Below, piece after piece: positions 1 to 64,000 of a stretch of 64,000 nucleotides of DNA. Every line of letters begins with the position of its first letter. The first letter of the stretch is position 1. The notes under the pieces were generated by a model. It was not told the origin of the DNA. It searched no databases and saw nothing but the letters and a program-made list of their open reading frames with translations. Source of the DNA: Nonomuraea basaltis (GTDB taxonomy: Bacteria > Actinomycetota > Actinomycetes > Streptosporangiales > Streptosporangiaceae); assembly GCF_005893125.1 (NCBI RefSeq), contig NZ_VCJS01000011.1, forward strand, positions 1 through 64,000, read 5' to 3'. The position numbers and the translations under genes were made by a program.

Positions 1-2
1 TC

Positions 3-319
3 CAAGCGGCCAAGAACGAGACCGGCCTGGACCACTACCAGGTCCGCCGGTTCGACGCCTGGCATCGGCACATCACCCTCGCGATGCTCGCCCACGCCTA
101 TCTGGCCGTCACCGCAGCTCACGCCCCGAAAGCCCAAGCGGCCTGGTCCGTCTCACACCCGCCGAGATCCGCCGTCTCCTGGCACACCTGACCACGACGA
201 TCATCAGACCGCTCGACTTCGCCCTTGCCTGGTCCGCTCGCCGACGCCAGGACCAGACCCGCGCCCGCAGCAGCCACTACTGGAAACGCTGGCTTAAACA
301 TCACAAAATCAGGTTGTAG
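3..319 (+). pseudogene. IS701-like transposase, C-terminal remnant (frameshifted)
   Basis: Reading from base 3 gives a stretch with [20 protein letters not shown] followed by [16 protein letters not shown], the typical C-terminal region of IS701/IS4-type DDE transposases of actinomycetes (KNExGLDxYQVR plus a hydrophobic LAxAYLAV helix). The frame hits a stop near 190, but the frame beginning at about 143 carries on with [16 protein letters not shown] and ends with a basic YWKRWLKHHK tail at the stop at 317-319. The gene therefore carries a frameshift around 140-145. Its 5' part lies outside the window. Family assignment rests on the motif only. Confidence 0.7.
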
Positions 320-372
320 TACTAAAGATCCAGTACTGGCTTCTCGAGTTCATTCCGGCGACCCGGTGCCAT

Positions 373-489
373 GTGCATTCCGGACCCGGCATCGTGATCG
401 AAGTGCCTGATCACAACTATGACGAGCTCGCCCCCGCACTCGCGCAACGCGTTCAGGAGATAGTGGGTTGCCCGATCCTACGGGGCTGA
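373..489 (+). pseudogene. Small unrecognised protein fragment
   Basis: A GTG-initiated 38-codon frame ends at the TGA at 487-489; the same frame is open further upstream without an ATG. It contains a protein-like DHNYDELAPALAQRVQEIVG segment, but I do not recognise a family. It lies between the transposase remnant and a tRNA-derived attachment-like site, so a cut-off C-terminus is the simplest reading. From about 490 to 690 I see no gene. Confidence 0.2.
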
Positions 490-570
490 TGTCTTTGCGC
501 CTCCGGCGGGGACTCGGCTCCGGGGTGATCGCGAAGGGTCAGATCAGGCAGGGGAGGACGTGAAGGAGAT

Positions 571-593
571 CACGTGCCCTACACGTGCCCTAC
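571..593. repeat. Short direct repeat near tRNA-Tyr fragment
   Basis: CACGTGCCCTAC occurs at 571-582 and again at 582-593, sharing one base. It lies about 100 bp from the tRNA-Tyr fragment at 691-740. Paired short direct repeats at this distance are typical of arm-type binding sites of tyrosine integrases. That function is inference. Confidence 0.35.
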
Positions 594-690
594 GCGACGG
601 GGACGCAAGGGGAGTCGCGGGGAATCGTGGCAGTAACGACGAATGGCCCCCGACCGCGTTCTAGCTGGTCAGAGGCCATCCCTCATGGTG

Positions 691-740
691 TGGCAGGTGC
701 AAGGTTCGAACTTGCGTAGGCTGAGCCGACGGTTTTACAG
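691..740 (-). other. 3' fragment of a tRNA-Tyr gene (attachment-site-like)
   Basis: On the minus strand this is the 3' half of a tRNA: an anticodon loop with CTGTAAA (anticodon GTA, Tyr), a long variable arm, a T arm with stem GCAAG/CTTGC around TTCGAAC, and the 3' acceptor strand ACCTGCC plus a discriminator A. The sequence to the right (741 onward) does not continue into a D arm or a matching 5' acceptor strand, so it is not an intact tRNA. Such 3' fragments are the usual scar of integration into a tRNA gene, which would make this the remote attachment site of an element inserted in tRNA-Tyr elsewhere. Confidence 0.65.
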
Positions 741-780
741 CGCGTGACCGTTCCTGCCCATGCAATGCACCTGACCTGCG

Positions 781-1479
781 GTGCCTTCTTGTTCGCCCGC
801 CACAGTCAGCAAGATCATTACACGCATATTGCACGAGCCCTCGGCCCCGCCGCTTACTCTTCGCGGCTTTCGCCGAGCTTTCGTCCACAATGGACCAGTG
901 CGAGGACCCTGGGTGCATGCTGGCCGACTCTGGACGAACGGCGATCCGTTTCTCGCTGTCGACGCTTCATTGCGCGGCGCGTGGCATGGGTTCAGCGACA
1001 ACCAATACGACGACATTGTGGATCTTGGCCCGGAGGACACCAGCATCCCGGTCGGAGCCGGCTGGGCAGCCCTCGTGGGCGCGGACGGAGTCGTCCGCGA
1101 TGACAGCTGGATGGAGGTCTTCCAAGCAGAAGACGGCGGCATCGCCGTCGTACAGGCATCCGGTCCCGACTACCCGCGTGCGCTGACTGAGGCCCTCCGC
1201 TATCCGGACACCGATGATGAAGACGGTGCTCCGCTCATCGTGCACAGCGGCGAGATCGCCTTGTTCAGCGCCGCGTGCGACGGCGCCGGACCACACTCGC
1301 AACCCCTGGTGCCTGCCCGACCAGGACCAGTGCCGCCGGTGCACGGACGACCATCGCACGAGGACGATCCAGGCCTTCTGATATCGACGACGTACACAAC
1401 GTTCACGTTCAAGGTGCGCTGGTACACCCAGCTAGACGAAGAGGGCTGTTTCGCCCGGTGGCTGCTGACCCCTGCATGA
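781..1479 (+). CDS. Imm21-like hypothetical protein
   Basis: A 232-codon frame. The convincing protein part starts near residue 40 (from about 898, a GTG) and includes GDPFLAVDASLRGAWHG, a YDDIVDLGPEDTSIPVG segment and a C-terminus KVRWYTQLDEEGCFARWLL. The layout (a GGP/GDP-like N-terminal motif, W-x-G, then a beta-rich acidic domain) resembles Imm21-type immunity proteins of polymorphic toxin systems. I can only call it similar. The ATG at 781 lacks a good ribosome binding site, so the true start may be internal. No cognate toxin gene is visible beside it. It sits directly after the tRNA-Tyr fragment, consistent with transferred cargo. Confidence 0.4.
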   Translation: MPSCSPATVSKIITRILHEPSAPPLTLRGFRRAFVHNGPVRGPWVHAGRLWTNGDPFLAVDASLRGAWHGFSDNQYDDIVDLGPEDTSIPVGAGWAALVGADGVVRDDSWMEVFQAEDGGIAVVQASGPDYPRALTEALRYPDTDDEDGAPLIVHSGEIALFSAACDGAGPHSQPLVPARPGPVPPVHGRPSHEDDPGLLISTTYTTFTFKVRWYTQLDEEGCFARWLLTPA

Positions 1480-1553
1480 ACCTCGTGACCAGTAGGTACT
1501 CAAGTGATCGTCACCATCGTCACCAAGACAGCGCCGATGGGCGTTGGATCCGG

Positions 1554-2153
1554 TCACCAGTCACGGATTGCGGCACCGAGGAATCGTGCGCTCAGCATGT
1601 CCTCGGAAAAAGAGAAGCCGGTGATCTTCTTTGCCAGGGCAAACGACCGTGGGAAGGGGGCGTCGATGCCGGGCCCCTCCCAGGACAGGCCGACTTCGCG
1701 CATCTCGCTGACCAGGCGGTCGGGATCACTGCCCCAGCGTGTATCGGGAACCAATTGATCGAAGCGTATGACCTCTTCGCTGTCGACCGCGTAGACGAAA
1801 TAGTCCGTGGCATGGAGGTTGCGATGGATCGACACGACCTCAGTCGACTGAGAAAGGCTGCGCAGTAGGAGCCTGTTGAGGCCGATCGATCCAGTCCAGA
1901 GCTGGATCAGCACGGTCCAGCCGTTTGTCTCGAGGGCGCCCACGTAGCTGGTGCGCATGTTGTCCGAGTCGATGTACGTCATTGTTCGTTCCTGGTGTTC
2001 TTCAAAGGTCACCTCCTCAATCCCGTTGCTGTCTGCACCGAGACGCGTCAACGCCTCACGAGGGCTGAGGGGTCGGGCGAAGGTTACACAGGAGACGTCA
2101 TAGAACGGGCCGTACTTTGCGAGCCAGCCAAATTCTTCGTGCGAGTCCGTCAC
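1554..2153 (-). CDS. DUF6461 family protein
   Basis: A 199-aa protein with the features of the actinobacterial DUF6461 family: an N-terminal aromatic segment, CVTFARPLSPREALTRLGAD near residues 22-41, and a central region describing an internal beta-sheet (TNGWTVLIQLWTGSIG). The family has no established function. Members are common in accessory regions of streptomycetes and relatives, often beside immunity-like genes. Here it converges with the Imm21-like gene to its left. No signal peptide or membrane segment is evident, so a cytosolic location is expected. Confidence 0.6.
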   Translation of the reverse strand: MTDSHEEFGWLAKYGPFYDVSCVTFARPLSPREALTRLGADSNGIEEVTFEEHQERTMTYIDSDNMRTSYVGALETNGWTVLIQLWTGSIGLNRLLLRSLSQSTEVVSIHRNLHATDYFVYAVDSEEVIRFDQLVPDTRWGSDPDRLVSEMREVGLSWEGPGIDAPFPRSFALAKKITGFSFSEDMLSARFLGAAIRDW

Positions 2154-2612
2154 CTTAACTCCCGTGATCAGCTACATGCATGATGGCAGCCGTCACCGAC
2201 AGGGGCAGCATTGCTCGCAGCACCTCGAAGACATGGGCGTGAGTGACAATGGGCACGGCCGGAGGGAGCGGGAGCCACGTTCTCCGGTGATCCAGGGTGA
2301 GGAACGAACCCTGGATCGTCGATCGCCCCCCAGCACGTACGGCGTCCAGCCATGCCGTGGCGATCGTAGGGCTGCATTTGTGCGGCGGTGCGGCAACCCC
2401 GGTCGGGGCGTTCGGTTGGTACGGCGGGGCCGGCGTGCGGTGCCCGGCCCGGTGTCCCGCCGCCGTCCGGGACCGGACCGGCCCCCAGGCCGCACGCCCG
2501 GACGGCGGGCGGGCGGAGGGCCGGGGGTACGGCGGCGCGCCGCGCCGCGGCTTGATCTCCTATAAGAACAATTCGGCAATGCTCAGCATGGTCTGGTGGT
2601 AGAACGCTCGGT
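2154..2612. other. Intergenic region with hairpin, no gene recognised
   Basis: No convincing gene. It contains a perfect inverted repeat, GATCCAGGGT at 2289-2298 and ACCCTGGATC at 2308-2317, with a 9-nt loop and no T-run, then a very GC-rich stretch at 2390-2550. Just upstream of the regulator gene is a possible promoter with TATAAG around 2560-2566. Confidence 0.4.
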
Positions 2613-3455
2613 GTGGCGGAGCGACGGGATCGGCTGAGGGCGCTGGGCGAGTTGCTGCGGCGGCTGCGCAAGGGTGCGGGTCTGACCGGTAAGGATCTCG
2701 CGCAACGGGCACAGGTGGCGCAACCTACGATCTCTCGGATCGAGACAGGTCAGCTCCTACCCACGCCGGAGACCGTTGAGCGGCTGGTCTCTGCACTGGG
2801 TCTCAATGAGGCGGGTCGGGCCGAGTTGGACGCTCTTCTCGTGCGGCTCCGGGATGAGGTGTCTCGGCTAAAGGGTGGCCTTGCCGGCCGAGAAGCGGCC
2901 AACGCAGCTCGGGGCCGGGCGGGGCGACGGGTGGTGTCGTTCCAGTCGGCAATGGTGCCGGCCCTCTTGCAGACCGCCGAGTACGCCCGGCTGGCGCTTG
3001 CGGTTGGTCGTGATGTCGACGAGGGTGACGCGGCCAAGGCTGCGGCGGTGCGTGTGGAGGCGCAAACGGTCTTGTTCGACTCGGCGCGAGAGTTCTCGTT
3101 CCTGTTGACCGAGGGCGCGGTGCGCACCTGGCCAGGCCCACCCTCGTTGATGTTGGCTCAGCTCGATCGGCTGGCCATGGTGGCCACACTGTCGCACGTG
3201 ACCCTCGGTGTCGTGCCCTGGTCTGTTCGGGTGCCGGCGTTCCCTCTGCACGGATTCACGATCTACGACGGTTCGGTAAGCGTGGTCGAAACCTTGACGG
3301 GTGACCTCAGCTTCAGCGAGGCCGATGAGATGGCCACGCACATGGAGACCTTCGAGGCATTCGCGGCTGTGGCGGTGTACGGCGCTGCGCTGCGCCGACT
3401 GCTCGGGTCGGTGGCCGACGACTATCGAGAGCTGACGAGCCGTCCAGAAAAGTGA
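2613..3455 (+). CDS. Helix-turn-helix regulator with DUF5753 (Scr1 family)
   Basis: A 280-aa DNA-binding protein. Residues about 5-65 form an XRE helix-turn-helix (LRRLRKGAGLTGKDLAQRAQVAQPTISRIETG). The rest matches the DUF5753 ligand-sensing-like domain (SAMVPALLQTAEYARLAL, then LLTEGAVRTWPG, LGVVPWS, FTIYDGSVSVVETLTG). Such proteins usually pair with small DUF397 proteins. Here the neighbours are instead an ATP-binding protein and a 90-aa protein on the same strand. The start is a GTG chosen because the HTH begins right after it. Family-level function is transcription control in an uncharacterised signalling circuit. Confidence 0.85.
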   Translation: MAERRDRLRALGELLRRLRKGAGLTGKDLAQRAQVAQPTISRIETGQLLPTPETVERLVSALGLNEAGRAELDALLVRLRDEVSRLKGGLAGREAANAARGRAGRRVVSFQSAMVPALLQTAEYARLALAVGRDVDEGDAAKAAAVRVEAQTVLFDSAREFSFLLTEGAVRTWPGPPSLMLAQLDRLAMVATLSHVTLGVVPWSVRVPAFPLHGFTIYDGSVSVVETLTGDLSFSEADEMATHMETFEAFAAVAVYGAALRRLLGSVADDYRELTSRPEK

Positions 3456-3549
3456 CGCATTTATGCGTCGAATAGCTTGAGCTTCTTCTAGTGTCGCTCA
3501 TACGCTGGCGCCATCCGATGTATAGCCCCCTAGACGACGGAGCTTGCCC

Positions 3550-3957
3550 ATGTCGGCCTGGCGCTTCTCCCGCTACTTCCTCGGCTCCGCCCCGTCCATC
3601 ACTGAGGCGCGACGCTTCGTAGTCGCACTTCTGCGAGGCTGGCCCGTAGTCGATGAGGCCGAACTCATCGTCAGCGAGCTGGCCACCAACGCGATACGTC
3701 ACTCCGCCAGCGGGCGTTTCGGAGGACGGTTCCTAGTGAGCGTCCAAGCTCATCCGGATCGCCTCTGGCTTGGCGTACTCGATGAGGGCGGCCAGTCCTC
3801 ACCCAAGGTTTTCCGACCGTGCCCGGAGGGCGAAGGTGGGCGCGGCCTGCTGCTCGTCGCCAGCCTGGCGGTCGACTGGGGTGTGTGGGGTGACGAACAC
3901 GGCCGAACGGTGTGGGCCGTGCTGAAGGCGGGATCGCAGGCGGCGTCGTGCGTATGA
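3550..3957 (+). CDS. GHKL ATP-binding protein (anti-sigma-factor-like kinase)
   Basis: A 135-aa HATPase_c_2 protein of the RsbW/SpoIIAB type. It shows the N box (ELIVSELATNAIRHSA), a G1-like LGVLDEGG and a G2 loop EGEGGRGLLLVASLAVDWGV. In actinomycetes these small GHKL proteins often lack a cognate sigma factor and accompany DUF5753 or DUF397 genes. The ATG at 3550 follows an in-frame TTG at 3544; I prefer the ATG. The stop overlaps the next start as ATGA, so translation is probably coupled. CCCTAGAC at 3528-3535 just upstream resembles one half of the palindrome at 4330-4345. Confidence 0.85.
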   Translation: MSAWRFSRYFLGSAPSITEARRFVVALLRGWPVVDEAELIVSELATNAIRHSASGRFGGRFLVSVQAHPDRLWLGVLDEGGQSSPKVFRPCPEGEGGRGLLLVASLAVDWGVWGDEHGRTVWAVLKAGSQAASCV

Positions 3958-4226
3958 CCCGCTGTCTGTCGCCTCATGTTCCTCCGCCGCAGCCATCGTG
4001 CGTGAAGCTCGACTGGTACCCCGCTCGTACGGGCGAACGGCCTCGGACGGTCGCCTGGACGTGCGACTGTCCGGACGTCTATTACGAACTGTGCGAGTCT
4101 GGCGGCTTGGGCTTCATTCGGCGCGTCGCGAAGGAGCGACGGCGGATCGTCGTCGAGACTCATCGGGTACGGGTCGGCGAAGCTCAGGCCTTGTGGGTTG
4201 CGCTACTTTCGGGCATGGCTCGATGA
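3954..4226 (+). CDS. Small hypothetical protein coupled to GHKL protein
   Basis: 90 aa, ATG overlapping the preceding stop (ATGA at 3954-3957). It contains WYPARTGERPRTVAWTCDCP with a CDC cluster, YYELCESGGLGFIRR, and a C-terminal REAQALW-like helix with basic residues before it. Proteins of this size and Cys/aromatic pattern commonly follow HATPase_c_2 genes in Streptosporangiales; no function is established. The tight coupling suggests it acts with the ATP-binding protein. Confidence 0.65.
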   Translation: MTRCLSPHVPPPQPSCVKLDWYPARTGERPRTVAWTCDCPDVYYELCESGGLGFIRRVAKERRRIVVETHRVRVGEAQALWVALLSGMAR

Positions 4227-4329
4227 GCCCGCGGGGTGTCCCCAATCGGCGGTCGGCGATTCGTGCAGTTAGTTCAAAAAGCGGCGAACCGGTCGAAATT
4301 GTACTGTCAAGGGGGATAGACGGCATACT

Positions 4330-4345
4330 GTCTAGGGGCCTAGAC
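4330..4345. promoter_or_regulatory. Palindrome upstream of the HTH/PP2C pair
   Basis: GTCTAGG and CCTAGAC flank a GG spacer, a perfect 7-bp inverted repeat, 27 bp before the ATG at 4373. A related half (CCCTAGAC, 3528-3535) lies before the GHKL gene, so one regulator could control both units. Operator function is inference. Confidence 0.4.
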
Positions 4346-4372
4346 TCGCCCTCAGCGATCAGAGGGGGATCC

Positions 4373-5212
4373 ATGCCGCCGGGTGACGTCGAGCGCATTG
4401 CCGCGATAGAAGACCCGTTCCAACTGCTACGGGTCGCTACGGAGCGTCTCAACGCTGCTCAGCAGGAGGTCGCCGAGCTCTCACGGCTACGGAGAAGGGT
4501 GATCCAAGAACTGCATGCCCAAGGGCTCTCGTACGCACAGATCGCTAAGGAAGCCGGCCTCACCAGGGGGCGGATTCACCAGATCCGGCACACCGGTCCG
4601 GCCCCCGAAGGGGCCTTCCTCGGCACGGGCACGATCATCCTGGTTACGCCGCTCAAGCGCGAGGCCACCAACGCCCGGCCTGTTGTCGCGATGGAGGATG
4701 TCACTGCGGCCAAGCGACTGGAGGACCTTGCCCGCGGCTTCGACCTGCCAGTGGAGTTGCAGCACGTCCCGCTTGGCGGAGAGATCGACATCAACCGGCC
4801 GAACCTTATCGTGATCTGCGGTCCCAGACTCTCGACCGTCATGGGCGCGCTGTACGAGTCGGATCCTGTTCTGGAGTGGGTCAAGGACGACGTCTGGACG
4901 TTGCGTGACAGCCGTACCGGCACGGTCTACCGCTCCGGTTCGGACAGCGAACCGGCTCGGGCCGTGGATTACGCCTACCTCGGTCGGCTCGGGCGTCCGG
5001 ACGGCAAGGGCAACCTCCTGGTGTTCACCGGCATCCATCCTCAAGGCACGCTCGGCGTGGTGCAGCTCCTCCAAACCGAGGTCGCGACGCTGTGGGGACA
5101 GGTAGGCGACAAGCGCTTCTCCACCGTCGTGGGCGTTGAATACGACCCAGCCACTGGGGAACCGGTGAAGGCGGAGCTTGCCAGTCCGCTGTACCGGCAT
5201 GAGGAGGACTGA
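4373..5212 (+). CDS. Sigma-like HTH protein with C-terminal sensor-like domain
   Basis: A 279-aa protein. Residues about 20-75 hold a coiled segment followed by a sigma region 4-like helix-turn-helix (LSYAQIAKEAGLTRGRIHQIR). From about residue 80 there is an alpha/beta domain beginning GTGTIILVTPLKREA, with PNLIVICGPRLSTVMGAL, a WTLRDSRTGTVYRSGSD segment, DYAYLGRLGRPDGKGNLLVFTGIHPQGTLGVV and a VGDKRFSTVVGVEY C-terminus. The Rossmann-like ICGPRLS pattern suggests small-molecule or nucleotide sensing, but I cannot name the fold. It is separated by only 3 bp from the PP2C-like gene, so the two are almost certainly one unit. Confidence 0.7.
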   Translation: MPPGDVERIAAIEDPFQLLRVATERLNAAQQEVAELSRLRRRVIQELHAQGLSYAQIAKEAGLTRGRIHQIRHTGPAPEGAFLGTGTIILVTPLKREATNARPVVAMEDVTAAKRLEDLARGFDLPVELQHVPLGGEIDINRPNLIVICGPRLSTVMGALYESDPVLEWVKDDVWTLRDSRTGTVYRSGSDSEPARAVDYAYLGRLGRPDGKGNLLVFTGIHPQGTLGVVQLLQTEVATLWGQVGDKRFSTVVGVEYDPATGEPVKAELASPLYRHEED

Positions 5213-5215
5213 GGC

Positions 5216-6034
5216 GTGCGGGTCACCTTCGCCACGGAAGCGGCACCCGGTTGGCCGAATGAGGACTTCGTTGCTGCGGCTCCTGATGCGGTCGTCCTCC
5301 TCGACGGCGCCGGCACTCCGCCAGGCTCGGACTCCGGGTGCTCGCACGGCGTGGCCTGGTACTCCCGCACTCTCGGCTCCACCCTCTTGACCGCCATGTC
5401 GCAGAGCGCCGGCACCTTGGCCGAATTGCTGTCCGTGGGGATCAAGTCGGTCTCGTCGCTCCATGACGGGACCTGCGATCTGGCTCACCCCGGGTCACCC
5501 TCGGCCACAGTGATCATGCTGCGCCGTGTCAACGACACCCTGGAGTGGCTGGTCTTGGCAGACTCCGTGCTCCTCTTGGACGTCGTCGAGGCGGCAGAGC
5601 CCGTGGTCGTCTGCGACGATCGCGAGGCCCAGGTTGGGGCGCTCCATCGCGCCGAAATGGACGCTCTCGACTCTGGCAGCGTCGAACATGTCTCGGCTCA
5701 CCGGCGCTATGTCGAGACCCTGCGGTCGTACCGGAACCGGGACGGCGGCTTCTGGGTGGCTGCCACTGATCCTCTCGCGGCCGACCAGGCATTGACCGGC
5801 AGCATGCCCGCCGATCAGATCCGAGCCGCTGCGCTCCTCAGCGATGGCGCGTCTCGCCTGGTCGACCGCTTCCACCTGGGCACCTGGCGCCACGTCCTCG
5901 ACACCCTCGATGAGTCCGGCCCGGACGATGTCCTCCGTCAGGTCCGCGCAGCCGAGCAGTCTGACCCGCAGGGCACGCGCTGGCCACGGGGCAAGGCCTT
6001 CGACGACGCCACCGCGCTCTACTTCCGGCTCTGA
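5216..6034 (+). CDS. PP2C-like protein phosphatase domain protein
   Basis: A 272-aa protein with the PP2C/SpoIIE-like plan: NEDFVAAAPDAVVLLDGAGTP supplies the early N-E-D and D-G-A-G metal-site motif, PSATVIMLRR a central strand, ALLSDGASRLVDRF the second acidic motif, and KAFDDATALYFRL the terminal DDAT. These match metal-binding positions of PPM phosphatases. The GTG start follows the upstream stop by 3 bp. Together with the HTH protein this looks like a two-gene signalling unit, with phosphatase and DNA-binding sensor. The substrate is unknown. Confidence 0.75.
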   Translation: MRVTFATEAAPGWPNEDFVAAAPDAVVLLDGAGTPPGSDSGCSHGVAWYSRTLGSTLLTAMSQSAGTLAELLSVGIKSVSSLHDGTCDLAHPGSPSATVIMLRRVNDTLEWLVLADSVLLLDVVEAAEPVVVCDDREAQVGALHRAEMDALDSGSVEHVSAHRRYVETLRSYRNRDGGFWVAATDPLAADQALTGSMPADQIRAAALLSDGASRLVDRFHLGTWRHVLDTLDESGPDDVLRQVRAAEQSDPQGTRWPRGKAFDDATALYFRL

Positions 6035-6386
6035 GGCTTACTCCACCCACCACCAGCCATTTCCCAGGTCGCCGGAAGGCTTGATCTTCGCCGGACCAGA
6101 CAACGGAGCGCTACGCAACACCAACTTCCACCGCCGCGTCTGGGCCAAGGCGCTCCAGGACGCGGGCGTGCCGAAGATCCATTTCCACGATCTCCGACAC
6201 ACCGGGAACACCCTGGCCGCCAGCACGGGCGCATCCACGCGGGAACTGATGACCCGCATGGGCCACTCCAGCACTCGGGCCGCGCTCATCTACCAGCACT
6301 CCACCGACGAGCGTCAGCGCGAGGTCGCACGCAGGCTTGACGCCCTCGCACGCGGCGCGCTCACCAAGAAGCCATCGGGCACGTAA
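6035..6386 (+). pseudogene. Tyrosine recombinase, C-terminal remnant (integrase B)
   Basis: About 115 codons open from just after the PP2C-like stop to the TAA at 6384-6386. It has EGLIFAGPDNGALRNTNFHRRVW, then the catalytic box HDLRHTGNTLAAS, GHSSTRAALIYQH with the active-site tyrosine, and a basic tail. Box II Arg/His, GH and Tyr are intact, but the core-binding domain and the first catalytic Arg are absent. The protein differs clearly from the integrase remnants at 12 kb and 25 kb (those have HDLKH). It ends 71 bp before an att copy, the normal place for an integrase gene. Confidence 0.85.
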
Positions 6387-6420
6387 CGGGCACGGGCCCA
6401 ATCACAGGCCCCAGAAAGAT

Positions 6421-6451
6421 CGAAAGCCCAGGCCGTTGACCTGGGCTTTCG
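6421..6451 (+). terminator. Hairpin behind integrase B remnant
   Basis: A perfect 12-bp inverted repeat (CGAAAGCCCAGG / CCTGGGCTTTCG) around a 7-nt loop, placed between the integrase stop and the att core. Its TTTC tail gives it terminator character. Confidence 0.65.
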
Positions 6452-6457
6452 TATGAG

Positions 6458-6499
6458 TGGAGCCTAGGAGATTCGAACTCCTGACTTCCTGCTTGCAAA
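6458..6499 (-). repeat. att core copy 1 (tRNA-Ala 3' end)
   Basis: 42 nt identical to the 3' end of the tRNA-Ala(TGC) gene at 26045-26086: acceptor 3' strand, T arm, variable region and anticodon arm through the anticodon. After 6499 identity stops. Interpreted as an attachment-site scar. Confidence 0.9.
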
Positions 6500-6575
6500 T
6501 GGGAGCCAGGTACCACCTGAAGCCCGCGTTGCCCAGTTCAGAGAGCAGTTCCCGAGTGTGATCGTGTAAGACCTC

Positions 6576-6601
6576 GTTGCTGTACTTCTCTGCTGTACAG
6601 C
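6576..6601. repeat. Shared motif next to att copy 1
   Basis: 26 nt that recur exactly at 12651-12676, beside att copy 2. The motif contains GCTGTAC twice, 14 bp apart (start to start), and lies 77 bp from the end of the att core. An integrase or excisionase arm site is a likely role. Confidence 0.55.
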
Positions 6602-6857
6602 GCTGAGCACACGGCAGGACGCCCACAACTGATCCGTAGCATGGTCAGCGGCGTGGCGTATTACCGGCTGCGCCCCCACTTGAATCGTGATCAATGCGTG
6701 TGCATCGCGAGACGGTCGGATCAGATGCTTGCGGTGTGGATATGTGCAACGCGAGTGCCTTACCCGCCCCCGAAGGGCGGCTTGCCGAGCGGGTGGTCGC
6801 GCCGCAGTGACGATCACGATTGCATCGAGTCGTCAGGCGTGGGCGGCAGACGCGAGA
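6602..6857. other. Intergenic region without recognised gene
   Basis: Between the att-linked motif and the MarR operator I see no convincing gene. Short open frames here lack ribosome binding sites and protein-like composition. Confidence 0.4.
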
Positions 6858-6877
6858 TGCACTTCGAATTCAAAGCA
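6858..6877. promoter_or_regulatory. MarR operator at its own promoter
   Basis: CTTCGAATTCAAAG at 6862-6875 is a 14-bp palindrome with one mismatch, 16 bp upstream of the GTG start. It matches the perfect operators at 8828-8843 and 8860-8879 upstream of the oxidoreductase gene. Confidence 0.65.
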
Positions 6878-6891
6878 AGTAGGATCATGGG

Positions 6892-7398
6892 GTGAGTGAC
6901 CCGGCACCTGGCCTGAATTCGGAGCAACTCGGTGCGTACTTCGCTCTGATGGAGGTCAGCAGCCTTCTTCAGTACGCGGTGGACGAGCACCTGCGCGCCG
7001 ACGGTGACCTCAGTTACGTGCAGTTCCAGATCCTGGCGCGGCTGGTGGACGCTCCCGAGGGCAGGCTGCGGATGACGGATCTGGCCGACGGTGTCGTGTA
7101 CAGCCGCAGCGGGCTCACCTACCAGGCGGGATTGCTGGACAAACGCGGCCTGATCACCCGCTCACCGTCGCCAGACGACGAGCGCAGTGTCGTGGTGACT
7201 GTCACCGACGCCGGCCGGGACCTGATCGCCCACGTGCTTCCCGGGCATGTCGACCGCGTCCGGCAGTTGCTGTTCGAACCGATGACCGGCAACGACCTCA
7301 CCGCCCTCAGCACCGTTCTCGGTCGTGTCCGCGACCACATGCGGGCCACCCCGCCACGGTCCGCCAAACCCCGCGCCGGACGCAACCGAACCGACTGA
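6892..7398 (+). CDS. MarR family transcriptional regulator
   Basis: A 168-aa winged-helix regulator. It has the MarR dimerisation helix (FALMEVSSLLQYAVDEHL), a recognition region GRLRMTDLADGVVYSRSGLTYQAGLLDKRGLI and the wing RSPSPDDERSVVVTVTDAG. GTG start. CTTCGAATTCAAAG just upstream and two related palindromes before the quinone-oxidoreductase-like gene at 8908 suggest autoregulation and repression of that gene. The next gene starts 15 bp after its stop. Confidence 0.9.
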   Translation: MSDPAPGLNSEQLGAYFALMEVSSLLQYAVDEHLRADGDLSYVQFQILARLVDAPEGRLRMTDLADGVVYSRSGLTYQAGLLDKRGLITRSPSPDDERSVVVTVTDAGRDLIAHVLPGHVDRVRQLLFEPMTGNDLTALSTVLGRVRDHMRATPPRSAKPRAGRNRTD

Positions 7399-7413
7399 AG
7401 GGCGGAGAGAGGG

Positions 7414-8235
7414 ATGGACCGAGCACTGCTGGCGGACTTTCTCCGGGCACGGCGGGAGAGGCTGCAGCCGGAGGACGTCGGGCTGCCCCGTGGCTCACGG
7501 CGTCGTACGGGCGGACTGCGGCGCGAGGAGATCGCGGTGCTGGCCGGCATGTCGGCCGATTACTACAGCCGGCTCGAGCAGCAGCGCGGTCCGATGCCGT
7601 CCGAGCAGATGCTCGCCGCCCTGGCGCGGGCGCTGAACCTCAGCCCGAGTGAGCGGGAGCACTTGTTCGCCCTCGGCGGGCACTCGGCTCCGCGGCGCTC
7701 CTTGCGCGACGAGCAGGTCAGTCCGGCCATGAGGCGCATCGTCGAGCGTCTCTCAGGCACGCCTGCGATCGTGTTGTCCCGGTTCGGCGAGACGCTGTTG
7801 CAGAACCAGTCGGCGGTTGCCCTGCTCGGCGACTACACCCGGTTCAACGGCATGTCCCGCTACCTGGTCTACCGCTGGTTCACCGACCCGGCGCAGCGCG
7901 CCCTCTATCCCCCCGAGGACCATGCCCTCCGCAGCCGGGTCTTCACCGCGGAGATCCGGGCGGCGTACACCGCCGACCCTACGGGCACAGCCGGCGAGAT
8001 CGTCGACGCGCTGCTGGCGGTCAGCCCCGAGTTCGCCGAGGTCTGGCGGCGGCACGAGGTGGATGTCACCCACCACCACGATCTGAAGCGCTACCGGCAT
8101 CCGGAACTGGGCGAGCTGGAGCTCTACGGCCAGCGGCTGGTGGATCCCGACGAGGGCCAGGAGTTGCTGGTCTTCCTGGCGCAGCCCGGCTCACCGAGCG
8201 ACGAGAAGCTCCAGCGCCTGATCACGATGAGCTGA
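7414..8235 (+). CDS. XRE regulator with MmyB-like ligand-binding domain
   Basis: 273 aa. The N-terminal HTH reads LRREEIAVLAGMSADYYSRLEQQR, the hallmark of the MmyB-type family. From about residue 105 the MmyB ligand-binding (PAS-like) domain follows (GTPAIVLSRFGETLLQN, YTRFNGMSRYLVYRWFTDP, a VTHHHDLKRYRHPELGELEL stretch). Members usually control an adjacent oxidoreductase gene. It lies close behind the MarR gene, so the two may be cotranscribed. A damaged duplicate follows at 8344. Confidence 0.88.
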   Translation: MDRALLADFLRARRERLQPEDVGLPRGSRRRTGGLRREEIAVLAGMSADYYSRLEQQRGPMPSEQMLAALARALNLSPSEREHLFALGGHSAPRRSLRDEQVSPAMRRIVERLSGTPAIVLSRFGETLLQNQSAVALLGDYTRFNGMSRYLVYRWFTDPAQRALYPPEDHALRSRVFTAEIRAAYTADPTGTAGEIVDALLAVSPEFAEVWRRHEVDVTHHHDLKRYRHPELGELELYGQRLVDPDEGQELLVFLAQPGSPSDEKLQRLITMS

Positions 8236-8343
8236 GCCCGCCTCGTTATCCACGGACTGTTTGTCCGTGGATAACGGTGACATTCACCCGGCTTCCGGTT
8301 CGCGCCATGCTTGATCGGTCGGACCGGGAAGGTGGTGAGCAAC

Positions 8344-8787
8344 GTGGACCGGGAACTTCTGGAGCACTTTCTCCGGGCGCGCCACAATGAGGTTGGGGGC
8401 GATCATGCCGGCCCGGTCATGACGCGCATCGTCGAGCGTCTGCCGGACTATCCCGCGATGGTGTTCTCCCGGTGCGGCGAGGTGCTGTTGCAGACTCGTC
8501 CGGCGATTGTTCTGTTCGGCGATTACACCCGGTTCGGCGGAACGTCGCGCTATTTGGTCGACCGCTGGTTCGCCGACCCGGCGGCGCGCGAGCGCTACCT
8601 CGTCGAGGTGGGCGTCACCGGTCACTGGCACCTCCGACGCTACCGGCATGCCGACCTGGGAGAACTGGAGCTATGCCGACAGCTTCTGGTGGATCCCGTG
8701 GAGCACCAGATGCTGCTGGTCTTCATGGCCGTCCCGGGCTCTCCAAGCGACGAGAAGCTTCGCCGCCTGACGGTCGCGGGCGACTAG
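8344..8787 (+). pseudogene. Internally deleted paralogue of the MmyB regulator
   Basis: GTG-initiated 147-codon frame. It begins VDRELLEHFLRARHN like the upstream gene (MDRALLADFLRAR), then jumps straight to VMTRIVERLPDYPAMVFSR, losing about 80 residues including the whole HTH. A second gap of roughly 45 residues follows ARERY before LVEVGVTGHWHLRRYRHADLG. The ends align well with the intact neighbour. Both deletions keep the frame, so a short ligand-binding-only protein could still be made, but loss of DNA binding makes decay more likely. Confidence 0.75.
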
Positions 8788-8827
8788 GCCCCGGCGACTG
8801 TCGGCCGGCTCACACCGTACAAGAGTT

Positions 8828-8879
8828 GCTTCGAATTCGAAGCGTGCTATGGTCACGATGTGCTTCGAAAACGAAGCAC
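8828..8879. promoter_or_regulatory. Pair of palindromic operators
   Basis: GCTTCGAATTCGAAGC (8828-8843) and GTGCTTCGAAAACGAAGCAC (8860-8879) are perfect palindromes with centres 34 bp apart, ahead of the ATG at 8908. Both share the CTTCG-N4-CGAAG core found at the MarR promoter (6862-6875). Confidence 0.75.
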
Positions 8880-8907
8880 ATCACGATGGAAGAGACGAGG
8901 GCTTGTG

Positions 8908-9852
8908 ATGAAGGCAGTGCGTTTCCACGAGTACGGCGACCCGAGCGTCCTGCGTTACGAGGACGTCGAGCAGCCCGTCCCCGGCGCCGGGCAGGTGTTG
9001 ATCCGGGTCGCCGCGACGTCGTTCAATGGGGTCGACGGCAACATCCGCGCCGGTTTCATGCAGGGTCCGATCCCGGTGACGCTGCCGCACACGCCGGGCA
9101 TCGACGTGTCCGGCACGATCGCGGCGCTGGGCGAGGGCGTGACCGGCATCCAGTTCGGTGACCAGGTCGTAGGGTTCCTGCCGATGGTGACCGATGGCGC
9201 GGCCGCGGAGTACGTCGTCGCTCCGGCCGAGATTCTCGCTCCGGCGCCGACCAGCATCTCCTTGGCCGACGCCGCCGCGCTACCCATCGTGGGTCTCACC
9301 GCGTGGCAGGCGCTGTTCGACCATGCGAAGCTGGCGGCCGGCCAGCGCGTGCTGATCAACGGCGCGGGCGGCGCCGTCGGGGGCCACGCCGTTCAGCTGG
9401 CCAAGAACGCCGGCGCGTACGTGATCGCCACGGCCAGCCCCCGCAGCATCGAGCAGGTCAAGGCCACGGGTGCCGATGAGGTCATCGACCACACCACCAC
9501 CGAGGTGGCCGCGGTGGTGAGCGAGCCGGTTGACGTCGTGCTCAACCTCGCCCCGATCAACCCGGCGCAGTTGGCCGCGCTGCTCACCCTGATCCGTCCC
9601 GGCGGAGTGCTGGTGAACACCACGGTGTGGATGCCCGCCCCCAGCGACGAGCAGCGCGGCGTACGCGGTATCGACCTGTTCGTCCGCAGCGACGCCACCC
9701 AGCTGTCCCACCTGGTCGCGCTAATCGACTCCGGCGAGCTGCACGTCGACGTCGCCCAGCAGGTCCCCCTCCCGGAGCTGCCGGCCGTGCACGCCCAGGC
9801 CGCCGCGGGTGCACTGCCCGGGAAGACCGTCATCGTCGCCCCCACCGCCTGA
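8908..9852 (+). CDS. NADP-dependent quinone oxidoreductase-like protein
   Basis: 314 aa, zinc-less medium-chain dehydrogenase/reductase. N-terminal MKAVRFHEYGDPSVLRYEDV and GQVLIRVAATSFNGVDGNIRAG are typical of the QOR group. The Rossmann motif is INGAGGAVGGHAVQLAKNAGAYVIATAS, and PLPELPAVHAQAAAGALPGKTVI ends the protein. Expected reaction: NADPH-dependent reduction of quinones or enones in the cytosol. It is preceded by two operators like that of the MarR gene, so induction by quinone-like compounds or other electrophiles through MarR is plausible. The ATG at 8908 fits the family N-terminus better than the upstream in-frame start at 8860. Confidence 0.88.
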   Translation: MKAVRFHEYGDPSVLRYEDVEQPVPGAGQVLIRVAATSFNGVDGNIRAGFMQGPIPVTLPHTPGIDVSGTIAALGEGVTGIQFGDQVVGFLPMVTDGAAAEYVVAPAEILAPAPTSISLADAAALPIVGLTAWQALFDHAKLAAGQRVLINGAGGAVGGHAVQLAKNAGAYVIATASPRSIEQVKATGADEVIDHTTTEVAAVVSEPVDVVLNLAPINPAQLAALLTLIRPGGVLVNTTVWMPAPSDEQRGVRGIDLFVRSDATQLSHLVALIDSGELHVDVAQQVPLPELPAVHAQAAAGALPGKTVIVAPTA

Positions 9853-9915
9853 CGCCGCCCAATGAGGCCGACCCGGGCCACCTTCGAAGCACAACCCATG
9901 ACAGGAGAAACCTCG

Positions 9916-10857
9916 ATGTCTCACGACAATGTGATCACGGTGCTCGGCGCGACCGGCACGCAAGGCGGCGCGGTCGCGCGGGCGCTGCTGACCGACGGCG
10001 AATTCACGGTACGGGCGGTGACGCGCAACGCCGCGTCGCCCAAGGCGCAGACTCTGGCCGGGCTCGGCGCCCACGTGGTGGAGGCGACCCTCACCGACGA
10101 GGGCAGCCTTCGCCGGGCATTCGACGGGGCATACGGCGCGTTCCTGGTTACGCCGTACTGGGAGCACCGTTCGCCCACCCGGGAACTGGCCGAGGTGGAG
10201 AACCTCATCAGCGCGGCCCAGGCCGCCGCCCTGCGGCACGTCGTGTGGTCGACGCTCGAGGACACCCGCGAGGCGATCGCGCCCGACGACACCCGGATGC
10301 CGTTCATCGGCGACGGCTACCGGGTGCCGCACTTCGACTTGAAGGGAGGGGCCGCCGACGCCCTGTTCGCCAAGTCCGGCCTGCCCACGACGTACATGCT
10401 GATGTCCTTCTACTGGGACAACCTGCTCGGCCTGGCCAAGCCACAACGCGACCCGGACGGGACGCTGGCCTTCCATCTCCCGCTCGGCGACACGGCCATC
10501 GCGGGCGTCGCCTCCGACGACATCGGCCGGCTGGCGCTGCGCGTGCTGCGCCAGCCGTCGCAGACGATCGGCGCCACGGTTCCCGTGGTCGGCGAGTACC
10601 TGACCGGCGAGCAGATGGCGGCGGCGCTCAGCACGGTCCTCGGTGAGCCGGTGGCCTACCGCCCACCCACCCACGACCAGTTCCGCAGCGTCGGCTTCCC
10701 CGGCGCGGACGAGCTGGGAAACATGTTCCAGTACTACACCGAGTTTCCCGGGTCCTATCTCGGCCGCCGCGACCTCGACATCGCACGCGCGTTCAACCCC
10801 GATCCGCTCACCCTGACCGACTTCCTGGCCGCGCATCGTGCCGAACTCGCGGCCTGA
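9916..10857 (+). CDS. NmrA family NAD(P)-binding protein
   Basis: 313 aa. Begins with a GxxGxxG Rossmann motif (VITVLGATGTQGGAVARALL), then AVTRNAASPKAQTLAG, and the NmrA-like segments GAFLVTPYWEH, RHVVWSTLEDTRE and a C-terminal FNPDPLTLTDFLAAHRAEL. NmrA-like proteins are atypical SDRs acting as redox sensors or NAD(P)H-dependent reductases. ATG at 9916 has AGGAGA 9 bp upstream. It follows the QOR gene on the same strand with 63 bp between, so one MarR-controlled unit is likely. Confidence 0.85.
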   Translation: MSHDNVITVLGATGTQGGAVARALLTDGEFTVRAVTRNAASPKAQTLAGLGAHVVEATLTDEGSLRRAFDGAYGAFLVTPYWEHRSPTRELAEVENLISAAQAAALRHVVWSTLEDTREAIAPDDTRMPFIGDGYRVPHFDLKGGAADALFAKSGLPTTYMLMSFYWDNLLGLAKPQRDPDGTLAFHLPLGDTAIAGVASDDIGRLALRVLRQPSQTIGATVPVVGEYLTGEQMAAALSTVLGEPVAYRPPTHDQFRSVGFPGADELGNMFQYYTEFPGSYLGRRDLDIARAFNPDPLTLTDFLAAHRAELAA

Positions 10858-10887
10858 CCGACTTCCTGGCGACTCGGAGGAGCCCCG

Positions 10888-11080
10888 ATGACCAGCACCG
10901 ACCTCACCCCGTCCGCCCGCCCGGAACCGCCAACTATGCGCAGGCGGGCGCCTCCTTCCAGCTCGCGGCGCCGGTCGACCCGGCCGGGGCGTTCACCGCC
11001 CGCTCGATCGACGACGTCGTCCGCGCCGTCGCCACCGCGCGGTCCGCGCGACCCCGGCAGCCTCATCCTCGTCGTGACGA
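10888..11080 (+). pseudogene. FAD-linked oxidase N-terminal remnant
   Basis: After an ATG at 10888 the frame changes, and a second frame reads PGTANYAQAGASFQL, then PVDPAGAFTARSIDDVVRAVATARS, the start of a BBE-type FAD-binding oxidoreductase (the PG..Y motif followed by the first FAD-domain helix). The sequence then leaves the family. Only about 50 codons survive, so this is a truncated remnant. Confidence 0.5.
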
Positions 11081-11138
11081 GCGCAGCGCATACGGCACAA
11101 ATGATTAATCACGCATCGCGACACCAAAGGATATCGAC

Positions 11139-11651
11139 ATGAGGACGCCAATACTTATCAGCTCAACGGACGACACCGTCTCGATCACGGTCCAACAGCG
11201 AAGCTCAGTGGCCCCCAGCAAAGCTTTCCGAATGATCGTCCCAATCGACCTCACGTCCGTCTTCCACCGGGTGGCACCATTCCCCGGTGTCAAGAGCGTG
11301 GCGAACCAGACCGAAGAATGGGATCACGTCGGTCCGACCAGGAACCCTCAGTTCGACGACGGATCGCAAGTCGACGAACAGTTGACCGAATACACCGAAG
11401 GTTCAAGTTTCGCATATCAACTGACGGGGTTCACTAATGTCCTTTCCCGCCTCGCCGCCGGCGTCAGAGGTGAATGGAACTTCAATCCCGACGGCGATGG
11501 CACGCTCCTCCGATGGACTTACGAGTTCAAGCCGCTTCCGGGACGTCGCTGGATTCTCGCCGGCCCGTTCGCGCCCCTGTGGCGCCGATACATGGTCGCC
11601 GCCCTTGCGCGCTGCGTGCGAGCGGTCGAAGCGGCACAAGGCAACTCGTAG
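11139..11651 (+). CDS. SRPBCC family protein
   Basis: 170 aa with a START/Bet v1-like (SRPBCC) pattern: N-terminal strand and helix (SVAPSKAFRMIVPIDLTSVFHRVAPFPGV), a middle WDHVGPTRNPQFDDGSQVDEQLTEY, a core FAYQLTGFTNVLSRLAAGVRGEWNF, and a terminal helix GPFAPLWRRYMVAALARCVRAV. Likely binds a hydrophobic ligand; the role is unknown. It starts at the ATG at 11139. Its GC content is lower than its neighbours, which fits transfer. Confidence 0.7.
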   Translation: MRTPILISSTDDTVSITVQQRSSVAPSKAFRMIVPIDLTSVFHRVAPFPGVKSVANQTEEWDHVGPTRNPQFDDGSQVDEQLTEYTEGSSFAYQLTGFTNVLSRLAAGVRGEWNFNPDGDGTLLRWTYEFKPLPGRRWILAGPFAPLWRRYMVAALARCVRAVEAAQGNS

Positions 11652-11684
11652 GCGACCCCAGGATCCCGCTTCGCCGACCGGCGA

Positions 11685-11952
11685 ATGCCGGTTCCCGAAG
11701 TCCTCAGCGTCACCGCCGCCGCATCCGTGCTCGCCGCGGTGGCCAGCCCCCCCGCCGCATCAGGGACCGCGGGAGCAGCAAACCTGCTGCTGGTGGTCTG
11801 GGTGCCGCTCTACCTGCGCACAAGTGCACCCATCAACCGCCTGCTCACCGCGGCCGCCGACACCCACGAAACTCCCGCCGACGCCCGCACCTGGCAACGG
11901 GACTGGGACTGGGACTGGGACTGGGACCGCATCATCGTCCCCAGAGCCGTCC
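11685..11952 (+). pseudogene. DUF1772-like membrane protein, truncated at both ends
   Basis: From the ATG at 11685 the frame reads two hydrophobic segments (SVTAAASVLAAVASPPAA; ANLLLVVWVPLYLR), then PINRLLTAAAD, a stretch of RDWDWDWDWDR and IIVPRAVL, resembling the second half of DUF1772/anthrone-oxygenase-like proteins (normally one RxWDR). At 11953 it breaks abruptly into sequence copied from the integrase locus at 25474. The N-terminal part also appears missing. Confidence 0.55.
11899..11927 (+). repeat. Hexanucleotide tandem repeat (GACTGG)x4
   Basis: Four copies of GACTGG followed by GAC, in frame, turning an RxWDR motif into RDWDWDWDWDR. It ends 26 bp before the recombination junction at 11953. 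Confidence 0.85.
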
Positions 11953-12498
11953 TGGGGTCGCAGCAACTTCGCCAACCGGCTGTTCCGTCCGGCGACGGAC
12001 GGGCAGCTGGTGGCGAAGGGGCCACGAGTCCGACACAGGATCATGCTGGACGTTGACGGCCGTCAGGCGGTGCGCCGCGGTAGGCAGACGATACAGGCAC
12101 TGGAGGACCGGGCGGCGGAGGCGTGGCTACCGGTCGTCGAGGGCCTGACGCCCCATGACCTGAAGCACTCGCACAAGGTGTGGATGGACGAGGACCTGAT
12201 CCCGGACGTGGCGCAGGCGAAGCGACTTGCCCACTCCATCGCGTCGATCAAGGGCAGGGCCACGCACATCTCGGACCGCTACTCGCACGTGTCGGAGCCG
12301 ATGCGCCAGCAGCTCGTGGCGGTGCTGCAAAAGCGGTGGGAGGGCTCGCTGCGTCGGAGGGCCAAAACCGGCCCTTCGAGGCTTCCGATATTGCAGGAGC
12401 TTCTGCGGCCGTACCTGCGCCCGTGGGTGGTGTCCTCCCAAATTCCTCCCATCGGCGGCGCGGAGATCATAGAAATGAGAAATGACCAGGCCGTTTAG
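11953..12498 (+). pseudogene. Tyrosine recombinase, C-terminal remnant (integrase A, copy 1)
   Basis: About 180 codons ending at the TAG at 12496-12498. It reads WGRSNFANRLFRPATDGQL, LTPHDLKHSHKVWMDEDLIPD, then a RYSHVSEPMRQQL segment carrying the nucleophilic Tyr, and a tail of about 60 residues. The usual box II Arg is Lys here (HDLKH) and the GH motif appears as LAH. Everything upstream of about residue 150 of the catalytic domain is lost, replaced by the DUF1772 remnant. The paralogue at 25039-26019 keeps more of the protein. Confidence 0.85.
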
Positions 12499-12507
12499 CC
12501 TGGTCAT
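12482..12507 (+). terminator. Hairpin overlapping integrase A stop (copy 1)
   Basis: ATGACCAGGC / GCCTGGTCAT, 10-bp perfect stem with a 6-nt loop that includes most of the stop codon. The same hairpin is at 26003-26028. Confidence 0.6.
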
Positions 12508-12523
12508 CGCCCTTCTGATCTTG

Positions 12524-12565
12524 TGGAGCCTAGGAGATTCGAACTCCTGACTTCCTGCTTGCAAA
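12524..12565 (-). repeat. att core copy 2 (tRNA-Ala 3' end)
   Basis: 42 nt identical to 26045-26086, the 3' end of tRNA-Ala(TGC). It lies 25 bp after the integrase A remnant, as in the intact tRNA locus. Confidence 0.9.
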
Positions 12566-12650
12566 CGGGAGCCGGTCACGACCCGGAGAGGCTTCGGCCC
12601 TGCTCAGGCATGTGCTGGAGGGACGTCAGGGTGAGCCACAGTGCAGCCCC

Positions 12651-12679
12651 GTTGCTGTACTTCTCTGCTGTACAGCAAC
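12651..12679. repeat. Shared motif next to att copy 2, with inverted repeat
   Basis: Its first 26 nt equal 6576-6601. Here it extends to a perfect 10-bp inverted repeat GTTGCTGTAC / GTACAGCAAC around 9 nt, and starts 86 bp from the att core end. Confidence 0.6.
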
Positions 12680-12768
12680 CTCTATGTCGGCCCGGGAAGT
12701 GATCTCGCCCCCGCATCCGGTCGCTCCCCACTCACTACTGCCCCTTCGGGCTCAATAAGTGTCCAGGA

Positions 12769-12795
12769 GTGCCACTCGGTAGCACCGAATGGCAC
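12769..12795. promoter_or_regulatory. Operator of the toxin-antitoxin pair
   Basis: GTGCCACTCGGT (12769-12780) and ACCGAATGGCAC (12784-12795) form an inverted repeat with one mismatch in 12 bp and a 3-bp spacer, 19 bp before the antitoxin GTG. Autoregulation by the antitoxin complex is the usual arrangement. Confidence 0.65.
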
Positions 12796-12814
12796 AAGGC
12801 AGTAGACTTCAGAT

Positions 12815-13135
12815 GTGAGCACTCCTGAGCCTGACCGCTCCCATGAGATATCTCAACGCGACCTGCGTAACCGGTCAGCGGAGATCATGGATGGCCTGGA
12901 ACGTGGAGAGCGGTACGCCGTTACCCGTAATGGCCATCACATCGGTGATCTGGTCCCTCTCCGCCGCCGACGCCGGGCGGTTTCGCGTGCCGAGTTCGCC
13001 GCCGTGTCGCGTGGCATGCCCCGGCTGGACGACCGTAAATACCGCGAGGACATGGACCGCCACGTCAACGATGATCTCTACGATCCTTACGATCGTGCAT
13101 ACGGCAGACGCGAATTCGCTGAGGACGAGGGATGA
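12815..13135 (+). CDS. Phd/YefM-type antitoxin
   Basis: 106 aa, GTG start. The N-terminus SHEISQRDLRNRSAEIMDGLERGERYAVTRNGHHIGDLVPL is a clear Phd/YefM DNA-binding domain (the S-x-R-ExR...G....VT..G.P.A.L pattern). The acidic C-terminus (DDRKYREDMDRHVNDDLYDPYD) would cover the toxin. The stop overlaps the toxin start (ATGA at 13132-13135). It lies between att copies 2 and 3, alone with its toxin. Confidence 0.88.
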   Translation: MSTPEPDRSHEISQRDLRNRSAEIMDGLERGERYAVTRNGHHIGDLVPLRRRRRAVSRAEFAAVSRGMPRLDDRKYREDMDRHVNDDLYDPYDRAYGRREFAEDEG

Positions 13136-13542
13136 CCCACGCCCTAGGGCTGCTCGACACCAACATCCTCATCCTGCGCGCCGGCATCGATCCCGACGAG
13201 CTCCCCGATGAGATGATGATCAGTGCCATCACCACCGCGGAGCTCTCGGTCGGCGTCTTGGTGGCGACAGGGCCGCAGGAACTCGCTCAGCGAATGAAGA
13301 TCCTGCAGACCGCCGAAGCCGAATTCGATCCACTTCCCTTCGACGACACTGCAGCCCGCGAGTACGGCCAGTTGTGGACGGCCGTCATCGCCTCAGGGCG
13401 CAAACCACGCCCCCGCGCTGCAGATCTGATGATTGCCTGTGTGGCAATCGCGAACCGGCTCCCTCTGTACACCTGCAATCCCAAGGATTTCAAAGGTCTG
13501 GACCACCTGATTACGGTAGTTCCGGTCACTCGCCCCCAGTGA
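13132..13542 (+). CDS. VapC-type PIN domain toxin
   Basis: 136 aa PIN-domain ribonuclease. It shows the early acidic motif LLDTNILI (Asp9), TTAELSVG (Glu), RAADLMIACVAIANRLPLYTCNPKDF (Asp plus the terminal N-x-x-DF), all expected for a Mg-dependent nuclease active site. VapC toxins cut tRNA or rRNA and are inhibited by the upstream antitoxin. Translation is coupled through the 4-bp overlap. The pair probably stabilises its att-flanked segment. All key residues seem present, so it may be active. Confidence 0.88.
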   Translation: MTHALGLLDTNILILRAGIDPDELPDEMMISAITTAELSVGVLVATGPQELAQRMKILQTAEAEFDPLPFDDTAAREYGQLWTAVIASGRKPRPRAADLMIACVAIANRLPLYTCNPKDFKGLDHLITVVPVTRPQ

Positions 13543-13580
13543 ATGCCGCAGAGGGGCCTTGTGGCAGCTGTGCAAGATCG

Positions 13581-13616
13581 CAAAGGCCACTTCCCGATCA
13601 TGGGTAGTGGCCTTTG
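13581..13616 (+). terminator. Hairpin between vapC and att copy 3
   Basis: CAAAGGCCACT (13581-13591) pairs with AGTGGCCTTTG (13606-13616), and the loop contains a further CCC/GGG pairing. It lies in the same place relative to att as the hairpins at 6421 and 12482. Confidence 0.65.
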
Positions 13617-13624
13617 GCTTGGAG

Positions 13625-13666
13625 TGGAGCCTAGGAGATTCGAACTCCTGACTTCCTGCTTGCAAA
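13625..13666 (-). repeat. att core copy 3 (tRNA-Ala 3' end)
   Basis: 42 nt identical to 26045-26086. No integrase remnant precedes this copy; the VapC toxin gene does. After 13666 the sequence differs from that after copies 1 and 2, and the motif of 6576/12651 is absent. Confidence 0.9.
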
Positions 13667-14017
13667 CAACGTTAGGTCAATCCACCTACCTGGGCCAAAC
13701 CTGTTTGACCTGGGGAAATGGGAAAAATGATGTTGACCGATCGGTGTTGATCGTGGCTCACTCCTCCCAAAAACCTCCCACCCTCCACGCCGTGATCTTC
13801 GTCGAATAGAGGGCAATCGATCAGGGGCTGGTTTGAGCAGCGGCTGACGGCGCGGAGAGCCGCTGAGGCAATAGCGGCACCGACGTCGCGGCCTTCGAGG
13901 CCCTGCCATGTCCGCTCCGCACGTCGATCGTTCAGCAACCGCGCGAGGGAACCGGCTGAGCTCAACGGCCTCAGTTGTCCCTCCGCACGGGTAACACTGC
14001 TCCGGCGGTGTTGTGAT
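13667..14017. other. Intergenic region without recognised gene
   Basis: About 350 bp. A phrase TCCTCCCAAAAACCTCCCA (13763-13781) resembles the end of the integrase A coding region (TCCTCCCAAATTCCTCCCA), so eroded integrase sequence is possible. Otherwise nothing convincing. Confidence 0.35.
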
Positions 14018-14416
14018 GTGCTGCTCGTGACTGCATCTGTTCTTCCTCGGAACGTTCGATGTGCGGCACTCCTCAGTGCGGCGATGGCGTCGCTGGCGGT
14101 CGTCGCCGGTTGTGGACAGCCGTCCGCCGGTCTCGCGACTTCTGCGAGTTCGAGCACTACCACCACTCCGCCGCCGATCACCGTGTCGTCCGTTGTGGAC
14201 GGTCGGACCGTGATGTTATCGAACGGTGCCAGCGTGCTGGTGCAGGGACACCGTGCGGTCGTGGCCGGACGGCACCGTCCATGGCTGCCCGTCCATCCAC
14301 GCCGCGACCGAGCACCCGGACCCCACCAGCCGGGTGCACGCCTTCGCTCGCGAGCAGAAGATCCTCATGCTCACCCTGGTGACCGGTCTTGTAGCCGAAC
14401 TCGGCATTGCCTGTGA
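14018..14416 (+). pseudogene. Lipoprotein, probably frameshifted
   Basis: GTG-started frame with a signal peptide and lipobox: basic LPRNVRC, hydrophobic AALLSAAMASLAVVAG and Cys as the acylation site, then a Thr/Ser/Pro linker and ITVSSVVDGRTVMLSNGASVLVQG, a nuclease- or SH3-like strand pattern. After about residue 78 the reading becomes Arg/Pro-rich and unlike a protein, while another frame (RVHAFAREQKILMLTLVTG) looks like a continuation. A frameshift near 14250 is likely. Family not certain. Confidence 0.45.
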
Positions 14417-14423
14417 TCGGCCG

Positions 14424-15053
14424 TCAGTCCCGCGGCGCCAGGTAGCCGCGGGAGAACGCGGCGGCCACGGCGGCTGCGCGGTCGTTGACGCCCAGCTTCG
14501 CGTACACGTGCAGCAGGTGCGTTTTGACCGTCGTCTCGCTGATGAAGAGTCGCTTCGCCGCCTCGCGGTTCGTCGAGCCCTGGGCGATCAGCTCCAACAC
14601 CTCCAGTTCGCGCTGTGACAGCGGTGCCGGGGCCGGTTTGCGCACCTGTCCCAAGAGCCGGGTCGCGACGGTGGGGGAAAGCACCGCCTGCCCGCGTGCC
14701 GCAGCCTCCACCGCGCGGACGAGTTCCGCCCTCGGCGCCTCCTTGAGCAGGTAGCCGGTGGCGCCGGCTTCGATGGCCGGCAGCACGTGGCTGTCCGTGT
14801 CGTACGTGGTGAGCACCAGCACCCGTGACGGCACCCCGCGCTTCGCCAACTCCCTGATGGCGGCGACCCCGTCAGTCCCGGGCATCCGCAGGTCCATGAG
14901 GATCACGTCGGGGCGTAGGCGCTCCCCGGCCGCGACCGCTTCCGCACCGTCAGCGGCTTCGCCGACCACCTCGAAGCGCGGATCGGCGCCGAACATGCCC
15001 CGCAGCCCGTCCCGCACCACCGGGTGGTCGTCGACGATCAGCAGCGAGATCAA
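14424..15053 (-). CDS. NarL/FixJ family response regulator
   Basis: 209 aa. Receiver domain with LLIVDDHPVVRDG (acidic pair), DVILMDLRMPG (phospho-Asp about residue 53), VLTTYDTD and LLKEAP (Lys). C-terminal LuxR HTH: LSQRELEVLELIAQGSTNREAAKRLFISETTVKTHL. Cytosolic DNA-binding output of the kinase encoded just upstream; the TTG start overlaps the kinase stop (TTGA). Remnants of an ABC transporter flank the locus, and such kinase/regulator pairs often control an adjacent ABC exporter. Confidence 0.9.
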   Translation of the reverse strand: MISLLIVDDHPVVRDGLRGMFGADPRFEVVGEAADGAEAVAAGERLRPDVILMDLRMPGTDGVAAIRELAKRGVPSRVLVLTTYDTDSHVLPAIEAGATGYLLKEAPRAELVRAVEAAARGQAVLSPTVATRLLGQVRKPAPAPLSQRELEVLELIAQGSTNREAAKRLFISETTVKTHLLHVYAKLGVNDRAAAVAAAFSRGYLAPRD

Positions 15054-16330
15054 CTCCCGCTCCCGACAGGGATCGCCGGCACCGTCACCGTGATCGCGGT
15101 GCCCCCGCCCGGCTCGGACTCGACGTCCAGCTGCCCCGCGAGGAGCTGCACCCGCTGCCGCATGCCGGCGAGCCCGAAGCCCCCGTCCGCGGAGCGGCCG
15201 GCGCGCTTGGTGTCGGGCAGGAAACCCACTCCGTCGTCCAGCACGTCGAGCGTCACCAGGTCCTCCATGTACGACAGGGTCAGGGAGACCCGATTGGCTC
15301 GTGCGTGCTTGGCGACGTTGGCGAGAGCCTCCTGCGCGGTCCGCAGCAGTGCCACCTCGACGTCGGTGTGCATCGGCCGGGCGTCGCCGGTCGTGATGAG
15401 CACCGCCTCGACGCGGTTCACCTCCGACCAGCGCTTGGCCACGTCGCCGATCGCGTCCGGGAGGCGCGCCTCCGCCAGTGCGGACGGCCCCACCGCGTGC
15501 ACCGTCCGGCGGGCCTCGGTGAGGCTCTCGCGGGCCAGGTCCATCGCGTTCGCCACGTGCCGGCGCGACACCGCCGGTTCGTTCGACGCCTGCTCGGCGG
15601 CCTGGAGCTGGGTGAGGATGCCGGCCAGCCCCTGAGCGAGAGTGTCGTGGATCTCCCGCGCCATCCGCTGCCGCTCGTCGAGCACGCCGGCCTCGCGGGC
15701 CTGCACCAGCAGTTGAGCGTGCAGGCCCGCGTTCTCCGCCAGTGCGGTCTCCAGCTGGGCGTTGGCCTTGTGCAACTCGACCAGCGCCCGCTTCTGCCGG
15801 TGATTGCGCCGGTCGGACATCACGTCGGCGTAGAAGCCCGCCGTGGCCATCACCGTGGTGAGCGCGCTGACGGCGGGCCACTTCCACCACTGGTCGGCCG
15901 TGATGTTGGCCGACCCTCCCACGTAGGAGACCGCCGAGACCGCGGACGTGACGGCCACGCCAACGTACCGCCACCGGCCCCTCAGGTACTGGAAGGCGTG
16001 CACGTAGCCGATGAAGGCGAAGAAGCCGAACCAGGGCGTGAGCAACACCAGGCAGGCGGTCACCGCCACGAGCCCCGTGTAGTACAGGCCCATCAGCGGG
16101 CCGTTGCCGTGCAACTCCGGATGGAACGTGTGGAACCACATCACCCACGCGGTGAGCAGGGTGGAGAGCCCGAGCACCCCGGGGAGGTGTACCTCCGCGT
16201 TCCAGAGCGGCTGCAGCAGAGTGAACACGACGCTGACCGCGAGCAGCGGGTACGGGAGCACTTTCAGGACCGTGGTCTGCTTGCGCTCCCAGCAGTCGAA
16301 CTCCTCGCGCAACTCGGCCTCGACACTCAC
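15050..16330 (-). CDS. NarL-type sensor histidine kinase
   Basis: 426 aa. Residues 20-165 hold about five to six hydrophobic membrane segments. The HisKA_3 box is ERQRMAREIHDTLAQGLAGILTQLQAAEQ with the phospho-accepting His, followed by a GHKL ATPase domain (QEALANVAKHARA N box, DVLDDGVGFLPD, GGFGLAGMRQRVQ). The signal is unknown. It ends in a 4-bp overlap with the response regulator. Upstream on the same strand is a fragment of an ABC-2 permease, so the pair once sat behind an ABC transporter operon. Confidence 0.9.
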   Translation of the reverse strand: MSVEAELREEFDCWERKQTTVLKVLPYPLLAVSVVFTLLQPLWNAEVHLPGVLGLSTLLTAWVMWFHTFHPELHGNGPLMGLYYTGLVAVTACLVLLTPWFGFFAFIGYVHAFQYLRGRWRYVGVAVTSAVSAVSYVGGSANITADQWWKWPAVSALTTVMATAGFYADVMSDRRNHRQKRALVELHKANAQLETALAENAGLHAQLLVQAREAGVLDERQRMAREIHDTLAQGLAGILTQLQAAEQASNEPAVSRRHVANAMDLARESLTEARRTVHAVGPSALAEARLPDAIGDVAKRWSEVNRVEAVLITTGDARPMHTDVEVALLRTAQEALANVAKHARANRVSLTLSYMEDLVTLDVLDDGVGFLPDTKRAGRSADGGFGLAGMRQRVQLLAGQLDVESEPGGGTAITVTVPAIPVGSGS

Positions 16331-16348
16331 GATCTGCTCCCAGCGGAA

Positions 16349-16460
16349 CTACCTCCTGGCCGGGATACCGGCGAGGATCGCCCACCCCAGCGCCACGGCC
16401 AAGTGCAGCGGCTGCGGCCAGTGACCGGCCGTGGCGTCCTGCAATGATTGCACGCCCGCG
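16349..16460 (-). pseudogene. ABC-2 type permease, C-terminal remnant
   Basis: The minus strand reads SLQDATAGHWPQPLHLAVAL then GWAILAGIPARR and a stop (16349-16351): one amphipathic loop plus a last membrane helix, typical of the C-terminus of ABC-2 permeases. No start or further domain is present. The matching ATPase N-terminus lies at 17817-17919, on the far side of the acyltransferase gene. From 16461 to 16600 I see nothing. Confidence 0.45.
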
Positions 16461-16600
16461 CCCAGCGGGGTGAACGGCTGGTACTCGCACCCGTCGGGTG
16501 TCTGCGAATACCAGCCGCTCGACTGTTGACCTTCGCAGTCGGCTCACCGCAGCGAGATCGGGTACACCGTCACGCGGGGCAGCCGCAACCTGAAGTTGTG

Positions 16601-17746
16601 CTACACCACTGCCCGTACGGCGGGCATACGGCGCAGAGCGCCCGAGATCGCCCAGCTCCCGGCCGCGGCGAGCACCAGGGTCAGCAGGAACGTCGGCACG
16701 GGTGCCGCGTCGAGTGATTGAAGCACCGCCACAGCTCCGACGATGACCGGCGCGTGCACGAGGTACACGGTGAAGGCGTTGTCGGCGAGGTAGCGGCTGA
16801 ACCGCGACGTACCGGCGACGAAGCGTTCGAACACGCGCAGCAGGACCAGGATGACGCCGACCGCGAACAGCGACTCCCACAGGGCGAGAGCCAGGTGGGC
16901 GAGGTCGTGACTGGCCAGGGCGCCGGACGACCCGAAGCCCCGGTAGCCGCCCAGCGCCATCGGCACGAACGACACCACCACGAAGAGCACGCCGAACCAG
17001 CCCGATCTCCGCGGAAGCGTCGCGAACCAGCGGCGGCGGTAGGCCGCGACACCGGCGGCGAAGAGCAGCACGTACTGGGGCATGTAGGCGGCGTCGGGCA
17101 GTCCGAGCACCGGTTCATAGGTGCTGAGAGGGACAAAAATCCGCCACGCATAGGTAACCACGGCGAGGACGAGCACGAAGGCGAGCAGATCCCGCCGCCG
17201 CAACGGTCGTGACCGCACTGGCTCCGCAGTCGTGCGTAGGTGCCGTGACAACGCATACGCGAGCGAGAAGATCAGCAGCATTTCGAGGAACCAGGCGGGC
17301 CCGACCTCCCAGGAGGTGAAGTAGTAGACCGCGAAAGATGGCCGGGTCGCGGCCGGCAGGTCGAGGTAGGTCGGCAGGATGAAGAACGGCCGCAGCAGCA
17401 CGATGAACCCGAGGAAAGGAATCCCGAGCCGCTTCAGGCGCTCGACCGCGAACTTGCCCGGCCCTTTCCGGTCGGCCGCGCCGGGTACGAAATATCCGGA
17501 CAGCAGGAAGAAGAACCCCATGAAGAACGTCTGGTTGACCAGGAGCAGCAGGTCCAACGGCAGCGCGGCGGTCGACGAAGCAGGCTGTTGCCAGTTGGGC
17601 CAGAGGTCGAGATTGCTGTAGGGGGCCGCAGAGTGGTGCGCGACCACCAGGAAGGTCAGGAAGATGCGGAGGTTGTCGATGTAGAAGATGCGTGCCGGGC
17701 GCGAAGTGCGGACGACGTCAGGTTGTGTTCTCACAGGGCAGTACAT
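16601..17746 (-). CDS. Acyltransferase 3 family membrane protein
   Basis: About 381 aa (an alternative ATG at 17788 adds 14). It has the acyltransferase-3 signature: RIFYIDNLRIFLTFLVVAHHSA (R..xxD..R......VVxxH), FMGFFFLLSGYFVPGAA, PAWFLEMLLIFSLAY and about ten hydrophobic helices, ending with LADNAFTVYLVHAPVIVG. These enzymes transfer acyl groups to sugars or other acceptors at the membrane. The gene lies between an ABC ATPase N-terminal fragment and an ABC permease C-terminal fragment on the same strand, so it seems to have replaced the middle of a transporter operon. Confidence 0.85.
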   Translation of the reverse strand: MYCPVRTQPDVVRTSRPARIFYIDNLRIFLTFLVVAHHSAAPYSNLDLWPNWQQPASSTAALPLDLLLLVNQTFFMGFFFLLSGYFVPGAADRKGPGKFAVERLKRLGIPFLGFIVLLRPFFILPTYLDLPAATRPSFAVYYFTSWEVGPAWFLEMLLIFSLAYALSRHLRTTAEPVRSRPLRRRDLLAFVLVLAVVTYAWRIFVPLSTYEPVLGLPDAAYMPQYVLLFAAGVAAYRRRWFATLPRRSGWFGVLFVVVSFVPMALGGYRGFGSSGALASHDLAHLALALWESLFAVGVILVLLRVFERFVAGTSRFSRYLADNAFTVYLVHAPVIVGAVAVLQSLDAAPVPTFLLTLVLAAAGSWAISGALRRMPAVRAVV

Positions 17747-17816
17747 CCCGTCAGCTCGACCTGGGAGAACTGGAGCCGCGACGGGCACCCCGGGATAGCG
17801 AGAGCGGCTCCCGTGT

Positions 17817-17919
17817 CAAATCCGAAGATCTCGCCCTGCTCGACGGCGAAGCCAACCCCGTGCACCGCGGTGTGGTCGCCGTAGCGCTTGATGAGGCCGT
17901 GTACCTCGATGATCGCCAT
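17817..17919 (-). pseudogene. ABC transporter ATPase, N-terminal remnant
   Basis: ATG at 17919 opens MAIIEVHGLIKRYGDHTAVHG then VGFAVEQGEIFGF, the first 34 residues of an ABC ATPase up to just before the Walker A motif (normally GEIFGFLGPNGAGKT). The sequence then diverges. The break is sharp, pointing to a recombination or insertion event. Confidence 0.75.
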
Positions 17920-17976
17920 GTGCAAGAGCCTGCCGCCCGCGGGGGCGCGCCGGATCGACCACGCGGGCGGGGATCA

Positions 17977-18020
17977 CCGCGGACGCGGTGGACCCCTCCA
18001 TCCTCCGATCGGAGGATGGA
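17977..18020. promoter_or_regulatory. Perfect 24-bp palindrome and adjacent inverted repeat
   Basis: 17997-18020 is a perfect palindrome with arms TCCATCCTCCGA / TCGGAGGATGGA. Next to it, ACCGCG-GA-CGCGGT lies at 17977-17990. Both sit 60-100 bp upstream of the ATPase remnant's start, where an operator of the old ABC/two-component operon would be. Confidence 0.6.
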
Positions 18021-19240
18021 CGGCAGGGCGGCGACGTGCTCGCAGCCCGGTTCGCCGGCCGGCACCTGCCGGCGGTGGTAGACGATCCTCCGGCGGGCGC
18101 CAGGAGAAGAAGCGGGAACCCGCCGGGTTCGGCCGGGCACTGCTGCGATACCGGCGGGCGTCCGGCTCGTCGCAAGTCGACATCGCGGATGCGTCGAGGA
18201 GTGAGCGTCCGCCTCCCGTACTGCGGCCGCAGACAGGCCTGCACCAAGGGGTATCCGGCCGCTCATCGCCCGCCGCGGCGTCGACCACGGCTCCGGATTC
18301 GGCGTGCACCGATGGGTCGTCGAGCAGCCCCTGGCTCTGCTGCACTGGTTCCGCGCCTGCGGATCCGCCGGGAGATCCGCGACGACATTCACAAAGCCTT
18401 CCTCAGCCTCGCCTGCTCGATCATCTGCTGGCGACGCCTCCAACACCTTTTGCCGCGCGATCGACGGGCGGTCGCGGTTCCACGATTCGAGGTCCACGCC
18501 TCGCTCACGTTCTCGGCCAGTTCGCGCGTGTATCGCCGCAGAGTCGTACTGCAAGACCTGCTGGAAGTCGATGACCGCCCTGGCGGTGTTCCTTTCCTAC
18601 GGGGCAAGTGCGGTAAGGCTCGACCGGGCGGCCGGAGTGGAACTCATCTGAGGACTCCGTCAGACACGGGCAATGTGCGAGACGCTCGATCGCTTGTGTT
18701 CGAGGTCGCGGGAGCATCGGCGAGGCCGTGCGCAGAAGCCCTGGGCAGGAACACCGCTTCGCCGGCAGTCGGAGGAACAGCGTCGCCGACCGGCGGCATC
18801 AGCCAGCATCGACCTTGCCGCACGACGAGGAACCCCGCGACGGCGACAAGGGAATCCGGAAAACCGGTCGTCGGCGAAGTTCTTGGCGGTACGGGCCTGC
18901 GGCTGAGCGTGCGCGCAGACGCAGTGGCAGCCGGTCGGCACCTGCCGCATCGATAATGATCCGCAGACGGTGGTAAGGCCGGAGCTTGCGGTGAACAGCG
19001 TGGAGAACTTCATAGTCGCCAACGCATCTGTTGTGTCCACGATCAGGGCTGCCCAGACTTGGGCGCGGTCCATAGTCGTTGACCATGTGAGTGAACAACA
19101 CCCTTGTGGTTCCGGGGCGGTTACAGGGCGCTGCGCATGATCAGCAGCTGGTCGGCGAACGACGAACGGGCCGATGCGGCGGCCTGTCGCAGGTCGATAT
19201 CGCCCCGCGATGCTGCTGTTGCCGGCGAACTCGGATGGGC
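18021..19240 (+). pseudogene. Degenerate region with IS5-family transposase remnant (18300-18440)
   Basis: No intact gene in about 1.2 kb. Around 18300-18440 the plus strand reads HRWVVEQPLALLHWFR and, after a one-base shift, RLRIRREIRDDIHKAFLSLA then CSIICWRR, the C-terminal end of IS5-type transposases (RWVVERT..WL..FRRL...DIH.AFL.LA..IICWRR). The rest has stop codons in all likely frames and no recognisable motif. This is probably the scar that rearranged the ABC locus. Confidence 0.55.
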
Positions 19241-19241
19241 G

Positions 19242-20123
19242 TCACTGCTCGGTGATGTTGGGGTTCGGTTCGAGGATGGGGGTGGTTGCGGTCCAGCTGG
19301 CGAGGATGTCGATGGCTCGTCGTGAGGGTGATTCCGGTTCGGTGGTGTAGATGAACAGGGTGGTCTCGGGGTCGCCGGGAAGGGCGAGGGTTTCGTATTC
19401 GACGGTGAGGTCTCCGACGAGGTTGTGGCGGAGGCGTTTGGAGCCGTGGGTGCGCTGGTGGACGCGGTGTTGTTCCCACCATTGGTCGAATTCGCGGCTG
19501 TGTTCGCGTAGTTCGGTGACGAGGTCGGTGGTGACGCGGTCGTCGGGGTGGCGGCCGACTTCGAACCGGAGGCTTTCGACGGCGGCGCGGGCTTGGTCGG
19601 GCCAGTCGAGGAAGAGGGCTCGGGCGTCGCCGTCGAGGAACATCCAGCGGGCGTAGTTGCGGTGGGCGGCGGGGAGCTGGTCGAAGTCGGTGAAGAGGGC
19701 TTTGGCCATGCGGTTGGCGGCGAGGATGTCGGTGCGGCGGCCGAGGATGAGGGCGGGTTCGCCGTCGAGGGCGTCGAGGAGCTGGTAAAGGCCGGGGCGG
19801 ACGCGCTGGACGTCGTGGGCTCGGCGGGGGGTGGGTGTCGAGGTCAGGCCGATGAGGTCTTTGAGGTGGGCACGTCCGGCGGCGTCGAGGCCGAGGGCGC
19901 GGCCGATGGCTTCGACGACGGCGGCGGAGGGAGTGATGCGGCGGCCTTGTTCGAGGCGGGCGTAGTAGTCGGTGGATACGCCGGCGAGGCGGGCGACTTC
20001 TTCGCGGCGGAGGCCGGGTACGCGGCGGACGCGTCCGTCGGGGGGCAGGCCGGCGCGCGCGGGGTCGATCTCGCTGCGGGCGCGCCGTAGGAAATCGGCG
20101 AGTTCTTGGTTGGTTCTGTTCAC
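19242..20123 (-). CDS. XRE regulator with MmyB-like ligand-binding domain
   Basis: 293 aa from a GTG at 20123. N-terminal HTH: ELADFLRRARSEIDP, RRVPGLRREEVARLAGVSTD, YYARLEQGRR. The MmyB ligand-binding domain follows from about residue 105 (GEPALILGRRTDILAANRMAKAL, NYARWMFLDGDARALF, LTVEYETLALPGDPETTLFIYT). It is divergent from an SDR gene; XRE/MmyB regulators next to SDR genes are a very common actinomycete pairing, with the regulator repressing the SDR. A possible binding site lies at 20146-20192. Confidence 0.88.
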   Translation of the reverse strand: MNRTNQELADFLRRARSEIDPARAGLPPDGRVRRVPGLRREEVARLAGVSTDYYARLEQGRRITPSAAVVEAIGRALGLDAAGRAHLKDLIGLTSTPTPRRAHDVQRVRPGLYQLLDALDGEPALILGRRTDILAANRMAKALFTDFDQLPAAHRNYARWMFLDGDARALFLDWPDQARAAVESLRFEVGRHPDDRVTTDLVTELREHSREFDQWWEQHRVHQRTHGSKRLRHNLVGDLTVEYETLALPGDPETTLFIYTTEPESPSRRAIDILASWTATTPILEPNPNITEQ

Positions 20124-20145
20124 GGGTTCGAGTATCCCTGAGCTG

Positions 20146-20192
20146 GCGCGGTCCTGGGTGGACCGGCGAGTCCTAGGTTCCGAAGACCGCGC
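20146..20192. promoter_or_regulatory. Repeats in the XRE/SDR intergenic region
   Basis: GCGCGGTC (20146-20153) and GACCGCGC (20185-20192) form an inverted repeat. Inside are TCCTGGGT (20152-20159) and TCCTAGGT (20171-20178), 19 bp apart. Candidate operator for the divergent pair. Confidence 0.4.
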
Positions 20193-20307
20193 CTCCACAG
20201 GGCGCGAGATAGGCCCCCAATGGGGTTCGCGGCGGGTCACTCTTGAAGCACGCCACCACGGGAACAGCCCGGAGGCGCATCACCGAAATCGTGAGCAAAG
20301 GACGACC

Positions 20308-21168
20308 ATGAGTTTCCCGACGGATCGACCCGCGACCTGGTTCGTGACCGGTACCTCCCGCGGTCTGGGCCTGGAGCTGGTCACGCAGCTGCTCCAGCGG
20401 GGCGACCAGGTCGCCGCGACGACCCGTTCCACGGAGCGGCTGCTGGCAGCCCTCGGTGACCGCGTCGACACTTCGCGGCTGCTGCCGCTGACCGTCGACC
20501 TGCGTGATGACGAGCAGGTCCGGCAGGCTGTCCGCCAAGCCACGGAGCGGTTCGGCGGGCTCGACGTGGTCGTCAACAACGCTGGCTACGGCTACCTGGC
20601 CGCCGTGGAGGAGACGAGTGCCCGCGAGGTTCGCGACATGCTCGACGTCCAGGTCGTCGGGGTGTGGAACGTATTGCGTGCCACGCTGCCGGTCCTTCGC
20701 GAGCAGAAGAGCGGTCATGTAGTCAACGTGTCGTCGATTCTCGGGCTGACCGCGGTTCCGGGCTGGGGCCTCTACTGCGCGGGCAAGTTCGCGCTCGAGG
20801 GTCTCACCGAAGCGCTGGCCCAGGAGATGGCCGACTTCGACGTCAAGGTCACCATCGTCGAGCCCGGCTACTTCCGCACCGATTTCCTCACCACCGACTC
20901 GCTCGCGCTGCCCGCCTCGACGACGGATGCGTACCCGGGTCTGCGTGAGATGACCGAGAACCACCTGAAGCTCCAGGGCAACCAGCTGGGCAACCCGGTC
21001 AAGGGCGCGGAGGCGATCATCCGCCAGGTTGCCAGCGGCGAGGGCCCGCTGCGCCAGCTGCTCGGCTCGGACGCCCACGCCTACGCCACCGCGAAGGTCG
21101 ATGCCCTGCGCGCGAACCTCGAGGCCACCGCGCAGACCGCCGACGCCACTGACTTCGCCGATGCCTGA
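20308..21168 (+). CDS. Short-chain dehydrogenase/reductase
   Basis: 286 aa classical SDR. TGTSRGLGLELV gives the TGxxxGxG cofactor motif, VVVNNAGYG the NNAG motif, NVSSILGLTAVPGWGLYCAGKFALEGL the catalytic Ser and YxxxK. An Arg in TRST after the second strand suggests NADP preference. Starts at the ATG at 20308, 185 bp from the divergent regulator. The substrate cannot be told. It is followed by DJ-1-like, aldehyde dehydrogenase and lyase genes on the same strand. Confidence 0.9.
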   Translation: MSFPTDRPATWFVTGTSRGLGLELVTQLLQRGDQVAATTRSTERLLAALGDRVDTSRLLPLTVDLRDDEQVRQAVRQATERFGGLDVVVNNAGYGYLAAVEETSAREVRDMLDVQVVGVWNVLRATLPVLREQKSGHVVNVSSILGLTAVPGWGLYCAGKFALEGLTEALAQEMADFDVKVTIVEPGYFRTDFLTTDSLALPASTTDAYPGLREMTENHLKLQGNQLGNPVKGAEAIIRQVASGEGPLRQLLGSDAHAYATAKVDALRANLEATAQTADATDFADA

Positions 21169-21200
21169 GAATTCGCCGTTTGTCACAGAAAGGACAAATC

Positions 21201-21893
21201 GTGCGCAAAATTCTGATCGTCATGTCCGCCGCCGGCATCTGGGAACGCAACGACGGCTCGGAATACCCGACCGGGTACTGGGCCGAAGAGCTCGCTGCGC
21301 CCCACGAGAAGTTCGTGCAGGCCGGCTTCACGGTCGACTTCGCTTCCCCGGGCGGCGTTCTGCAGCCGCTCGACGCCCACAGTGCCGACCCGGAGATCGC
21401 CGGCCCGGACTGTGCGCACTACGTGGAGCACGCCGCGCGGGCCCTGAGTGAGTTCGGTCCGCTGCTCAAGCTGGACGAAATCGACATCAACCACTACGTC
21501 GCTGTGGTCATCCCCGGCGGGCACGGTCCTGTGGTCGACCTCTACCAAGACCGTGACCTCGGCCGCCTGCTCACCGAGGCGGACGCGGCCGGGAAGATCA
21601 TCGGGGCCGTTTGCCACGGCCCGGCCGGCCTTCTGTCCGCCGTGGACGAGAACGGCAAGTGGCTGTTCGCAGGTCGGGAGATGACGGCCTTCACCGACGA
21701 GGAGGAGCAGAGCTTCGGCACTGCGGAAGGCGCTCCGTGGCTGCTGGCCAGCACGCTGCGTCAGAAGGGTGCGAAGCACTCCGGGGGACCGGCGTACCAG
21801 GCGTACAACATGCAGGACCGGAACCTCTTCACCGGCCAGAACCCGGCCTCCAGCGCCCCCATGGCCGAGGCCATGATCGGCGCGCTCAAGTAG
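21201..21893 (+). CDS. Type 1 glutamine amidotransferase-like (DJ-1/PfpI) protein
   Basis: 230 aa, GTG start 32 bp after the SDR stop with AGAAAGGA upstream. The fold markers are ILIVMSAAGIW, FASPGG, VVIPGGHGPVVDL and the nucleophile elbow GAVCHGPAGLL with Cys followed by His. This group (YajL/Hsp31-like) covers chaperone, glyoxalase III and deglycase activities acting on reactive aldehydes. Its place next to an aldehyde dehydrogenase suggests aldehyde detoxification. Confidence 0.88.
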   Translation: MRKILIVMSAAGIWERNDGSEYPTGYWAEELAAPHEKFVQAGFTVDFASPGGVLQPLDAHSADPEIAGPDCAHYVEHAARALSEFGPLLKLDEIDINHYVAVVIPGGHGPVVDLYQDRDLGRLLTEADAAGKIIGAVCHGPAGLLSAVDENGKWLFAGREMTAFTDEEEQSFGTAEGAPWLLASTLRQKGAKHSGGPAYQAYNMQDRNLFTGQNPASSAPMAEAMIGALK

Positions 21894-22051
21894 CAGTGCT
21901 CACCAGCTAGCCGGGAAGCCGACAGCCTGCCCGCCACTCGGTCTTTCCCCAGCTGCCGCAGTTTGTGCTGCCCGCCCCACTGGTCCGGGAGCGGCGCCAC
22001 CAACCCCATCCGTCGGCTGATGATCCCCATCACGATCGCTCAGGAAGAAGC

Positions 22052-23611
22052 GTGGAAAACGTGGTCACATCTCTGCCTCAACCCGATGCCGTTGAACGTG
22101 TCGAGAAGGGCTTGTTCATCGGCGGTCGATGGCGATCGGCATCCGGCGGGGGTAGCTTCTCGGTGGAGGATCCGGCCACCGGGCGGACACTGTGCGAGGT
22201 GTCGGAAGCGACCCCGACGGATGCGCTGGCCGCCCTTGACGCCGCAAGTGCCGCACAGACGAAGTGGGCTGCGGTACCCCCGCGCCGGCGGGGCGAGATC
22301 CTTCGGCGTGCCCACGATCTGCTGATCGAGCGCATTGACGAGTTCGCGTTGCTGATCACCCTGGAGATGGGCAAGTCACTGGCCGAGTCCCGGGCGGAGG
22401 TCGAGTACGGCGCGAACTACTTGCGCTGGTTCGGTGAGGAAGCCGTCCGGATCGACGGAAGCTGGAAGGTCAGCGAGGACGGCACCGCCCGAGTACTGGT
22501 CACCCGTCAGCCGGTCGGGCCCTGCCTGCTGATCACGCCTTGGAACGCGCCGCTGGCCATGCCGGCCCGCAAGATCGGCCCGGCCGTGGCCGCCGGCTGC
22601 ACCATGGTTGTCAAACCCGCGCAGCAGACACCCCTGACGACGGCTGCGTTGGCGGCGCTTCTGACCGAAGCCGGCCTGCCCAGTGGCGTGCTCAACATCG
22701 TTCCCACCACACGAGCCGCCGCGATCACCGAGTCCCTCCTCCTGGACGGCCGGCTGCGCAAGTTGTCGTTCACCGGCTCCACGCCCGTCGGCCGCACGTT
22801 GCTGTCCCAGGCAGCCGACACCGTCTTGCGGACCTCGATGGAGCTGGGGGGCAATGCTCCGTTCATCGTCTGCCGCGACGCCGACATCGACGCCGCAGTC
22901 GAGGGTGCGATGACCGCCAAGCTCCGGAACGTCGGTGAGGCCTGTATCGCCGCCAATCGCTTCCACGTACACGCCGACGTCGTCGACGAGTTCAGTGAGA
23001 AGCTCGTCGCGCGCATGAGCACCATCACCGTCGGACCCGGCACGGACCCTGCCTCCGACCTCGGGCCGATGATCGACGCGCGCCAGCGACGCAGGGTCGC
23101 GGACCTGGTCGACGAAACAGTCGACGCGGGCGCCCGGGTGCGCACCGGCGCTCGGGTTCCCGAGGGACCGGGCTACTTCTACCCGCCCACCGTACTCACC
23201 AACGTCCCCGCTGGCACTCGCATCACACGCGAGGAAATCTTCGGCCCGGTCGCGGCCATCCAAACCTTCATCACCGAAGCCGAAGCCCTGCACGACGCCA
23301 ACAACACCGAGTTCGGTCTCGTGAGCTACCTCTACACCCAGGATCTGGGTCAGGCGCTCCGGATGAGCGAACAGCTCGAAACGGGCATGGTGGGTCTGAA
23401 CCGCGGCTACGTGTCCGACCCGAGCGCTCCCTTCGGTGGCATGAAGCAGTCCGGCATCGGCCGGGAAGGTGGTAACACCGGGATCGACGAATACCTGGAG
23501 CAGAAGTACGTAGCCATCCACATGGGTACTCCCCAGTGCGGGGACAACGGTGCCCTCTCCGCGGCAGCGCCGATCCGATCCGGCGTCGGTGGGCCGGAGG
23601 GCGGGCGATGA
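22052..23611 (+). CDS. Aldehyde dehydrogenase family protein (succinate-semialdehyde dehydrogenase-like)
   Basis: 519 aa. N-terminus KGLFIGGRWRSA, cofactor region PWNAPLAMPARKIGPAVAAGCTMVVKPA, LSFTGSTPVGR, ELGGNAPFIV with the general-base Glu, and VGEACIAANRF with the catalytic Cys. C-terminus has GMKQSGIGREGG. Most like GabD-type enzymes that oxidise semialdehydes with NAD(P). The GTG at 22052 follows AGGAAG; upstream in-frame codons are not protein-like. The stop overlaps the lyase start (ATGA), so the two act in one unit, perhaps cleavage and oxidation of a dicarboxylic or aromatic intermediate. Confidence 0.88.
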   Translation: MENVVTSLPQPDAVERVEKGLFIGGRWRSASGGGSFSVEDPATGRTLCEVSEATPTDALAALDAASAAQTKWAAVPPRRRGEILRRAHDLLIERIDEFALLITLEMGKSLAESRAEVEYGANYLRWFGEEAVRIDGSWKVSEDGTARVLVTRQPVGPCLLITPWNAPLAMPARKIGPAVAAGCTMVVKPAQQTPLTTAALAALLTEAGLPSGVLNIVPTTRAAAITESLLLDGRLRKLSFTGSTPVGRTLLSQAADTVLRTSMELGGNAPFIVCRDADIDAAVEGAMTAKLRNVGEACIAANRFHVHADVVDEFSEKLVARMSTITVGPGTDPASDLGPMIDARQRRRVADLVDETVDAGARVRTGARVPEGPGYFYPPTVLTNVPAGTRITREEIFGPVAAIQTFITEAEALHDANNTEFGLVSYLYTQDLGQALRMSEQLETGMVGLNRGYVSDPSAPFGGMKQSGIGREGGNTGIDEYLEQKYVAIHMGTPQCGDNGALSAAAPIRSGVGGPEGGR

Positions 23612-25014
23612 CCGGCAGCACCGTTTTCGACTCGTTCTTGTTCCGGGACTTGTTCGGGACAGCCGAGATGCGGGCTGTCTTCTGTGACCGGGCCTACGTG
23701 GACCAGGTTGTTCGCGTCGAAGTCGCCTTGGCGCAGGCAGAGGCACGAGTCGGTGTCATACCGCGCCATAGTGCGGACGTGATCGCGGCATCGTGCGACC
23801 CGGCGCGACTCGACCGTGATCGGCTTCGCCGCGACACAGAGACGGTCGGATACCCGATCCTGCCCATCGTCGAACAACTCGCTGAGCAATGTGGTGACGT
23901 CGGCGGATATGTGCATTGGGGAGCCACCACCCAGGACATCATGGACACGGCGACAGTTCTCCAGTGCGCCGAGGGCTTGACCCTGGTCTCGGATGCGCTC
24001 GATCGCCTGCGCGCGCACTTGCGCCATCTGGCCGCGGAGCATATCGACACGGTCACCGCCGGCCGGACTCATCTCCAACACGCCCTGCCCGTCACCTTCG
24101 GCTACCGGGTGGCCGTCTGGTTGTCCGCGCTGGACCGCCATGCCGATCGGCTGACCGCTGTGCAGGAGCGGGACCTGATGGTGCAGTTCGGAGGAGCAGC
24201 AGGAACCCTGGCTTCTCTCGGCCCAGGCCCGGCCGGCCTTCGGGTACGGGCCGAACTGGCCGCGGAACTCGGCCTTCGCGACCCCGAAATCACGTGGCAC
24301 GTCGCGCGGGACGGCCTTGCTGAGATTGTCGGACAGCTCGCGGCGATCGGTGCTTCGGTCGGCAAGATCGGCACCGATGTCGCGTTGATGTGCTCGACGG
24401 AGTTCGGCGAACTTGCCGAACCATTCGTGCCGGGTCGGGGGACAAGTTCCACCATGCCCCAGAAACGCAACCCCATCTCCAGCGAGCTCATGGTGGCAGC
24501 GGCGAAGCTGCTTCGTGACAAGTCCTCCGCCATGCTCGACGCGATGATGCAGGACTTCGAGCGCGCCACCGGGCCCTGGCACGTCGAATGGGCCGTGATC
24601 TCCGAGGCATTCCTCCTGCTCGCCTCATCGCTTTCTCAGGCTGAGCAGGCGATGGCCGGTCTGCATGTCGATGCGGAGCGAATGCGAGCCAACCTGGGCT
24701 TGACTGGCGGGCTCATCGCCGCGGAAGCCGTGATGATGGCACTCGCACCCGAAATCGGCCGTCAGCACGCCCATAAACTCGTCTACGCTGCCTGCAGTCG
24801 AGTACGAGATACCGGCACTGAGCTGGCCGTCGAACTGCGAAAGGACCCGGATGTCGCGGCAATCCTCGGCGACGACCGGATCGACGCGCTCTGCCACCCC
24901 GCCGGTTACCTGGGAAGCGCCCGGGCCATGGTCCGTAGCGCAGTGGGGGTTGCCGCGGAGCGAACCGACGCGGAGGACCGAGACGGCTTTCGTCAGTTCA
25001 AGATGTGCGAATAG
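23608..25014 (+). CDS. Fumarase/aspartase superfamily lyase (adenylosuccinate lyase / PcaB-like)
   Basis: 468 aa with the superfamily signature GRGTSSTMPQKRNPISSE near residue 280, and the upstream conserved HWGATTQDIMDTA and AGRTHLQHALPVTFGY regions. These enzymes eliminate from succinyl-type substrates. The MPQKRNP variant and length fit 3-carboxy-cis,cis-muconate cycloisomerase (PcaB)-like proteins, and nitrosuccinate lyases share the same architecture. No other protocatechuate gene is near, so the substrate is open. Translation is coupled to the aldehyde dehydrogenase. The truncated integrase follows directly after the stop. Confidence 0.85.
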   Translation: MTGSTVFDSFLFRDLFGTAEMRAVFCDRAYVDQVVRVEVALAQAEARVGVIPRHSADVIAASCDPARLDRDRLRRDTETVGYPILPIVEQLAEQCGDVGGYVHWGATTQDIMDTATVLQCAEGLTLVSDALDRLRAHLRHLAAEHIDTVTAGRTHLQHALPVTFGYRVAVWLSALDRHADRLTAVQERDLMVQFGGAAGTLASLGPGPAGLRVRAELAAELGLRDPEITWHVARDGLAEIVGQLAAIGASVGKIGTDVALMCSTEFGELAEPFVPGRGTSSTMPQKRNPISSELMVAAAKLLRDKSSAMLDAMMQDFERATGPWHVEWAVISEAFLLLASSLSQAEQAMAGLHVDAERMRANLGLTGGLIAAEAVMMALAPEIGRQHAHKLVYAACSRVRDTGTELAVELRKDPDVAAILGDDRIDALCHPAGYLGSARAMVRSAVGVAAERTDAEDRDGFRQFKMCE

Positions 25015-26019
25015 GCGCGATCGGGACAGCTTGCGGCGGTGCCCAATCCGGCGTTCAAGCGGCGCCAGCGTGGCCGCCAGGACATCTACGTCAGCAAGGA
25101 CGAAGAGGAAAGCCTGTGGTGTGACCCGTTCCAGGCGCTCGTCATCGCCGAGAGGGTCGGCCTGCTCTCCGGCCGGCCCGACGAGTTCGTGATGGTGCTG
25201 CTGGCCGCGTACACGGGGATGCGGTTCGGAGAGGTGCGCGGCCTCGAGCGCAAGTACGCCAAGCTCGGTCAGGTACGGGTGCAGTGGCAGTTGCGCGAGG
25301 CTCAGGGCAAGTTCACCCAGGCGCCACCGAAGCACAACGGCCGACGGAGCCTGCCCATCCCGCCGTTCCTGACGGCACTCATGTCCGATCAGCTCAAGAG
25401 AGTCGACCGGAAGATGTGCGACTGCGGAACGCACCGCGGCGACTATGTGTTCCGGCCACCGGGCGGCTTCCACTGGGGTCGCAGCAACTTCGCCAACCGG
25501 CTGTTCCGCCCGGCGACGGACGGGCAGCTGGTGGCGAAGGGGCCACGAGTCCGACACAGGATCATGCTGGACGTTGACGGCCGCCAGGTGGTGCGCCGCG
25601 GTAGGCGGACGATACAGGCACTGGAGGACCGGGCGGCGGAGGTGTGGCTACCGGTCGTCGACGGCCTGACGCCCCATGACCTGAAGCACTCGCACAAGGT
25701 GTGGATGGACGAGGACCTGATCCCGGACGTGGCGCAGGCGGAGCGACTTGCCCACTCCATCGCGTCGATCAAGGGCAGGGCCACGCACATCTCGGACCGC
25801 TACTCGCACGTGTCGGAGCCGATGCGCCAGCAGCTCGTGGCGGCACTGCAAAAGCGGTGGGAGGTCTCGCTGCGCCGGAGGGCCAAAACCGGCCCTTCGA
25901 GGCTTCCGATATTGCAGGAGCTTCTGCGGCCGTACCTGCGCCCCTGGGTGGTGTCCTCCCAAATTCCTCCCATCGGCGGCGCGGAGATCATAGAAATGAG
26001 AAATGACCAGGCCGTTTAG
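25015..26019 (+). pseudogene. Tyrosine recombinase, 5'-truncated (integrase A, copy 2)
   Basis: The frame from 25039 gives 326 aa and contains the first catalytic Arg box (LLAAYTGMRFGEVRGLE), a Cys-rich MCDCGTHRGDYVF, then the C-terminal part shared with 11953-12498. The N-terminal core-binding domain (normally about 150 residues) is missing, and coding starts directly after the lyase stop without a ribosome binding site. Box II has Lys (HDLKHSHK) instead of Arg and the later motif is LAH, not GH; the Tyr (RYSHVS) is present. Probably inactive. It ends 25 bp from the tRNA-Ala gene. Confidence 0.88.
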
Positions 26020-26086
26020 CCTGGTCATCGCCATTCTGATCTTGTGGAGCCTAGGAGATTCGAACTCCTGACTTCCTGCTTGCAAA
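25474..26086 (+). repeat. Long direct repeat, copy 2
   Basis: Gapless partner of 11953-12565. It runs from inside the integrase through the hairpin to the anticodon of tRNA-Ala. Confidence 0.9.
26003..26028 (+). terminator. Hairpin overlapping integrase A stop (copy 2)
   Basis: ATGACCAGGC / GCCTGGTCAT with 6-nt loop, identical to the hairpin at 12482-12507. Confidence 0.6.
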
Positions 26087-26117
26087 GCAGGCGCTCTGCC
26101 AACTGAGCTAAGGCCCC
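26045..26117 (-). tRNA. tRNA-Ala (anticodon TGC)
   Basis: 73 nt on the minus strand. The acceptor stem is GGGGCCT/AGGCTCC with the G3:U70 pair that identifies alanine tRNAs, a D arm with AGCTCAGTTGGCAGAGC, anticodon loop TTTGCAA (TGC), T arm with GTTCGAATC, and a terminal A; CCA is not encoded. This is the intact end of the tandem att array: bases 26045-26086 equal the three att copies. The element side is to the left. Confidence 0.97.
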
Positions 26118-26132
26118 TTCGACGAAGATAGC

Positions 26133-26861
26133 TTACCGGGCGGACGAAGCCACCTGCGTCGTACCAAGGTCATCGCTCAGCACCAAACCAGGGAAGTCGA
26201 CGATCGAGTCCAGGATGTGGGTTGCGCCGCCCTTCAAGAGTCGTTCTCGGCTGTGGACGCCGGTCATCAGCCCGGCCACGATCGATGCGCCGGCTCGTTT
26301 GCCGCACAGCATGTCGTTCTCCGAGTCCCCGATGACGGCCACGTGCCGTACGTCCTCCATGCCCAGGCGGAGGACCGCATGTAGCACCATGTCCGGCCAG
26401 GGGCGGCCGCGGCCGCCGACGTCTTCGGGGGAGATGGCCAGGTCGATCTTGTCGTGCCAGCCGAGCATGCTCAGGATGCGGCTCAGGGTCTTGCGGCTGA
26501 AGCCGGTGATCAAGGCGAGCTTGATTCCGGTGCCGCGGAGCTTGTCGAGGACCTCCATGACCCCGGGCATGGGGACGAGACCTGCCCGCTCCATCGCTCC
26601 CTCATAGGAGCGCTCGAACGTCAGGTTCGCCGCCTGTGCCTGGGCCTCGTTACCGGGGAAGATCCCGCGGAAGACATCGATCTTGGGACAGCCCCGGGAC
26701 CGGTGCACGTGAACCATGGCACGCGCGTACGCTCCGGTCCCGGGCACTATGCCCTGGGTCGCGATCGCCTCGGCAAAGGCGCGCTCGACCATGGCGATGT
26801 CACCGACCGTGGCGCCTGCAAGATCCAGGCACGCCAGCTTTATAGGGACGATGTCACTCAT
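26133..26861 (-). CDS. HAD family phosphatase (phosphonatase-like)
   Basis: 242 aa. Motif I reads LACLDLAGATVGD, a variant of the DxAGTT motif of phosphonoacetaldehyde-hydrolase-like HAD enzymes with Ala where the first Thr usually is. Motif II LALITGFSRKTL, and the acidic motif HVAVIGDSENDMLCGKRAGA with the metal-binding aspartates. A helical cap lies between residues 20 and 95. Likely hydrolyses a small phosphorylated compound in the cytosol. It is the first chromosomal gene beyond the integration site. Confidence 0.85.
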   Translation of the reverse strand: MSDIVPIKLACLDLAGATVGDIAMVERAFAEAIATQGIVPGTGAYARAMVHVHRSRGCPKIDVFRGIFPGNEAQAQAANLTFERSYEGAMERAGLVPMPGVMEVLDKLRGTGIKLALITGFSRKTLSRILSMLGWHDKIDLAISPEDVGGRGRPWPDMVLHAVLRLGMEDVRHVAVIGDSENDMLCGKRAGASIVAGLMTGVHSRERLLKGGATHILDSIVDFPGLVLSDDLGTTQVASSAR

Positions 26862-26876
26862 CGCCTCGCCGGTCGG

Positions 26877-26996
26877 TTAGTTCTCGCTGCCGGTCGCCTC
26901 GGTCCAGAGATCTAGCTCTGCGCGGTCGGCCTGCACCTTGCGCCAGATCAGCAACCCCCCAAGGGCGATCAGCGCCAGAACGAGCAGCTTCTTCAC
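26877..26996 (-). CDS. DLW-39 family small membrane protein
   Basis: Exactly 39 aa from a GTG at 26996: a Lys-Lys start, one membrane helix (LLVLALIALGGLLIWRK) and the family motif AELDLWTEA containing D-L-W. DLW-39 proteins are actinobacterial and usually encoded near gyrA and the tRNA-Ile/tRNA-Ala genes, which matches the tRNA-Ala nearby and supports an origin-proximal position. Function unknown. Ends 15 bp before the HAD gene. Confidence 0.88.
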   Translation of the reverse strand: MKKLLVLALIALGGLLIWRKVQADRAELDLWTEATGSEN

Positions 26997-27242
26997 GGTG
27001 TGACCCCACTTCTTCGACGGCCTCACCTGCCGGGGGTGAGACCCAACGGTTGACAAGCAGCCTAGCAAGGGATGGCTGCGGTCCCTGTGTTGCGCACGGA
27101 CCAGATGTGCGGAATGTGCGAAGAGCAAGTGTTCAGGCCCTGGTGGGGGCCACCATACCCGTCCCATCTCGGACAACGATCCGATCGTAACTACTCAGTG
27201 CGATGCTTATGTAACGGTTCAGAGTCAAGGGTGAGTCGTGGC
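26997..27242. other. Intergenic region between DLW-39 and copper operon, left part
   Basis: No gene recognised. It carries the DLW-39 promoter side. The base composition is lower in GC than the surrounding genes around 27160-27230. Confidence 0.4.
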
Positions 27243-27329
27243 GGTCCGGATCAGGTCCAGATCGCTCCATCTGGTCCAGATCGGGTCCGGATCAAGCGAC
27301 TCGCCCGGCGCGTCACGGCTGGCCGTGAC
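27243..27329. repeat. Four 11-bp repeats and an inverted repeat
   Basis: GGTCCGGATCA (27243-27253), GGTCCAGATCG (27254-27264), an 8-bp gap, GGTCCAGATCG (27273-27283), GGTCCGGATCA (27284-27294): the same two words in order A-B, B-A, one helical turn each. GTCACGGC-TG-GCCGTGAC follows at 27312-27329. From 27330 to 27558 nothing else is recognised. Confidence 0.75.
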
Positions 27330-27558
27330 GGCCTGTCCCCGACGGCTTGCCGTAAGGCATCGCGCAACGACTCGCCGTAGGGACTTGGACGACGACTCGA
27401 TCATGCCGCATATCCCGCTTCGGTGCGCATCTCCCCCGCGTCGAAGTTTCTTCCGTACCAGATAAGCCCTGCTCCGCGCCCGCGAAGCCCTGAGCGAACA
27501 AGCAGTCGTACGGGCGCAGGAATCCGTACGCCAATATGAGCCCTGGAAACTTACTGAA

Positions 27559-27574
27559 ATACCCTAGGGGGGTA
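27559..27574. promoter_or_regulatory. CsoR-type copper operator
   Basis: ATACCCTAGGGGGGTA is a TACCC..GGGTA palindrome of the kind bound by CsoR repressors, 62 bp ahead of the copZ-like start. No csoR gene is in the window. Confidence 0.65.
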
Positions 27575-27636
27575 AGGTGTTAGGCTGCGATGAAGCGACG
27601 CACCGGACCGAAGACGCACATGCTAAGGAGACCGTG

Positions 27637-27849
27637 ATGAGCACCGCCACCTACACCGTCAAGGGCATGACCTGCGGCCACTGCGTCAGCTCGGTGAAGG
27701 AGGAGGTCGGCGAGGTCGCCGGGGTCACCTCCGTGGAGGTCGACCTGGCCAGTGGCCTGCTGAGGGTCGGCAGCGAAGAGCCCGTCGACGAGGCGGAGAT
27801 CGCCGCCGCGGTGGAAGAGGCCGGGTACGAGCTGGCGGGCCGCTCGTGA
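27637..27849 (+). CDS. copZ: Heavy-metal-associated domain protein (CopZ-like copper chaperone)
   Basis: 70 aa single HMA domain: TYTVKGMTCGHCVSSVKEEV with the CxxC (MTCGHC) copper site, and the ferredoxin-like betaalphabeta-betaalphabeta pattern ending VEEAGYEL. It carries Cu(I) in the cytosol to the CopA pump encoded two genes on. ATG at 27637 follows AAGGAG. The stop overlaps the next start (GTGA). Confidence 0.92.
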   Translation: MSTATYTVKGMTCGHCVSSVKEEVGEVAGVTSVEVDLASGLLRVGSEEPVDEAEIAAAVEEAGYELAGRS

Positions 27850-28859
27850 ATACGGCCGCCAAGCTCGGCGCCTACGTCGTGGGGCTGGTCATCGTCTTCG
27901 GCGGTGCCCTGGGCGCAGGGCGTGTGGTGGGTCCGGCCGCCACCCCGGCGCCGGCCGGGGACCACAGCGCCATGGCTCCGGCAACGGGACAGACCGGACA
28001 GCCCGCGGGCCACGGCGACGCGGAGGCTGCGGGTGACGGCAGCGAAACCGAGCAGGCCGAAGGGCATGGCGACGAGCATGGCACGCCCACCACCACAGCC
28101 ACGCAGCAGACCAAGAGCGACACTCCTGGGGGGCTTCAAGTGTCGCAGGACGGCTACACCCTCAACCCGCTCACCACGGCCGTGACCGGTCAGCCGATGG
28201 ACTTCAAGTTCACCGTGATCGGCCCCAACGGCAAGCCGGTCACCGACTACCAGGTCGAGCACGACAAGAAGATGCACTTCATCGTCGTCTCCCGCGACCT
28301 GGCGAACTTCCAGCACGTGCACCCGGACATGACCCCCGACGGCACGTGGTCGGTCAAGCTGACGCTCCCTGAGGCGGGCGCATACCGCGCCTTCGCCGAC
28401 TTCGTCCCCAAGGGCGGCGAGAAACTCACGCTCGGCGCCGACCTGCACGCCGCCGGCGACTACCAGCCCGAGCCACTCCCGCACGTCAGCGGCACGGCCA
28501 CCGTCGACGACTACACTGTGAACCTCGCCGGGAACCTGGTCCCCGGCCAGTCCAGCAGGCTCACCCTCACGGTCAGCAAGGGCGGCGAGCCGGTCACGGA
28601 CCTGCAGCCCTACCTGGGCGCGTACGGTCACCTGGTCGCCCTGCGCGCCGGTGACCTGGCCTACCTGCACGTCCATCCTGAAGACAGCAAGAAGGCCGGA
28701 CCGGAGATCACCTTCTACGCCGAGGTGCCGAGTGGCGGCGACTACCGGTTGTTCCTCGACTTCCAGCACGGCGGCAAGGTCCGTACGGCGAGCTTCACGG
28801 TCGCGGCCACCCTGTCCGACGGGCACGTACCGTCAGCCACCCACGACCACGCCCACTGA
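27846..28859 (+). CDS. Membrane-anchored, His-rich copper-binding protein
   Basis: 337 aa from a GTG overlapping the copZ stop. N-terminal membrane anchor ([19 protein letters not shown]), a His/Asp/Glu-rich linker at residues 38-80 ([18 protein letters not shown]), then two beta-sandwich halves containing [20 protein letters not shown] and [22 protein letters not shown], and a terminal HDHAH. The repeated HxH and Met/His motifs suggest extracytoplasmic copper binding. It sits inside the copper operon in all-coupled order, so it likely buffers or accepts copper exported by CopA. Confidence 0.82.
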
Positions 28860-28888
28860 ACGCACAGGACGCGAAGAAAGGAGAGGTG

Positions 28889-31096
28889 ATGTCTTCCCTC
28901 ACCGAGGAAAGCTCCGTCGAACTCACGATCGGCGGCATGACGTGCGCGTCCTGCGCGAACCGGATCGAGCGCAAGCTGAACAAGCTCGAGGGCGTGACCG
29001 CGACGGTCAACTATGCGACGGAGAAGGCGAAGGTCACCTTTCCCGAGGGCGTCGACCCGCAGGACTTGATCAGTGAGGTGGAGAAGGCCGGTTATTCGGC
29101 CGTGTTGCCCGCTCCGCCGGTCACGGAGGCCGGGGATGAGCTTGAGGACGATGAGTTGCGGCCGCTGCGTAATCGGCTGGTCGCCTCGATCGTGTTGAGT
29201 GTGCCGGTGATCGCGATGGCGATGATCCCGCCGCTGCAGTTCACCTACTGGCAGTGGTTGTCGCTGACGCTGGCGGCGCCGGTGGTGGCGTATGCGGGCT
29301 GGCCGTTCCACAAGGCGGCCTGGACGAACCTGCGGCATGGCGCGGCGACGATGGACACGCTGATCTCGATCGGCACCATTGCCGCGCTGGGCTGGTCGCT
29401 GTGGGCGCTGTTCTTCGGCACCGCGGGCACGCCCGGCATGACCCACCCGTTCGCGTTCACCATCGAACGCAGCGACGGTTCGGGCAACATTTACCTGGAG
29501 GCCGCGGCGGGGGTGACCGCGTTCATCCTGGCCGGGCGTTACTTCGAGGCCCGTTCCAAGCGGCGGGCGGGTGCGGCGTTGCGGGCGCTGATGGAGCTGG
29601 GCTCCAAGGACGTGGAGCTGGCCGACGGCCGGCGGGTGCCGGTCGAGGAGCTTGCAGCCGGGGACCGGTTCATCGTCCGTCCTGGCGAGAAGATCGCCAC
29701 CGACGGCGTGATCGTCGAGGGCAGTTCGGCGGTCGACGCCTCGCTGCTGACCGGCGAGTCGGTGCCGGTCGAGGTCCGGCCGGGGGACGCGGTCACCGGT
29801 GCCACCGTGAACGCGGGCGGCCGGCTGATCGTCCGGGCGACCCGGGTGGGCGCTGACACGCAGCTGGCGCAGATGGCCAGGCTGGTGGAGGAGGCGCAGA
29901 CCGGCAAGGCCGCGGTGCAGCGGCTGGCCGACCGGATCTCGGGCGTTTTCGTGCCGATCGTGATCGCGTTGGCGGTCGGGACGCTGGGGTTCTGGCTCGG
30001 CACCGGTGATGGTGTGGGGGCCGCGTTCACGGCCGCGGTGGCGGTGTTGATCATCGCTTGCCCGTGTGCGCTGGGTCTGGCCACGCCGACCGCGTTGCTG
30101 GTCGGTACGGGGCGGGGCGCGCAGCTGGGCATCTTGATCAAGGGTCCGGAGGTGCTGGAGTCCACCCGCAGGGTCGACACCATTGTGCTGGACAAGACCG
30201 GCACGGTCACCGAGGGCAAGATGACCCTCAGCGCCGTTCACCTGGCCGAGGGGGAGAGCCGTGAGGAGGTGCTCCGGCTGGCGGGCGCGCTGGAGCACGC
30301 CTCGGAGCATCCGATCGCCCAGGCCATCGCCCGGGCGGCGAATTCGGAGGCGAAGGTGGAGGACTTCGCCAACGTCGAGGGGCTGGGCGTGCAGGGCCTC
30401 GTGGACGGTCACGCGGTGCTGGTCGGCCGTCCGCGGCTGCTGGCCGAATGGTCGCAGCATCTGCCCGTCGAGTTGGAGCGCAAGCTGGAGGCGGAGCAGG
30501 CCGAGGGTCGTACCGCGGTGGCGGTCGGCTGGGACGGCCAGGCCCGCGCGGTGCTGGTGGTGGCCGATGTGGTCAAGGCGAGCAGCCGGGAGGCCATCGA
30601 GCAGTTGCGGGCGCTGGGGCTGGCGCCGGTGCTGCTGACCGGCGACAACGAGGCGGTGGCCCGGGCGGTGGCGGCCGAGGTGGGTATCGACGAGGTGATC
30701 GCCGAGGTGCTGCCGGTCGGCAAGGTGGAGGTGGTCAAGCGCTTGCAGGGCGAGGGCAGGGTGGTGGCCATGGTGGGCGACGGGGTCAACGACGCCGCCG
30801 CGCTGGCCCAGGCCGATCTCGGTCTGGCGATGGGCACCGGTACCGACGCCGCCATCGAGGCGTCCGACCTGACGCTCGTTCGGGGTGATCTGCGGGTGGC
30901 CGCCGACGCGCTGCGGCTGTCGCGTCGCACGCTGTCCACGATCAAGGGCAACCTGTTCTGGGCGTTCGCCTACAACGTGGCCGCCCTGCCGCTGGCCGCG
31001 CTCGGCCTGCTCAACCCGATGATCGCGGGGGCCGCGATGGCGTTCTCCAGCGTGTTCGTGGTGAGCAACAGCCTGCGGCTACGCCGCTTCAAGTGA
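28889..31096 (+). CDS. copA: Copper-translocating P1B-type ATPase
   Basis: 735 aa. One N-terminal HMA domain ([12 protein letters not shown]), eight membrane helices, actuator motif [10 protein letters not shown], the Cu(I) site CPCALG in helix 6, phosphorylation motif [18 protein letters not shown] (HP motif) and hinge [11 protein letters not shown]. It pumps Cu(I) out of the cytoplasm. The strong AAAGGAG precedes a GTGATG pair; I use the ATG. The end overlaps the convergent MFS gene by 18 bp. Confidence 0.95.
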
Positions 31097-32275
31097 GCTC
31101 GCCGATGAGCGAGCTGATTCCCGTGAGCGAGCCGACCACCTGACGGCCGGTGCCATCGTGGCGCCGGCCGTCAGGAATATCACGCCGAGCAGCAGCCAGC
31201 CGATCGTCCCGCCGCCGAGCACGAGCGTGGTGAGCGCGACGGGCCCGAGCATCCGGGCCACCGCCACGCCGGTGCCGAAGAAGCCCTGGTACTGGCCCTG
31301 CCGGTCGTCGGGGGCCAGCCCGAAGCTGATCTCCCAGGCCCCGGCGGCCAGCAGCATCTCGCCGACGACCAGCAGGACAGCCGCCACCAGCAGGAACGCC
31401 CACCCGTACGCGCTGAGCGCGAACACCGCGCACGCCGCCAGCATCACCATCCCGGCCTGCCGCACCGACGAGGACGCTCCCCGCAGCCCCTTCACGCGCC
31501 GGGCCATCCGCACCTGGAAGAGCAGCACGCTGCCCGTGTTGATCAGCAGCAGCGCGGACACCACCCAGGTGGGCGCGGCGGTGCGCTCGGCGATCCAGAG
31601 CGGCACGACCACGCTCAGCAGCGGCATGTAGAAGAGCAGCACCGCGTTGATCAGCGTGACGGCCGCGTACGGACGATCCCTCAGCACCGCCAGCCGGGGT
31701 CCGGCGGCGGCAACCGGTGCGGGCCGGACGGCGGGCAGCCTGAGCAGCAGGGCCGCGGCCACGAGGAAGCTCACCGCGTCGAGCGCGAACAGCGTCAGAT
31801 ACGCGGACGGCGTCCCGAGGTACAGGGCGACCCCGCCCAGCGCGGCCCCGGCCCCCAGGCCGCCGTTCAGCGTGGCCTGCAGGACCGCCCGCGTCACGGT
31901 CCGCTCCGCGGGCTCGACCAGCCCGGCGAGCAGCGCCTGGCGGGCGGCCGACAGGCCGGTCTGCGCCGTCCCGTACAGGCAGGCCACCAGCACGAACGGT
32001 GCGAACGACCGGACGAACATGAACGATGCCACCGCCACGGCCGTGGCGATCGCCAGCAGCACGGCGACGCCGCGCGGGCCGCGCCGGTCGGCCAGGTGGC
32101 CGAGCGGGACGCCGGCCACCGAGCCGACGGCCCAGCCCAGCGTGAGGCCGAGGCCGATCTCGGTGGCCGGCAGGCCCACGATCCTGGCGAAGTAGAACGC
32201 GGAGGTGACGAGGTAGACGCCGTCGCCGACGGAGTTCGCGAACTGGGCCTGAGCCAGGATGCGCCGACTGTTCAT
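31079..32275 (-). CDS. MFS transporter
   Basis: 398 aa with twelve hydrophobic segments. It has the MFS loop motif [15 protein letters not shown] between helices 2 and 3 and a second-half [12 protein letters not shown]. Probably an efflux permease (DHA-like); the substrate is unknown. Starts at the ATG at 32275. It is divergent from a MocR regulator, which probably controls it through the sites at 32356-32420. Confidence 0.85.
31141..31173 (+). terminator. Hairpin downstream of copA
   Basis: TGACGGCCGG (31141-31150) pairs with CCGGCCGTCA (31164-31173). It lies 44 bp after the copA stop but inside the MFS coding region. Confidence 0.45.
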
Positions 32276-32355
32276 GGCTGGTGCCTTTCCACACTTTTCA
32301 TGATTTGTACGACTCCGGCGTCCTCCGCGTGCCGACGCCCGCTCGGTCATGCACC

Positions 32356-32420
32356 CATCTTGGAACCCAACTTGTCCCGAGATAAGATCCAATTTCCGGC
32401 AAACTGATTGGGCCAAGATG
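32356..32420. promoter_or_regulatory. Two facing MocR-type operator sites
   Basis: CATCTTGGAACCCAA (32356-32370) and, inverted, ATTGGGCCAAGATG (32407-32420). The second overlaps the MocR start codon. Facing half-sites fit a dimeric MocR protein controlling both divergent genes. Confidence 0.5.
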
Positions 32421-33821
32421 GACGTCCACGTCACCCTCGAAAGCCGGGGCGACCTGGCCGCACAGGTCTACCGGCAACTGCTCGACGCGATACTCGACGG
32501 CAGACTCAGGTCGGGCGAGCGGCTCCCCCCGACCAGGGAGCTGGCCCGCCGGCTGGAGATCTCCAGGAACACGGTCGCGCTCGCCTACGACCGCCTCGTC
32601 GCCGACGGGTTCCTGGTGGGCCGGGCGGGCGCGGGCACGTTCGTGTCGGCGGAGCCGGTTCGCGGCAGGGCCGCGCCCAAGGGCGTCGTCCTGCCCCGGG
32701 CGATCTGGCGGGGGATCGGGACACCCGTGCCCACGCCGGACGCCCCGTACGACTTCCGCGTCGGCGCGCCCGATCCCCGCCTGTTCCCGATGGAGACGTG
32801 GCGCCGGCTGGTGGCCCGCGAGCTGCGCGCCGGCCCCGCCGGTTACGGCGACCCTGCCGGGCACGAGCCGCTGAGGGAGGCCATTTCCCGGCACATCGGC
32901 ATCAGCCGCTCGGTCCACGCCGGCGCCGGCGACGTGCTGATCACGAACGGCGCCCAGCAGGCGCTGGACCTCATCGGCCGCGTCCTGATCGAGCCGGGCG
33001 CCTGCGTTGCCGTCGAGGAGCCCGGCTACCCGCCTGCCCGCCTGCTGTTCCGCTCCCTCGGCGCCCGCGTGGCCGGGGTGCCGGTCGACGCCGAGGGCAT
33101 AGACGTCCGGGCCATCCCCAAAACCGCCCGCATCGTGTACGTCACCCCGTCGCACCAGTTCCCCCTGGGCACGCCCATGTCGCTGGCCCGCCGCGCCGCC
33201 CTCCTGTCCTGGGCCGAGCGCCGCCGGGCGGTGGTGATCGAGGATGACTACGACAGCGAGTTCCGCTTCGGCGAGCGGCCGCTCGAACCCCTCCAGAGCC
33301 TCGACCGCGCCGGCCGGGTGATCTACGTGGGTTCGTTCTCCAAGACCCTGCTCCCCATGCTCAGGCTCGGTTTCCTCGTCGCCCCCGCCTCGCTCGCCCC
33401 GGCGCTGCGCGCCGCCAGGCGGCTGTCCGACTGGCACAGCGAGCTGCCGACGCAGGCGGCCCTGGCCCGCTTCATCGACGAAGGGCTCCTGGCCAGGCAC
33501 ATCAGGAAGGCCACCCGCGAGTACGCCGCCCGGCACGCCCTGATCGCGGAAACACTCAAGGAAGACGAGCGCCTGCGCCCGATCCCGTCCACCGCGGGCC
33601 TGCACCTGTGCGCCCGCCTCGCGCCCGGCGTGTCCGTACGCCCCGCGCCCGGCCTGGCGCTGGAGCGGCTGGAGGCGTACTGCGGCGAGACCCCGGCCCA
33701 GCCGGGCCTGGTCCTGGGCTACGGCGCCATCAGCAAGGAGCGGATCCCCGAGGGCCTGCGACTCCTCAGAAGATCGCTAATGATGTCGCCGGCTCCAGAA
33801 CCCCCGATTCCGCTCCCCTGA
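32418..33821 (+). CDS. MocR-type regulator (GntR HTH plus PLP-aminotransferase domain)
   Basis: 467 aa. GntR winged helix at residues 10-75 (QVYRQLLDAILDGRLRSGERLPPTRELARRL..SRNTVALAYDRL), then a fold-type I aminotransferase domain with ITNGAQQALDLIGR, IEDDYDSEFRF and YVGSFSKTLLPMLRLGF, whose Lys in SFSKT would bind PLP. MocR proteins sense PLP or an amine and control vitamin B6 or transport genes. Divergent MFS gene is the likely target. The tail overlaps the convergent USP gene by 45 bp. Confidence 0.9.
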   Translation: MDVHVTLESRGDLAAQVYRQLLDAILDGRLRSGERLPPTRELARRLEISRNTVALAYDRLVADGFLVGRAGAGTFVSAEPVRGRAAPKGVVLPRAIWRGIGTPVPTPDAPYDFRVGAPDPRLFPMETWRRLVARELRAGPAGYGDPAGHEPLREAISRHIGISRSVHAGAGDVLITNGAQQALDLIGRVLIEPGACVAVEEPGYPPARLLFRSLGARVAGVPVDAEGIDVRAIPKTARIVYVTPSHQFPLGTPMSLARRAALLSWAERRRAVVIEDDYDSEFRFGERPLEPLQSLDRAGRVIYVGSFSKTLLPMLRLGFLVAPASLAPALRAARRLSDWHSELPTQAALARFIDEGLLARHIRKATREYAARHALIAETLKEDERLRPIPSTAGLHLCARLAPGVSVRPAPGLALERLEAYCGETPAQPGLVLGYGAISKERIPEGLRLLRRSLMMSPAPEPPIPLP

Positions 33822-34295
33822 GATCTCCTGGTCGTCCGGCGCCGACGGCTGCTGCACGATCACGACCGTGGTCCGCGCGTGCCGGGCGCAGTACATGCTG
33901 GTGGACGGCAGGAAGATCCGGCTGAGCAGCCCGCGCCGGCTCCGGCCGAGCACCAGCAGATCGCCCTCCCGGGCCAGGTCGACGAGATGGTAGCCGGGAT
34001 CGCCGACCCGGCCGGCCACCGCCGTCTTGAGATCGTCGGGCACCCCGCCCGCGACCTCGTCGAAAGCTGCGGCGATGACCTCGGCGCAGCGGGCCTCCTC
34101 ACCCAGCCTGACGGCGTGCTGCACGGGCAGCGCCTCAGGGAAGGGGTGCACGGGTGCGCGGCTGACGTGCACGGCGACCAGGGCCATCCGGTGGAGCCTG
34201 GCCACCCCGATGGCCCAGGCCAGCGCCCAGCGCGAGGCCGGGGACTCGTCCACCCCCACGATCAGCCTCGCACCGCCGGGCAGATCCTGTTCCAC
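33777..34295 (-). CDS. Universal stress protein
   Basis: 172 aa, one USP domain. IVGVDESPASRWALAWAIGVA at the N-terminus, LVAVHVSRAP, and the ATP-binding motif GDLLVLGRSRRGLLSRIFLPSTSMYCARHARTTVVIV (G-x2-G-x9-G(S/T)-like, with the final Gly-Ser replaced by PST). The C-terminal 20 residues are basic and unusual; they come from the overlap with the MocR gene. ATG at 34295. Confidence 0.85.
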   Translation of the reverse strand: MEQDLPGGARLIVGVDESPASRWALAWAIGVARLHRMALVAVHVSRAPVHPFPEALPVQHAVRLGEEARCAEVIAAAFDEVAGGVPDDLKTAVAGRVGDPGYHLVDLAREGDLLVLGRSRRGLLSRIFLPSTSMYCARHARTTVVIVQQPSAPDDQEISGERNRGFWSRRHH

Positions 34296-34422
34296 GGTGC
34301 CTCCTGTAGGAATACGACCATAGTGCGCCTACCCACTGGTTACCGGGAGGTGCCAATTGCGAACTCTGGAGTCCTCAACGGAATTCTGGAGTCGCCAACG
34401 AACGCAGGCGTAGCATGCGGGG

Positions 34423-37400
34423 GTGGAACGAGGGTGGGTGCAACCCCGTCCCGCCCTCGACCGGCGGCTCGACGGGGCGCTGACGCACAGGCTCACCTCG
34501 CTCGTGGCGACAACAGGTTACGGGAAATCCATCGCGCTGGCCGGGTGGAGCCAGGCCGTCGGCGCGGTGTTGCACCGGCTCGGCCCCGCCGACCGCGACC
34601 TCCCGACGCTGGCCGGGGCGGTGGCCGCGGCGCTGTCGGAGGCGGTGCCCGGGCTGCCCGCCGACCTGGTGACGACAGCGCAGGCGCCGCTCGGTCCCGA
34701 CGCCGACGAGCTGTCCAGGGCTGCGGCGCTGGCAGGTGCGCTGGCCGAGGCGCTGTCCAGGCGGCTGCGGCGGGGGCTCGCCCTGGTCTTCGACGGCGTC
34801 GAGGCGATCTCGGACGCGCCCGGGGCCGTGCGTTACGTGGAGACTCTGGTCCGGGCCGCGCCCCGGCACCTGCACCTGGTCACCGCGTCGCGGGTGCCGC
34901 TGCCGTTCCCGACCGCGCGGCTGCGCCAGGACCACGAGGTGCTCGACTTCGACGCGACCGGCCTGGCGCTCAGCCCCGAGGAGACCGCCGCCTGGGCCCG
35001 CGACCGGCTGGGGGAGGCCGGCGCGGCCGTGGCCGCCACGCTGCACGACGCCTGCGGCGGCTGGCCCGCCGCCGTCCAGGCCGCGCTCGACGCGCTGGCC
35101 CGGGAGGATCCCGCGACGTGGCCTCGTACCGCCGCTGGCCTGGCCGCGACCTCCGCCACGCTCGAACGCCTCACGCTCGACGCGTTCAAGGACCTGCCCG
35201 CGACCATGCGGGAGCTGCTGCGCGCCGCCACCGTCCTGCCCGTGCTGACCGGCGGCCTGGCCGCGGTGCTCGGCGCGCCGCCCGACACGCTCGACTCGCT
35301 GACCAGCCGCGGCCTGTTCCTGGAGGCCTGGCAGGACGGCCACCGCCTCACCCAGACCAGCGCGCACATCCTGGCCAGGCACGCCCCGCTCGACCGGCAC
35401 GAGGCCCACGACGTGGCGGCCGTCGCCGCCCGCTGGTACGCCGAGAACGACCAGCCCGAGCTCGCCCTCCGCGCCGCCGTCGCGACCGCACACCCCGGTC
35501 TCGCCGCCTCCCTCCTCGACTCGTACGGCCTGCGCCTGGCCGAACGCGGTGACGTGGTCGCCGCCCTGGACCTGTTACCCGAGGCCGCCAGGAGCTCGCC
35601 CCCGATGCTCAAGCTGGCCGGCGTCGCCGAGCAGAACCGCGGCCACTGGACCCGCGCCCGCGACCTGCTCGCCCGGGCCGCCGAGGGCCCCGCGTTCGAC
35701 GCGTTCGTGGCCAGGCGGCTGGGCCTGATCGACCACCTGCGCGGCGACTACGACGCGGCGATCGCCATGTACCGCAGGGGAGACGAGTACGGCTTCCCGC
35801 CCGCCGACGCCGCCATGTGCGCCGCCTCCAGGGCCTCCGTGCTGTGGATGAAGGGCGACCGGGCGGGCTGCGCCGAGCTGGCCGACCGGGCGCTGGAGCA
35901 GGCCAGGAGCCTGGGTGACCCGGGCGCCCTGGCGATGGCGAACACGGTGCTGGCCATGCTCGCCGCCCTCGACGGCGACCGCCGCGCCAACGACGCCCAC
36001 TACCTGCGGGCCCTGGAGTACGCCGACCGCGCCGGCGACGTCTTCCAGCTCATCCGCATCCGCGCCAACCGGGCCTCCCGTCACCTGGACGAGGGCGCCT
36101 ACGCCGAGGCCCTGGCCGAGACGGACCTCGCCGCCAGGCTGACGGACCTGGTGTCGTTCGCCCCCTACGCCGCACTCAACGCCGCCAACCGGGCCAAGGC
36201 GCTGATCGGGCTCGGCCGCCTGGAGGAGGCCGCCACCGAGGCCGCCGCCGCGGTGGCCGGGTGGGAGGCGATGGGCTCCAGGCTGGTCGGCTACGGGCTG
36301 GGCCGGCTGGCCGAGATCCACGCGCTGCGCGGCGACCGCGCGGCGGCGGCCGCGATCTACCGGCGGATCATCGCCGAGGCGCCGCCGGACGACGTGCAGA
36401 ACCTGTCCAACGCGCTCAACGCGCTGGCCGAGCTGCTCGCCCACGACGACCCCGACGAGGCGGTCCATGTCGCCGAGCAGGCGCTGGAGCACGCCGAGGG
36501 CATCGCCGGAGTGACGGCCCGGGTCGTGAGCGCCCGCGTGGCGCTGGCCGCCGGGCGGCCCGGCGAGGCCCGGGCGATGCTCGACGAGACCGAGCCCATC
36601 GCGGTCGCGCGCCGGGGTCACGCCGCCCAGGCCGCCATCGCCGAGCTGCGCGCCCGGCTCGACGGCGATCCCAAGCTCGCCGACGAGGCCGTGCGCAAGT
36701 GGGCGATGCTCGGCGACCCGATCGGGCAGGCCAGGGCCGAGCTCGTCAGGGCCGCTCTGGCCGATCCCGCGACCGGCCGGGACACCGCCGCGAGGGTGCG
36801 CGAGCGCATGCACGCGATCGGCTGCCGGGCGCTCGACGATCGGATCGACGCGCTGATCGCCCGCGCCGCGCCCGAGCCGGGGGCGCGGGTGGTCGTCGAG
36901 ACCATGGGAACGTTCCGGGTGCTGCGGGGCGGCGCGCCCGTCGCGCGTACCGCGTGGCAGTCGCGCAAGGCCCGCGACCTGCTGAAGATCCTGGTCAGCC
37001 GGAGGGGGAGCGGGATCAGCAGGGAGCGCCTGGTCGAGATCCTCTGGCCGGAGCAGGAGGACGAGGCGGTCGGGCTGCGGCGGCTGAACGTCATGGTCTC
37101 CACGCTGCGCGCCGTCCTCGACCCCGAGCACGAACGGCCGGCCGACGAGATCGTGGTCTCGGACGAGGGCGCGCTGCGGCTGGACCTGTCCAACGTCGAC
37201 GTCGACGTCGAGAGATTCCTGGAGCTGGTGGCCGCCGCCGTACGGCTCGACCAGGCCGGCCGGACGGCCGAGGCGCTGGAGCGGTGGGCGGCCGCCGAGA
37301 GCGCGTACAGTGGCGAGTTCTGCGAGGAGGACCCGTACGCGGACTGGGCCGTGGGCCTGCGCGAGCAGGCCAGGCTGGCGTACGTGCAGGCCGCGGCCAG

Positions 37401-37617
37401 GCTCGCCACCGCCCGCGCGAGCGAGCGGCGCCACGACGAGGCCGCGCGTTACTGGCTGCGGCTGCTGGAGCGCGACCGCTACGACGAGCGCGCCCACCTC
37501 GGCCTGGTGCGGGTGCTCGACCTGGCGGGCCGCCGCGGCGACGCTCGCAGGCGCTACCACCTGTACGCGGAACGCATGCGCGAGCTGGAGGTCGAGCCCG
37601 CCCCGTACCCCACCTGA
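34423..37617 (+). CDS. MalT-like NTPase/TPR regulator with C-terminal BTAD (SARP-type) domain
   Basis: 1064 aa. N-terminal STAND NTPase with Walker A in VATTGYGKSIAL and Walker B in LALVFDGVEA; a long helical TPR region from about residue 330 to 800; then a winged helix (ETMGTFRVLRGGAPVARTAW..ARDLLKILVSRRG) and the BTAD domain with LDLSNVDVDVERFLELV and ARRRYHLYAERMRELE. The DNA-binding half is at the C-terminus, reversed from classical SARPs. Such regulators activate nearby genes in response to ligand and ATP. GTG start. A 53-aa ORF and a LAL regulator follow on the same strand. Confidence 0.88.
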   Translation: MERGWVQPRPALDRRLDGALTHRLTSLVATTGYGKSIALAGWSQAVGAVLHRLGPADRDLPTLAGAVAAALSEAVPGLPADLVTTAQAPLGPDADELSRAAALAGALAEALSRRLRRGLALVFDGVEAISDAPGAVRYVETLVRAAPRHLHLVTASRVPLPFPTARLRQDHEVLDFDATGLALSPEETAAWARDRLGEAGAAVAATLHDACGGWPAAVQAALDALAREDPATWPRTAAGLAATSATLERLTLDAFKDLPATMRELLRAATVLPVLTGGLAAVLGAPPDTLDSLTSRGLFLEAWQDGHRLTQTSAHILARHAPLDRHEAHDVAAVAARWYAENDQPELALRAAVATAHPGLAASLLDSYGLRLAERGDVVAALDLLPEAARSSPPMLKLAGVAEQNRGHWTRARDLLARAAEGPAFDAFVARRLGLIDHLRGDYDAAIAMYRRGDEYGFPPADAAMCAASRASVLWMKGDRAGCAELADRALEQARSLGDPGALAMANTVLAMLAALDGDRRANDAHYLRALEYADRAGDVFQLIRIRANRASRHLDEGAYAEALAETDLAARLTDLVSFAPYAALNAANRAKALIGLGRLEEAATEAAAAVAGWEAMGSRLVGYGLGRLAEIHALRGDRAAAAAIYRRIIAEAPPDDVQNLSNALNALAELLAHDDPDEAVHVAEQALEHAEGIAGVTARVVSARVALAAGRPGEARAMLDETEPIAVARRGHAAQAAIAELRARLDGDPKLADEAVRKWAMLGDPIGQARAELVRAALADPATGRDTAARVRERMHAIGCRALDDRIDALIARAAPEPGARVVVETMGTFRVLRGGAPVARTAWQSRKARDLLKILVSRRGSGISRERLVEILWPEQEDEAVGLRRLNVMVSTLRAVLDPEHERPADEIVVSDEGALRLDLSNVDVDVERFLELVAAAVRLDQAGRTAEALERWAAAESAYSGEFCEEDPYADWAVGLREQARLAYVQAAARLATARASERRHDEAARYWLRLLERDRYDERAHLGLVRVLDLAGRRGDARRRYHLYAERMRELEVEPAPYPT

Positions 37618-37653
37618 ACCAGACCTGAACCGGTCGGCGAGATGGTGCTCCAT

Positions 37654-37815
37654 ATGAGAACGGTCATCGTTCGGCTGGTCGAGCCCGAGCAATCCGGCGG
37701 CCAGCTCCGCGGGCTGCTCGAAGAGGTCGGGGGCGAGCAGGTCGCCTTCAGCGGGACCGAGGCGCTGCTCGGCCTGCTGACCGCCGCCGCCGGAATCGAG
37801 CAGGATCCGGCCTGA
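37654..37815 (+). CDS. Small protein between two large regulators
   Basis: 53 aa from ATG at 37654: MRTVIVRLVEPEQSGGQLRG, then LLEEVGGEQVAFSGTEALLGL and a short Ala/acidic tail. It has a beta-alpha-beta-alpha look and no membrane segment. It starts 37 bp after the BTAD regulator's stop and ends 52 bp before the LAL regulator's start. Codon use is like that of its neighbours. Short proteins of this kind beside BTAD regulators are common in Nonomuraea-like genomes. Function unknown. Confidence 0.6.
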   Translation: MRTVIVRLVEPEQSGGQLRGLLEEVGGEQVAFSGTEALLGLLTAAAGIEQDPA

Positions 37816-37866
37816 ACCTCCCGCGAACCTCCTTGCAGCACCATGACGCAAGTGAGAGGAGGCGCG

Positions 37867-40467
37867 ATGAGCGAGCAGCTGGGGAGCGGATGGCCGTTCG
37901 TCGGGCGAGGGGGGCCGCTGACGACCGTGCGGGAGACGCTGCGGTCGGGAGCAGGCGTGATGATCGCCGGCGAGGCAGGGGTAGGCAAGAGCAGGCTGGC
38001 GGCGCAGGCGCTGGCCGGGCTGAAGGAGTACGCGGTCGTGCGCGCGCTCGGCACGGAGACCGCGTCGATGATCCCGTTCGGCGCGTTCGCGCACGTGCTG
38101 ACCGGCCCGCCGGAGGGCGGCGAGAACCTGCTGCGCTGGGCCGCCCGCCTGCTGCACGGCTCGGGGCGGGGCCGGCTGCTGGTGAGCGTGGACGACGCGC
38201 ACCGGCTCGACCCGGCCTCGGCGGCGCTGCTGCACTACCTGGCCGAGAGCGGCGAGGCGAGCCTGCTGGTGACGGTACGCAGTGGCGAGCCGCAGCCGGC
38301 CGCGGTGGCCGCGCTGTGGAAGGACGAGCTGATCGCCAGGATCGAGCTGCCGCCGCTGACCTCGAACGAGGTCGGGGAGGTGCTCGCGGGCGCGCTCGGC
38401 GGCGAGGTGGCCGCGGACACCGTACGTCATCTGGCCGGGGTCAGCGGGGGCAACGTGCTCTACCTGCGCGAGATGGTGCACGCGGGCCGCACTTCGGGGT
38501 GCCTGGCCGAGCGGGACGGGCAGTGGCGCTGGCGGGGCGAGCTGTCCATGACCACGCGGCTGCACGAGCTGGTGAGCGACCGGATCGGCCATCTCGACGC
38601 GGACGAGCGCGAGGTACTGGAGCTGGTGGCGTTCGGCGAGCCACTGGGCACCGAGCTGCTGGCGTCGCTGACCTCGGCGCGGGCGGTGGAGCGGGTGGAG
38701 GACCGCGGCCTGGTCGTGACCGTGGGTGAGGGCCGGCGGGAGCACGTGCGGCTCGGCCACCCCCTCTACGGCGAGGTGGTACGCGCCGACTGCGGCGTGC
38801 TACGGGCCCGGCGCCGGCAGCGGATGCTGGCCGAGGCGCTGGAGGCCACGGGGCTGCGGCGGCGCGAGGACCAGCTGCGGGCGGCCGTGTGGCGGCTGGA
38901 CAGCGGCTCGGCCGCCGGTTCGGGCGCCGAACCCGAGATGCTGCTGTCCGCCGCGAACCTGGCCTGGGCCAGGCGTGATCCCCGGCTGGCCGCGCGGCTG
39001 GCCAGGGCCGCGCTCGACGCGGGGGCCGGGGTGGCGGCGGTGGCGCTGCTCGGCCAGGTGCTCATGGTGCTGGGCGACGCGGACTCCGCGCTGGCGGCGC
39101 TGCGGCAGGCCGCCAGGAACGCGGTGACCGAGAGCGAGCGCGCGCAGCACGCGTTCAGCCTGGGCATCAACCTGGCCTGGGCGGGCGCGGACGCGGAGGC
39201 GTGCCGGGTGCTGGACGCGGTGGCGGAGGCGCTGACGGAGCCGGCCTGGCAGCAGGAGGCGCACATCTACCGCGGCGTGGCCGACTTCCTGGCCGGCCGC
39301 CTGACCGGGGCCGCCGGGTCGCTGGCCCGGGCCCTCGCGTGCACGCCGATGACGGTCAGGGGCGCGGCGCACGCGGCCGGCCTGGAGGCGTGGATCGGCG
39401 CTTACTCGGGGCGCTTCGAGCACAGCCTCGTGGTGGCCGAGGAAGCGCTGGCGGGCGTGGCCGGCTGGGGGGACGAGGCGCCGCACGCGCTGCCGACGCT
39501 GCTGGACGCACGCTGCGCCGCGCAGGTGTTCTCCGGGAGGCTGGAGGCGGCCGCGCGCTCGGCGGAGGAGGGCATGGAGCTGGCCGCCGCCGAGCTGTCG
39601 GTGTCCGGGTTCGGGGCCTACCGGGCGCTGGTCAGCAGGTTACGCGGGGACGCGGCGGGGGCCGTCAGATGGTGCCGCGACGACGCCGTCAGGCTGCCGG
39701 CGCGCACGCCGTACCTGGGCAGGTGCCTGGGCGAGCTGGCCCACGCGCTGGCGTTGCTGGGCCGGACGGCTCAGGCCCGCGCCACGCTCGCGGAGGCGGA
39801 GGAGCTCGCGGCGCGCTGGCCGTTCACCCGGCAGCCGGTGCTGCAGGCGGCGGTCTGGGTGGCGGCGGCGGGAGGCGCCCTGGACGAGGCGGTGAGCCTG
39901 TGCCTGTCGGCGGCCGACCTCGCGGAGAAGCACGAGCAGCTCGGCCCGCTGATGTTCGCGCTGCACGACCTGGTGCGGCTCGGCGTGCCCCTGCTCGCCG
40001 CCGACCGGCTCTCCGCACTGGCGGAACGCATGGACGGGCCGCTGGTAGGGCTCCTGGCCAGGCACGCTCGGGCCGCGGGGGACCCGGACGAGCTGCGGGC
40101 GGTGGCCGGGGAGTTCGAGGGGCTCGGCCTGGTGCTGTACGCGGCCGAGGCCACCGCGCAGGAGTCGGCCGCCTACCGGGACGCCGGCCGGGGCACCCTG
40201 GCCAGGGGCGCGCAGGCCAGGGCGTGGGCGCTGGCCAGGCGCTGCCCGGGCGTCACGACGCCCGCGCTGGTGGAGCTGGCCACGCCGGAGCTGACGCCGC
40301 GGCAGCGGGAGATCGTCCAGCTCGCCGCCGCCGGGCTGACGAACCGGGAGATCGCCGACCGGCTGACGCTGTCCGCCCGTACGGCGGCCAACCACCTGCA
40401 GGCCGCCTACGACAAGCTCGGCGTCAACGACCGCACCCAGGTCGGCCGCCTGCTCGCGGCGCTCTGA
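37867..40467 (+). CDS. LAL-type LuxR family regulator
   Basis: 866 aa. STAND-type ATPase with Walker A IAGEAGVGKSRLA near residue 35 and Walker B LLVSVDDAHRLD, a long helical middle, and a C-terminal LuxR HTH (LTPRQREIVQLAAAGLTNREIADRLTLSARTAANHLQAAYDKLGV). Large ATP-binding LuxR regulators activate antibiotic or catabolic clusters. ATG at 37867 has GAGGAGG just upstream; the in-frame ATG at 37843 is less likely. No obvious target genes lie beside it apart from the divergently functioning neighbours. Confidence 0.9.
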   Translation: MSEQLGSGWPFVGRGGPLTTVRETLRSGAGVMIAGEAGVGKSRLAAQALAGLKEYAVVRALGTETASMIPFGAFAHVLTGPPEGGENLLRWAARLLHGSGRGRLLVSVDDAHRLDPASAALLHYLAESGEASLLVTVRSGEPQPAAVAALWKDELIARIELPPLTSNEVGEVLAGALGGEVAADTVRHLAGVSGGNVLYLREMVHAGRTSGCLAERDGQWRWRGELSMTTRLHELVSDRIGHLDADEREVLELVAFGEPLGTELLASLTSARAVERVEDRGLVVTVGEGRREHVRLGHPLYGEVVRADCGVLRARRRQRMLAEALEATGLRRREDQLRAAVWRLDSGSAAGSGAEPEMLLSAANLAWARRDPRLAARLARAALDAGAGVAAVALLGQVLMVLGDADSALAALRQAARNAVTESERAQHAFSLGINLAWAGADAEACRVLDAVAEALTEPAWQQEAHIYRGVADFLAGRLTGAAGSLARALACTPMTVRGAAHAAGLEAWIGAYSGRFEHSLVVAEEALAGVAGWGDEAPHALPTLLDARCAAQVFSGRLEAAARSAEEGMELAAAELSVSGFGAYRALVSRLRGDAAGAVRWCRDDAVRLPARTPYLGRCLGELAHALALLGRTAQARATLAEAEELAARWPFTRQPVLQAAVWVAAAGGALDEAVSLCLSAADLAEKHEQLGPLMFALHDLVRLGVPLLAADRLSALAERMDGPLVGLLARHARAAGDPDELRAVAGEFEGLGLVLYAAEATAQESAAYRDAGRGTLARGAQARAWALARRCPGVTTPALVELATPELTPRQREIVQLAAAGLTNREIADRLTLSARTAANHLQAAYDKLGVNDRTQVGRLLAAL

Positions 40468-40476
40468 CCGCGCGCC

Positions 40477-41199
40477 TCAGATGAGTCCGAGCAGGCCGTC
40501 GTAGAGGATCTCCCGCTCGCTCTCGGAGAGCACCTTGTACGGCGTCCCGGCCCGCACGTTCGTGTCCGCCTCGACCACGGCACGCAGCAGCCCGTCCGCC
40601 AGGCCGACGATCTCGGCCGCGGACAGGCCCGCTGCCCGCCATGCCGCGGCGTGCGCGTCCGCGCGGTGGTATCGGAGCACGGCCAGCCGGTTGAACAGCA
40701 CCAACCCGGGCGCCGCCCCGCCCGGCTCGTACGGTGGCGCCACCAGCTCCAGCGCGCCGCCCGGCACGCGCTCCGCTGTGGCCCGGCCCAGCACCCTGCC
40801 TGCCAGGCCGGCCAGCCCCGGCAGGTCGTGCCCGGCCCAGACGCGCTCGGTCGTGGCTTCGTGCAGCTCGTACAGGCGGTGGATGAACGCCAGCCCTTTC
40901 TCCGTAACCCTGAGCACGCCGTCGCCGTCCTCGGTCAGCGTGGCCTCGCGCAGGTGCCCCTGGATGTCGTCCTGCTCGGCCGCGTCGGCGTACCGGTAGA
41001 TCGCGCCGAGCTGCGCCCGGGTCACGGGGTGCAGGGGGAGCATGAACCGCAGGTCGGCTAGCAACCCGGGGGTCACGCCGGACGCCTCGGCGAGCTCGGT
41101 GACCGCCCGCCGGGCCGAGGCGTGCACGTCGACGTGGGCCGCGTTGATGACCGGGGCGATCGCCGCCGCGTATTCGGACAAGTCCTGAAATTTCGGCAT
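40477..41199 (-). CDS. Winged-helix-like SCO6745 family protein
   Basis: 240 aa, helical, with paired elements: AIAPVINAAHVDVHASARRAVTEL, then LEDLRFMLP-like helix, a winged-helix core ATLTEDGDGVLRVTEKGLAFIHRLYELHE (predicted MarR-like beta-hairpin), and a second helical half. Such proteins are common in actinomycetes and annotated as SCO6745/MarR-like. The function is unknown. The end lies 10 bp from the LAL gene's end (convergent). Confidence 0.6.
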   Translation of the reverse strand: MPKFQDLSEYAAAIAPVINAAHVDVHASARRAVTELAEASGVTPGLLADLRFMLPLHPVTRAQLGAIYRYADAAEQDDIQGHLREATLTEDGDGVLRVTEKGLAFIHRLYELHEATTERVWAGHDLPGLAGLAGRVLGRATAERVPGGALELVAPPYEPGGAAPGLVLFNRLAVLRYHRADAHAAAWRAAGLSAAEIVGLADGLLRAVVEADTNVRAGTPYKVLSESEREILYDGLLGLI

Positions 41200-41352
41200 C
41201 GGCCGCCATTATGCCGCCGTTGGGGCGCCAAGACCGGGCACTCTTCCGAAGCGGTCGGCGCTGGCGCATCGTCGCCGTCTGGTGCCTGGCGGGCAGGTTC
41301 TCCGCCACCCGGCCGCTCGTCGCCAGGGCCCTCAGCCGGTGGGGGCACGTGA
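41200..41352. other. Intergenic, no gene recognised
   Basis: About 150 bp between two minus-strand units. Nothing with coding character is seen. Confidence 0.4.
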
Positions 41353-41628
41353 TTACTCGACGGTGCGCAGGATCTGCTCGATCGACGTCGTACGCGCCCG
41401 CAGCTCGGCCAGGTCGGCGGCCACCCGCTGCTGGGCGTCCATGGTGTTCTCGGAGAGCTGCTCGAACCGGCGCACGAGCCGGCGCAGATCCTCGGCCTGG
41501 GAGGCCTCGAGCTTCGCCTTCCGCATCTCGAACGTGCCCACGACGAAGAGGGCGATCAGGAAGGCGACCAGGACCAGCACGCCGAGGTAGAAGATGGCCT
41601 CGGGCCAGGACATTGCCCCATCCAGCAT
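41353..41628 (-). CDS. Small membrane protein with coiled coil
   Basis: 91 aa. One membrane helix at residues 9-30 (AIFYLGVLVLVAFLIALFVVG) followed by a charged helical domain (MRKAKLEASQAEDLRRLVRRFEQLSENTMDAQQRVAADLAELRARTTSIEQIL) likely to form a coiled coil in the cytoplasm. Its ATG shares one base with the stop of the ArsR-like regulator (TGATG), so it is translationally coupled. Such pairs occur widely in actinomycetes. Function unknown. Confidence 0.75.
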   Translation of the reverse strand: MLDGAMSWPEAIFYLGVLVLVAFLIALFVVGTFEMRKAKLEASQAEDLRRLVRRFEQLSENTMDAQQRVAADLAELRARTTSIEQILRTVE

Positions 41629-41978
41629 CAGGAGTGCTCCTCGGCTCCAGGACCCTTTCCCGGGTCCGACCTGGTCAGTGTCTTCGCCGCCTCGGCCAGC
41701 GCCGACGCGGTCAGGTGCAGGCTGAAGTCCGTGACTTCGTAGTACTTCATGGCCTTGCCGTCCTCCGACAGCTCCAGGCTGCCGGCGATCAAGCCTGCCG
41801 CCTCGAGCCGCCGCAGGTGCATGTGGAGGAGCGGGCGGCTCACCCCGATCTCGCGGGCCAGATGGCTCACGTAGTCACGGCCGTCGGCCAGCCGCGCGAC
41901 GATGCGCAACCGCAATGGATTGGCCAGCGCCGCCAGCATCTCGACCAGATCGTCGCCGGTCGGCCCGGCCGCAGTCAT
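41628..41978 (-). CDS. ArsR family winged-helix regulator
   Basis: 116 aa. LVEMLAALANPLRLRIVARLADG, YVSHLAREIGVSRPLLHMHLRRLEAAGLI and a wing SLELSEDGKAMKYYEV form an ArsR-type winged helix. No metal-binding Cys motif (ELCVCDL) is present, so the effector is not an arsenic- or zinc-type metal bound at the classic site. It leads a two-gene unit with the coiled-coil membrane protein, whose activity it may control. Confidence 0.85.
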   Translation of the reverse strand: MTAAGPTGDDLVEMLAALANPLRLRIVARLADGRDYVSHLAREIGVSRPLLHMHLRRLEAAGLIAGSLELSEDGKAMKYYEVTDFSLHLTASALAEAAKTLTRSDPGKGPGAEEHS

Positions 41979-42082
41979 AAGGCCCCGTCAGGTGTAAGAA
42001 TTTCTTTACAGGGGGAACCGTAGCATTCGGCACGTGCGACGGCAACGGCGACGGTCAGCTCGCGCGACCGGCCACCGCGACG

Positions 42083-43429
42083 TCAGCTCGCGCGACCGGC
42101 TACGGCCTCCGGCGCCCGCGCGGGCCGGCCGGTGGCGGCGTCAGCCGGGCGGGCGCCCAAGGTCAGCCCCAGCGCCAGGCAGATCAGCGGGATCGCCGGG
42201 ATCACGTACCGCACGTCGTAGGCCGCCAGGAACGGCGGAGCCGCGATGAGCGCGAGCGCCGCCAGCGCGGGCAGCAGGGCGTCCCATCGCCGTCGCACCA
42301 GGGCCAGCGCCAGCGCGCCCGCCAGGGCCAGCACGAGCAGCGGGAACGGCGCGTACCCGAACCGCTGATAGGCGCGCAGCCACCCGGCGAACGGCTCGAC
42401 GACGCGCGTGGCGGCCGGCCCCGCCTCGTACGCCTCCGCGATGCCCCGCACCGACCCGCTGATCGGCCGCTCGGCCGCCGGCAGCTTGTACGGCGTCTTC
42501 TCGTCCACGGCCGTGCGCTCCCAGCGCAGCAACTGCCCGAGGTCGGTCGCGACAGCGCTCAGATAGCCGCCGGGCTGCGCGAGGATGGCCTCCCTGGCGA
42601 ACTCCCCGGCCAGCTTGTTGCGATTGGCCGTCCCCGGCACCTTGAGCAGCGGCGAGAAGCTCTCCCACAGCCAGTGGGGCGGGTAGGGGCGCTGCTCGAC
42701 GGGCATCTGGGGGCAGAGCACGGCCAGGCGCTCCGGCGGCTTGATCACGTCGCAGTCGGCGAAGCTCATGGTCCTGGACCACAGGAAGTTCCCGTCCGCC
42801 TCGGTGAGGGCGAACTTGCCCTTCTCGACCTTCGTCCAGGTGGCGTACGCGCCCAGGGGAATCACCCCGGCCACGACCAGAGCCAGCAGCGGGCGCCAGC
42901 CGTAGCGCCTGATCAGCAGGTAGGCGGCCGTCAGCAGCAGCAGCGGCAGGCCGATCGTCCTGGTGATGCCGGCCAGGCCGAGCAGCGCCCCGCCGACGGC
43001 GGCCGTGGCGGGGGTGACGCGCCACACGATGAGCGCGACGGCGGCCGTGACCAGCACGATGAAGATCGCGTCCGCCATGATCATGTGCTCGAGGAGGATG
43101 AGGAACTCGTCGTACAGCAGCGGGGTGACCAGCAGCGTGGCGCCCCAGCCGGGCAGGCCGCGCCGCCTGAGCAGCGCGTACACCCCCACCGCGAGCGCCA
43201 GCATCAGCAGGTGCTGCAGGACCGTCACCAGCGTGAGGCTGTGGGCGGGGCGGAGCACCGCCAGCAGCAGGGAGTATCCGGACGGCCGGGTCGTCCCCGG
43301 CGTCAGCTCCTCGCGCAGGAAAGCGAACGAGTCGCCGTAGAAGAGCAGCGCGGGCGGGTAGCCGAGCACGGCCAGCACGCGCAGCCCGATGGCGGGCAAC
43401 ATGGCGATGACCAGGGCGCGGTGAGCCAA
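42083..43429 (-). CDS. Polytopic membrane glycosyltransferase-like protein
   Basis: 448 aa, ATG at 43429, about eleven membrane helices. After helix 1 comes YGDSFAFLREELTPGTTRPSGYSLLL, the loop with acidic residues seen in GT-C fold, polyprenyl-phosphate-dependent glycosyltransferases; a large extracytoplasmic domain lies at residues 205-345 between helices. The GT-C fold is inferred from topology and the first-loop Asp. Possible role in wall or membrane glycosylation; donor and acceptor are not visible. It is divergent from a sigma-factor-like remnant. Confidence 0.65.
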   Translation of the reverse strand: MAHRALVIAMLPAIGLRVLAVLGYPPALLFYGDSFAFLREELTPGTTRPSGYSLLLAVLRPAHSLTLVTVLQHLLMLALAVGVYALLRRRGLPGWGATLLVTPLLYDEFLILLEHMIMADAIFIVLVTAAVALIVWRVTPATAAVGGALLGLAGITRTIGLPLLLLTAAYLLIRRYGWRPLLALVVAGVIPLGAYATWTKVEKGKFALTEADGNFLWSRTMSFADCDVIKPPERLAVLCPQMPVEQRPYPPHWLWESFSPLLKVPGTANRNKLAGEFAREAILAQPGGYLSAVATDLGQLLRWERTAVDEKTPYKLPAAERPISGSVRGIAEAYEAGPAATRVVEPFAGWLRAYQRFGYAPFPLLVLALAGALALALVRRRWDALLPALAALALIAAPPFLAAYDVRYVIPAIPLICLALGLTLGARPADAATGRPARAPEAVAGRAS

Positions 43430-43446
43430 GGCGGTTCTGCTTCCTC

Positions 43447-43659
43447 GTGTGCGGGATTCTCACCATAGCCGCTTCGGTCACGGGCGCGGATTTCGTGGCG
43501 GCGCGGGGCACCGCGTTGCTGCGGTTCGCGTACCTCACGTGCGGGTCCGACGAGGACACCGAGGACCTGCTGCGGGCCCACACCGTCCGAACCGGCCGAT
43601 CTCGGGGACCTCGGCGACGGGCTGATCGGCGTGGGGCTGAGCATCCGGTGATCAGGTAA
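43447..43659 (+). pseudogene. ECF sigma factor, N-terminal remnant
   Basis: The frame reads DFVAARGTALLRFAYLTCGS then DEDTEDLL, the beginning of sigma region 2 in SigE-like ECF factors (FVxARGxALLRxAYLLxG..xxAEDLLQ). It breaks up after about 35 residues into unrelated codons, and another frame reads ADLGDLGDGLIGVGLSIR up to a stop at about 43652. No region 4 remains. From about 43660 to 43755 is the promoter side of the monooxygenase gene. Confidence 0.5.
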
Positions 43660-43755
43660 ACCCGCCCTCCGGAGGGTACGGGGCTTGTCGGAGGCCATTT
43701 CCGAATGACATTCTGGAATTGCCCCGGTCACCCATGCGGCCCCTCCGGAGGACAC

Positions 43756-45546
43756 ATGACAGCCGTCATCGACAAAGAGGCCCTGTACCGGAAATACCGC
43801 GAGGAGCGCGACAAGCGGCTCCGCCCCGACGGCAACGACCAGTACCTGCGCCTCACCGGCCGCTTCGCGCACTACCTCGCCGACCCGTACACGCCGAGGA
43901 TGGAGCGCGAGCCGAAGGCCGACCACGTGACGGTCGCGGTCATCGGCGGCGGCTTCGCCGGACTCGTGACCGGTGCGCGGCTGAGGGAGGCCGGGGTCGG
44001 GGACGTACGCCTCATCGACAAGGCCGGCGACTTCGGCGGCACCTGGTACTGGAACCGCTACCCCGGAGCGCAGTGCGACACGGCGTCGTTCGTGTACATG
44101 CCGCTGCTCGAGGAGACCGGCCACATGCCGACCGAGAAGTACGCGCACGCGCCCGAGATCTTGGAGCACTGCCGCCGCATCGGCAAGCACTACGGCCTGT
44201 ACGACAACGCGCTGTTCCACACGGAGGTCCGGCAGCTCGAATGGGACGCGGCCCGATCGCGCTGGCACCTGTACACCGACCGGGGCGACCACTTCACCGC
44301 GCAGTTCGTCACCATGGGCGTCGGCCCGCTCCATGTGCCCAAACTCCCCGGCATCCCCGGAATCCAATCCTTCCGCGGTCATTCCTTCCACACGAGCCGC
44401 TGGGACTACGCCTACACCGGCGGCGACCCGTCGGGCGCGCCCATGGACCGGCTGGCGGACCGGCGGGTGGCCGTCATCGGCACGGGCGCGACGGCCGTAC
44501 AGTGCGTGCCCCACCTGGCGCGGGCGTGCAAGGAGCTGTACGTGTTCCAGCGCACCCCGTCGTCCGTGGACGTGCGGGACAACCGGCCGACCGACCCCGA
44601 GTGGTTCGCGCGGATCGCCACGCCGGGCTGGCAGCAGCGCTGGCTGGAGAACTTCACGGCCGTGCAGACCGGCGGCCTGGCCGAGGAGGACCTGGTGATG
44701 GACGGCTGGACCGACATCGCCCGCCGGGTCCGCGCCAAGATCAAGGAACTCGACGAGCTCACCCCGGAGAAGCTGCTGGCCGCGTTCGAGGACTCCGACT
44801 TCGAGAAGATGGAGGAGATCCGCGCCCGCGTCGACGCCGTCGTCGAGCACCGGGAGACCGCGCGGAAGCTCAAGGCGTGGTACCGCCAGCTCTGCAAACG
44901 CCCCTGCTTCCACGACGAGTACCTGCAGGCCTTCAACGTCCCCGGCACGCACCTCGTGGACACCGACGGCAAGGGCGTCGAGCGGATCACCGAGACCGGC
45001 GTCGTCGTCGCGGGCAGGGAGTACGAGGCCGACTGCGTCATCTACGCCTCCGGCTTCGAGGTCGGCACCGACTACACTCGCCGGGCCGGCTACGACCTGG
45101 CCGGGCGCGACGGGGCCAGGCTGTCGGAGCGCTGGGCGGACGGCATGCGCACGCTGCACGGCATCCACGTGCACGGCTTCCCGAACGCCTTCCTCGTCCA
45201 GCCGGCCCAGGGCGCGAACCTCATCTCCAACATCCCGCACAACCTCACCGAGGCGGGCCGGACCATCGCCGTGATCGTCAAGCACGCCCTCGACCACGGC
45301 TTCGCGGAGGTCGAGGTCACCAAGGCCGCCGAGGACGCGTGGGTCGAGCTGCTGCTGTCGGGCCCCGGCACGCTGCTGGGCTCGCCGGACTGCACGCCCG
45401 GCTACTACAACAACGAGGGCCGCCAGGATCTCGGGCTGCGGAGCTGGCTCAATGTGGGCTATCCGCAGGGCGCGATGGCGTATTTCGCCTATATCGACGA
45501 GTGGCGGTCCTCGAACGCGTTCGAAGGGCTCGAGTTCCGCCCCTGA
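43756..45546 (+). CDS. Flavin-containing Baeyer-Villiger-type monooxygenase
   Basis: 596 aa. N-terminal helical extension, FAD-binding VAVIGGGFAGLVTGARLREAGV near residue 60, GGTWYWNRYPGAQCDTASFVYM (the GGTWYWNRYPG signature of type I BVMOs), FRGHSFHTSRWDY (FxGxxxHxxxW/D fingerprint) and a second Rossmann VAVIGTGATAVQCVP for NADPH. Converts ketones to esters or lactones with O2 and NADPH. ATG at 43756 is preceded by GGAGGACAC. Nothing around it tells the substrate. Confidence 0.92.
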   Translation: MTAVIDKEALYRKYREERDKRLRPDGNDQYLRLTGRFAHYLADPYTPRMEREPKADHVTVAVIGGGFAGLVTGARLREAGVGDVRLIDKAGDFGGTWYWNRYPGAQCDTASFVYMPLLEETGHMPTEKYAHAPEILEHCRRIGKHYGLYDNALFHTEVRQLEWDAARSRWHLYTDRGDHFTAQFVTMGVGPLHVPKLPGIPGIQSFRGHSFHTSRWDYAYTGGDPSGAPMDRLADRRVAVIGTGATAVQCVPHLARACKELYVFQRTPSSVDVRDNRPTDPEWFARIATPGWQQRWLENFTAVQTGGLAEEDLVMDGWTDIARRVRAKIKELDELTPEKLLAAFEDSDFEKMEEIRARVDAVVEHRETARKLKAWYRQLCKRPCFHDEYLQAFNVPGTHLVDTDGKGVERITETGVVVAGREYEADCVIYASGFEVGTDYTRRAGYDLAGRDGARLSERWADGMRTLHGIHVHGFPNAFLVQPAQGANLISNIPHNLTEAGRTIAVIVKHALDHGFAEVEVTKAAEDAWVELLLSGPGTLLGSPDCTPGYYNNEGRQDLGLRSWLNVGYPQGAMAYFAYIDEWRSSNAFEGLEFRP

Positions 45547-45628
45547 TCGGTGGCCGGCCCTCAAAACGGCCCCAAAGGTAAACCCAGCACTACTGCCTCG
45601 CCCTCCTACCGGCGGATACGGTCACAAA

Positions 45629-46786
45629 GTGCTCAACAGGACCGCGCTGGAGGCGCTCACCCGGCGGCCGCTGCCGTTCCTCGGCTCGGCCTGGCCGTGG
45701 CGGTGCGTGGCGTACCTGCTGGCCAGCGTCGTCCCCGGCGCGGCCGTCGGGTTCGTCGCCGCGGCCACGCTGCTCGTCCCCGAGCCGCTCCGCGTCCTCA
45801 CGGGGCCGGCGGCCCTGGCGGTGTGCGTCCTGCCCGTCGCCTGGTTCGAACGATGGCGGCTGCGGCTCGTCGACGGTGTACCCCTGCCTGAGGTGCCGGA
45901 CCGGCGCAGGCGGGAGGCCGGGCTGGCGGTCATGACGCTGCTCGCGATGTGGTGGATCGACCTGCTCATGGTCGCGTTCACCGTCGCAGGACCCCTGTTG
46001 CTGGTCCTCACGCCTGTCGTCCAGCCGACAGTGACGCCGTTCGCCGGCGCCGCGGCGAGCGTGGTCGGGGTGCTGCTGGTCCCGGTCGCCGCGTACACGG
46101 TCACCGCCTGGGGCGGCGCCAGGGGCGCCATGGTCAGAGCGGTCCTGGCGCCCCAGGGGTCGGAATTGAGCGAGGTGCTGCGGTCGCGGGCGCGGCTGGT
46201 GGACGCGTTCGAGATGGAGCGCCGCAGGATCGAGCGGGACCTGCACGACGGCGCACAGCAGCGGCTGGTCGCGCTGTCGATGACGCTCGGCATGGCCAGG
46301 CTCGACCTGCCCGAGAGCTCGGATGCGAGCCGGCTGATCGGGCTGGCCCACGACGAGGCCAAGCAGGCGCTGGCCGAGCTGCGCGAGCTGATCCGCGGGG
46401 TGCACTCGCCGATCCTCACCGACCGGGGGCTGGCGGCCGCCGTACGCGACGTGGCCGGGCGCTCCCCCGTGCCGGTCGACGTCGACATCGAGGTGCCGGG
46501 GCGGCTGCCGGTGCCCGTGGAGGTCACCGCGTACTACGTGGTCAGCGAGGCACTCGCGAACCTGGCCAAGCACAGCGGGGCCACCAGGGGCGCCGTCACC
46601 GGCCGGGTCGAGCGCGGCCATCTGGTCGTCGAGGTACGAGACGACGGCGCCGGCGGCGCCGACCCGGCGAAGGGCACGGGACTGACCGGCCTGGCCGACC
46701 GGCTGTCCGTGGTGGGAGGAAGATTGTCGCTGTTCAGCCCGGTCGGCGGGCCTACCCTGGTCCGCGTGGAGATCCCGTGCGCGTAG
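45629..46786 (+). CDS. NarL-type sensor histidine kinase
   Basis: 385 aa from GTG at 45629. Four membrane helices in residues 20-170, HisKA_3 box MERRRIERDLHDGAQQRLVALSMTLGMARL with phospho-His, and a GHKL domain (YYVVSEALANLAKHSGAT, EVRDDGAGGADPAKGTGLTGLADRL). Longer in-frame starts upstream run into the monooxygenase gene and are not protein-like. It ends in the first copy of a tandemly repeated junction; the partner regulator begins in the third copy. Confidence 0.9.
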   Translation: MLNRTALEALTRRPLPFLGSAWPWRCVAYLLASVVPGAAVGFVAAATLLVPEPLRVLTGPAALAVCVLPVAWFERWRLRLVDGVPLPEVPDRRRREAGLAVMTLLAMWWIDLLMVAFTVAGPLLLVLTPVVQPTVTPFAGAAASVVGVLLVPVAAYTVTAWGGARGAMVRAVLAPQGSELSEVLRSRARLVDAFEMERRRIERDLHDGAQQRLVALSMTLGMARLDLPESSDASRLIGLAHDEAKQALAELRELIRGVHSPILTDRGLAAAVRDVAGRSPVPVDVDIEVPGRLPVPVEVTAYYVVSEALANLAKHSGATRGAVTGRVERGHLVVEVRDDGAGGADPAKGTGLTGLADRLSVVGGRLSLFSPVGGPTLVRVEIPCA

Positions 46787-46877
46787 TGTTCACGGAGACG
46801 ACCCGCGTGGAGATCCTGTGCTCATAGACGCAGTGCTCATGGAGACGACCCGTGTGGAGATCCGGTGCGCGTAGTGA
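46763..46877 (+). repeat. Tandem duplication of the kinase/regulator junction
   Basis: Three imperfect copies share GTGGAGATCC-n-GTGCGCGTAG-like sequence (46766, 46807 and 46854 onward); copies two and three also share GGAGACGACCCG before it. Copy 1 holds the kinase stop and an overlapping GTGCGCGTAGTG start, opening a 16-codon frame (46777-46827). The next unit opens a 13-codon frame (46833-46874). Copy 3 supplies the real regulator start. Confidence 0.8.
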
Positions 46878-47509
46878 TCGCTGAAGATGCCGTGCTGCTC
46901 AGGGAGGGCCTGGCCGGGCTGCTCGAACGCTTCGGCCACACCGTGGTCGCCTCGGTCGGCGACGCGCCAGGACTGCTCGCCGCCGTCGACGAGCACCGGC
47001 CCGAGGCCGTGGTGACCGACGTGCGGATGCCGCCCGGCTTCACCGACGAGGGGCTGCGGGCCGCGCTGCAGCTCCGCGCGCGATATCCCGAGCTGGCCGT
47101 GCTGGTGCTCAGCCAGTACGTCGAGCAGACGTACGCGGTCGAGCTGCTCGACTCCGGCGCCGGAGCCGGCATCGGCTACCTGCTGAAGGACCGCATCGGC
47201 GACGTGCGCGAGTTCGTCGACGCGCTCGACCGGGTGGCCGCGGGCGGCACGGTCGTGGACCCCGAAGTGGTGCGGCAGCTCCTGAGACGGCGACGCGATC
47301 CCCTGGACCGGCTCACCCCGCGCGAGCAGGAGGTGCTCGGGCTGATCGCGGAGGGACGCTCGAACGCGTCGATCGCGAAGGAGCTGTTCGTCACCGAGGC
47401 GGCCGTGGCCAAGCACATCGCGAACATCTTCGCCAAGCTCGACCTGCCGCCGGCCGCCGACGGGCACAGGAGGGTGCTGGCGGTGCTGGCGTACCTGCGC
47501 CAGGGGTGA
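46865..47509 (+). CDS. NarL/FixJ family response regulator
   Basis: 214 aa, GTG start. VVIAEDAVLLREGLAGLL, EAVVTDVRMPPGFTDEGL (phospho-Asp about residue 54, with the PPGFTDEG insertion typical of this subgroup), VLSQYVEQTYAVELLDSGAGAGIGYLLKDRIGDV, and LuxR HTH LTPREQEVLGLIAEGRSNASIAKELFVTEAAVAKHI. Works with the kinase just upstream. Its start overlaps the stop of a 13-codon frame left by the junction duplication. Confidence 0.9.
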   Translation: MRVVIAEDAVLLREGLAGLLERFGHTVVASVGDAPGLLAAVDEHRPEAVVTDVRMPPGFTDEGLRAALQLRARYPELAVLVLSQYVEQTYAVELLDSGAGAGIGYLLKDRIGDVREFVDALDRVAAGGTVVDPEVVRQLLRRRRDPLDRLTPREQEVLGLIAEGRSNASIAKELFVTEAAVAKHIANIFAKLDLPPAADGHRRVLAVLAYLRQG

Positions 47510-47941
47510 TCAGGTGATGCAGAGCTCGTTGCCCTCCGGGTCGGCGATGGTGATCCACCAGTTGGGCCCCTGGCGGCCGCGGTGCAGCACCTTCGCGCCC
47601 TTGGCGGTCAGCTTCTCGACCACGGACTCGATGTTGTCGGCGCCCACCCGGATGTCCAGGTGCACCCGGTTCTTGACCGTCTTGGGCTCGGGCACCTGCT
47701 GGAACAGCACACGTGGCGCGCGTTCGAGGCCGTCGGGGTGCCTGATGGCCGTGCCGGACTTCCACACGAGCGCGCCGCGGTGGGTGGTCGTGTCGTCGTC
47801 GGTGGCGTAGCCCTTCTCGATCATCTGGCGGATGAACGTCTCGTCCTGGGGCTCCACCTGCCATCCGAGCGCGTCGGCCCACCAGTCGGCCAGCGCGTGC
47901 GGGTCGTTCGTGTCGATGACGACCTGGAAGTCATATGCCAT
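47510..47941 (-). CDS. VOC family (glyoxalase/bleomycin-resistance-like) protein
   Basis: 143 aa. FQVVIDTNDPHALADWWADALGWQVEP and a second half VHLDIRVGADNIESVVEKLTAKGAKVL..WWITIADPEGNELCI show the paired beta-alpha-beta-beta-beta units of VOC proteins, with His and Glu metal-ligand positions (NRVHLDI, GNEL). Possible enzyme or ligand-binding protein; substrate unknown. The end touches the response regulator's stop (convergent, adjacent). Confidence 0.85.
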   Translation of the reverse strand: MAYDFQVVIDTNDPHALADWWADALGWQVEPQDETFIRQMIEKGYATDDDTTTHRGALVWKSGTAIRHPDGLERAPRVLFQQVPEPKTVKNRVHLDIRVGADNIESVVEKLTAKGAKVLHRGRQGPNWWITIADPEGNELCIT

Positions 47942-47971
47942 GTGCCGATCATAAAGTTAGGGTTCGGTGCC

Positions 47972-48769
47972 ATGAACGAGCAGTGGCAGGAGATCGGCGA
48001 CCGGGTCTATGTCCGGCGTCACGAGTCCTTCGACATGAACTCGGGCCTGATCGTGGGCGACGACGGGCACTGCCTGGTGCTCGACACGCGTACCTCACAC
48101 CGGGAGGCGGCGGACCTGATCGAGGCGGTCAGGAGGATCACCGCCGGTCCGTGGACGGTGGTCAACAGCCACTCCCACTACGATCACTACTTCGGCAACG
48201 CGCTCTTCCGTCCCGCCGAGATCTGGGGTCACATCAGGTGCGCGGAGGAGATCGAGCGGCACGGCGAGCAGCACCGCGCGAAGGTCATCGGGCGGCTGCC
48301 CGAGCGGCGCGAGGAGCTGGAGGAGGTCACGATCGTGCCCCCCGACCACACGTTCACGGTCGCGGCCAGCCTGGACATCGGCGGGCGCATCGTGCACCTG
48401 CGGCACTTCGGGCTCGGGCACACCAGCAACGACGTCGTCGTCCACGTTCCTGACGCCGGTGTGGTGTTCGCCGGTGACCTGGTGGAGGAGGGGGCGCCGC
48501 CGGCATTCGGGGACTCGTACCCGCTCGACTGGCCGGCCACCACGGCGGCGATGCTGGACGAGATGCCCGAGCAGGTGTTCGTGCCGGGGCACGGCGCGGT
48601 GGTGGACCGGGAGTTCGTGCAGGCCCAGCGGGCCGAGCTGGCCCTCGTGGCGGAGCTGGCCAGGCGGGCGCACGTGGAGGGCCTGCGCGACGTGATCAAG
48701 CTCTTCCCCTATCCCGAGGACGTGACCAGCAAGGCCATCGCCCGCGCCTTCATGCAGCTCGACGCCTGA
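47972..48769 (+). CDS. MBL-fold metallohydrolase
   Basis: 265 aa. The Zn motif is NSHSHYDHYFGN (HxHxDH), with H in RHFGLGHTSND, D in GDLVEEG, and a final GHG. N-terminus MNEQWQEIGDRVYVRRHESFDMNSGLIVGDD is the usual beta-lactamase-like start. Likely hydrolase of a small ester, thioester or lactone. It is divergent from the VOC gene with 30 bp between. Confidence 0.88.
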   Translation: MNEQWQEIGDRVYVRRHESFDMNSGLIVGDDGHCLVLDTRTSHREAADLIEAVRRITAGPWTVVNSHSHYDHYFGNALFRPAEIWGHIRCAEEIERHGEQHRAKVIGRLPERREELEEVTIVPPDHTFTVAASLDIGGRIVHLRHFGLGHTSNDVVVHVPDAGVVFAGDLVEEGAPPAFGDSYPLDWPATTAAMLDEMPEQVFVPGHGAVVDREFVQAQRAELALVAELARRAHVEGLRDVIKLFPYPEDVTSKAIARAFMQLDA

Positions 48770-48781
48770 CCCGTTGCCACG

Positions 48782-48804
48782 CTATATTGCAACTTGCAAT
48801 ATAG
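48782..48804. promoter_or_regulatory. PadR operator
   Basis: CTATATTGC-AACTT-GCAATATAG, a perfect 9-bp inverted repeat with a 5-bp spacer, 11 bp before the PadR ATG. AT-rich palindromes of this kind bind PadR-type repressors; the site overlaps the likely promoter. Confidence 0.75.
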
Positions 48805-48815
48805 AGGGAGGCATC

Positions 48816-49388
48816 ATGGCGCGACGCCACGACTTGGTCGGCCTGACCGTGCTGGCACTGCTCACGGTGCGCGCCGCCCACCCGTACGAGCTGCATCGCT
48901 TCATCATCGAGACGCACAAGGACTACATCACCGGCCTGCCGCGCAGCCTCTACCACGCGGTCGAGCGGCTGGCCGGGGACGAGCTGATCGTGCCCGCCAA
49001 GACCGACCGCGAGGGCCGCAGGCCGGAGCGCACGGTCTACGAGATCACCGAGGAGGGCCGCGAAGAGCTGGTCACCCGGCTGCGGCAGCTGCTGGAGAAA
49101 CCAGACCCCGACCGGCGCGCGTTCGTCGCGGCCGTCTCACTCATCGCCTGCATGCGGCTGCCCGACGCGCAGCGGGCGCTGCGCACCCGGGCGGCCACGA
49201 TCGAGGGCGTCCTGGCCGGGATGGACGCCCACATACGGGCCATGGCCGACAGCGGCCTGCCCGCGATCCTCATGCTCGAGGTCGGGTACGAGCAGGCGCT
49301 GCACAAGGCCGAGCTCGACTGGGTCAGAGACCTGCTCGACCGGCTCGACAAGGGGGAGCTCGACTGGGCTCCCTCGATCGAAATGTAA
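48816..49388 (+). CDS. PadR family transcriptional regulator
   Basis: 190 aa. N-terminal winged helix (LVGLTVLALLTVRAAHPYELHRFI, LPRSLYHAVERLAGDELI, RRPERTVYEITEEGREELVTRL) and a C-terminal helical dimerisation domain (residues 90-190). ATG at 48816 with GAGGGAGG upstream. An AT-rich palindrome directly before it indicates autorepression. Possible targets are the two small genes after the terminator or the MBL gene. Confidence 0.9.
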   Translation: MARRHDLVGLTVLALLTVRAAHPYELHRFIIETHKDYITGLPRSLYHAVERLAGDELIVPAKTDREGRRPERTVYEITEEGREELVTRLRQLLEKPDPDRRAFVAAVSLIACMRLPDAQRALRTRAATIEGVLAGMDAHIRAMADSGLPAILMLEVGYEQALHKAELDWVRDLLDRLDKGELDWAPSIEM

Positions 49389-49390
49389 GA

Positions 49391-49422
49391 GGCCGCCGGG
49401 GTGCGCCAACACCCCGGCGGCC
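49391..49422 (+). terminator. Terminator after padR-like gene
   Basis: GGCCGCCGGGGTG / CACCCCGGCGGCC, perfect 13-bp stem with a 6-nt loop, 2 bp past the stop. Confidence 0.7.
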
Positions 49423-49498
49423 GGACATCCGAACAAGGCGCCTGCCCTGCCCGAACTCGCATTCACAGGATAGGCGCCGCGACCAAGGGAGCTGTGCC

Positions 49499-49639
49499 AT
49501 GTCCGCAGAGATCGTCCGCCTGCTCGCGCGAATGACGGAGACGTGGAACGCCGGCGACGCCAGGGCGTACGCCGAGCTGTTCACGCCCGAGGGCTGGCGC
49601 TTCGCCTCCTTCCAGAACACCCGGGTGGGCCGGCCATGA
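49499..49639 (+). pseudogene. Truncated SnoaL/DUF4440-like protein
   Basis: 46 aa: MSAEIVRLLARMTETWNAGD, then ARAYAELFTPEGWRFASFQ. The first helix, WNAGD and the FxPEG turn are the start of NTF2-like SgcJ/EcaC or SnoaL proteins (normally about 120-140 aa). It stops after the second strand, overlapping the next start by ATGA. It may be a leftover N-terminal half. Confidence 0.5.
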
Positions 49640-49983
49640 GGAAGCGGCTCATCACCGAGGTCGCCGGGGTGATCGGCGCACCCGTCGAGCAGGTGTGGCA
49701 GGCCCTGCTGAAGGATCGGCCCGCCTACGAGATGAAGACCGAGCTCGGCGACCACACCGTGGCCTACCAGGGTGGCTGGTGGTACCGCGGCGAATGGTCG
49801 GTCACCCGCCACCCCGAGGGCGCACGCGTGGACCATCGCGTCTACAGCGTGGCCGGCCCGTACTGGGCCGTGGCGCTGGCCAACAACCTGTTCATCGGCT
49901 TCGGCGAGCGCACGCGCGAATCGTTCGCCAAGGGCATCGCCCGCATCGCGAACCAGTTGGGCTGCTCCGCGCGGCTCACCTAG
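49636..49983 (+). CDS. SRPBCC-like protein
   Basis: 115 aa, ATG overlapping the previous stop. ITEVAGVIGAPVEQVWQALLKDRPAY is the first strand and helix of an SRPBCC domain, followed by HTVAYQGGWWYRGEWSVTRHPEGARVDHRVYSV and the C-terminal helix FGERTRESFAKGIARIANQL. Shorter than most family members (about 140-150), and the middle strands are few. A function in ligand binding is possible. The context gives no clue. Confidence 0.6.
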   Translation: MRKRLITEVAGVIGAPVEQVWQALLKDRPAYEMKTELGDHTVAYQGGWWYRGEWSVTRHPEGARVDHRVYSVAGPYWAVALANNLFIGFGERTRESFAKGIARIANQLGCSARLT

Positions 49984-50022
49984 GGTCAGTGCCCGAGCGC
50001 AGCACGACGTACGCCCTGCAGA

Positions 50023-50400
50023 TCAGGCGAGCCTGATCTTCCCCTTCGAGACCTTGATCTTCTTGCGGGCGAGCGGCCGCTTGGCGGGGCCGTTCACCAC
50101 CGCCCCGGTCGAGGCGCTGAACTTGCTGCCGTGGCACGGGCAGTTGATCGTGCCACGGCTCACACTCGCCACCGCGCAGCCCTGATGGGTGCAGATGGCG
50201 CTGAAGCACCGGTAGACACCCTTCTTCGGATGGGTGATCACGTACTTGCCCTTGATGACCCGGCCGCCGCCGAGCGGGATGCTCTTGGTCGTGGCCAGCA
50301 GAGGGCCGGCCGCCTCCGCTTCCGCCTGGCCGGGCCACAGGAAGACCACTCCCGCGCTCGCGGTACCACCTCGGACGATCAATGCACGGCGTGTGAGCAT
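50023..50400 (-). CDS. Rieske [2Fe-2S] protein with Tat-like signal
   Basis: 125 aa from ATG at 50400. N-terminus LTRRALIVRGGTASAGVVFLW resembles a Tat signal peptide (twin Arg before a hydrophobic stretch). The Rieske box pair CTHQGCAV and CPCHGSKF supplies two Cys and two His for the cluster. The C-terminus is Lys-rich. Probably an exported or membrane-bound electron carrier. It is followed by the histidine kinase gene upstream on the same strand, with 49 bp between. Confidence 0.88.
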   Translation of the reverse strand: MLTRRALIVRGGTASAGVVFLWPGQAEAEAAGPLLATTKSIPLGGGRVIKGKYVITHPKKGVYRCFSAICTHQGCAVASVSRGTINCPCHGSKFSASTGAVVNGPAKRPLARKKIKVSKGKIRLA

Positions 50401-50448
50401 AGTTGCCTCCTTCAACCAATCCTCACGTATGGAGATCACGGATTGGGT

Positions 50449-51807
50449 TCAGGGGGTGCCCAAGGGAAATCTGGCGACGAAACCGCCGCCCGCGTACACG
50501 AGCGACCCGTCGTGCAGGGTCGCGATGTCCCGCGCGATCGGCAGCCCGAGCCCGGCGCCGCCCGCGTCCCTGGCCCGCGCCTCGTCCAGCCTGGTGAACC
50601 GGTCGAACACCGCCTCCCGCTGCTCGAACGGGATCCCCGGGCCGTCGTCGAGCACCTCCAGCACGGCCTGATCGTCCTCCGCGTGTACGCGGACCCGTAC
50701 GGTCGAGGCGGCGTGCCGTACCGCGTTGTCGGCCAGGTTCGTCACCAGGCGGTCGAGATGCGCCCGGGAGCCCTTCATCACCACGTCGGGCTCGATGTCC
50801 AGCTCCACCCGCACCTCGGGCCGCCGCCTGGCTCGCAGGGACTCTTCGGCCGCCACCTGGCCGAGATCCAGCTCGGTGGCGCGCAGCGGCTCGCCCGCGT
50901 CCAGCTTGGCCAGCATGAGCAGGTCGGCGGCCAGGGCCTGCAGGCGCTCGACGTCGGCCAGTGCCTCCTTGGTGAGCTCACTGGGCTCGGCCAGCTCCAG
51001 CCGCGCGCGCAGGGTGGCGATGGGACTGCGCAGCTCGTGCGCCGCGTCGGCGACGAACCTCTTGTGCGTCCCCACGGCCGTCTCCAGGCGGTCGAGCGTG
51101 CCGTTCACCGTGGTGGCCAGCGCGGCGATCTCGTCCTTCGAGCCGGGTACGGGGACGCGCTGGTGCAGGTCGCGGGCGGTGATGTCGGCGACCTTGGCCC
51201 TGATGGCGGCCACCGGAGCGAGCGCGCGGCCCACCGAGAACCACGTCATGGCGGCCACCACGAGCAGCACCGCCGGCACGCCGGGCAGCAGCGCGCTGTT
51301 CATGGTCCGCAGCGCGTCCTCGGCGGTCGCCCGCGAGACCCTCGACCAGACCATGCCGGGACCCGTCGCGGTGGCCACCTTCACCCCGGCGACGGCGTAC
51401 TCGCCCGGCTCCGCCCACTCCTTGATCACGTCCCCCTTCTCGGCGGTCAGCACGACATCGGGATCGGCGAGCCTGGCCGCCGTACCGCCATACAGGTGGA
51501 CCGCGCCCCCCTTCACCACGGCACCCGGCTGTACCGGCTCCGCGGGCACCCCGACGGGAGTACCGGGATTGGACTTGATCTCTATGGTCTGCGCAAGCGG
51601 CGCCGCGGCCACGGCCTTCCTGGCCGCCTCGGCGTCCGCGCTGCTCTCCAGGCTGCCCCGGAGCACCACGATCAGCACCAGAGCCACGATCCCGAGGGCG
51701 AGCGCCACGACCAGCGTCGCCGCCGCGGTCGCCCGCAGCCGCACGGAGGAGAGCCCCGCGGACACCCGCCGCATTCCGCCTGCAGCAGGAAACCGCACCC
51801 GCTTCAC
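50449..51807 (-). CDS. OmpR-type sensor histidine kinase (HAMP/HisKA)
   Basis: 452 aa. N-terminal membrane helix (VVALALGIVALVLIVVLRG), an extracytoplasmic region of about 130 residues, a second helix (ALLPGVPAVLLVVAAMTWFSVG), HAMP (RALAPVAAIRAKVADI..RVPVPGSKDEIAALATTVN), the HisKA box RFVADAAHELRSPIATLRARLELAE and a GHKL domain (NLADNAVRHA, EVLDDGPGIPFEQREAVFDRF, GAGLGLPIARDIA). It responds to an extracytoplasmic signal. The start overlaps the response regulator stop by 4 bp. Confidence 0.92.
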   Translation of the reverse strand: MKRVRFPAAGGMRRVSAGLSSVRLRATAAATLVVALALGIVALVLIVVLRGSLESSADAEAARKAVAAAPLAQTIEIKSNPGTPVGVPAEPVQPGAVVKGGAVHLYGGTAARLADPDVVLTAEKGDVIKEWAEPGEYAVAGVKVATATGPGMVWSRVSRATAEDALRTMNSALLPGVPAVLLVVAAMTWFSVGRALAPVAAIRAKVADITARDLHQRVPVPGSKDEIAALATTVNGTLDRLETAVGTHKRFVADAAHELRSPIATLRARLELAEPSELTKEALADVERLQALAADLLMLAKLDAGEPLRATELDLGQVAAEESLRARRRPEVRVELDIEPDVVMKGSRAHLDRLVTNLADNAVRHAASTVRVRVHAEDDQAVLEVLDDGPGIPFEQREAVFDRFTRLDEARARDAGGAGLGLPIARDIATLHDGSLVYAGGGFVARFPLGTP

Positions 51808-52475
51808 TCCGCCTCCAATCGGTAGCCCGCCCCGCGGACCGTCATGAGCGTCGTCCGGCCGAACGGCAGGTCGATCTTCCTGCGCAGCGCGCTGATGTAG
51901 ACCTCGACGATGTTCGGGTCGCCGTCATAGGAGAAGTCCCAGGCCTGGGCCAGCAGCTCGCTCTTGGAGACCACCTCGCCGGGCCGCCGGGCCAGGGCGT
52001 GCAGCACCGCGAACTCCTTCGGCGTCAGCCCGATCTCCACCTCACCCCGGCGGCACCGCAGCCCGGCCGGATCGATCACCAGGTCGCCCACGGTGATCGA
52101 CACCGGCCGCTCGCGCCCGCCCCGCCGCACCAGCGCGCGCAGCCGGGCCAGCAGCACCACGTACGAGAACGGCTTCGACAGGTAGTCGTCGGCCCCGTTG
52201 TCGAGCGCCTCCGCCTCGTCGTAGATGCCGTCCTTGGCCGTGAGCATCATGATCGGCGTCCAGTCGCCCGCCTCGCGCAGCCGGGAGCAGACCGCGTACC
52301 CGTTCATCCTGGGCAGCATCACGTCCAGGACGATCACGTCGTACGTGTTCTCGGTGGCCATCCACAGCCCGTCGCGTCCGTCGTGGGCCACGTCCACGGC
52401 GAAGCCCTCGCCCGCCAGCCCGCCCTTGATCAGGTCGGCCAGCCGCTCCTCGTCCTCCACCAGTAGCACTCGCAC
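51804..52475 (-). CDS. OmpR family response regulator
   Basis: 223 aa. Receiver VLLVEDEERLADLIKGGL, DVIVLDVMLPRMNGY (phospho-Asp 51), MMLTAKD, GADDYLSKPFSY (Lys). C-terminal winged helix LTPKEFAVLHALARRPGEVVSKSELLAQAWDF and ISALRRKIDLPFGRTTLMTVRGAGYRL. It probably binds the CTTCAGG repeats at 52510-52548 in the region to the secreted-protein gene. Confidence 0.93.
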   Translation of the reverse strand: MRVLLVEDEERLADLIKGGLAGEGFAVDVAHDGRDGLWMATENTYDVIVLDVMLPRMNGYAVCSRLREAGDWTPIMMLTAKDGIYDEAEALDNGADDYLSKPFSYVVLLARLRALVRRGGRERPVSITVGDLVIDPAGLRCRRGEVEIGLTPKEFAVLHALARRPGEVVSKSELLAQAWDFSYDGDPNIVEVYISALRRKIDLPFGRTTLMTVRGAGYRLEAE

Positions 52476-52509
52476 GCCGTCCAGAGTGCCTCACCGCACC
52501 TAAAGCCAA

Positions 52510-52548
52510 CCTGAAGATCATTTAGGGCCTCTTCAGGATCGCTTCAGG
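52510..52548. promoter_or_regulatory. OmpR-type direct repeat boxes
   Basis: CTTCAGG at 52531-52537 and 52542-52548 (11-bp period) plus the inverse CCTGAAG at 52510-52516. It lies between the response regulator start (52475) and the secreted protein start (52600), the classic location of a PhoB/OmpR dimer site. Confidence 0.65.
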
Positions 52549-52599
52549 TACGGCGGGCCAGGCTCGGGGGCGTTCGACCGATCCCATAGAGGAGATTCC

Positions 52600-53052
52600 A
52601 TGTTCAAGCGACGTCTCGCGGTGCTCGGCGCGGTCTGCGCGCTCGCGCTCACCGGTCTGGCCGGGTCCGCCCTGGCCGACGAGCCGACCTCCACCGCAGG
52701 TGCCAAGGTGACGTGCACGACGAGCGACGGCAAGACCATCGAGTTCCCCGAGATCAATCCGGGCGAGCAGATGGGCGTGCTGGTCGGCCCCGACGGGAAG
52801 GTGAAGAAGGTCGACCCGAAGGAAACGGTGAAGCTGGAGGCCCTTCCCCTGCCTGAAGGGGCGAAGGGCGAGCCGCACGTAAAGATCAAGAAGTTCGAGG
52901 AGGGCGACGCGGTGCCCGCGCTTCCCGCCACGCCGGGCGAGCCGGTCGACGTGAAGGACGTCAACGGGGGCGTCGTCGTCGCGGAGAAGGGCGAGGCCCC
53001 CGTGGGCGAGCCCGGCAAGGCGGTCAAGATCACCTGCAAGAAGGCCGAATAG
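52600..53052 (+). CDS. Small secreted protein
   Basis: 150 aa with a Sec signal peptide (FKRRLAVLGAVCALALTGLAGSALA, cleavage near residue 27). The mature part is rich in Lys, Glu, Pro and Val, has single Cys residues near both ends (VTCTTSDG; ITCKKAE) that may pair, and no recognised domain. It directly follows the repeat boxes of the two-component system and is the best candidate target. GAGGAG precedes the ATG. Confidence 0.72.
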   Translation: MFKRRLAVLGAVCALALTGLAGSALADEPTSTAGAKVTCTTSDGKTIEFPEINPGEQMGVLVGPDGKVKKVDPKETVKLEALPLPEGAKGEPHVKIKKFEEGDAVPALPATPGEPVDVKDVNGGVVVAEKGEAPVGEPGKAVKITCKKAE

Positions 53053-54129
53053 TCACTCGGTGAAGGACGGATGCGGCCCTAGCGCCCAGTACTCGTAGAG
53101 GCCGTGGCCGACGAGCCCGTCGTACTCGAAGCGCCCGACGGCGTCGACCAGGCCCCACATCTTGGCGGCGTCGCCGGGCAGCCGGTACGTCACGCCCTGC
53201 ACCACGGGCCCCGGACCCTGGTACATGCCGTGCCGCCAGTCCGGCTCCAGCCCGTAGCCGGTGCCGACCATGAGGTGCACCGGCAGGAGGGGGGTGCAGT
53301 GCACGTCGAACGGCTTGCCGCCGGGCGGGGAGAAGGTGATCGTGGCCTCGACGACGTCCCGGGTACCCGGGACGTAGACGGGGCGGTAGTCCGGCCGGCC
53401 GAGGTATTCCTCCTCCCGCCCGTCCGACCAGACGCGTACGGCCTCCTCCAGCACCCGGCGGCCCCGCTCGTCCTCCTGGACGATGCAGAGGATGGCGTGG
53501 TCGTCGAACCGCATCGGGGCGTAGAGCCAGTAGAACGTGCCGGGGTTGTTGGACTGGATGCCGGGCGGCTCGGGTTCGCCGACCGGCCGGATGCCCCAGG
53601 AGCGGTCTCTGGTGCCCTGCCAGCGGTCGGGGGTGACCGGGATGTCCTCCTCGCCGATCCTGATATTTCCGGACCAGCGACCGGTCTGCGCCAGGCGTAC
53701 CGAGTCGAACATGACACGCTCCTGCCACCGCAGGAAGTGCCGGGGTTCGAGGGTCGCCGGGATCGTGCCCTCCCAGAGGAGGTCGAAGGACAGGCCATGC
53801 TCGTTCGGCTCCAGGATCACTCGGAGCCGTTTGAGCCCTTCGACGACCTCGACGCGGAACGGCCCGATCCCGGTGTCCATCCGGTCGGGGCCGAGCTCGC
53901 GCGAGGCCCGTACGACGCGGTGCAGGTCGCGGTGGCGTACGCAGGCGAAGGCGTCGGTGACGCCCAGGTTGGGGTACTGGCCGAGGCCGACGATCAGCAT
54001 GAGCTCGTCGGTGCCCGCGTGGCAGTTGAAGTAGTAGCGGTCGTAGAAGTTACGGTCGGAGGTGGCCACGTGCCGCATGACCTGGGCAGCCTGGTGGACG
54101 GGATAGTCGTCGAGGGGTGACAGCGCCAT
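53053..54129 (-). CDS. Hypothetical protein, AttH/DUF7064-like
   Basis: 358 aa, ATG at 54129. It begins LSPLDDYPVHQAAQVMRHVATSDRNFYDRYYFNCHAG and contains a beta-rich middle (FRVEVVEGLKRLRVILEPNEHGLSFDLLW) and RWQGTRDRSWGIRPVGE, typical of hypothetical lipocalin-like AttH/DUF7064-related proteins. No signal or helix for membrane is seen. Function unknown. It ends at the same place as the secreted protein (convergent, adjacent). Confidence 0.6.
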   Translation of the reverse strand: MALSPLDDYPVHQAAQVMRHVATSDRNFYDRYYFNCHAGTDELMLIVGLGQYPNLGVTDAFACVRHRDLHRVVRASRELGPDRMDTGIGPFRVEVVEGLKRLRVILEPNEHGLSFDLLWEGTIPATLEPRHFLRWQERVMFDSVRLAQTGRWSGNIRIGEEDIPVTPDRWQGTRDRSWGIRPVGEPEPPGIQSNNPGTFYWLYAPMRFDDHAILCIVQEDERGRRVLEEAVRVWSDGREEEYLGRPDYRPVYVPGTRDVVEATITFSPPGGKPFDVHCTPLLPVHLMVGTGYGLEPDWRHGMYQGPGPVVQGVTYRLPGDAAKMWGLVDAVGRFEYDGLVGHGLYEYWALGPHPSFTE

Positions 54130-54183
54130 GCCCGGGTTGTAGCAAGCGCTTGGTAAAACGTCAACGGGGCGCCGGGCAACAGA

Positions 54184-54222
54184 AGCGCGCCCTCGTACCT
54201 CTTCCGGTATCGAGGGCGCGCT
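54184..54222 (-). terminator. Terminator hairpin after the DUF5324-like gene
   Basis: AGCGCGCCCTCG / CGAGGGCGCGCT with a loop holding a further TACC/GGTA pair. It lies below the minus-strand gene that ends at 54234. Confidence 0.65.
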
Positions 54223-54233
54223 CCCTGGGCAGA

Positions 54234-54734
54234 TCAGGACATCTTGCGGGATGTCTCATCCGCCTTGCTCGACGCGTCGGCCGCCATCTGGTCCGAGGCC
54301 TCGGCAGTCCTTTCCGCCTTCTCGTTGACCCAGCGTGAGGCATCAGAGGCGGAATCCTTCATGTGCTCGGTCCACTGCTGGGCATTGCGGCGGTAGAACA
54401 GGTAGCCGATGGCCCCCACCGCGAGGCCGGTCACCAGGATGAACGCCGGCCACTGTCGCGAACGCGACGGCGTCGGGTCGATCTTCCTGGCCGCCGTGGT
54501 CAGCATCGAGCTGACCTTGGGGGCGACCTGATCCTCGAAGCCGTGCGCCGCGGACTCCAGCCGCGGCGCCGCCCAGTAGCGGGCGTCTTCGATGCGATGG
54601 GCGGTGGCCGTCCTGGCCTGGTCCGCCATGGGTGCCATACGGCGGCCGGTTCGTACGGCCTGGGCCTTCACACGGCCCATCCACGTGGCGGGTACTTCCA
54701 TGACCACGCGGCGTCTTCTTAGTGTCAGGGACAC
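54234..54734 (-). CDS. DUF5324-like membrane protein
   Basis: 166 aa from a GTG at 54734 with AGGGGAGG 5 bp before it. A long helical N-terminal half, a single membrane helix (WPAFILVTGLAVGAIGYLFYRR) near residue 110, and a charged cytoplasmic tail rich in Asp/Ala/Ser (SDASRWVNEKAERTAEASDQMAADASSKADETSRKMS). DUF5324 genes in this position, before ppiA, are conserved in actinomycetes. Function unknown. The larger frame up to 54914 overlaps the cyclophilin gene's promoter and is unlikely. Confidence 0.6.
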   Translation of the reverse strand: MSLTLRRRRVVMEVPATWMGRVKAQAVRTGRRMAPMADQARTATAHRIEDARYWAAPRLESAAHGFEDQVAPKVSSMLTTAARKIDPTPSRSRQWPAFILVTGLAVGAIGYLFYRRNAQQWTEHMKDSASDASRWVNEKAERTAEASDQMAADASSKADETSRKMS

Positions 54735-54892
54735 GACAACCTCCCCTGTCGTTGGGGCCCCGAGCCTGACCTTCCCTGGACAAGGCGGCTCAATCATGGC
54801 CGGTCGTGGGAGGATGGCTCCGATGGCCCAACGGCCATAGTCCTCAAAACACCACAAAAACAACCCTGTGCATAGAGGGGGGCAGCTGTCTC

Positions 54893-55429
54893 GTGGCTGA
54901 GAAGCTGATCGCAAACCTGCAGACCAATCGCGGCAATATCAAGGTGGAACTCTTCCCTACCAAGGCCCCGAAAACGGTACGTAACTTCGTCGAGCTGGCA
55001 GAAGGCTCGCGCGAATGGACGCACCCGGGCACCGGTGAGAAGAGCACTGCCCGCTACTACGACGGCACGATCTTCCATCGGATAATCTCCGGTTTCATGA
55101 TTCAGGGCGGTGACCCGCTGGGCCAGGGCATCGGCGGGCCCGGCTACGAGTTCGACGACGAGATCCACCCGGATCTCTGGTTCAACCGCCCGTACCTGCT
55201 GGCCATGGCCAACGCGGGAATCCGCTTCGGCAAGGGCACCAACGGCTCGCAGTTCTTCGTCACGCTGGTGCCGACGCCGCACCTCAACGGTAAGCACACC
55301 ATTTTCGGCGAGGTGATCGAGGGCCAGGACGTCGTCGACGCCATCGGCAAGACCCGCACCGACAGCCGTGACCGGCCGGTGGAGGACGTCATCCTGGAGT
55401 CGGTCACCTTCGACCGCGTCCAGGCCTGA
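54893..55429 (+). CDS. ppiA: Peptidyl-prolyl cis-trans isomerase (cyclophilin type)
   Basis: 178 aa from a GTG at 54893. All cyclophilin landmarks are present: ANLQTNRGNIKVELFPTKAPKTVRNFVELA, YYDGTIFHRIISGFMIQGGDP (Arg of the active site in FHRI), GKGTNGSQFFVTLVPTPHLNGKHTIFGEVIEG. It catalyses proline isomerisation in the cytosol. The conserved gene order with rhomboid and crgA matches ppiA of mycobacteria and streptomycetes. Confidence 0.95.
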   Translation: MAEKLIANLQTNRGNIKVELFPTKAPKTVRNFVELAEGSREWTHPGTGEKSTARYYDGTIFHRIISGFMIQGGDPLGQGIGGPGYEFDDEIHPDLWFNRPYLLAMANAGIRFGKGTNGSQFFVTLVPTPHLNGKHTIFGEVIEGQDVVDAIGKTRTDSRDRPVEDVILESVTFDRVQA

Positions 55430-55504
55430 CCCGGGCGCTGAGGGGACGGGCAGGCGACTTTCGGGGTAACGCGGTAGCCGCCCGCAAGTCATAGGCTTTC
55501 GGTC

Positions 55505-56371
55505 ATGACCAGCCAGCCGCCCAGTCCGCCCCCTCAGCCCGAGCAGCCGGCTGAGGCCGTACCCACGTGCTACCGGCATCCCGACAAGGAAACCTGGGTT
55601 CGCTGCCAGCGCTGTGAGCGTCCCATCTGCCCCGACTGCATGCGCGACGCGGCGGTCGGCTTCCAGTGCCCCGAGTGCGTGGCCGAGGGCAACCGCGGCA
55701 TCCGCCAGGCCAAGTCCACCTTCGGCGGCAACGTCGTACGCACGCCGTTCGTGACGTACGCCATCCTGGGCATCAACATCCTGGTCTTCGGCGCCCAATA
55801 CCTCACCGGCAACGAGGTCACGGCTCAGCTGGCCATGTGGCCGGCCGGCGTGGCCGGGCTCGACCAGTACTACCGGCTGATCACTGCCGCGTTCGTGCAT
55901 GGCGGCGTCTTCCACATCCTGTTCAACTCGTGGGCGCTTTACGTCGTCGGCCCCTACCTGGAGCGCGCCTTCGGCCACGTGCGCTTTGTGGCGATCTACC
56001 TGATCAGCGCGCTCGGCGGCTCGGTGCTCGGCCTTTGGCTCGACCCGGTAACCCAGCCGACGGTCGGCGCGTCTGGAGCCATCTTCGGCCTGTTCGGCGC
56101 GGTGTTCCTGGTCGGCCGTCGGCTCAACATGGACGTCCGTGGCATCGCCGTGCTCATCGTGATCAACCTGGTGATCACGTTCCTGGTCCCCGGCATCAGC
56201 TGGACCGGCCACATCGGCGGCCTGATCACCGGATCGTTGCTGGCAGGAGCGCTGGCCTACGCCCCCAAGAGCAACAGGGCCCTGTGGCAGGTCCTGGCGA
56301 TCGCGGGAGCGCTGGCGCTGCTGGCCGTGCTCGTGCTGGTGAGGGCGTCAGCAATCCTGGGCGCCGCCTGA
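55505..56371 (+). CDS. Rhomboid family intramembrane serine protease
   Basis: 288 aa. The N-terminal zinc-finger segment is CYRHPDKETWVRCQRCERPICPDCM and CPECV, followed by six or seven membrane helices. HGGVFHILFNSW is the first rhomboid motif, GASGAIFGLFGA carries the catalytic Ser, and GHIGGLITG in a later helix has the catalytic His. It cuts membrane proteins within the bilayer. The B-box-like N-terminus is usual in actinobacterial versions. Confidence 0.93.
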   Translation: MTSQPPSPPPQPEQPAEAVPTCYRHPDKETWVRCQRCERPICPDCMRDAAVGFQCPECVAEGNRGIRQAKSTFGGNVVRTPFVTYAILGINILVFGAQYLTGNEVTAQLAMWPAGVAGLDQYYRLITAAFVHGGVFHILFNSWALYVVGPYLERAFGHVRFVAIYLISALGGSVLGLWLDPVTQPTVGASGAIFGLFGAVFLVGRRLNMDVRGIAVLIVINLVITFLVPGISWTGHIGGLITGSLLAGALAYAPKSNRALWQVLAIAGALALLAVLVLVRASAILGAA

Positions 56372-56409
56372 GGGTCCTCGGGGGCACTGGCCCCCGCAGG
56401 CCCACAGGG

Positions 56410-56433
56410 TGTGGAAAAAACTGTGGAAAAAAC
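56410..56433. repeat. Tandem TGTGGAAAAAAC repeat
   Basis: Two exact 12-bp copies (56410-56421, 56422-56433) immediately behind crgA. TGTGGAAAA differs by one base from the inverse of the DnaA box consensus (TTGTCCACA). On the crgA strand the runs read TTTTTT, so a terminator role is also possible. Confidence 0.6.
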
Positions 56434-56678
56434 TAGCGCCAGCGGGTGGAAAGCACCACACCGAAGATGATGAAAACGAACCCGATCAACAGGTTCCAGT
56501 TTTGGAGGTCGCCGATGAAGGGCGTCTGTGGTGCGACGTAGTAGACGGCGATCCACAGAATACCGATGATCCACGCCACGACCATCGTGGGGGCCAGCCA
56601 GCGGGGGCTGACCTTGACCTGCTGGGACCTCTGCGGCGGGGTGTAGACCGCCTTCTTTCGAGCCTTGGACTTGGGCAC
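56433..56678 (-). CDS. crgA: Cell division protein CrgA
   Basis: 81 aa from GTG at 56678. Basic N-terminus (PKSKARKKAVYTPP), and two membrane helices: WLAPTMVVAWIIGILWIAVYYV and WNLLIGFVFIIFGVVLST, ending in TRWR. CrgA binds FtsZ, FtsQ and FtsI-type proteins to coordinate septation in actinomycetes. Position next to the pbpA/rodA/pkn cluster is conserved. Confidence 0.95.
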   Translation of the reverse strand: MPKSKARKKAVYTPPQRSQQVKVSPRWLAPTMVVAWIIGILWIAVYYVAPQTPFIGDLQNWNLLIGFVFIIFGVVLSTRWR

Positions 56679-56823
56679 TGGGTAACTCCTGCTGAGGGCC
56701 TGGGGCATCCGGATCGTCCGCAGGCTCTTTGTTAAGCCTAGTTGGATTGTGGCCCAGGATAGTCGCCACGCGCACTTCATGGCGATCCCCGGCGAACGCG
56801 TATCTCCCGGATAACCTGATCGA

Positions 56824-57477
56824 ATGCGGGCCATGCTCCGGGCCGTGGGGGAGACGAGCATCACCGCGGGCCTGATTCTCATGCTGTTCAGTGCGTACCT
56901 GCTCTGGGGGACGGGATCGTACACCCAGAGCCAGCAGACGCAGCTCCAGCGCGAGCTGAAGATCGACGAACTGCCTGCCGACGAGTCGGCGGGCGGCAAG
57001 ACGGCCGAGGAGCGCAGCCGTCTGGGGAAGATCCGCCTGGGTGAGGCCGTGGCCCTGCTGCGCATTCCCAAGCTCGGCCGGCACTTCCGGTACGCCGTGG
57101 TCGAGGGCACCGGCATCGAAGAGCTCAAGAAAGGGCCCGGGCACTATACCGGCAGCGCCATGCCCGGCCAGCTCGGCAACTTCGTGGTGTCGGGGCACCG
57201 GACCACCTACGGGGCGCCGTTCAACGAGATCGACGAGCTCGAAAGCGGCGATGAGATCATCGTCGATGCCCGTGAGGCCCGCTACACCTATCGGGTGGTC
57301 TCACAGGACATCGTCCGGCCCGACGAGACCGACGTGATCGCCCCCGTGCCCGGCAAGCCCAACATGCGGCCCGTCAGCCCCTTCATCACGCTGACCACCT
57401 GCCACCCCGAATACTCGGACGCCCAGCGGCTCATCGTCTACGGCATGCTCGACAGGACCGAGCCGAGGAAGGAATGA
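56824..57477 (+). CDS. srtE: Class E sortase
   Basis: 217 aa. N-terminal membrane anchor (ETSITAGLILMLFSAYLLWG), a linker of about 50 residues, and the sortase barrel with VVSGHRTTYGAPFNEIDEL (catalytic His), TLTTCHPEYSDAQRLIVYG (catalytic Cys and Arg). Class E enzymes attach LAxTG proteins to peptidoglycan. ATG at 56824 lies 146 bp from the divergent crgA start. The ATGA-spaced gene following encodes a small membrane protein. Confidence 0.93.
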   Translation: MRAMLRAVGETSITAGLILMLFSAYLLWGTGSYTQSQQTQLQRELKIDELPADESAGGKTAEERSRLGKIRLGEAVALLRIPKLGRHFRYAVVEGTGIEELKKGPGHYTGSAMPGQLGNFVVSGHRTTYGAPFNEIDELESGDEIIVDAREARYTYRVVSQDIVRPDETDVIAPVPGKPNMRPVSPFITLTTCHPEYSDAQRLIVYGMLDRTEPRKE

Positions 57478-57478
57478 C

Positions 57479-57637
57479 ATGTACGCCTGGCTCTGGCGCA
57501 AGCTGCCCGGCAGCACGAGTACCAGGGTGGTGACGGCCGCCGTGCTGGTCACCGTCGTGGTGGCCGTACTGTGGTATGTCGTCTTCCCGCTGTTCGAGCC
57601 CTTGGTGACGCTTGACGAGGTGACCGTAACGGAATGA
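57479..57637 (+). CDS. Small membrane protein
   Basis: 52 aa: short basic start (MYAWLWRKLPGSTSTRV), one membrane helix (VTAAVLVTVVVAVLWYVVFPLFE) and a short tail (PLVTLDEVTVTE). It starts 1 bp after the sortase stop and overlaps the pabA start (ATGA at 57634-57637). A single-helix protein between the sortase and pabA is a conserved feature in this neighbourhood. Function unknown. Confidence 0.8.
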   Translation: MYAWLWRKLPGSTSTRVVTAAVLVTVVVAVLWYVVFPLFEPLVTLDEVTVTE

Positions 57638-58206
57638 GCCGCGTGCTGATCGTGGACAACCACGACAGCTTCGTCCACACGATCGTGCAGTACTTGCGCT
57701 TCCTGGGCGCCGACTGCGACGTGCGGCCGCGCGATGACGTACGCGTGGGCGACGCTGACGGCTTCGACGGCGTCCTCATCAGCCCCGGCCCCGGCACACC
57801 CGAGGCGGCCGGCGTGAGCGTCCCCCTGGTGCGCCACGCGGCCGCGCACGCGCAGCCGCTGCTCGGCGTCTGCCTCGGCCACCAGGCCATCGCCATCGCC
57901 TTCGGCGCCACCGTGTCCCGCGCGCCCGAACTCCTCCACGGCCAGACCAGCGCCGTCTTCCACGACGGCAAGGGCGTGTTCGAGTCGCTGCCCTCGCCGG
58001 TGCGGATGACCCGCTACCACTCACTCGCCGTGCTGCCCGAGACTGTGCCGGAGGTGCTCGACGTGACCGCGCGCACCGAAGACGGCGTCATCATGGGCCT
58101 GCGCCACCGCCGGGCGCCCATCGAGGGCATCCAGTTCCACCCCGAGTCCGTGCTGTCCGAGCACGGCCACATGCTGCTCGAGAATTGGCTGCGGGGAACC
58201 GTGTAA
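57634..58206 (+). CDS. pabA: Aminodeoxychorismate/anthranilate synthase component II
   Basis: 190 aa class I glutamine amidotransferase: VLIVDNHDSFVHTIVQYLRFLGA, GVLISPGPGTPEAAGV, nucleophile motif GVCLGHQAIAIAFGA (Cys), and IQFHPESVLSEHGHMLLENWL with His and Glu. Supplies ammonia for p-aminobenzoate (folate) or anthranilate. The location beside pknB/sortase is the standard actinobacterial one, which favours pabA. Terminator follows at 58240. Confidence 0.92.
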   Translation: MSRVLIVDNHDSFVHTIVQYLRFLGADCDVRPRDDVRVGDADGFDGVLISPGPGTPEAAGVSVPLVRHAAAHAQPLLGVCLGHQAIAIAFGATVSRAPELLHGQTSAVFHDGKGVFESLPSPVRMTRYHSLAVLPETVPEVLDVTARTEDGVIMGLRHRRAPIEGIQFHPESVLSEHGHMLLENWLRGTV

Positions 58207-58239
58207 CAAACGTCTCGCGTACAGCGACTAACAAGTGAG

Positions 58240-58281
58240 CGTCCCCGCCGTTGCCCCCGAGCGGCGGGGGCGTTCCTTTTT
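58240..58281 (+). terminator. Rho-independent terminator of pabA
   Basis: CGTCCCCGCCG pairs with CGGCGGGGGCG (one G-T pair), an 11-nt loop, then TTCCTTTTT. Confidence 0.85.
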
Positions 58282-58320
58282 CCTCCAGGCTTGCCACGTT
58301 CGTCCAGGCGTTCCATGCGA

Positions 58321-58358
58321 AGGGCCGCCCGTCCCCCGCGCAGGGGACGGGCGGCCCT
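58321..58358. terminator. Strong hairpin between convergent pabA and pknB
   Basis: AGGGCCGCCCGTCCCC / GGGGACGGGCGGCCCT, a perfect 16-bp stem with a 6-nt loop. It lies 19 bp from the end of pknB and would stop both strands. Confidence 0.8.
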
Positions 58359-58376
58359 TTCCGCCTGTCAGGGGCC

Positions 58377-60227
58377 TCAGCCGCCGAAACCGCCGTCGTC
58401 GTCGCCGATCGGGTTGTCCTCGGTCGGCTCTTCCGTGGGCTGGTCCGTCTGGTCGTCCGTGGGCTGGTCCGTCGGGAAGTCGGTGGAGGGGGGAGTCGTC
58501 TCCAGCTCCGGACCCGTGGACACCACGATCGTCACCGTCGTGTTCGGCGGCAGCTTCTGGCCCTCAGGGGGGTTCTGCTGGAAGACCGTGCCCTCGGGCT
58601 GGTCGCTGGGCGACTCGGAGACCCTCGTCCTGAAGCCGGCCGCCTTGAGCTGGGCGGTGGCGTCCTCCACGGTGAGCCCGATCACGTTGGGCACCTCGCC
58701 CAGCTGCTTGGGCACCCAGAGGGTGACGCTGCCGCCCTCCACGATCTCCTCGCCGGACTTGGGCTTTGTGTCGAGGACCGTGCCCTGCGGCCTGGTCGAG
58801 GCCTTGGTCTTGAGCACGCCCCGCAGACCGGCCTCCTCCAGGATCTTCATGGCATCCGCCTGCGGCACGCCGACGAGGCCGTCAGGCACCTTGATCTTCT
58901 TCGGCCCCGAGGACACGAACAGCTTGACGGGGGAGCCCTTCTCGACCTTGGTGTTCTCCTTGGGATCCGTCTTGATCACGGTGCCCTTGTCGACGTCGGA
59001 GCTGGGCTCCTGGACCACCTCGACCGTGAGCCCCAGCTTTGTGAGCTGCTCCTCCGCGTACGCCCTCTCCTGCGACGCGAGGGGCGGGATCGTGATCGAC
59101 GTGTCCGTCGGCGTGCTGGGGGCGCCGAACAGCATGTAGCCGACCGTGATGAACCCACCGATGATCAGAAGCGGAATGATGATCCACAGCGCCGTCTTCA
59201 CGCCGTTGCCGCCACTGCTGGCCCTGCGCCGTCCGCCGCGGCCACCGCCCTCGCCATCGCCGTACTCGTACGGCGGGACCGCGGTGGTGCGCTGCGTGGC
59301 CGGGCCGGTGGCCGCCTGCGTGGTGGTCATCATGCGCGTGCCCTGGCCGTGGTTGCCGGTCATCGCCATCGTCTGGGCGTCGACCGGCATGCCGGTCATC
59401 GCCCGCTGGATGTCGGCCCGCATCTCGCCCGCGTTCTGGTAGCGATGGGCCGGATCCTTCGCCATGGCCTTGAGCACGATCGCGTCGGCCCACGGCGGGA
59501 TCTCGCGGTCGATCTGCGACGGCGGGATCGGCTCCTCGCGCACGTGCTGGTAGGCGATCGCGACGGGGGAGTCGCCGGTGAACGGCGGCTGCCCGGTGAG
59601 CAGCTCGTAGAAGAGGCAACCGGTCGAGTAGATGTCGCTGCGCGCGTCGACCCGCTCGCCCCGCGCCTGCTCGGGCGACAGGTATTGCGCGGTGCCGATC
59701 ACCTGCGCGGTCTGCGTCATCGTGGCCGCGGAGTCGGCCATCGCGCGGGCGATGCCGAAGTCCATCACCTTGACGTCGCCGGCCCGGGTGATCATCACGT
59801 TGGCCGGCTTGATGTCGCGGTGCACGATGCCGCCGCGGTGGCTGTAGTCAAGCGCCCGCAGGATGCCGTCGACCAGCTCGGCCGCGCGCTCGGGCATCAG
59901 CCGCCGGTCCTGGCGCAGCAGGTCGCGCAGCGTCCTGCCGTCGACGTACTCCATCACGATGTACGGCACGGGGGCGCCCTCGGAGACGTCCTCGCCGGTG
60001 TCGTAGACCGCGACGACGGCCGGGTGGTTCAGGGAGGCCGCGGACTGCGCCTCACGGCGGAAGCGGGCCTGGAAGGTGTGGTCTCGCGCCAGGTCGGCCC
60101 GAAGGGTCTTGATCGCGACTATGCGGTCCAGCCGGATGTCTCGGGCGCGATACACCTCGGCCATGCCGCCGCGCCCGACGACACCGTCGAGCTCGTAACG
60201 ACCTCCGAGTAGCCGAGGCTGAGTCAT
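58377..60227 (-). CDS. pknB: Ser/Thr protein kinase with PASTA repeats
   Basis: 616 aa (GTG three codons earlier also possible). Kinase domain residues about 5-270: GRGGMAEVYRARD, AIKTL (Lys), HRDIKPANVMI (catalytic loop), DFGIARAM, SPEQARGE. After a linker comes a membrane helix (TALWIIIPLLIIGGFITVGYMLFG), and then three PASTA domains (PPLASQERAYAEEQL; VPDGLVGVPQADAMKIL; VPNVIGLTVEDATAQL) that bind peptidoglycan fragments, ending in a Thr/Pro/Asp tail. It controls wall growth and division with PknA, PbpA and RodA. Confidence 0.95.
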   Translation of the reverse strand: MTQPRLLGGRYELDGVVGRGGMAEVYRARDIRLDRIVAIKTLRADLARDHTFQARFRREAQSAASLNHPAVVAVYDTGEDVSEGAPVPYIVMEYVDGRTLRDLLRQDRRLMPERAAELVDGILRALDYSHRGGIVHRDIKPANVMITRAGDVKVMDFGIARAMADSAATMTQTAQVIGTAQYLSPEQARGERVDARSDIYSTGCLFYELLTGQPPFTGDSPVAIAYQHVREEPIPPSQIDREIPPWADAIVLKAMAKDPAHRYQNAGEMRADIQRAMTGMPVDAQTMAMTGNHGQGTRMMTTTQAATGPATQRTTAVPPYEYGDGEGGGRGGRRRASSGGNGVKTALWIIIPLLIIGGFITVGYMLFGAPSTPTDTSITIPPLASQERAYAEEQLTKLGLTVEVVQEPSSDVDKGTVIKTDPKENTKVEKGSPVKLFVSSGPKKIKVPDGLVGVPQADAMKILEEAGLRGVLKTKASTRPQGTVLDTKPKSGEEIVEGGSVTLWVPKQLGEVPNVIGLTVEDATAQLKAAGFRTRVSESPSDQPEGTVFQQNPPEGQKLPPNTTVTIVVSTGPELETTPPSTDFPTDQPTDDQTDQPTEEPTEDNPIGDDDGGFGG

Positions 60228-60309
60228 TTCCTGCACTGTCCCTTACCGTTCATCTTGGGTACCGGCCTGCTCGGGGGCTGCCGGTGTCCATCATCGACCC
60301 CGCGGCGCG

Positions 60310-61662
60310 TCACGTCTCCTCCTTGGGCGGGTTTGTTTCCCCCGGGTCCGGCGAGGCGGTCGGTGTCGGAGTTGTCGGTGTAGTGGTGGGCGTTGGGGTG
60401 GCTGTGGACGTAGGGGTTCGGGTGGTCGGCTTCGGTTTCGGCGTCGGCTTCTTGGTAGGAGATGCCGACTTGCTTACCGTAGCCGACCGCGAGGTTATAG
60501 GCTTCCGCGACTTCACCGGAACCACCGAGGGCCGCCGGGTGCGCGTTTTCGTCTTGCTGGGTCGCGGCTGTTCAGGGGTCAGCACCGTCGACTCCGTGGG
60601 GTCGGCCACTTCGGGCGCCGGCTGAGTCGGCTGGCGGCCGGCAAGGGTGATGGCGCTGAGCCCCACCGCGGCCACGCACCCGGCCGTGGCCACCGCGGCG
60701 AGCGTCCTGGCGCCCTTGCGCCGCCTGCCCGGCTGCTCCTCCAGCGCGGTGGCCGGGGCGAGGTCGTCGGTCTCCCGCGCGTCCTCCGGCGACGGCTCAC
60801 GTACTCTGAAGCCCGACGGGTCGGTCAGACTGCTGAGGTCGGCACCCTGCTCGGCACCGGCCAGCGACTCACGCAGCACGTAGGCCCGGTCGGCCGCCTC
60901 CAGCGCCGTGGCCGGGCGCTGCGCCGGATCCTTGGCCAGCAGCGCCATGACCAGCTCCCGCACCGGTGCCGGCACGTCCACGCCGAGTGGCGGCGGCGGC
61001 TCGTTGAGGTGCAGCAGCGCGATGGCCACCTGACTGTCCCCGCTGAACGGCGTGCGCCCCGCCAGGCACTCGTAGGCCACCACGCCCAGCGAGTAGAGGT
61101 CGGTCGATGGCGTGAGCGGGAAGCCTTGCGCCTGCTCGGGGCTGACGTATTGAGCGGTGCCCAGTACGGTGCCCGTCTGCGTCACCGGCGCCGCCTCCAG
61201 GGCCCGCGCGATGCCGAAGTCCGTCACCTTGATGACGCCCTCGGGGGTGACGAGGAGGTTGCCCGGCTTGATGTCGCGGTGGATGATCCCGGCCGCGTGC
61301 GCCGTGTGCAGCGCCTTGGCGGTCTGGTGCACGACGTCGAGCGCCACCTCGGGCCCGGTTGCGCCGTTGCGGGCCAGGATGGCCGACAGCGGCTCCCCGT
61401 GGACCAGCTCCATCACCAGGTAGGCCAGGTCGTTCTGCTCGCCGTAGTCGAAGACCTGCGCGACCCCCGGGTCGGCCAGCGCCGCGGTGATCCTGGCCTC
61501 GTTGCGGAAGCGCTCGCGGAAGGTGGGGTCGGCGTAGATGTGGCTACGCAGGATCTTGACGGCCACCTCGCGCCCGAGCAGCTCGTCGCGGGCGCGCCAC
61601 ACCTCTCCCATACCGCCCGTGGCGATGCGGGAGACCAGGAGGTAACGGTTACGGAGCCGCAT
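60310..61662 (-). CDS. pknA: Ser/Thr protein kinase
   Basis: 450 aa from ATG at 61662 (a GTG at 61683, right after the pbpA stop, would add seven residues). Kinase motifs ATGGMGEVWRARDELLGREVAVKIL, HRDIKPGNLLVT, DFGIARALE, SPEQAQG. A membrane helix (LAAVATAGCVAAVGLSAITLAG) near residue 330 and a Lys/Thr/Pro-rich extracellular tail with no PASTA repeats. PknA acts with PknB on division and wall proteins. Upstream gene pbpA ends 21 bp before. Confidence 0.94.
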   Translation of the reverse strand: MRLRNRYLLVSRIATGGMGEVWRARDELLGREVAVKILRSHIYADPTFRERFRNEARITAALADPGVAQVFDYGEQNDLAYLVMELVHGEPLSAILARNGATGPEVALDVVHQTAKALHTAHAAGIIHRDIKPGNLLVTPEGVIKVTDFGIARALEAAPVTQTGTVLGTAQYVSPEQAQGFPLTPSTDLYSLGVVAYECLAGRTPFSGDSQVAIALLHLNEPPPPLGVDVPAPVRELVMALLAKDPAQRPATALEAADRAYVLRESLAGAEQGADLSSLTDPSGFRVREPSPEDARETDDLAPATALEEQPGRRRKGARTLAAVATAGCVAAVGLSAITLAGRQPTQPAPEVADPTESTVLTPEQPRPSKTKTRTRRPSVVPVKSRKPITSRSATVSKSASPTKKPTPKPKPTTRTPTSTATPTPTTTPTTPTPTASPDPGETNPPKEET

Positions 61663-61683
61663 GATCCAGCAGGTTAGCGTCAC

Positions 61684-63144
61684 TCACTTGTTCAGCACCG
61701 CCTCCATCACGGCCTTCCCGATCGGTGCGGCGGTGCCGCCCCCGGTCGCCTCCGCGCCGACGTTCGCCGCGCCGGACTCGATGATGACCGCCAGCGCCAC
61801 CTTCGGGTCCTCCGCGGGCGCGAAGGAGATGAACCAGGCGTGCGGCGCGTCGCGTGTGCCCGACTCCGCGGTGCCTGTCTTACCCGCTACTTGGACGCCC
61901 GGCACCTGCGCCCGGTTGGCAGTGCCGTTGTTGACGACGCTCACCATCATCTCGCGCAGCTTGCCCGCCGTCTCCGCGCTGATCGCCTCGCTCAGCTCTT
62001 CTTGCTTGGCCTCCTCGACCGTGTCGCCCTTGGCGTCAGTGATCTTGTTGACGAGGTACGGCGTCATGACCTTGCCCTCGTTGGCTATGCCCGCGGCGAT
62101 CATGGCCATCTGCAGCGGCGTCATCCGGTTGTCGCGCTGCCCGATGGAGGCCATCGCCAGGGCCGCCTTGTCCTCCTCGCGACCGAAGTCGCTCGGGACC
62201 ACCGACATCGGCACGCCGATCTGCTTGCCCATGCCGAACAGCTCGGTCTGCTCGTTCATCTTGTCGTAGCCCAGATCCATGCCGATCTTGCCGAACGGCG
62301 TGTTGCAGGACTTCTCCAGCGCGAAGATCAGCGTCACCTGGCCGGAGCCGCAGGCCGCGCCGCCGTAGTTGGGCAGGCTGATGTTCGTGTTGGGCAGCGG
62401 CAGCTGCTGCGGCGCCGCCACGGTGGACTGCGGACCGCGCGAGGAGTCATCCTCCAGGTACGCCGCCATCGTCACCACTTTGAACGTCGACCCGGGCGGG
62501 TACGTCTGCCCGATGGTGCGGTTGAGCAGCGGCTGGCTCTTCTCCTTGGCCAGCTCGTCGTAGCGGGTGAACACCTTGCCCTTGTTGGTCCCCGACAGCT
62601 CGGTGGGATCGTAGGTCGGCAGCGACACCATCGCCAGGATCCCGCCGGTCTTCGGGTCGAGCGCGACCACGGCGCCCCGCTTGCCGCTGTTGCGCAGCGC
62701 GTCGTAGGCCGCCTTCTGCGCCTTCGGGTTGATCGTGAGGTCGACGTTGGCGCCCCTGGTCGGCTCGCCGGTGAACAGGTCGATGCTCCGCCGCAGCAGC
62801 AGGTCCGCGCTCGAGCCGTCGAGCAGCTTGTTCTCGCTCTCCTCGATCGCGCTCGCGCTCTCAGGTGAGAAGAAGCCCGTGACGTGCGCGTACAGCTTGG
62901 CGTCCGGGTATTGCCTGATGAACTTGAAGTCCTTGCTCTTGGTCTCGGCAGACGCGGCGATCACTGTGCCGCCGGCGGTGATGCGGCCGCGCTCGATGGC
63001 GTAACGATCGAAGAAGTTGCGGGTGTTGAGAGCGTTCGAGCGCAGGTTCTCCGACCGCACCGCCTGCACGTAGTTCACGTTGATCATCAGGAGCGCGAAC
63101 ATGGCCAGGCAGGCCACGGCTATGCGCTTCAGGGTGCCGTTCAT
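61684..63144 (-). CDS. pbpA: Penicillin-binding protein (transpeptidase)
   Basis: 486 aa. Membrane anchor RIAVACLAMFALLMINVNYV, dimerisation-like N domain (GRITAGGTVIA), then the transpeptidase domain with PGSTFKVVT (SxxK), SCN at ALEKSCNTPFG (SxN) and GKTGTAESG (KTG). It cross-links peptidoglycan. The ATG overlaps the rodA stop (ATGA at 63141-63144), so the pair RodA (polymerase) and PbpA (transpeptidase) is coupled. Confidence 0.96.
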   Translation of the reverse strand: MNGTLKRIAVACLAMFALLMINVNYVQAVRSENLRSNALNTRNFFDRYAIERGRITAGGTVIAASAETKSKDFKFIRQYPDAKLYAHVTGFFSPESASAIEESENKLLDGSSADLLLRRSIDLFTGEPTRGANVDLTINPKAQKAAYDALRNSGKRGAVVALDPKTGGILAMVSLPTYDPTELSGTNKGKVFTRYDELAKEKSQPLLNRTIGQTYPPGSTFKVVTMAAYLEDDSSRGPQSTVAAPQQLPLPNTNISLPNYGGAACGSGQVTLIFALEKSCNTPFGKIGMDLGYDKMNEQTELFGMGKQIGVPMSVVPSDFGREEDKAALAMASIGQRDNRMTPLQMAMIAAGIANEGKVMTPYLVNKITDAKGDTVEEAKQEELSEAISAETAGKLREMMVSVVNNGTANRAQVPGVQVAGKTGTAESGTRDAPHAWFISFAPAEDPKVALAVIIESGAANVGAEATGGGTAAPIGKAVMEAVLNK

Positions 63145-64000
63145 CGCTGGAACACCTGCGTCAATCCTTCGTTCTGGATCGCCTGGGGCGGGGGGCGTCT
63201 GGCGGCGTCTGACGTTCTTACCAGAAGCGCGATAAGGATCCAGTTAGCCAGCAGGGCCGAGCCGCCCTGGGACATGAACGGAGTGACGAGGCCGGTCAGC
63301 GGGATGAGGTTGGTCACGCCGCCGACGATGATGAAAACCTGCCACGCCAGGAGGAACGACAGGCCGCCCGACAGGAGCTTCGAGAAGGGGTCGCGGGCCG
63401 CCAGCGAGGTGCGCAAACCGCGTTCGACGATCAACGCGTAGATCATCAGCAGCGCCATCACGCCTGTCAGGCCGAGCTCTTCGCCCGTGGCACTGAAGAT
63501 GAAGTCGGAGAACGCCAGCGGGATCAGTTCGGGGTGCCCCTGGCCGAGCCCCGTGCCGAGGATGCCGCCGGAGCCCAAGGCGAACAGGCCCTGCATGAGC
63601 TGCTCGCTGCCGCCGACCGCACGGTAGAGCTCGGGATCGCTGGGGTTGAGGAAGACCTCGAAGCGCTGCTGGACGTGGTCGAAGACCATGCCGGCCAGAA
63701 TCGCGCCGCCCGCGAAGAGGAGGATGCCGATGATGACCCAGGAACTGCGCTGGGTGGCGACGTAGAGCATCGCGATGAACGTGCCGAACAGCAGCAGCGA
63801 GGAGCCCAGGTCCTTCTGCATCACCAGGATGCCCAGGCTGACACCCCAGGTGATGAGCACCGGGCCGAGGTCACGGGCCCGCGGCAGGTCGATGAACAGC
63901 AGCCGGCGCCCGGCGAGGGCGAGCACGTCCCGCTTGGCCACCAGGTAGCCGGCGAAGAAGACGACCAGCGCGAGCTTGGCGAACTCGGCCGGCTGGAGCT
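63141..64000 (-). CDS. rodA: SEDS glycosyltransferase RodA/FtsW (partial)
   Basis: The C-terminal 285 codons; the 5' part lies beyond the right edge. It opens in LQPAEFAKLALVVFFAGYL, and contains GILVMQKDLGSSLLLFGTFIAMLY (the conserved Asp in QKDLG), QGLFALGSGGILGTGLGQG, FIFSATGEELGL, GVTNLIPLTGLVTPFMSQGGSALLAN. These are hallmark SEDS motifs. Makes glycan strands with PbpA. The start of the operon is outside the window. Confidence 0.95.
   Translation of the reverse strand, partial: LQPAEFAKLALVVFFAGYLVAKRDVLALAGRRLLFIDLPRARDLGPVLITWGVSLGILVMQKDLGSSLLLFGTFIAMLYVATQRSSWVIIGILLFAGGAILAGMVFDHVQQRFEVFLNPSDPELYRAVGGSEQLMQGLFALGSGGILGTGLGQGHPELIPLAFSDFIFSATGEELGLTGVMALLMIYALIVERGLRTSLAARDPFSKLLSGGLSFLLAWQVFIIVGGVTNLIPLTGLVTPFMSQGGSALLANWILIALLVRTSDAARRPPPQAIQNEGLTQVFQR

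Follow-up and report, generated by a model that had tools for sequence, protein, structure and literature searches.

A candidate repressor-phosphatase switch in a family of actinomycete integrative and conjugative elements, with a stranded copy in Nonomuraea basaltis

Described systems and the five-gene module

To our knowledge, the trigger for the release of actinomycete integrative and conjugative elements (AICEs) is mostly unknown. Partner switching of the RsbW/SpoIIAB type involves a GHKL ATP-binding protein, a PP2C phosphatase, a STAS antagonist and a sigma factor. In pSAM2, the element-encoded repressor KorSA (GntR-HutC, kil-kor) has a binding site in its own promoter and controls repSA-xis-int by way of the pra promoter; upstream of traSA, that report found no KorSA site, and it had not identified the ligand of KorSA (PMC8584621). 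Ghinet et al. 2011 list Pra, GntR, XRE and one WhiB-like protein as regulators of the AICEs in Frankia, and the word phosphatase is absent from the main text of their survey (PMC3218068). In the Scr1/WhiJ pairs, an XRE-DUF5753 regulator is accompanied by a DUF397 protein (PMC10364602).

The window analysed here (the whole stretch of 64,000 nucleotides from N. basaltis) carries at 2613–6034 the five same-strand genes claimed in a preliminary description, all of them with intact frames:

2613–3455, + strand: gene A, XRE HTH and DUF5753 regulator of the Scr1/WhiJ type (Pfam HTH_31 and DUF5753, 103 bits)
3550–3957, + strand: gene B, GHKL ATP-binding protein of the RsbW/SpoIIAB type (Pfam HATPase_c_2, 45 bits)
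3954–4226, + strand: gene C, 90-aa protein with invariant C4, H8, C37 and C39 and no Pfam match
4373–5212, + strand: gene D, proposed master repressor, with a Sigma70_r4-type HTH (26.4 bits) and an alpha/beta sensor domain at residues about 77–266
5216–6034, + strand: gene E, PP2C phosphatase (Pfam PP2C_2, 27.9 bits, cut-off 24)

Genes B and C overlap by 4 bp, and the 3 bp said to separate D from E were found. Protein A resembles the Scr1/WhiJ regulators in its HTH and DUF5753 architecture, assigned by Pfam, and in its size, but it is carried on a conjugative element and is followed by the GHKL protein and the Cys-rich 90-aa protein rather than by DUF397 (PMC10364602). The reported absence of this usual partner was borne out, as no DUF397 protein was found beside A and neither B nor C gave a Pfam match to the family, which occurs at 14 places elsewhere in the N. 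basaltis genome. A profile comparison did not support C as a divergent DUF397 protein (probability 1.6% for its family profile against 11 of those 14 places). The predicted structure of C, four strands and a C-terminal helix with a mean pLDDT of 90.9, had no significant match in the PDB, and a PDB search for a DUF397 chain with which to compare the fold found none. Its strand order and C-terminal helix resemble what we presume for DUF397, and identity is not claimed. In B, the ATP-site residues of the N, G1 and G2 motifs are invariant across 10 sequences, so that, judged by these residues, the boxes of an RsbW-type GHKL kinase are in place. PADLOC matched only the HTH part of A, and nothing in B to E; therefore, no defence system is indicated. 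As the preliminary description had supposed, no described system with this five-gene set was found among the titles and abstract openings listed from the open-access literature searched.

The element family and its candidate operators

The gene-neighbourhood check proposed for this locus was carried out on 22 full-length relatives, all from one genome scan. Genes A, B, D and E follow in the same order in every one of them, with A opening the module, and all five genes travel together in 20, C being missing in two. Downstream of E, FtsK-type transfer and RepSA replication genes were found in 17 of 26 elements, with the integrase and tRNA att sites beyond, while 9/26 showed no Tra or Rep match in the locus sequence examined. 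Element L030 unites all four AICE components after its gene E (FtsK_SpoIIIE, RepSA with 351 bits, an HTH_17 Xis and Phage_integrase). Among the 17 elements that match its Tra and Rep, an Int was detected in 14 and a Xis in 8, counts that reflect integrases that differ and some loci that end early. The direct repeats of integration at a tRNA 3' end are present as well, with a 43-bp exact pair at tRNA-Ala in L136, and a second att copy was found in 10 of the 15 loci tested (not found in L041, L042, L045, L050 and L054). In complete elements, the transfer operon runs in the order p136-p87-FtsK/Tra-RepSA-Xis-Int.

RepSA, FtsK-type transfer, Xis, a tyrosine integrase, tRNA att sites and XRE regulators are all shared with the AICEs surveyed by Ghinet et al. 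2011 (PMC3218068). By gene content and order, A to E are the regulatory end of an AICE family. The mobile segment that had been suspected is thus confirmed at the level of the family, by its att direct repeats and its Int, Xis, RepSA and FtsK genes; of the signalling island, the five-gene set stands, although the set is no unit by itself and forms one end of a conjugative element that has integrated. A further conserved feature lies upstream of A:

2275–2584, no strand: conserved non-coding G+C-rich block

Part or all of the stretch 2160–2612 was matched in 23 of the 25 other elements (exceptions, L044 and L048), several of the matches spanning just the end proximal to A. The block may represent an origin or a transfer-recognition region of the element.

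The sequence CCTAGAC had been noticed in two promoters, and it is indeed present before B (3529–3535) and before D (4339–4345). It corresponds to half of a 16-bp palindromic candidate operator, GTCTAG-N4-CTAGAC. The candidate boxes of the window, together with a separate palindrome, are the following, with promoter hexamers assigned by eye:

3454–3469, no strand: palindrome GACGCATTTATGCGTC, just 5' of the B promoter's likely -35 element
3520–3535, no strand: candidate operator box B, GTATAGCCCCCTAGAC, 3' of the likely -10 (TACGCT, 3501–3506)
4306–4321, no strand: candidate operator box D1, GTCAAGGGGGATAGAC, right arm overlapping the likely -35 (TAGACG, 4317–4322)
4330–4345, no strand: candidate operator box D2, GTCTAGGGGCCTAGAC, right arm overlapping the likely -10 (TAGACT, 4341–4346)

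These boxes are conserved across the family. Box D2 has two mismatches or fewer in 26/26 elements, at -42 to -46 from D; box B reaches this level in 25/26 (3 mismatches in L032), mostly at -30 from B, and box D1 in 23/26 (3 in L029 and L043, 5 in L050). Three additional boxes at the transfer operon, P1 to P3, showed at most two mismatches in 17/17 elements each, P2 and P3 being located downstream of likely -10 elements (by eye). Over the 388,353 bases of the 26 elements, 21 exact, 39 one-mismatch and 69 two-mismatch boxes were counted, far above the expectation of 0.0, 0.4 and 8.6 drawn from five first-order resamples. Exact matches to GTMTAGN4CTAGAC in the 14.3-Mb N. basaltis genome were limited to box B and box D2, both within the element, and in seven relative genomes 15/15 distinct exact sites fell inside the element. 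Since the shared promoter sequence is part of an operator that is also found on the transfer operon, the locus is better read as a conjugative-element switch than as a signalling island.

The palindrome at 3454–3469, at about -95 of B, shows four mismatches or fewer in 24/26 elements, and 0 or 1 in 16/26. In the other two elements, L041 and L055, its arms are changed (CTTAT/ATAAG) with the symmetry kept (by eye), and we consider it a candidate site of A.

The copy in N. basaltis

The window copy has lost the transfer and replication genes and most of the integrase gene, so the module is stranded, and of the four AICE components only the C-terminus of the integrase is left. Two features mark what remains on this side:

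6075–6386, + strand: C-terminal fragment of the element tyrosine integrase, 83% to residues 289–398 of the L030 integrase
6457–6499, - strand: att site, 3' part of tRNA-Ala(TGC), 43/43 identical to both L136 att copies

The match to the complete element L136 ends at 6072, which places the deletion junction at about 6072–6075. The att sequence is also identical (43/43) to the intact tRNA-Ala at 26044. The left att was absent from the window, whose first base is the start of the contig.

Genes D and E and the proposed switch

A DNA-binding protein is present among the five genes, as had been proposed, and the sigma-like HTH attributed to D is of the region 4 type. The likeness to sigma factors is limited to this HTH, as D matched Sigma-70 region 4 only (residues 28–74) and not region 2. 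The unnamed sensor domain that had been described was also found, as about 200 aa after the HTH with no Pfam match. In the predicted structure of D (pLDDT 88) this domain is alpha/beta; Foldseek returned no match at E <=0.001, and VIA-align gave the N-terminal domain of GH67 glucuronidase (1mqq; Z 11.3, 127 residues, 2.4 A), BcsB (Z 10.9) and an S-layer anchoring domain (Z 8.1). On the model, these matches reflect a common alpha/beta arrangement, and no function is drawn from them. No match to D was found in a phage collection.

No sign of lost metal binding, which would have refuted the preliminary description, was seen in the sequence of the PP2C-like protein: the Asp motifs of the PP2C (PPM) family in E (D17, D30-G31, D210-G211 and D263-D264) are invariant in 15 sequences, and the metal-ligand acids D17, D30, D210 and D264 are intact. 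The profile of E retrieved nothing at E <=0.01 from PDB sequences. In 22/24 plasmid records that carry D, gene E lies directly 3' of it, and in 17 of 23 distant D loci E lies beside D; pairs of D and E without A to C occur on plasmids and also in AICEs with similar boxes. No B was detected in the 23 distant loci even at E 0.1, in flanks of at least 1.5 kb on each side where sequence extends. From the plasmid records, together with L134 and L135, in which D and E stand with no A, B or C detected, E looks like the partner of D; no E was found beside D in 6/23 distant loci and 2/24 plasmids, so that it is not essential to D everywhere. An 'ATP-binding protein' annotated after E in plasmid locus L027 was considered as a GHKL partner and rejected, being a P-loop AAA_33 protein. 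No description of a D-E pair was found among the matches listed, in open-access literature only.

In L135, A, B and C were undetected in 19 kb, and the D-E pair diverges from p136-Tra-Rep-Xis-Int across an intergenic region that holds the boxes GTATAGGGGACTACAC, GTCCACCCCCCTATAC and GTCCATCCCCCTAGAC. In L134, also without detectable A, B or C, boxes persist beside D; their spacer measures 5 bp (by eye), and the 4-bp pattern does not pick them up. For the 23 distant D genes, 35 repeated 16-mers were found in the upstream sequence against 16.2 in shuffles (sd 3.2, maximum 23 in 20 shuffles), and 22 inside those genes. Generic palindromes numbered 31 against 20.6 (sd 4.4), with a maximum of 33 in 200 shuffles, and a spacer scan gave 52 against 39.4 for 6 bp and 50 against 39.6 for 4 bp. 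The repeat-based test is the stronger of the two; the weak palindrome count, and 6 bp scoring like 4 bp, make the box less certain in remote relatives than in the near family.

We propose, with a probability of roughly 0.7, that D is the master repressor of this AICE family, acting through the boxes, with E as its dedicated phosphatase and A, B and C as a second layer. Through its HTH, D would bind the 16-bp 6-4-6 palindromes, with two copies in its own promoter, one in the B-C promoter and, in complete elements, three in the promoter of the transfer operon, six in all. We infer D to be the binder because L135 keeps the boxes without detectable A, B and C and because repeats are found upstream of distant D genes; repression is suggested by the overlap of the boxes with the leader or with likely -35/-10 elements (by eye). 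Binding would keep the element quiescent and set the level of D itself by autoregulation. Most likely, E would control how far D is phosphorylated and, with it, the threshold at which the element is released. The palindrome 5' of the B promoter is probably where A acts, and the pair of B and C may feed into the switch, perhaps as its kinase side. The sequences themselves establish the gene order, the anatomy of the element, where the operators lie and how specific they are, and the intactness of the catalytic motifs; binding and repression by D, and each of the phosphorylation steps, are inferred. More tentatively, the switch could be of a kind so far undescribed, in which D is a sensor-repressor, its co-encoded PP2C adjusts the hold of D on transfer, and Ser/Thr phosphorylation of the host (or of B) is read to decide when the element leaves, with stranded copies conferring operator-specific immunity against related elements; the module left in N. 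basaltis could still repress an incoming relative.

The role proposed for D is thus similar to that of KorSA, in another family: A and D match other HTH families, with no GntR winged helix and no UTRA, and D combines a sigma-region-4-type HTH with a different sensor domain and has a PP2C phosphatase coupled to it. The candidate boxes of D are located directly at the transfer-replication-integration operon, in contrast to KorSA, for which no site upstream of traSA is reported (PMC8584621).

The palindromes could instead be bound by A as repressor, leaving D and E as a separate signalling pair. XRE proteins commonly have short palindromes as binding sites, A is present in all 22 full-length near relatives, and XRE regulators are reported in AICEs (PMC3218068). 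However, L135, with no detectable A in 19 kb, still has boxes in the interval that separates D from the transfer operon, A has a candidate palindrome of its own upstream of B, and D-E loci without A carry repeated motifs upstream of D, so we regard this assignment as unlikely. A partner switch of the RsbW type, in which a single antagonist is the target of both kinase B and phosphatase E and a DNA-binding output is thereby released, had been put forward for the locus and would agree with the intact ATP-site residues of B and metal-site residues of E and with the co-occurrence of both in all 22 near relatives; the locus also shares with RsbW/SpoIIAB a GHKL ATP-binding protein with a PP2C nearby. 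But in A to E the phosphatase is paired with an HTH protein, B overlaps C and not E, and E follows D on plasmids and in 17/23 distant loci without detectable B. Neither a STAS antagonist nor a full sigma factor turned up among the five proteins, the six core genes of L030 and the further element genes scanned, and because of this and because E tracks D, a switch between B and E is not supported and appears quite improbable.

It is very unlikely that D activates transcription as an element-specific, sigma-like factor with the boxes as its promoters, even with its region-4-type HTH, the sigma-70 name of 17/24 plasmid relatives and box arms that coincide with likely -35/-10 positions: D lacks a sigma region 2 match, the boxes are two-fold symmetric, and box B, P2 and P3 lie downstream of the likely -10, a position that suits a repressor and not a promoter (by eye). 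For N. basaltis itself, it is possible, if doubtful, that the genes are plain leftovers of decay without present function, which is compatible with D as master repressor in the complete elements. The loss of the transfer and replication genes and of most of the integrase, and the 9/26 elements without Tra and Rep matches in the locus sequence examined, would fit decay; against it, the five frames and the boxes are intact and dN/dS of A to E against L136 is 0.08–0.13, a comparison in which selection before and after the loss is not separable.

With D as the candidate repressor, this AICE family offers a concrete switch, with six mapped candidate operators, a putative dedicated phosphatase and natural remnants that retain only the control module. 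Should release be governed by the phosphorylation of D, this would link conjugation in mycelial actinobacteria to Ser/Thr signalling, and the half-sites of the operators might serve to predict mutually excluding elements. The finding also bears on public annotation, in which 17/24 plasmid relatives of D are named sigma-70 factor and 9/32 plasmid relatives of E are named integrase.

A conserved module at one end of an integrative element

The five same-strand genes A to E (2613–6034, +) lie as drawn in the preliminary description, with every frame intact: A (XRE HTH plus DUF5753 regulator), B (GHKL ATP-binding protein), C (90-aa Cys/aromatic protein), D (HTH-sensor protein), and E (PP2C phosphatase). 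The assembly containing them amounts to 14.3 Mb in 670 contigs, and the window begins at the first base of contig C28. A single scan of genome contigs with D as the query gave 23 loci, from Nonomuraea, Microtetraspora, Streptosporangium, Planomonospora, Microbispora, Sphaerisporangium, and Thermoactinospora. The neighbourhood check proposed earlier showed that the genes do co-occur in other genomes: A, B, D, and E were found in identical order and strand in all 22 loci with a full-length D, and 20 of these also have C, which was not detected in L044 or L046. The 23rd locus (L051) is broken and rearranged.

The distribution of the module is patchy. D at a minimum of 65% identity was present in 9 of 36 same-genus genomes, the window's own counted in, and any D match in 95 of 200 genomes of the family and 71 of 394 of the class, many of both sets matching the HTH only. 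Remoter loci (e.g., L084, L085, L094, L132) showed diverged A and B genes alongside D-E, with C undetectable, and a third group presented D alone or D plus E, without the rest of the module. In addition, six places coding for C-like Cys-rich small proteins were seen in one record of Nonomuraea gerenzanensis (NZ_LT559118.1), which places C in a larger unnamed family.

The module had also been placed on a mobile segment, and it indeed forms one end of an element with Tra, RepSA, Xis, integrase, and att repeats in complete copies. In these (L030, L049, L050), E is followed by p136 (a 136-aa gene heading the transfer operon), an 87-aa gene, an FtsK-type protein, RepSA, Xis, and a tyrosine integrase; the L030 core genes were confirmed by Pfam (RepSA, 351 bits). 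A tRNA gene frequently lies beyond the integrase, its type (Ala, Ser, Gly, His, or Ile) varying with the host, and 10 of 15 loci tested showed the tRNA end duplicated on the far side. Tra and Rep followed E in 17 of 26 elements (25 loci plus the window copy), 14 of which matched the L030 integrase and 8 the L030 Xis.

Candidate operators and their likely binder

The CCTAGAC element noted in two promoters is real, and corresponds to the right arm of GTCTAG-N4-CTAGAC, a 16-bp palindrome that is a candidate operator on sequence grounds. The 26 elements (388,353 bases) contain 21 exact, 39 one-mismatch, and 69 two-mismatch copies of this box, against 0.0, 0.4, and 8.6 expected in resampled sequence, and the boxes occupy six fixed places. 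With up to two mismatches, the box at about −30 from B was found in 25 of 26 elements (three mismatches in L032), those at about −67 and −43 from D in 23 (three in L029 and L043, five in L050) and 26, respectively. Within the same limit, all 17 elements whose p136 is nearly full-length have each of the boxes at about −120, −75, and −32 from this gene; L036 and L038, left out for their partial p136, have the first two of the three. In the 14.3-Mb genome, exact matches to GTMTAGN4CTAGAC, covering the B form and that of the second D box, were only the two in the element, with one-mismatch sites also on four other contigs, and in seven relatives (8–11.5 Mb) all 15 distinct exact sites fell inside the element. 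By eye, box arms at D overlap the −35/−10 pairs TAGACG/TAGACT (18-bp spacers), the first p136 box overlaps the −35 TAGACA (−10 TATCGT) with the other two in the leader, and the B box lies 3′ of the −10, all of them positions typical of repressor sites. Another palindrome, GACGCATTTATGCGTC, was found at about −95 of B with up to four mismatches in 24 of 26 elements (0 or 1 in 16), the remaining two keeping its symmetry with different letters; by elimination, it is a candidate site of A.

The likely binder of the boxes is D, judging from the gene content of its relatives. In L135 (D 60% identical), D-E diverges from p136-Tra-Rep-Xis-Int with three boxes in between, and A, B, and C were not found in its 19 kb; in L134, D-E and p136-Tra-Rep-Int likewise diverge, and the spacer of the boxes is 5 bp (by eye). 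None of five plasmid loci examined gave a tblastn match to A, B, or C, and the two plasmid records with C have no D. Likewise, no A or B appeared at E 0.1 in 23 distant D loci, one of which (L012) has a C-like stretch on the opposite strand. Repeated 16-mers upstream of these distant D genes totalled 35, compared with 22 inside the gene and 16.2 in shuffles (sd 3.2, maximum 23 among 20 shuffles). Simply counting palindromes gave a weak signal (31 vs. 20.6, sd 4.4, maximum 33 among 200 shuffles), a 6-bp spacer scoring as high as 4 bp. The window's genome also harbors a second, diverged D-E pair (L056, G000:C564:108000-127000; 41%/42% identity) whose upstream repeats are of another kind (CGCTAAG-type); one genome may thus hold two switches that differ in specificity.

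Phosphatase E, the D sensor, and a proposed switch

The D-E gap ranges from −1 to 18 bp in the 26 elements, and E lies directly downstream of D, by coordinates, in 22 of 24 plasmid records (exceptions NZ_LN868939.1 and NZ_CP109431.1). E was also present in 17 of the 23 distant loci, from which L061, which duplicates the second locus in the window's genome, was set aside. No E was found nearby in L028 (Nocardia farcinica), L098, L100, and L101, where D relatives have 43% identity; thus, D can exist without the phosphatase. As for metal binding, on which the circuit first suggested had been made to depend, the PP2C metal ligands are kept in 15 of 15 aligned sequences. A PP2C relative from Streptomyces uncialis (L027 4235–5563) ends in a UTRA domain (50.6 bits). 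Since UTRA serves KorSA-type regulators as their ligand domain, this provides a second hint that the phosphatase is part of transfer control. Among plasmid PP2C relatives, 9 of 32 are named "integrase" in public records, apparently wrongly. In L031, fragments of a second PP2C gene of the E family (1479–2103, 64–79% identity) were observed upstream of the intact module.

Structure prediction of D (AlphaFold2, pLDDT 88) gave an alpha/beta domain at residues ~77–266, for which Foldseek returned no match at E ≤ 0.001. By VIA-align, its closest solved folds were those of GH67 glucuronidases (N-terminal domain; Z 11.3 over 127 residues, 2.4 Å), BcsB (Z 10.9), and parts of GH84/GH20 enzymes. The polar residues N141, R142, D164, D179, R187, D199, Y202, R208, and D210 are invariant in 17 sequences, which suggests a ligand pocket.

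A partner-switch-like circuit of B and E had been suggested initially. Although each is a plausible enzyme, neither a STAS protein nor a full sigma factor was found among the scanned proteins of the module and element genes, and E tracks D, not B. A sigma-70 factor name is attached to 17 of 24 plasmid D relatives in public records; as far as the window D shows, this label appears to reflect only a region-4-type HTH.

Building on the observed anatomy, conservation, and operator specificity, we infer instead binding, repression, and phosphorylation steps centered on D. In the quiescent state, D would occupy the boxes and restrain its own operon, B-C, and the transfer operon, and E, co-produced with D, would set the phosphorylation state of D, opposed by a host kinase or B. 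A shifted phosphorylation balance, or a D ligand, would then release the transfer operon, leading to excision, replication, and transfer.

The regulators of actinomycete integrative and conjugative elements (AICEs) described in PMC3218068 include Pra, GntR/KorSA, XRE, and one WhiB-like protein; according to PMC8584621, KorSA acts on its own promoter and that of pra, and XRE-DUF397 pairs are covered in PMC10364602. SpdA2/sps, described in PMC4170104, is also a plasmid palindrome system, but its sequence differs from the GTCTAG-N4-CTAGAC boxes. The word phosphatase is absent from the main texts of PMC9513070 and PMC11706625, and no description of a PP2C-coupled regulator in AICE-type elements was found in the open-access literature searched.

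The window copy and its surroundings

The nearest complete copy is L136 (genome G505), whose D is 96% identical to that of the window and whose att is a 43-bp exact repeat (3529–3571 and 18871–18913) within tRNA-Ala. The window copy matches L136 up to base 6072, beyond which only the last part of an integrase (83% to residues 289–398 of the L030 integrase) and a 43-bp att identical to that of L136 are found; therefore, the window copy has lost ~5.4 kb (length from L030) of transfer, replication, and excision genes. With this output operon lost, the remaining module would have nothing left to control but itself or, by repression, an incoming relative. In the sequence compared, Tra/Rep matches were absent from nine of 26 elements (L032, L034, L036, L038, L039, L046, L047, L054, and the window), corresponding to fewer than nine events since some are close relatives, with sequence covering only ~6 kb after E in L034 and L036. 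The D and E frames are open in all nine. For A–E, dN/dS between the window and L136 is 0.08–0.13, which shows sequence constraint since their split, without dating it.

Copies of the tRNA-Ala gene or its 3′ end in the window:
6457–6499, 3′-end copy (att)
12523 onwards, 3′-end copy
13622–13666, 3′-end copy
26044–26117, intact tRNA-Ala gene

The further att copies and the intact gene suggest serial insertions at one tRNA. Directly upstream of A, a conserved non-coding G+C-rich block (2275–2584) with a 10-bp-arm hairpin (2289–2317) is perhaps an origin or transfer-recognition region; in some elements, other DNA parts it from A (e.g., L030 1264–1556, L052 2670–2793). A DUF6461 gene (1554–2153, −) adjoins the element, with relatives near other copies (L034, L041, L055). 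By eye, genes like those at 8860–12498 of the window lie in G505 outside the element, on the element's far side, at the same kind of tRNA, and the stretch between two of the att copies holds no genes other than a VapBC toxin–antitoxin-like pair (12816–13543), a minimal insert.
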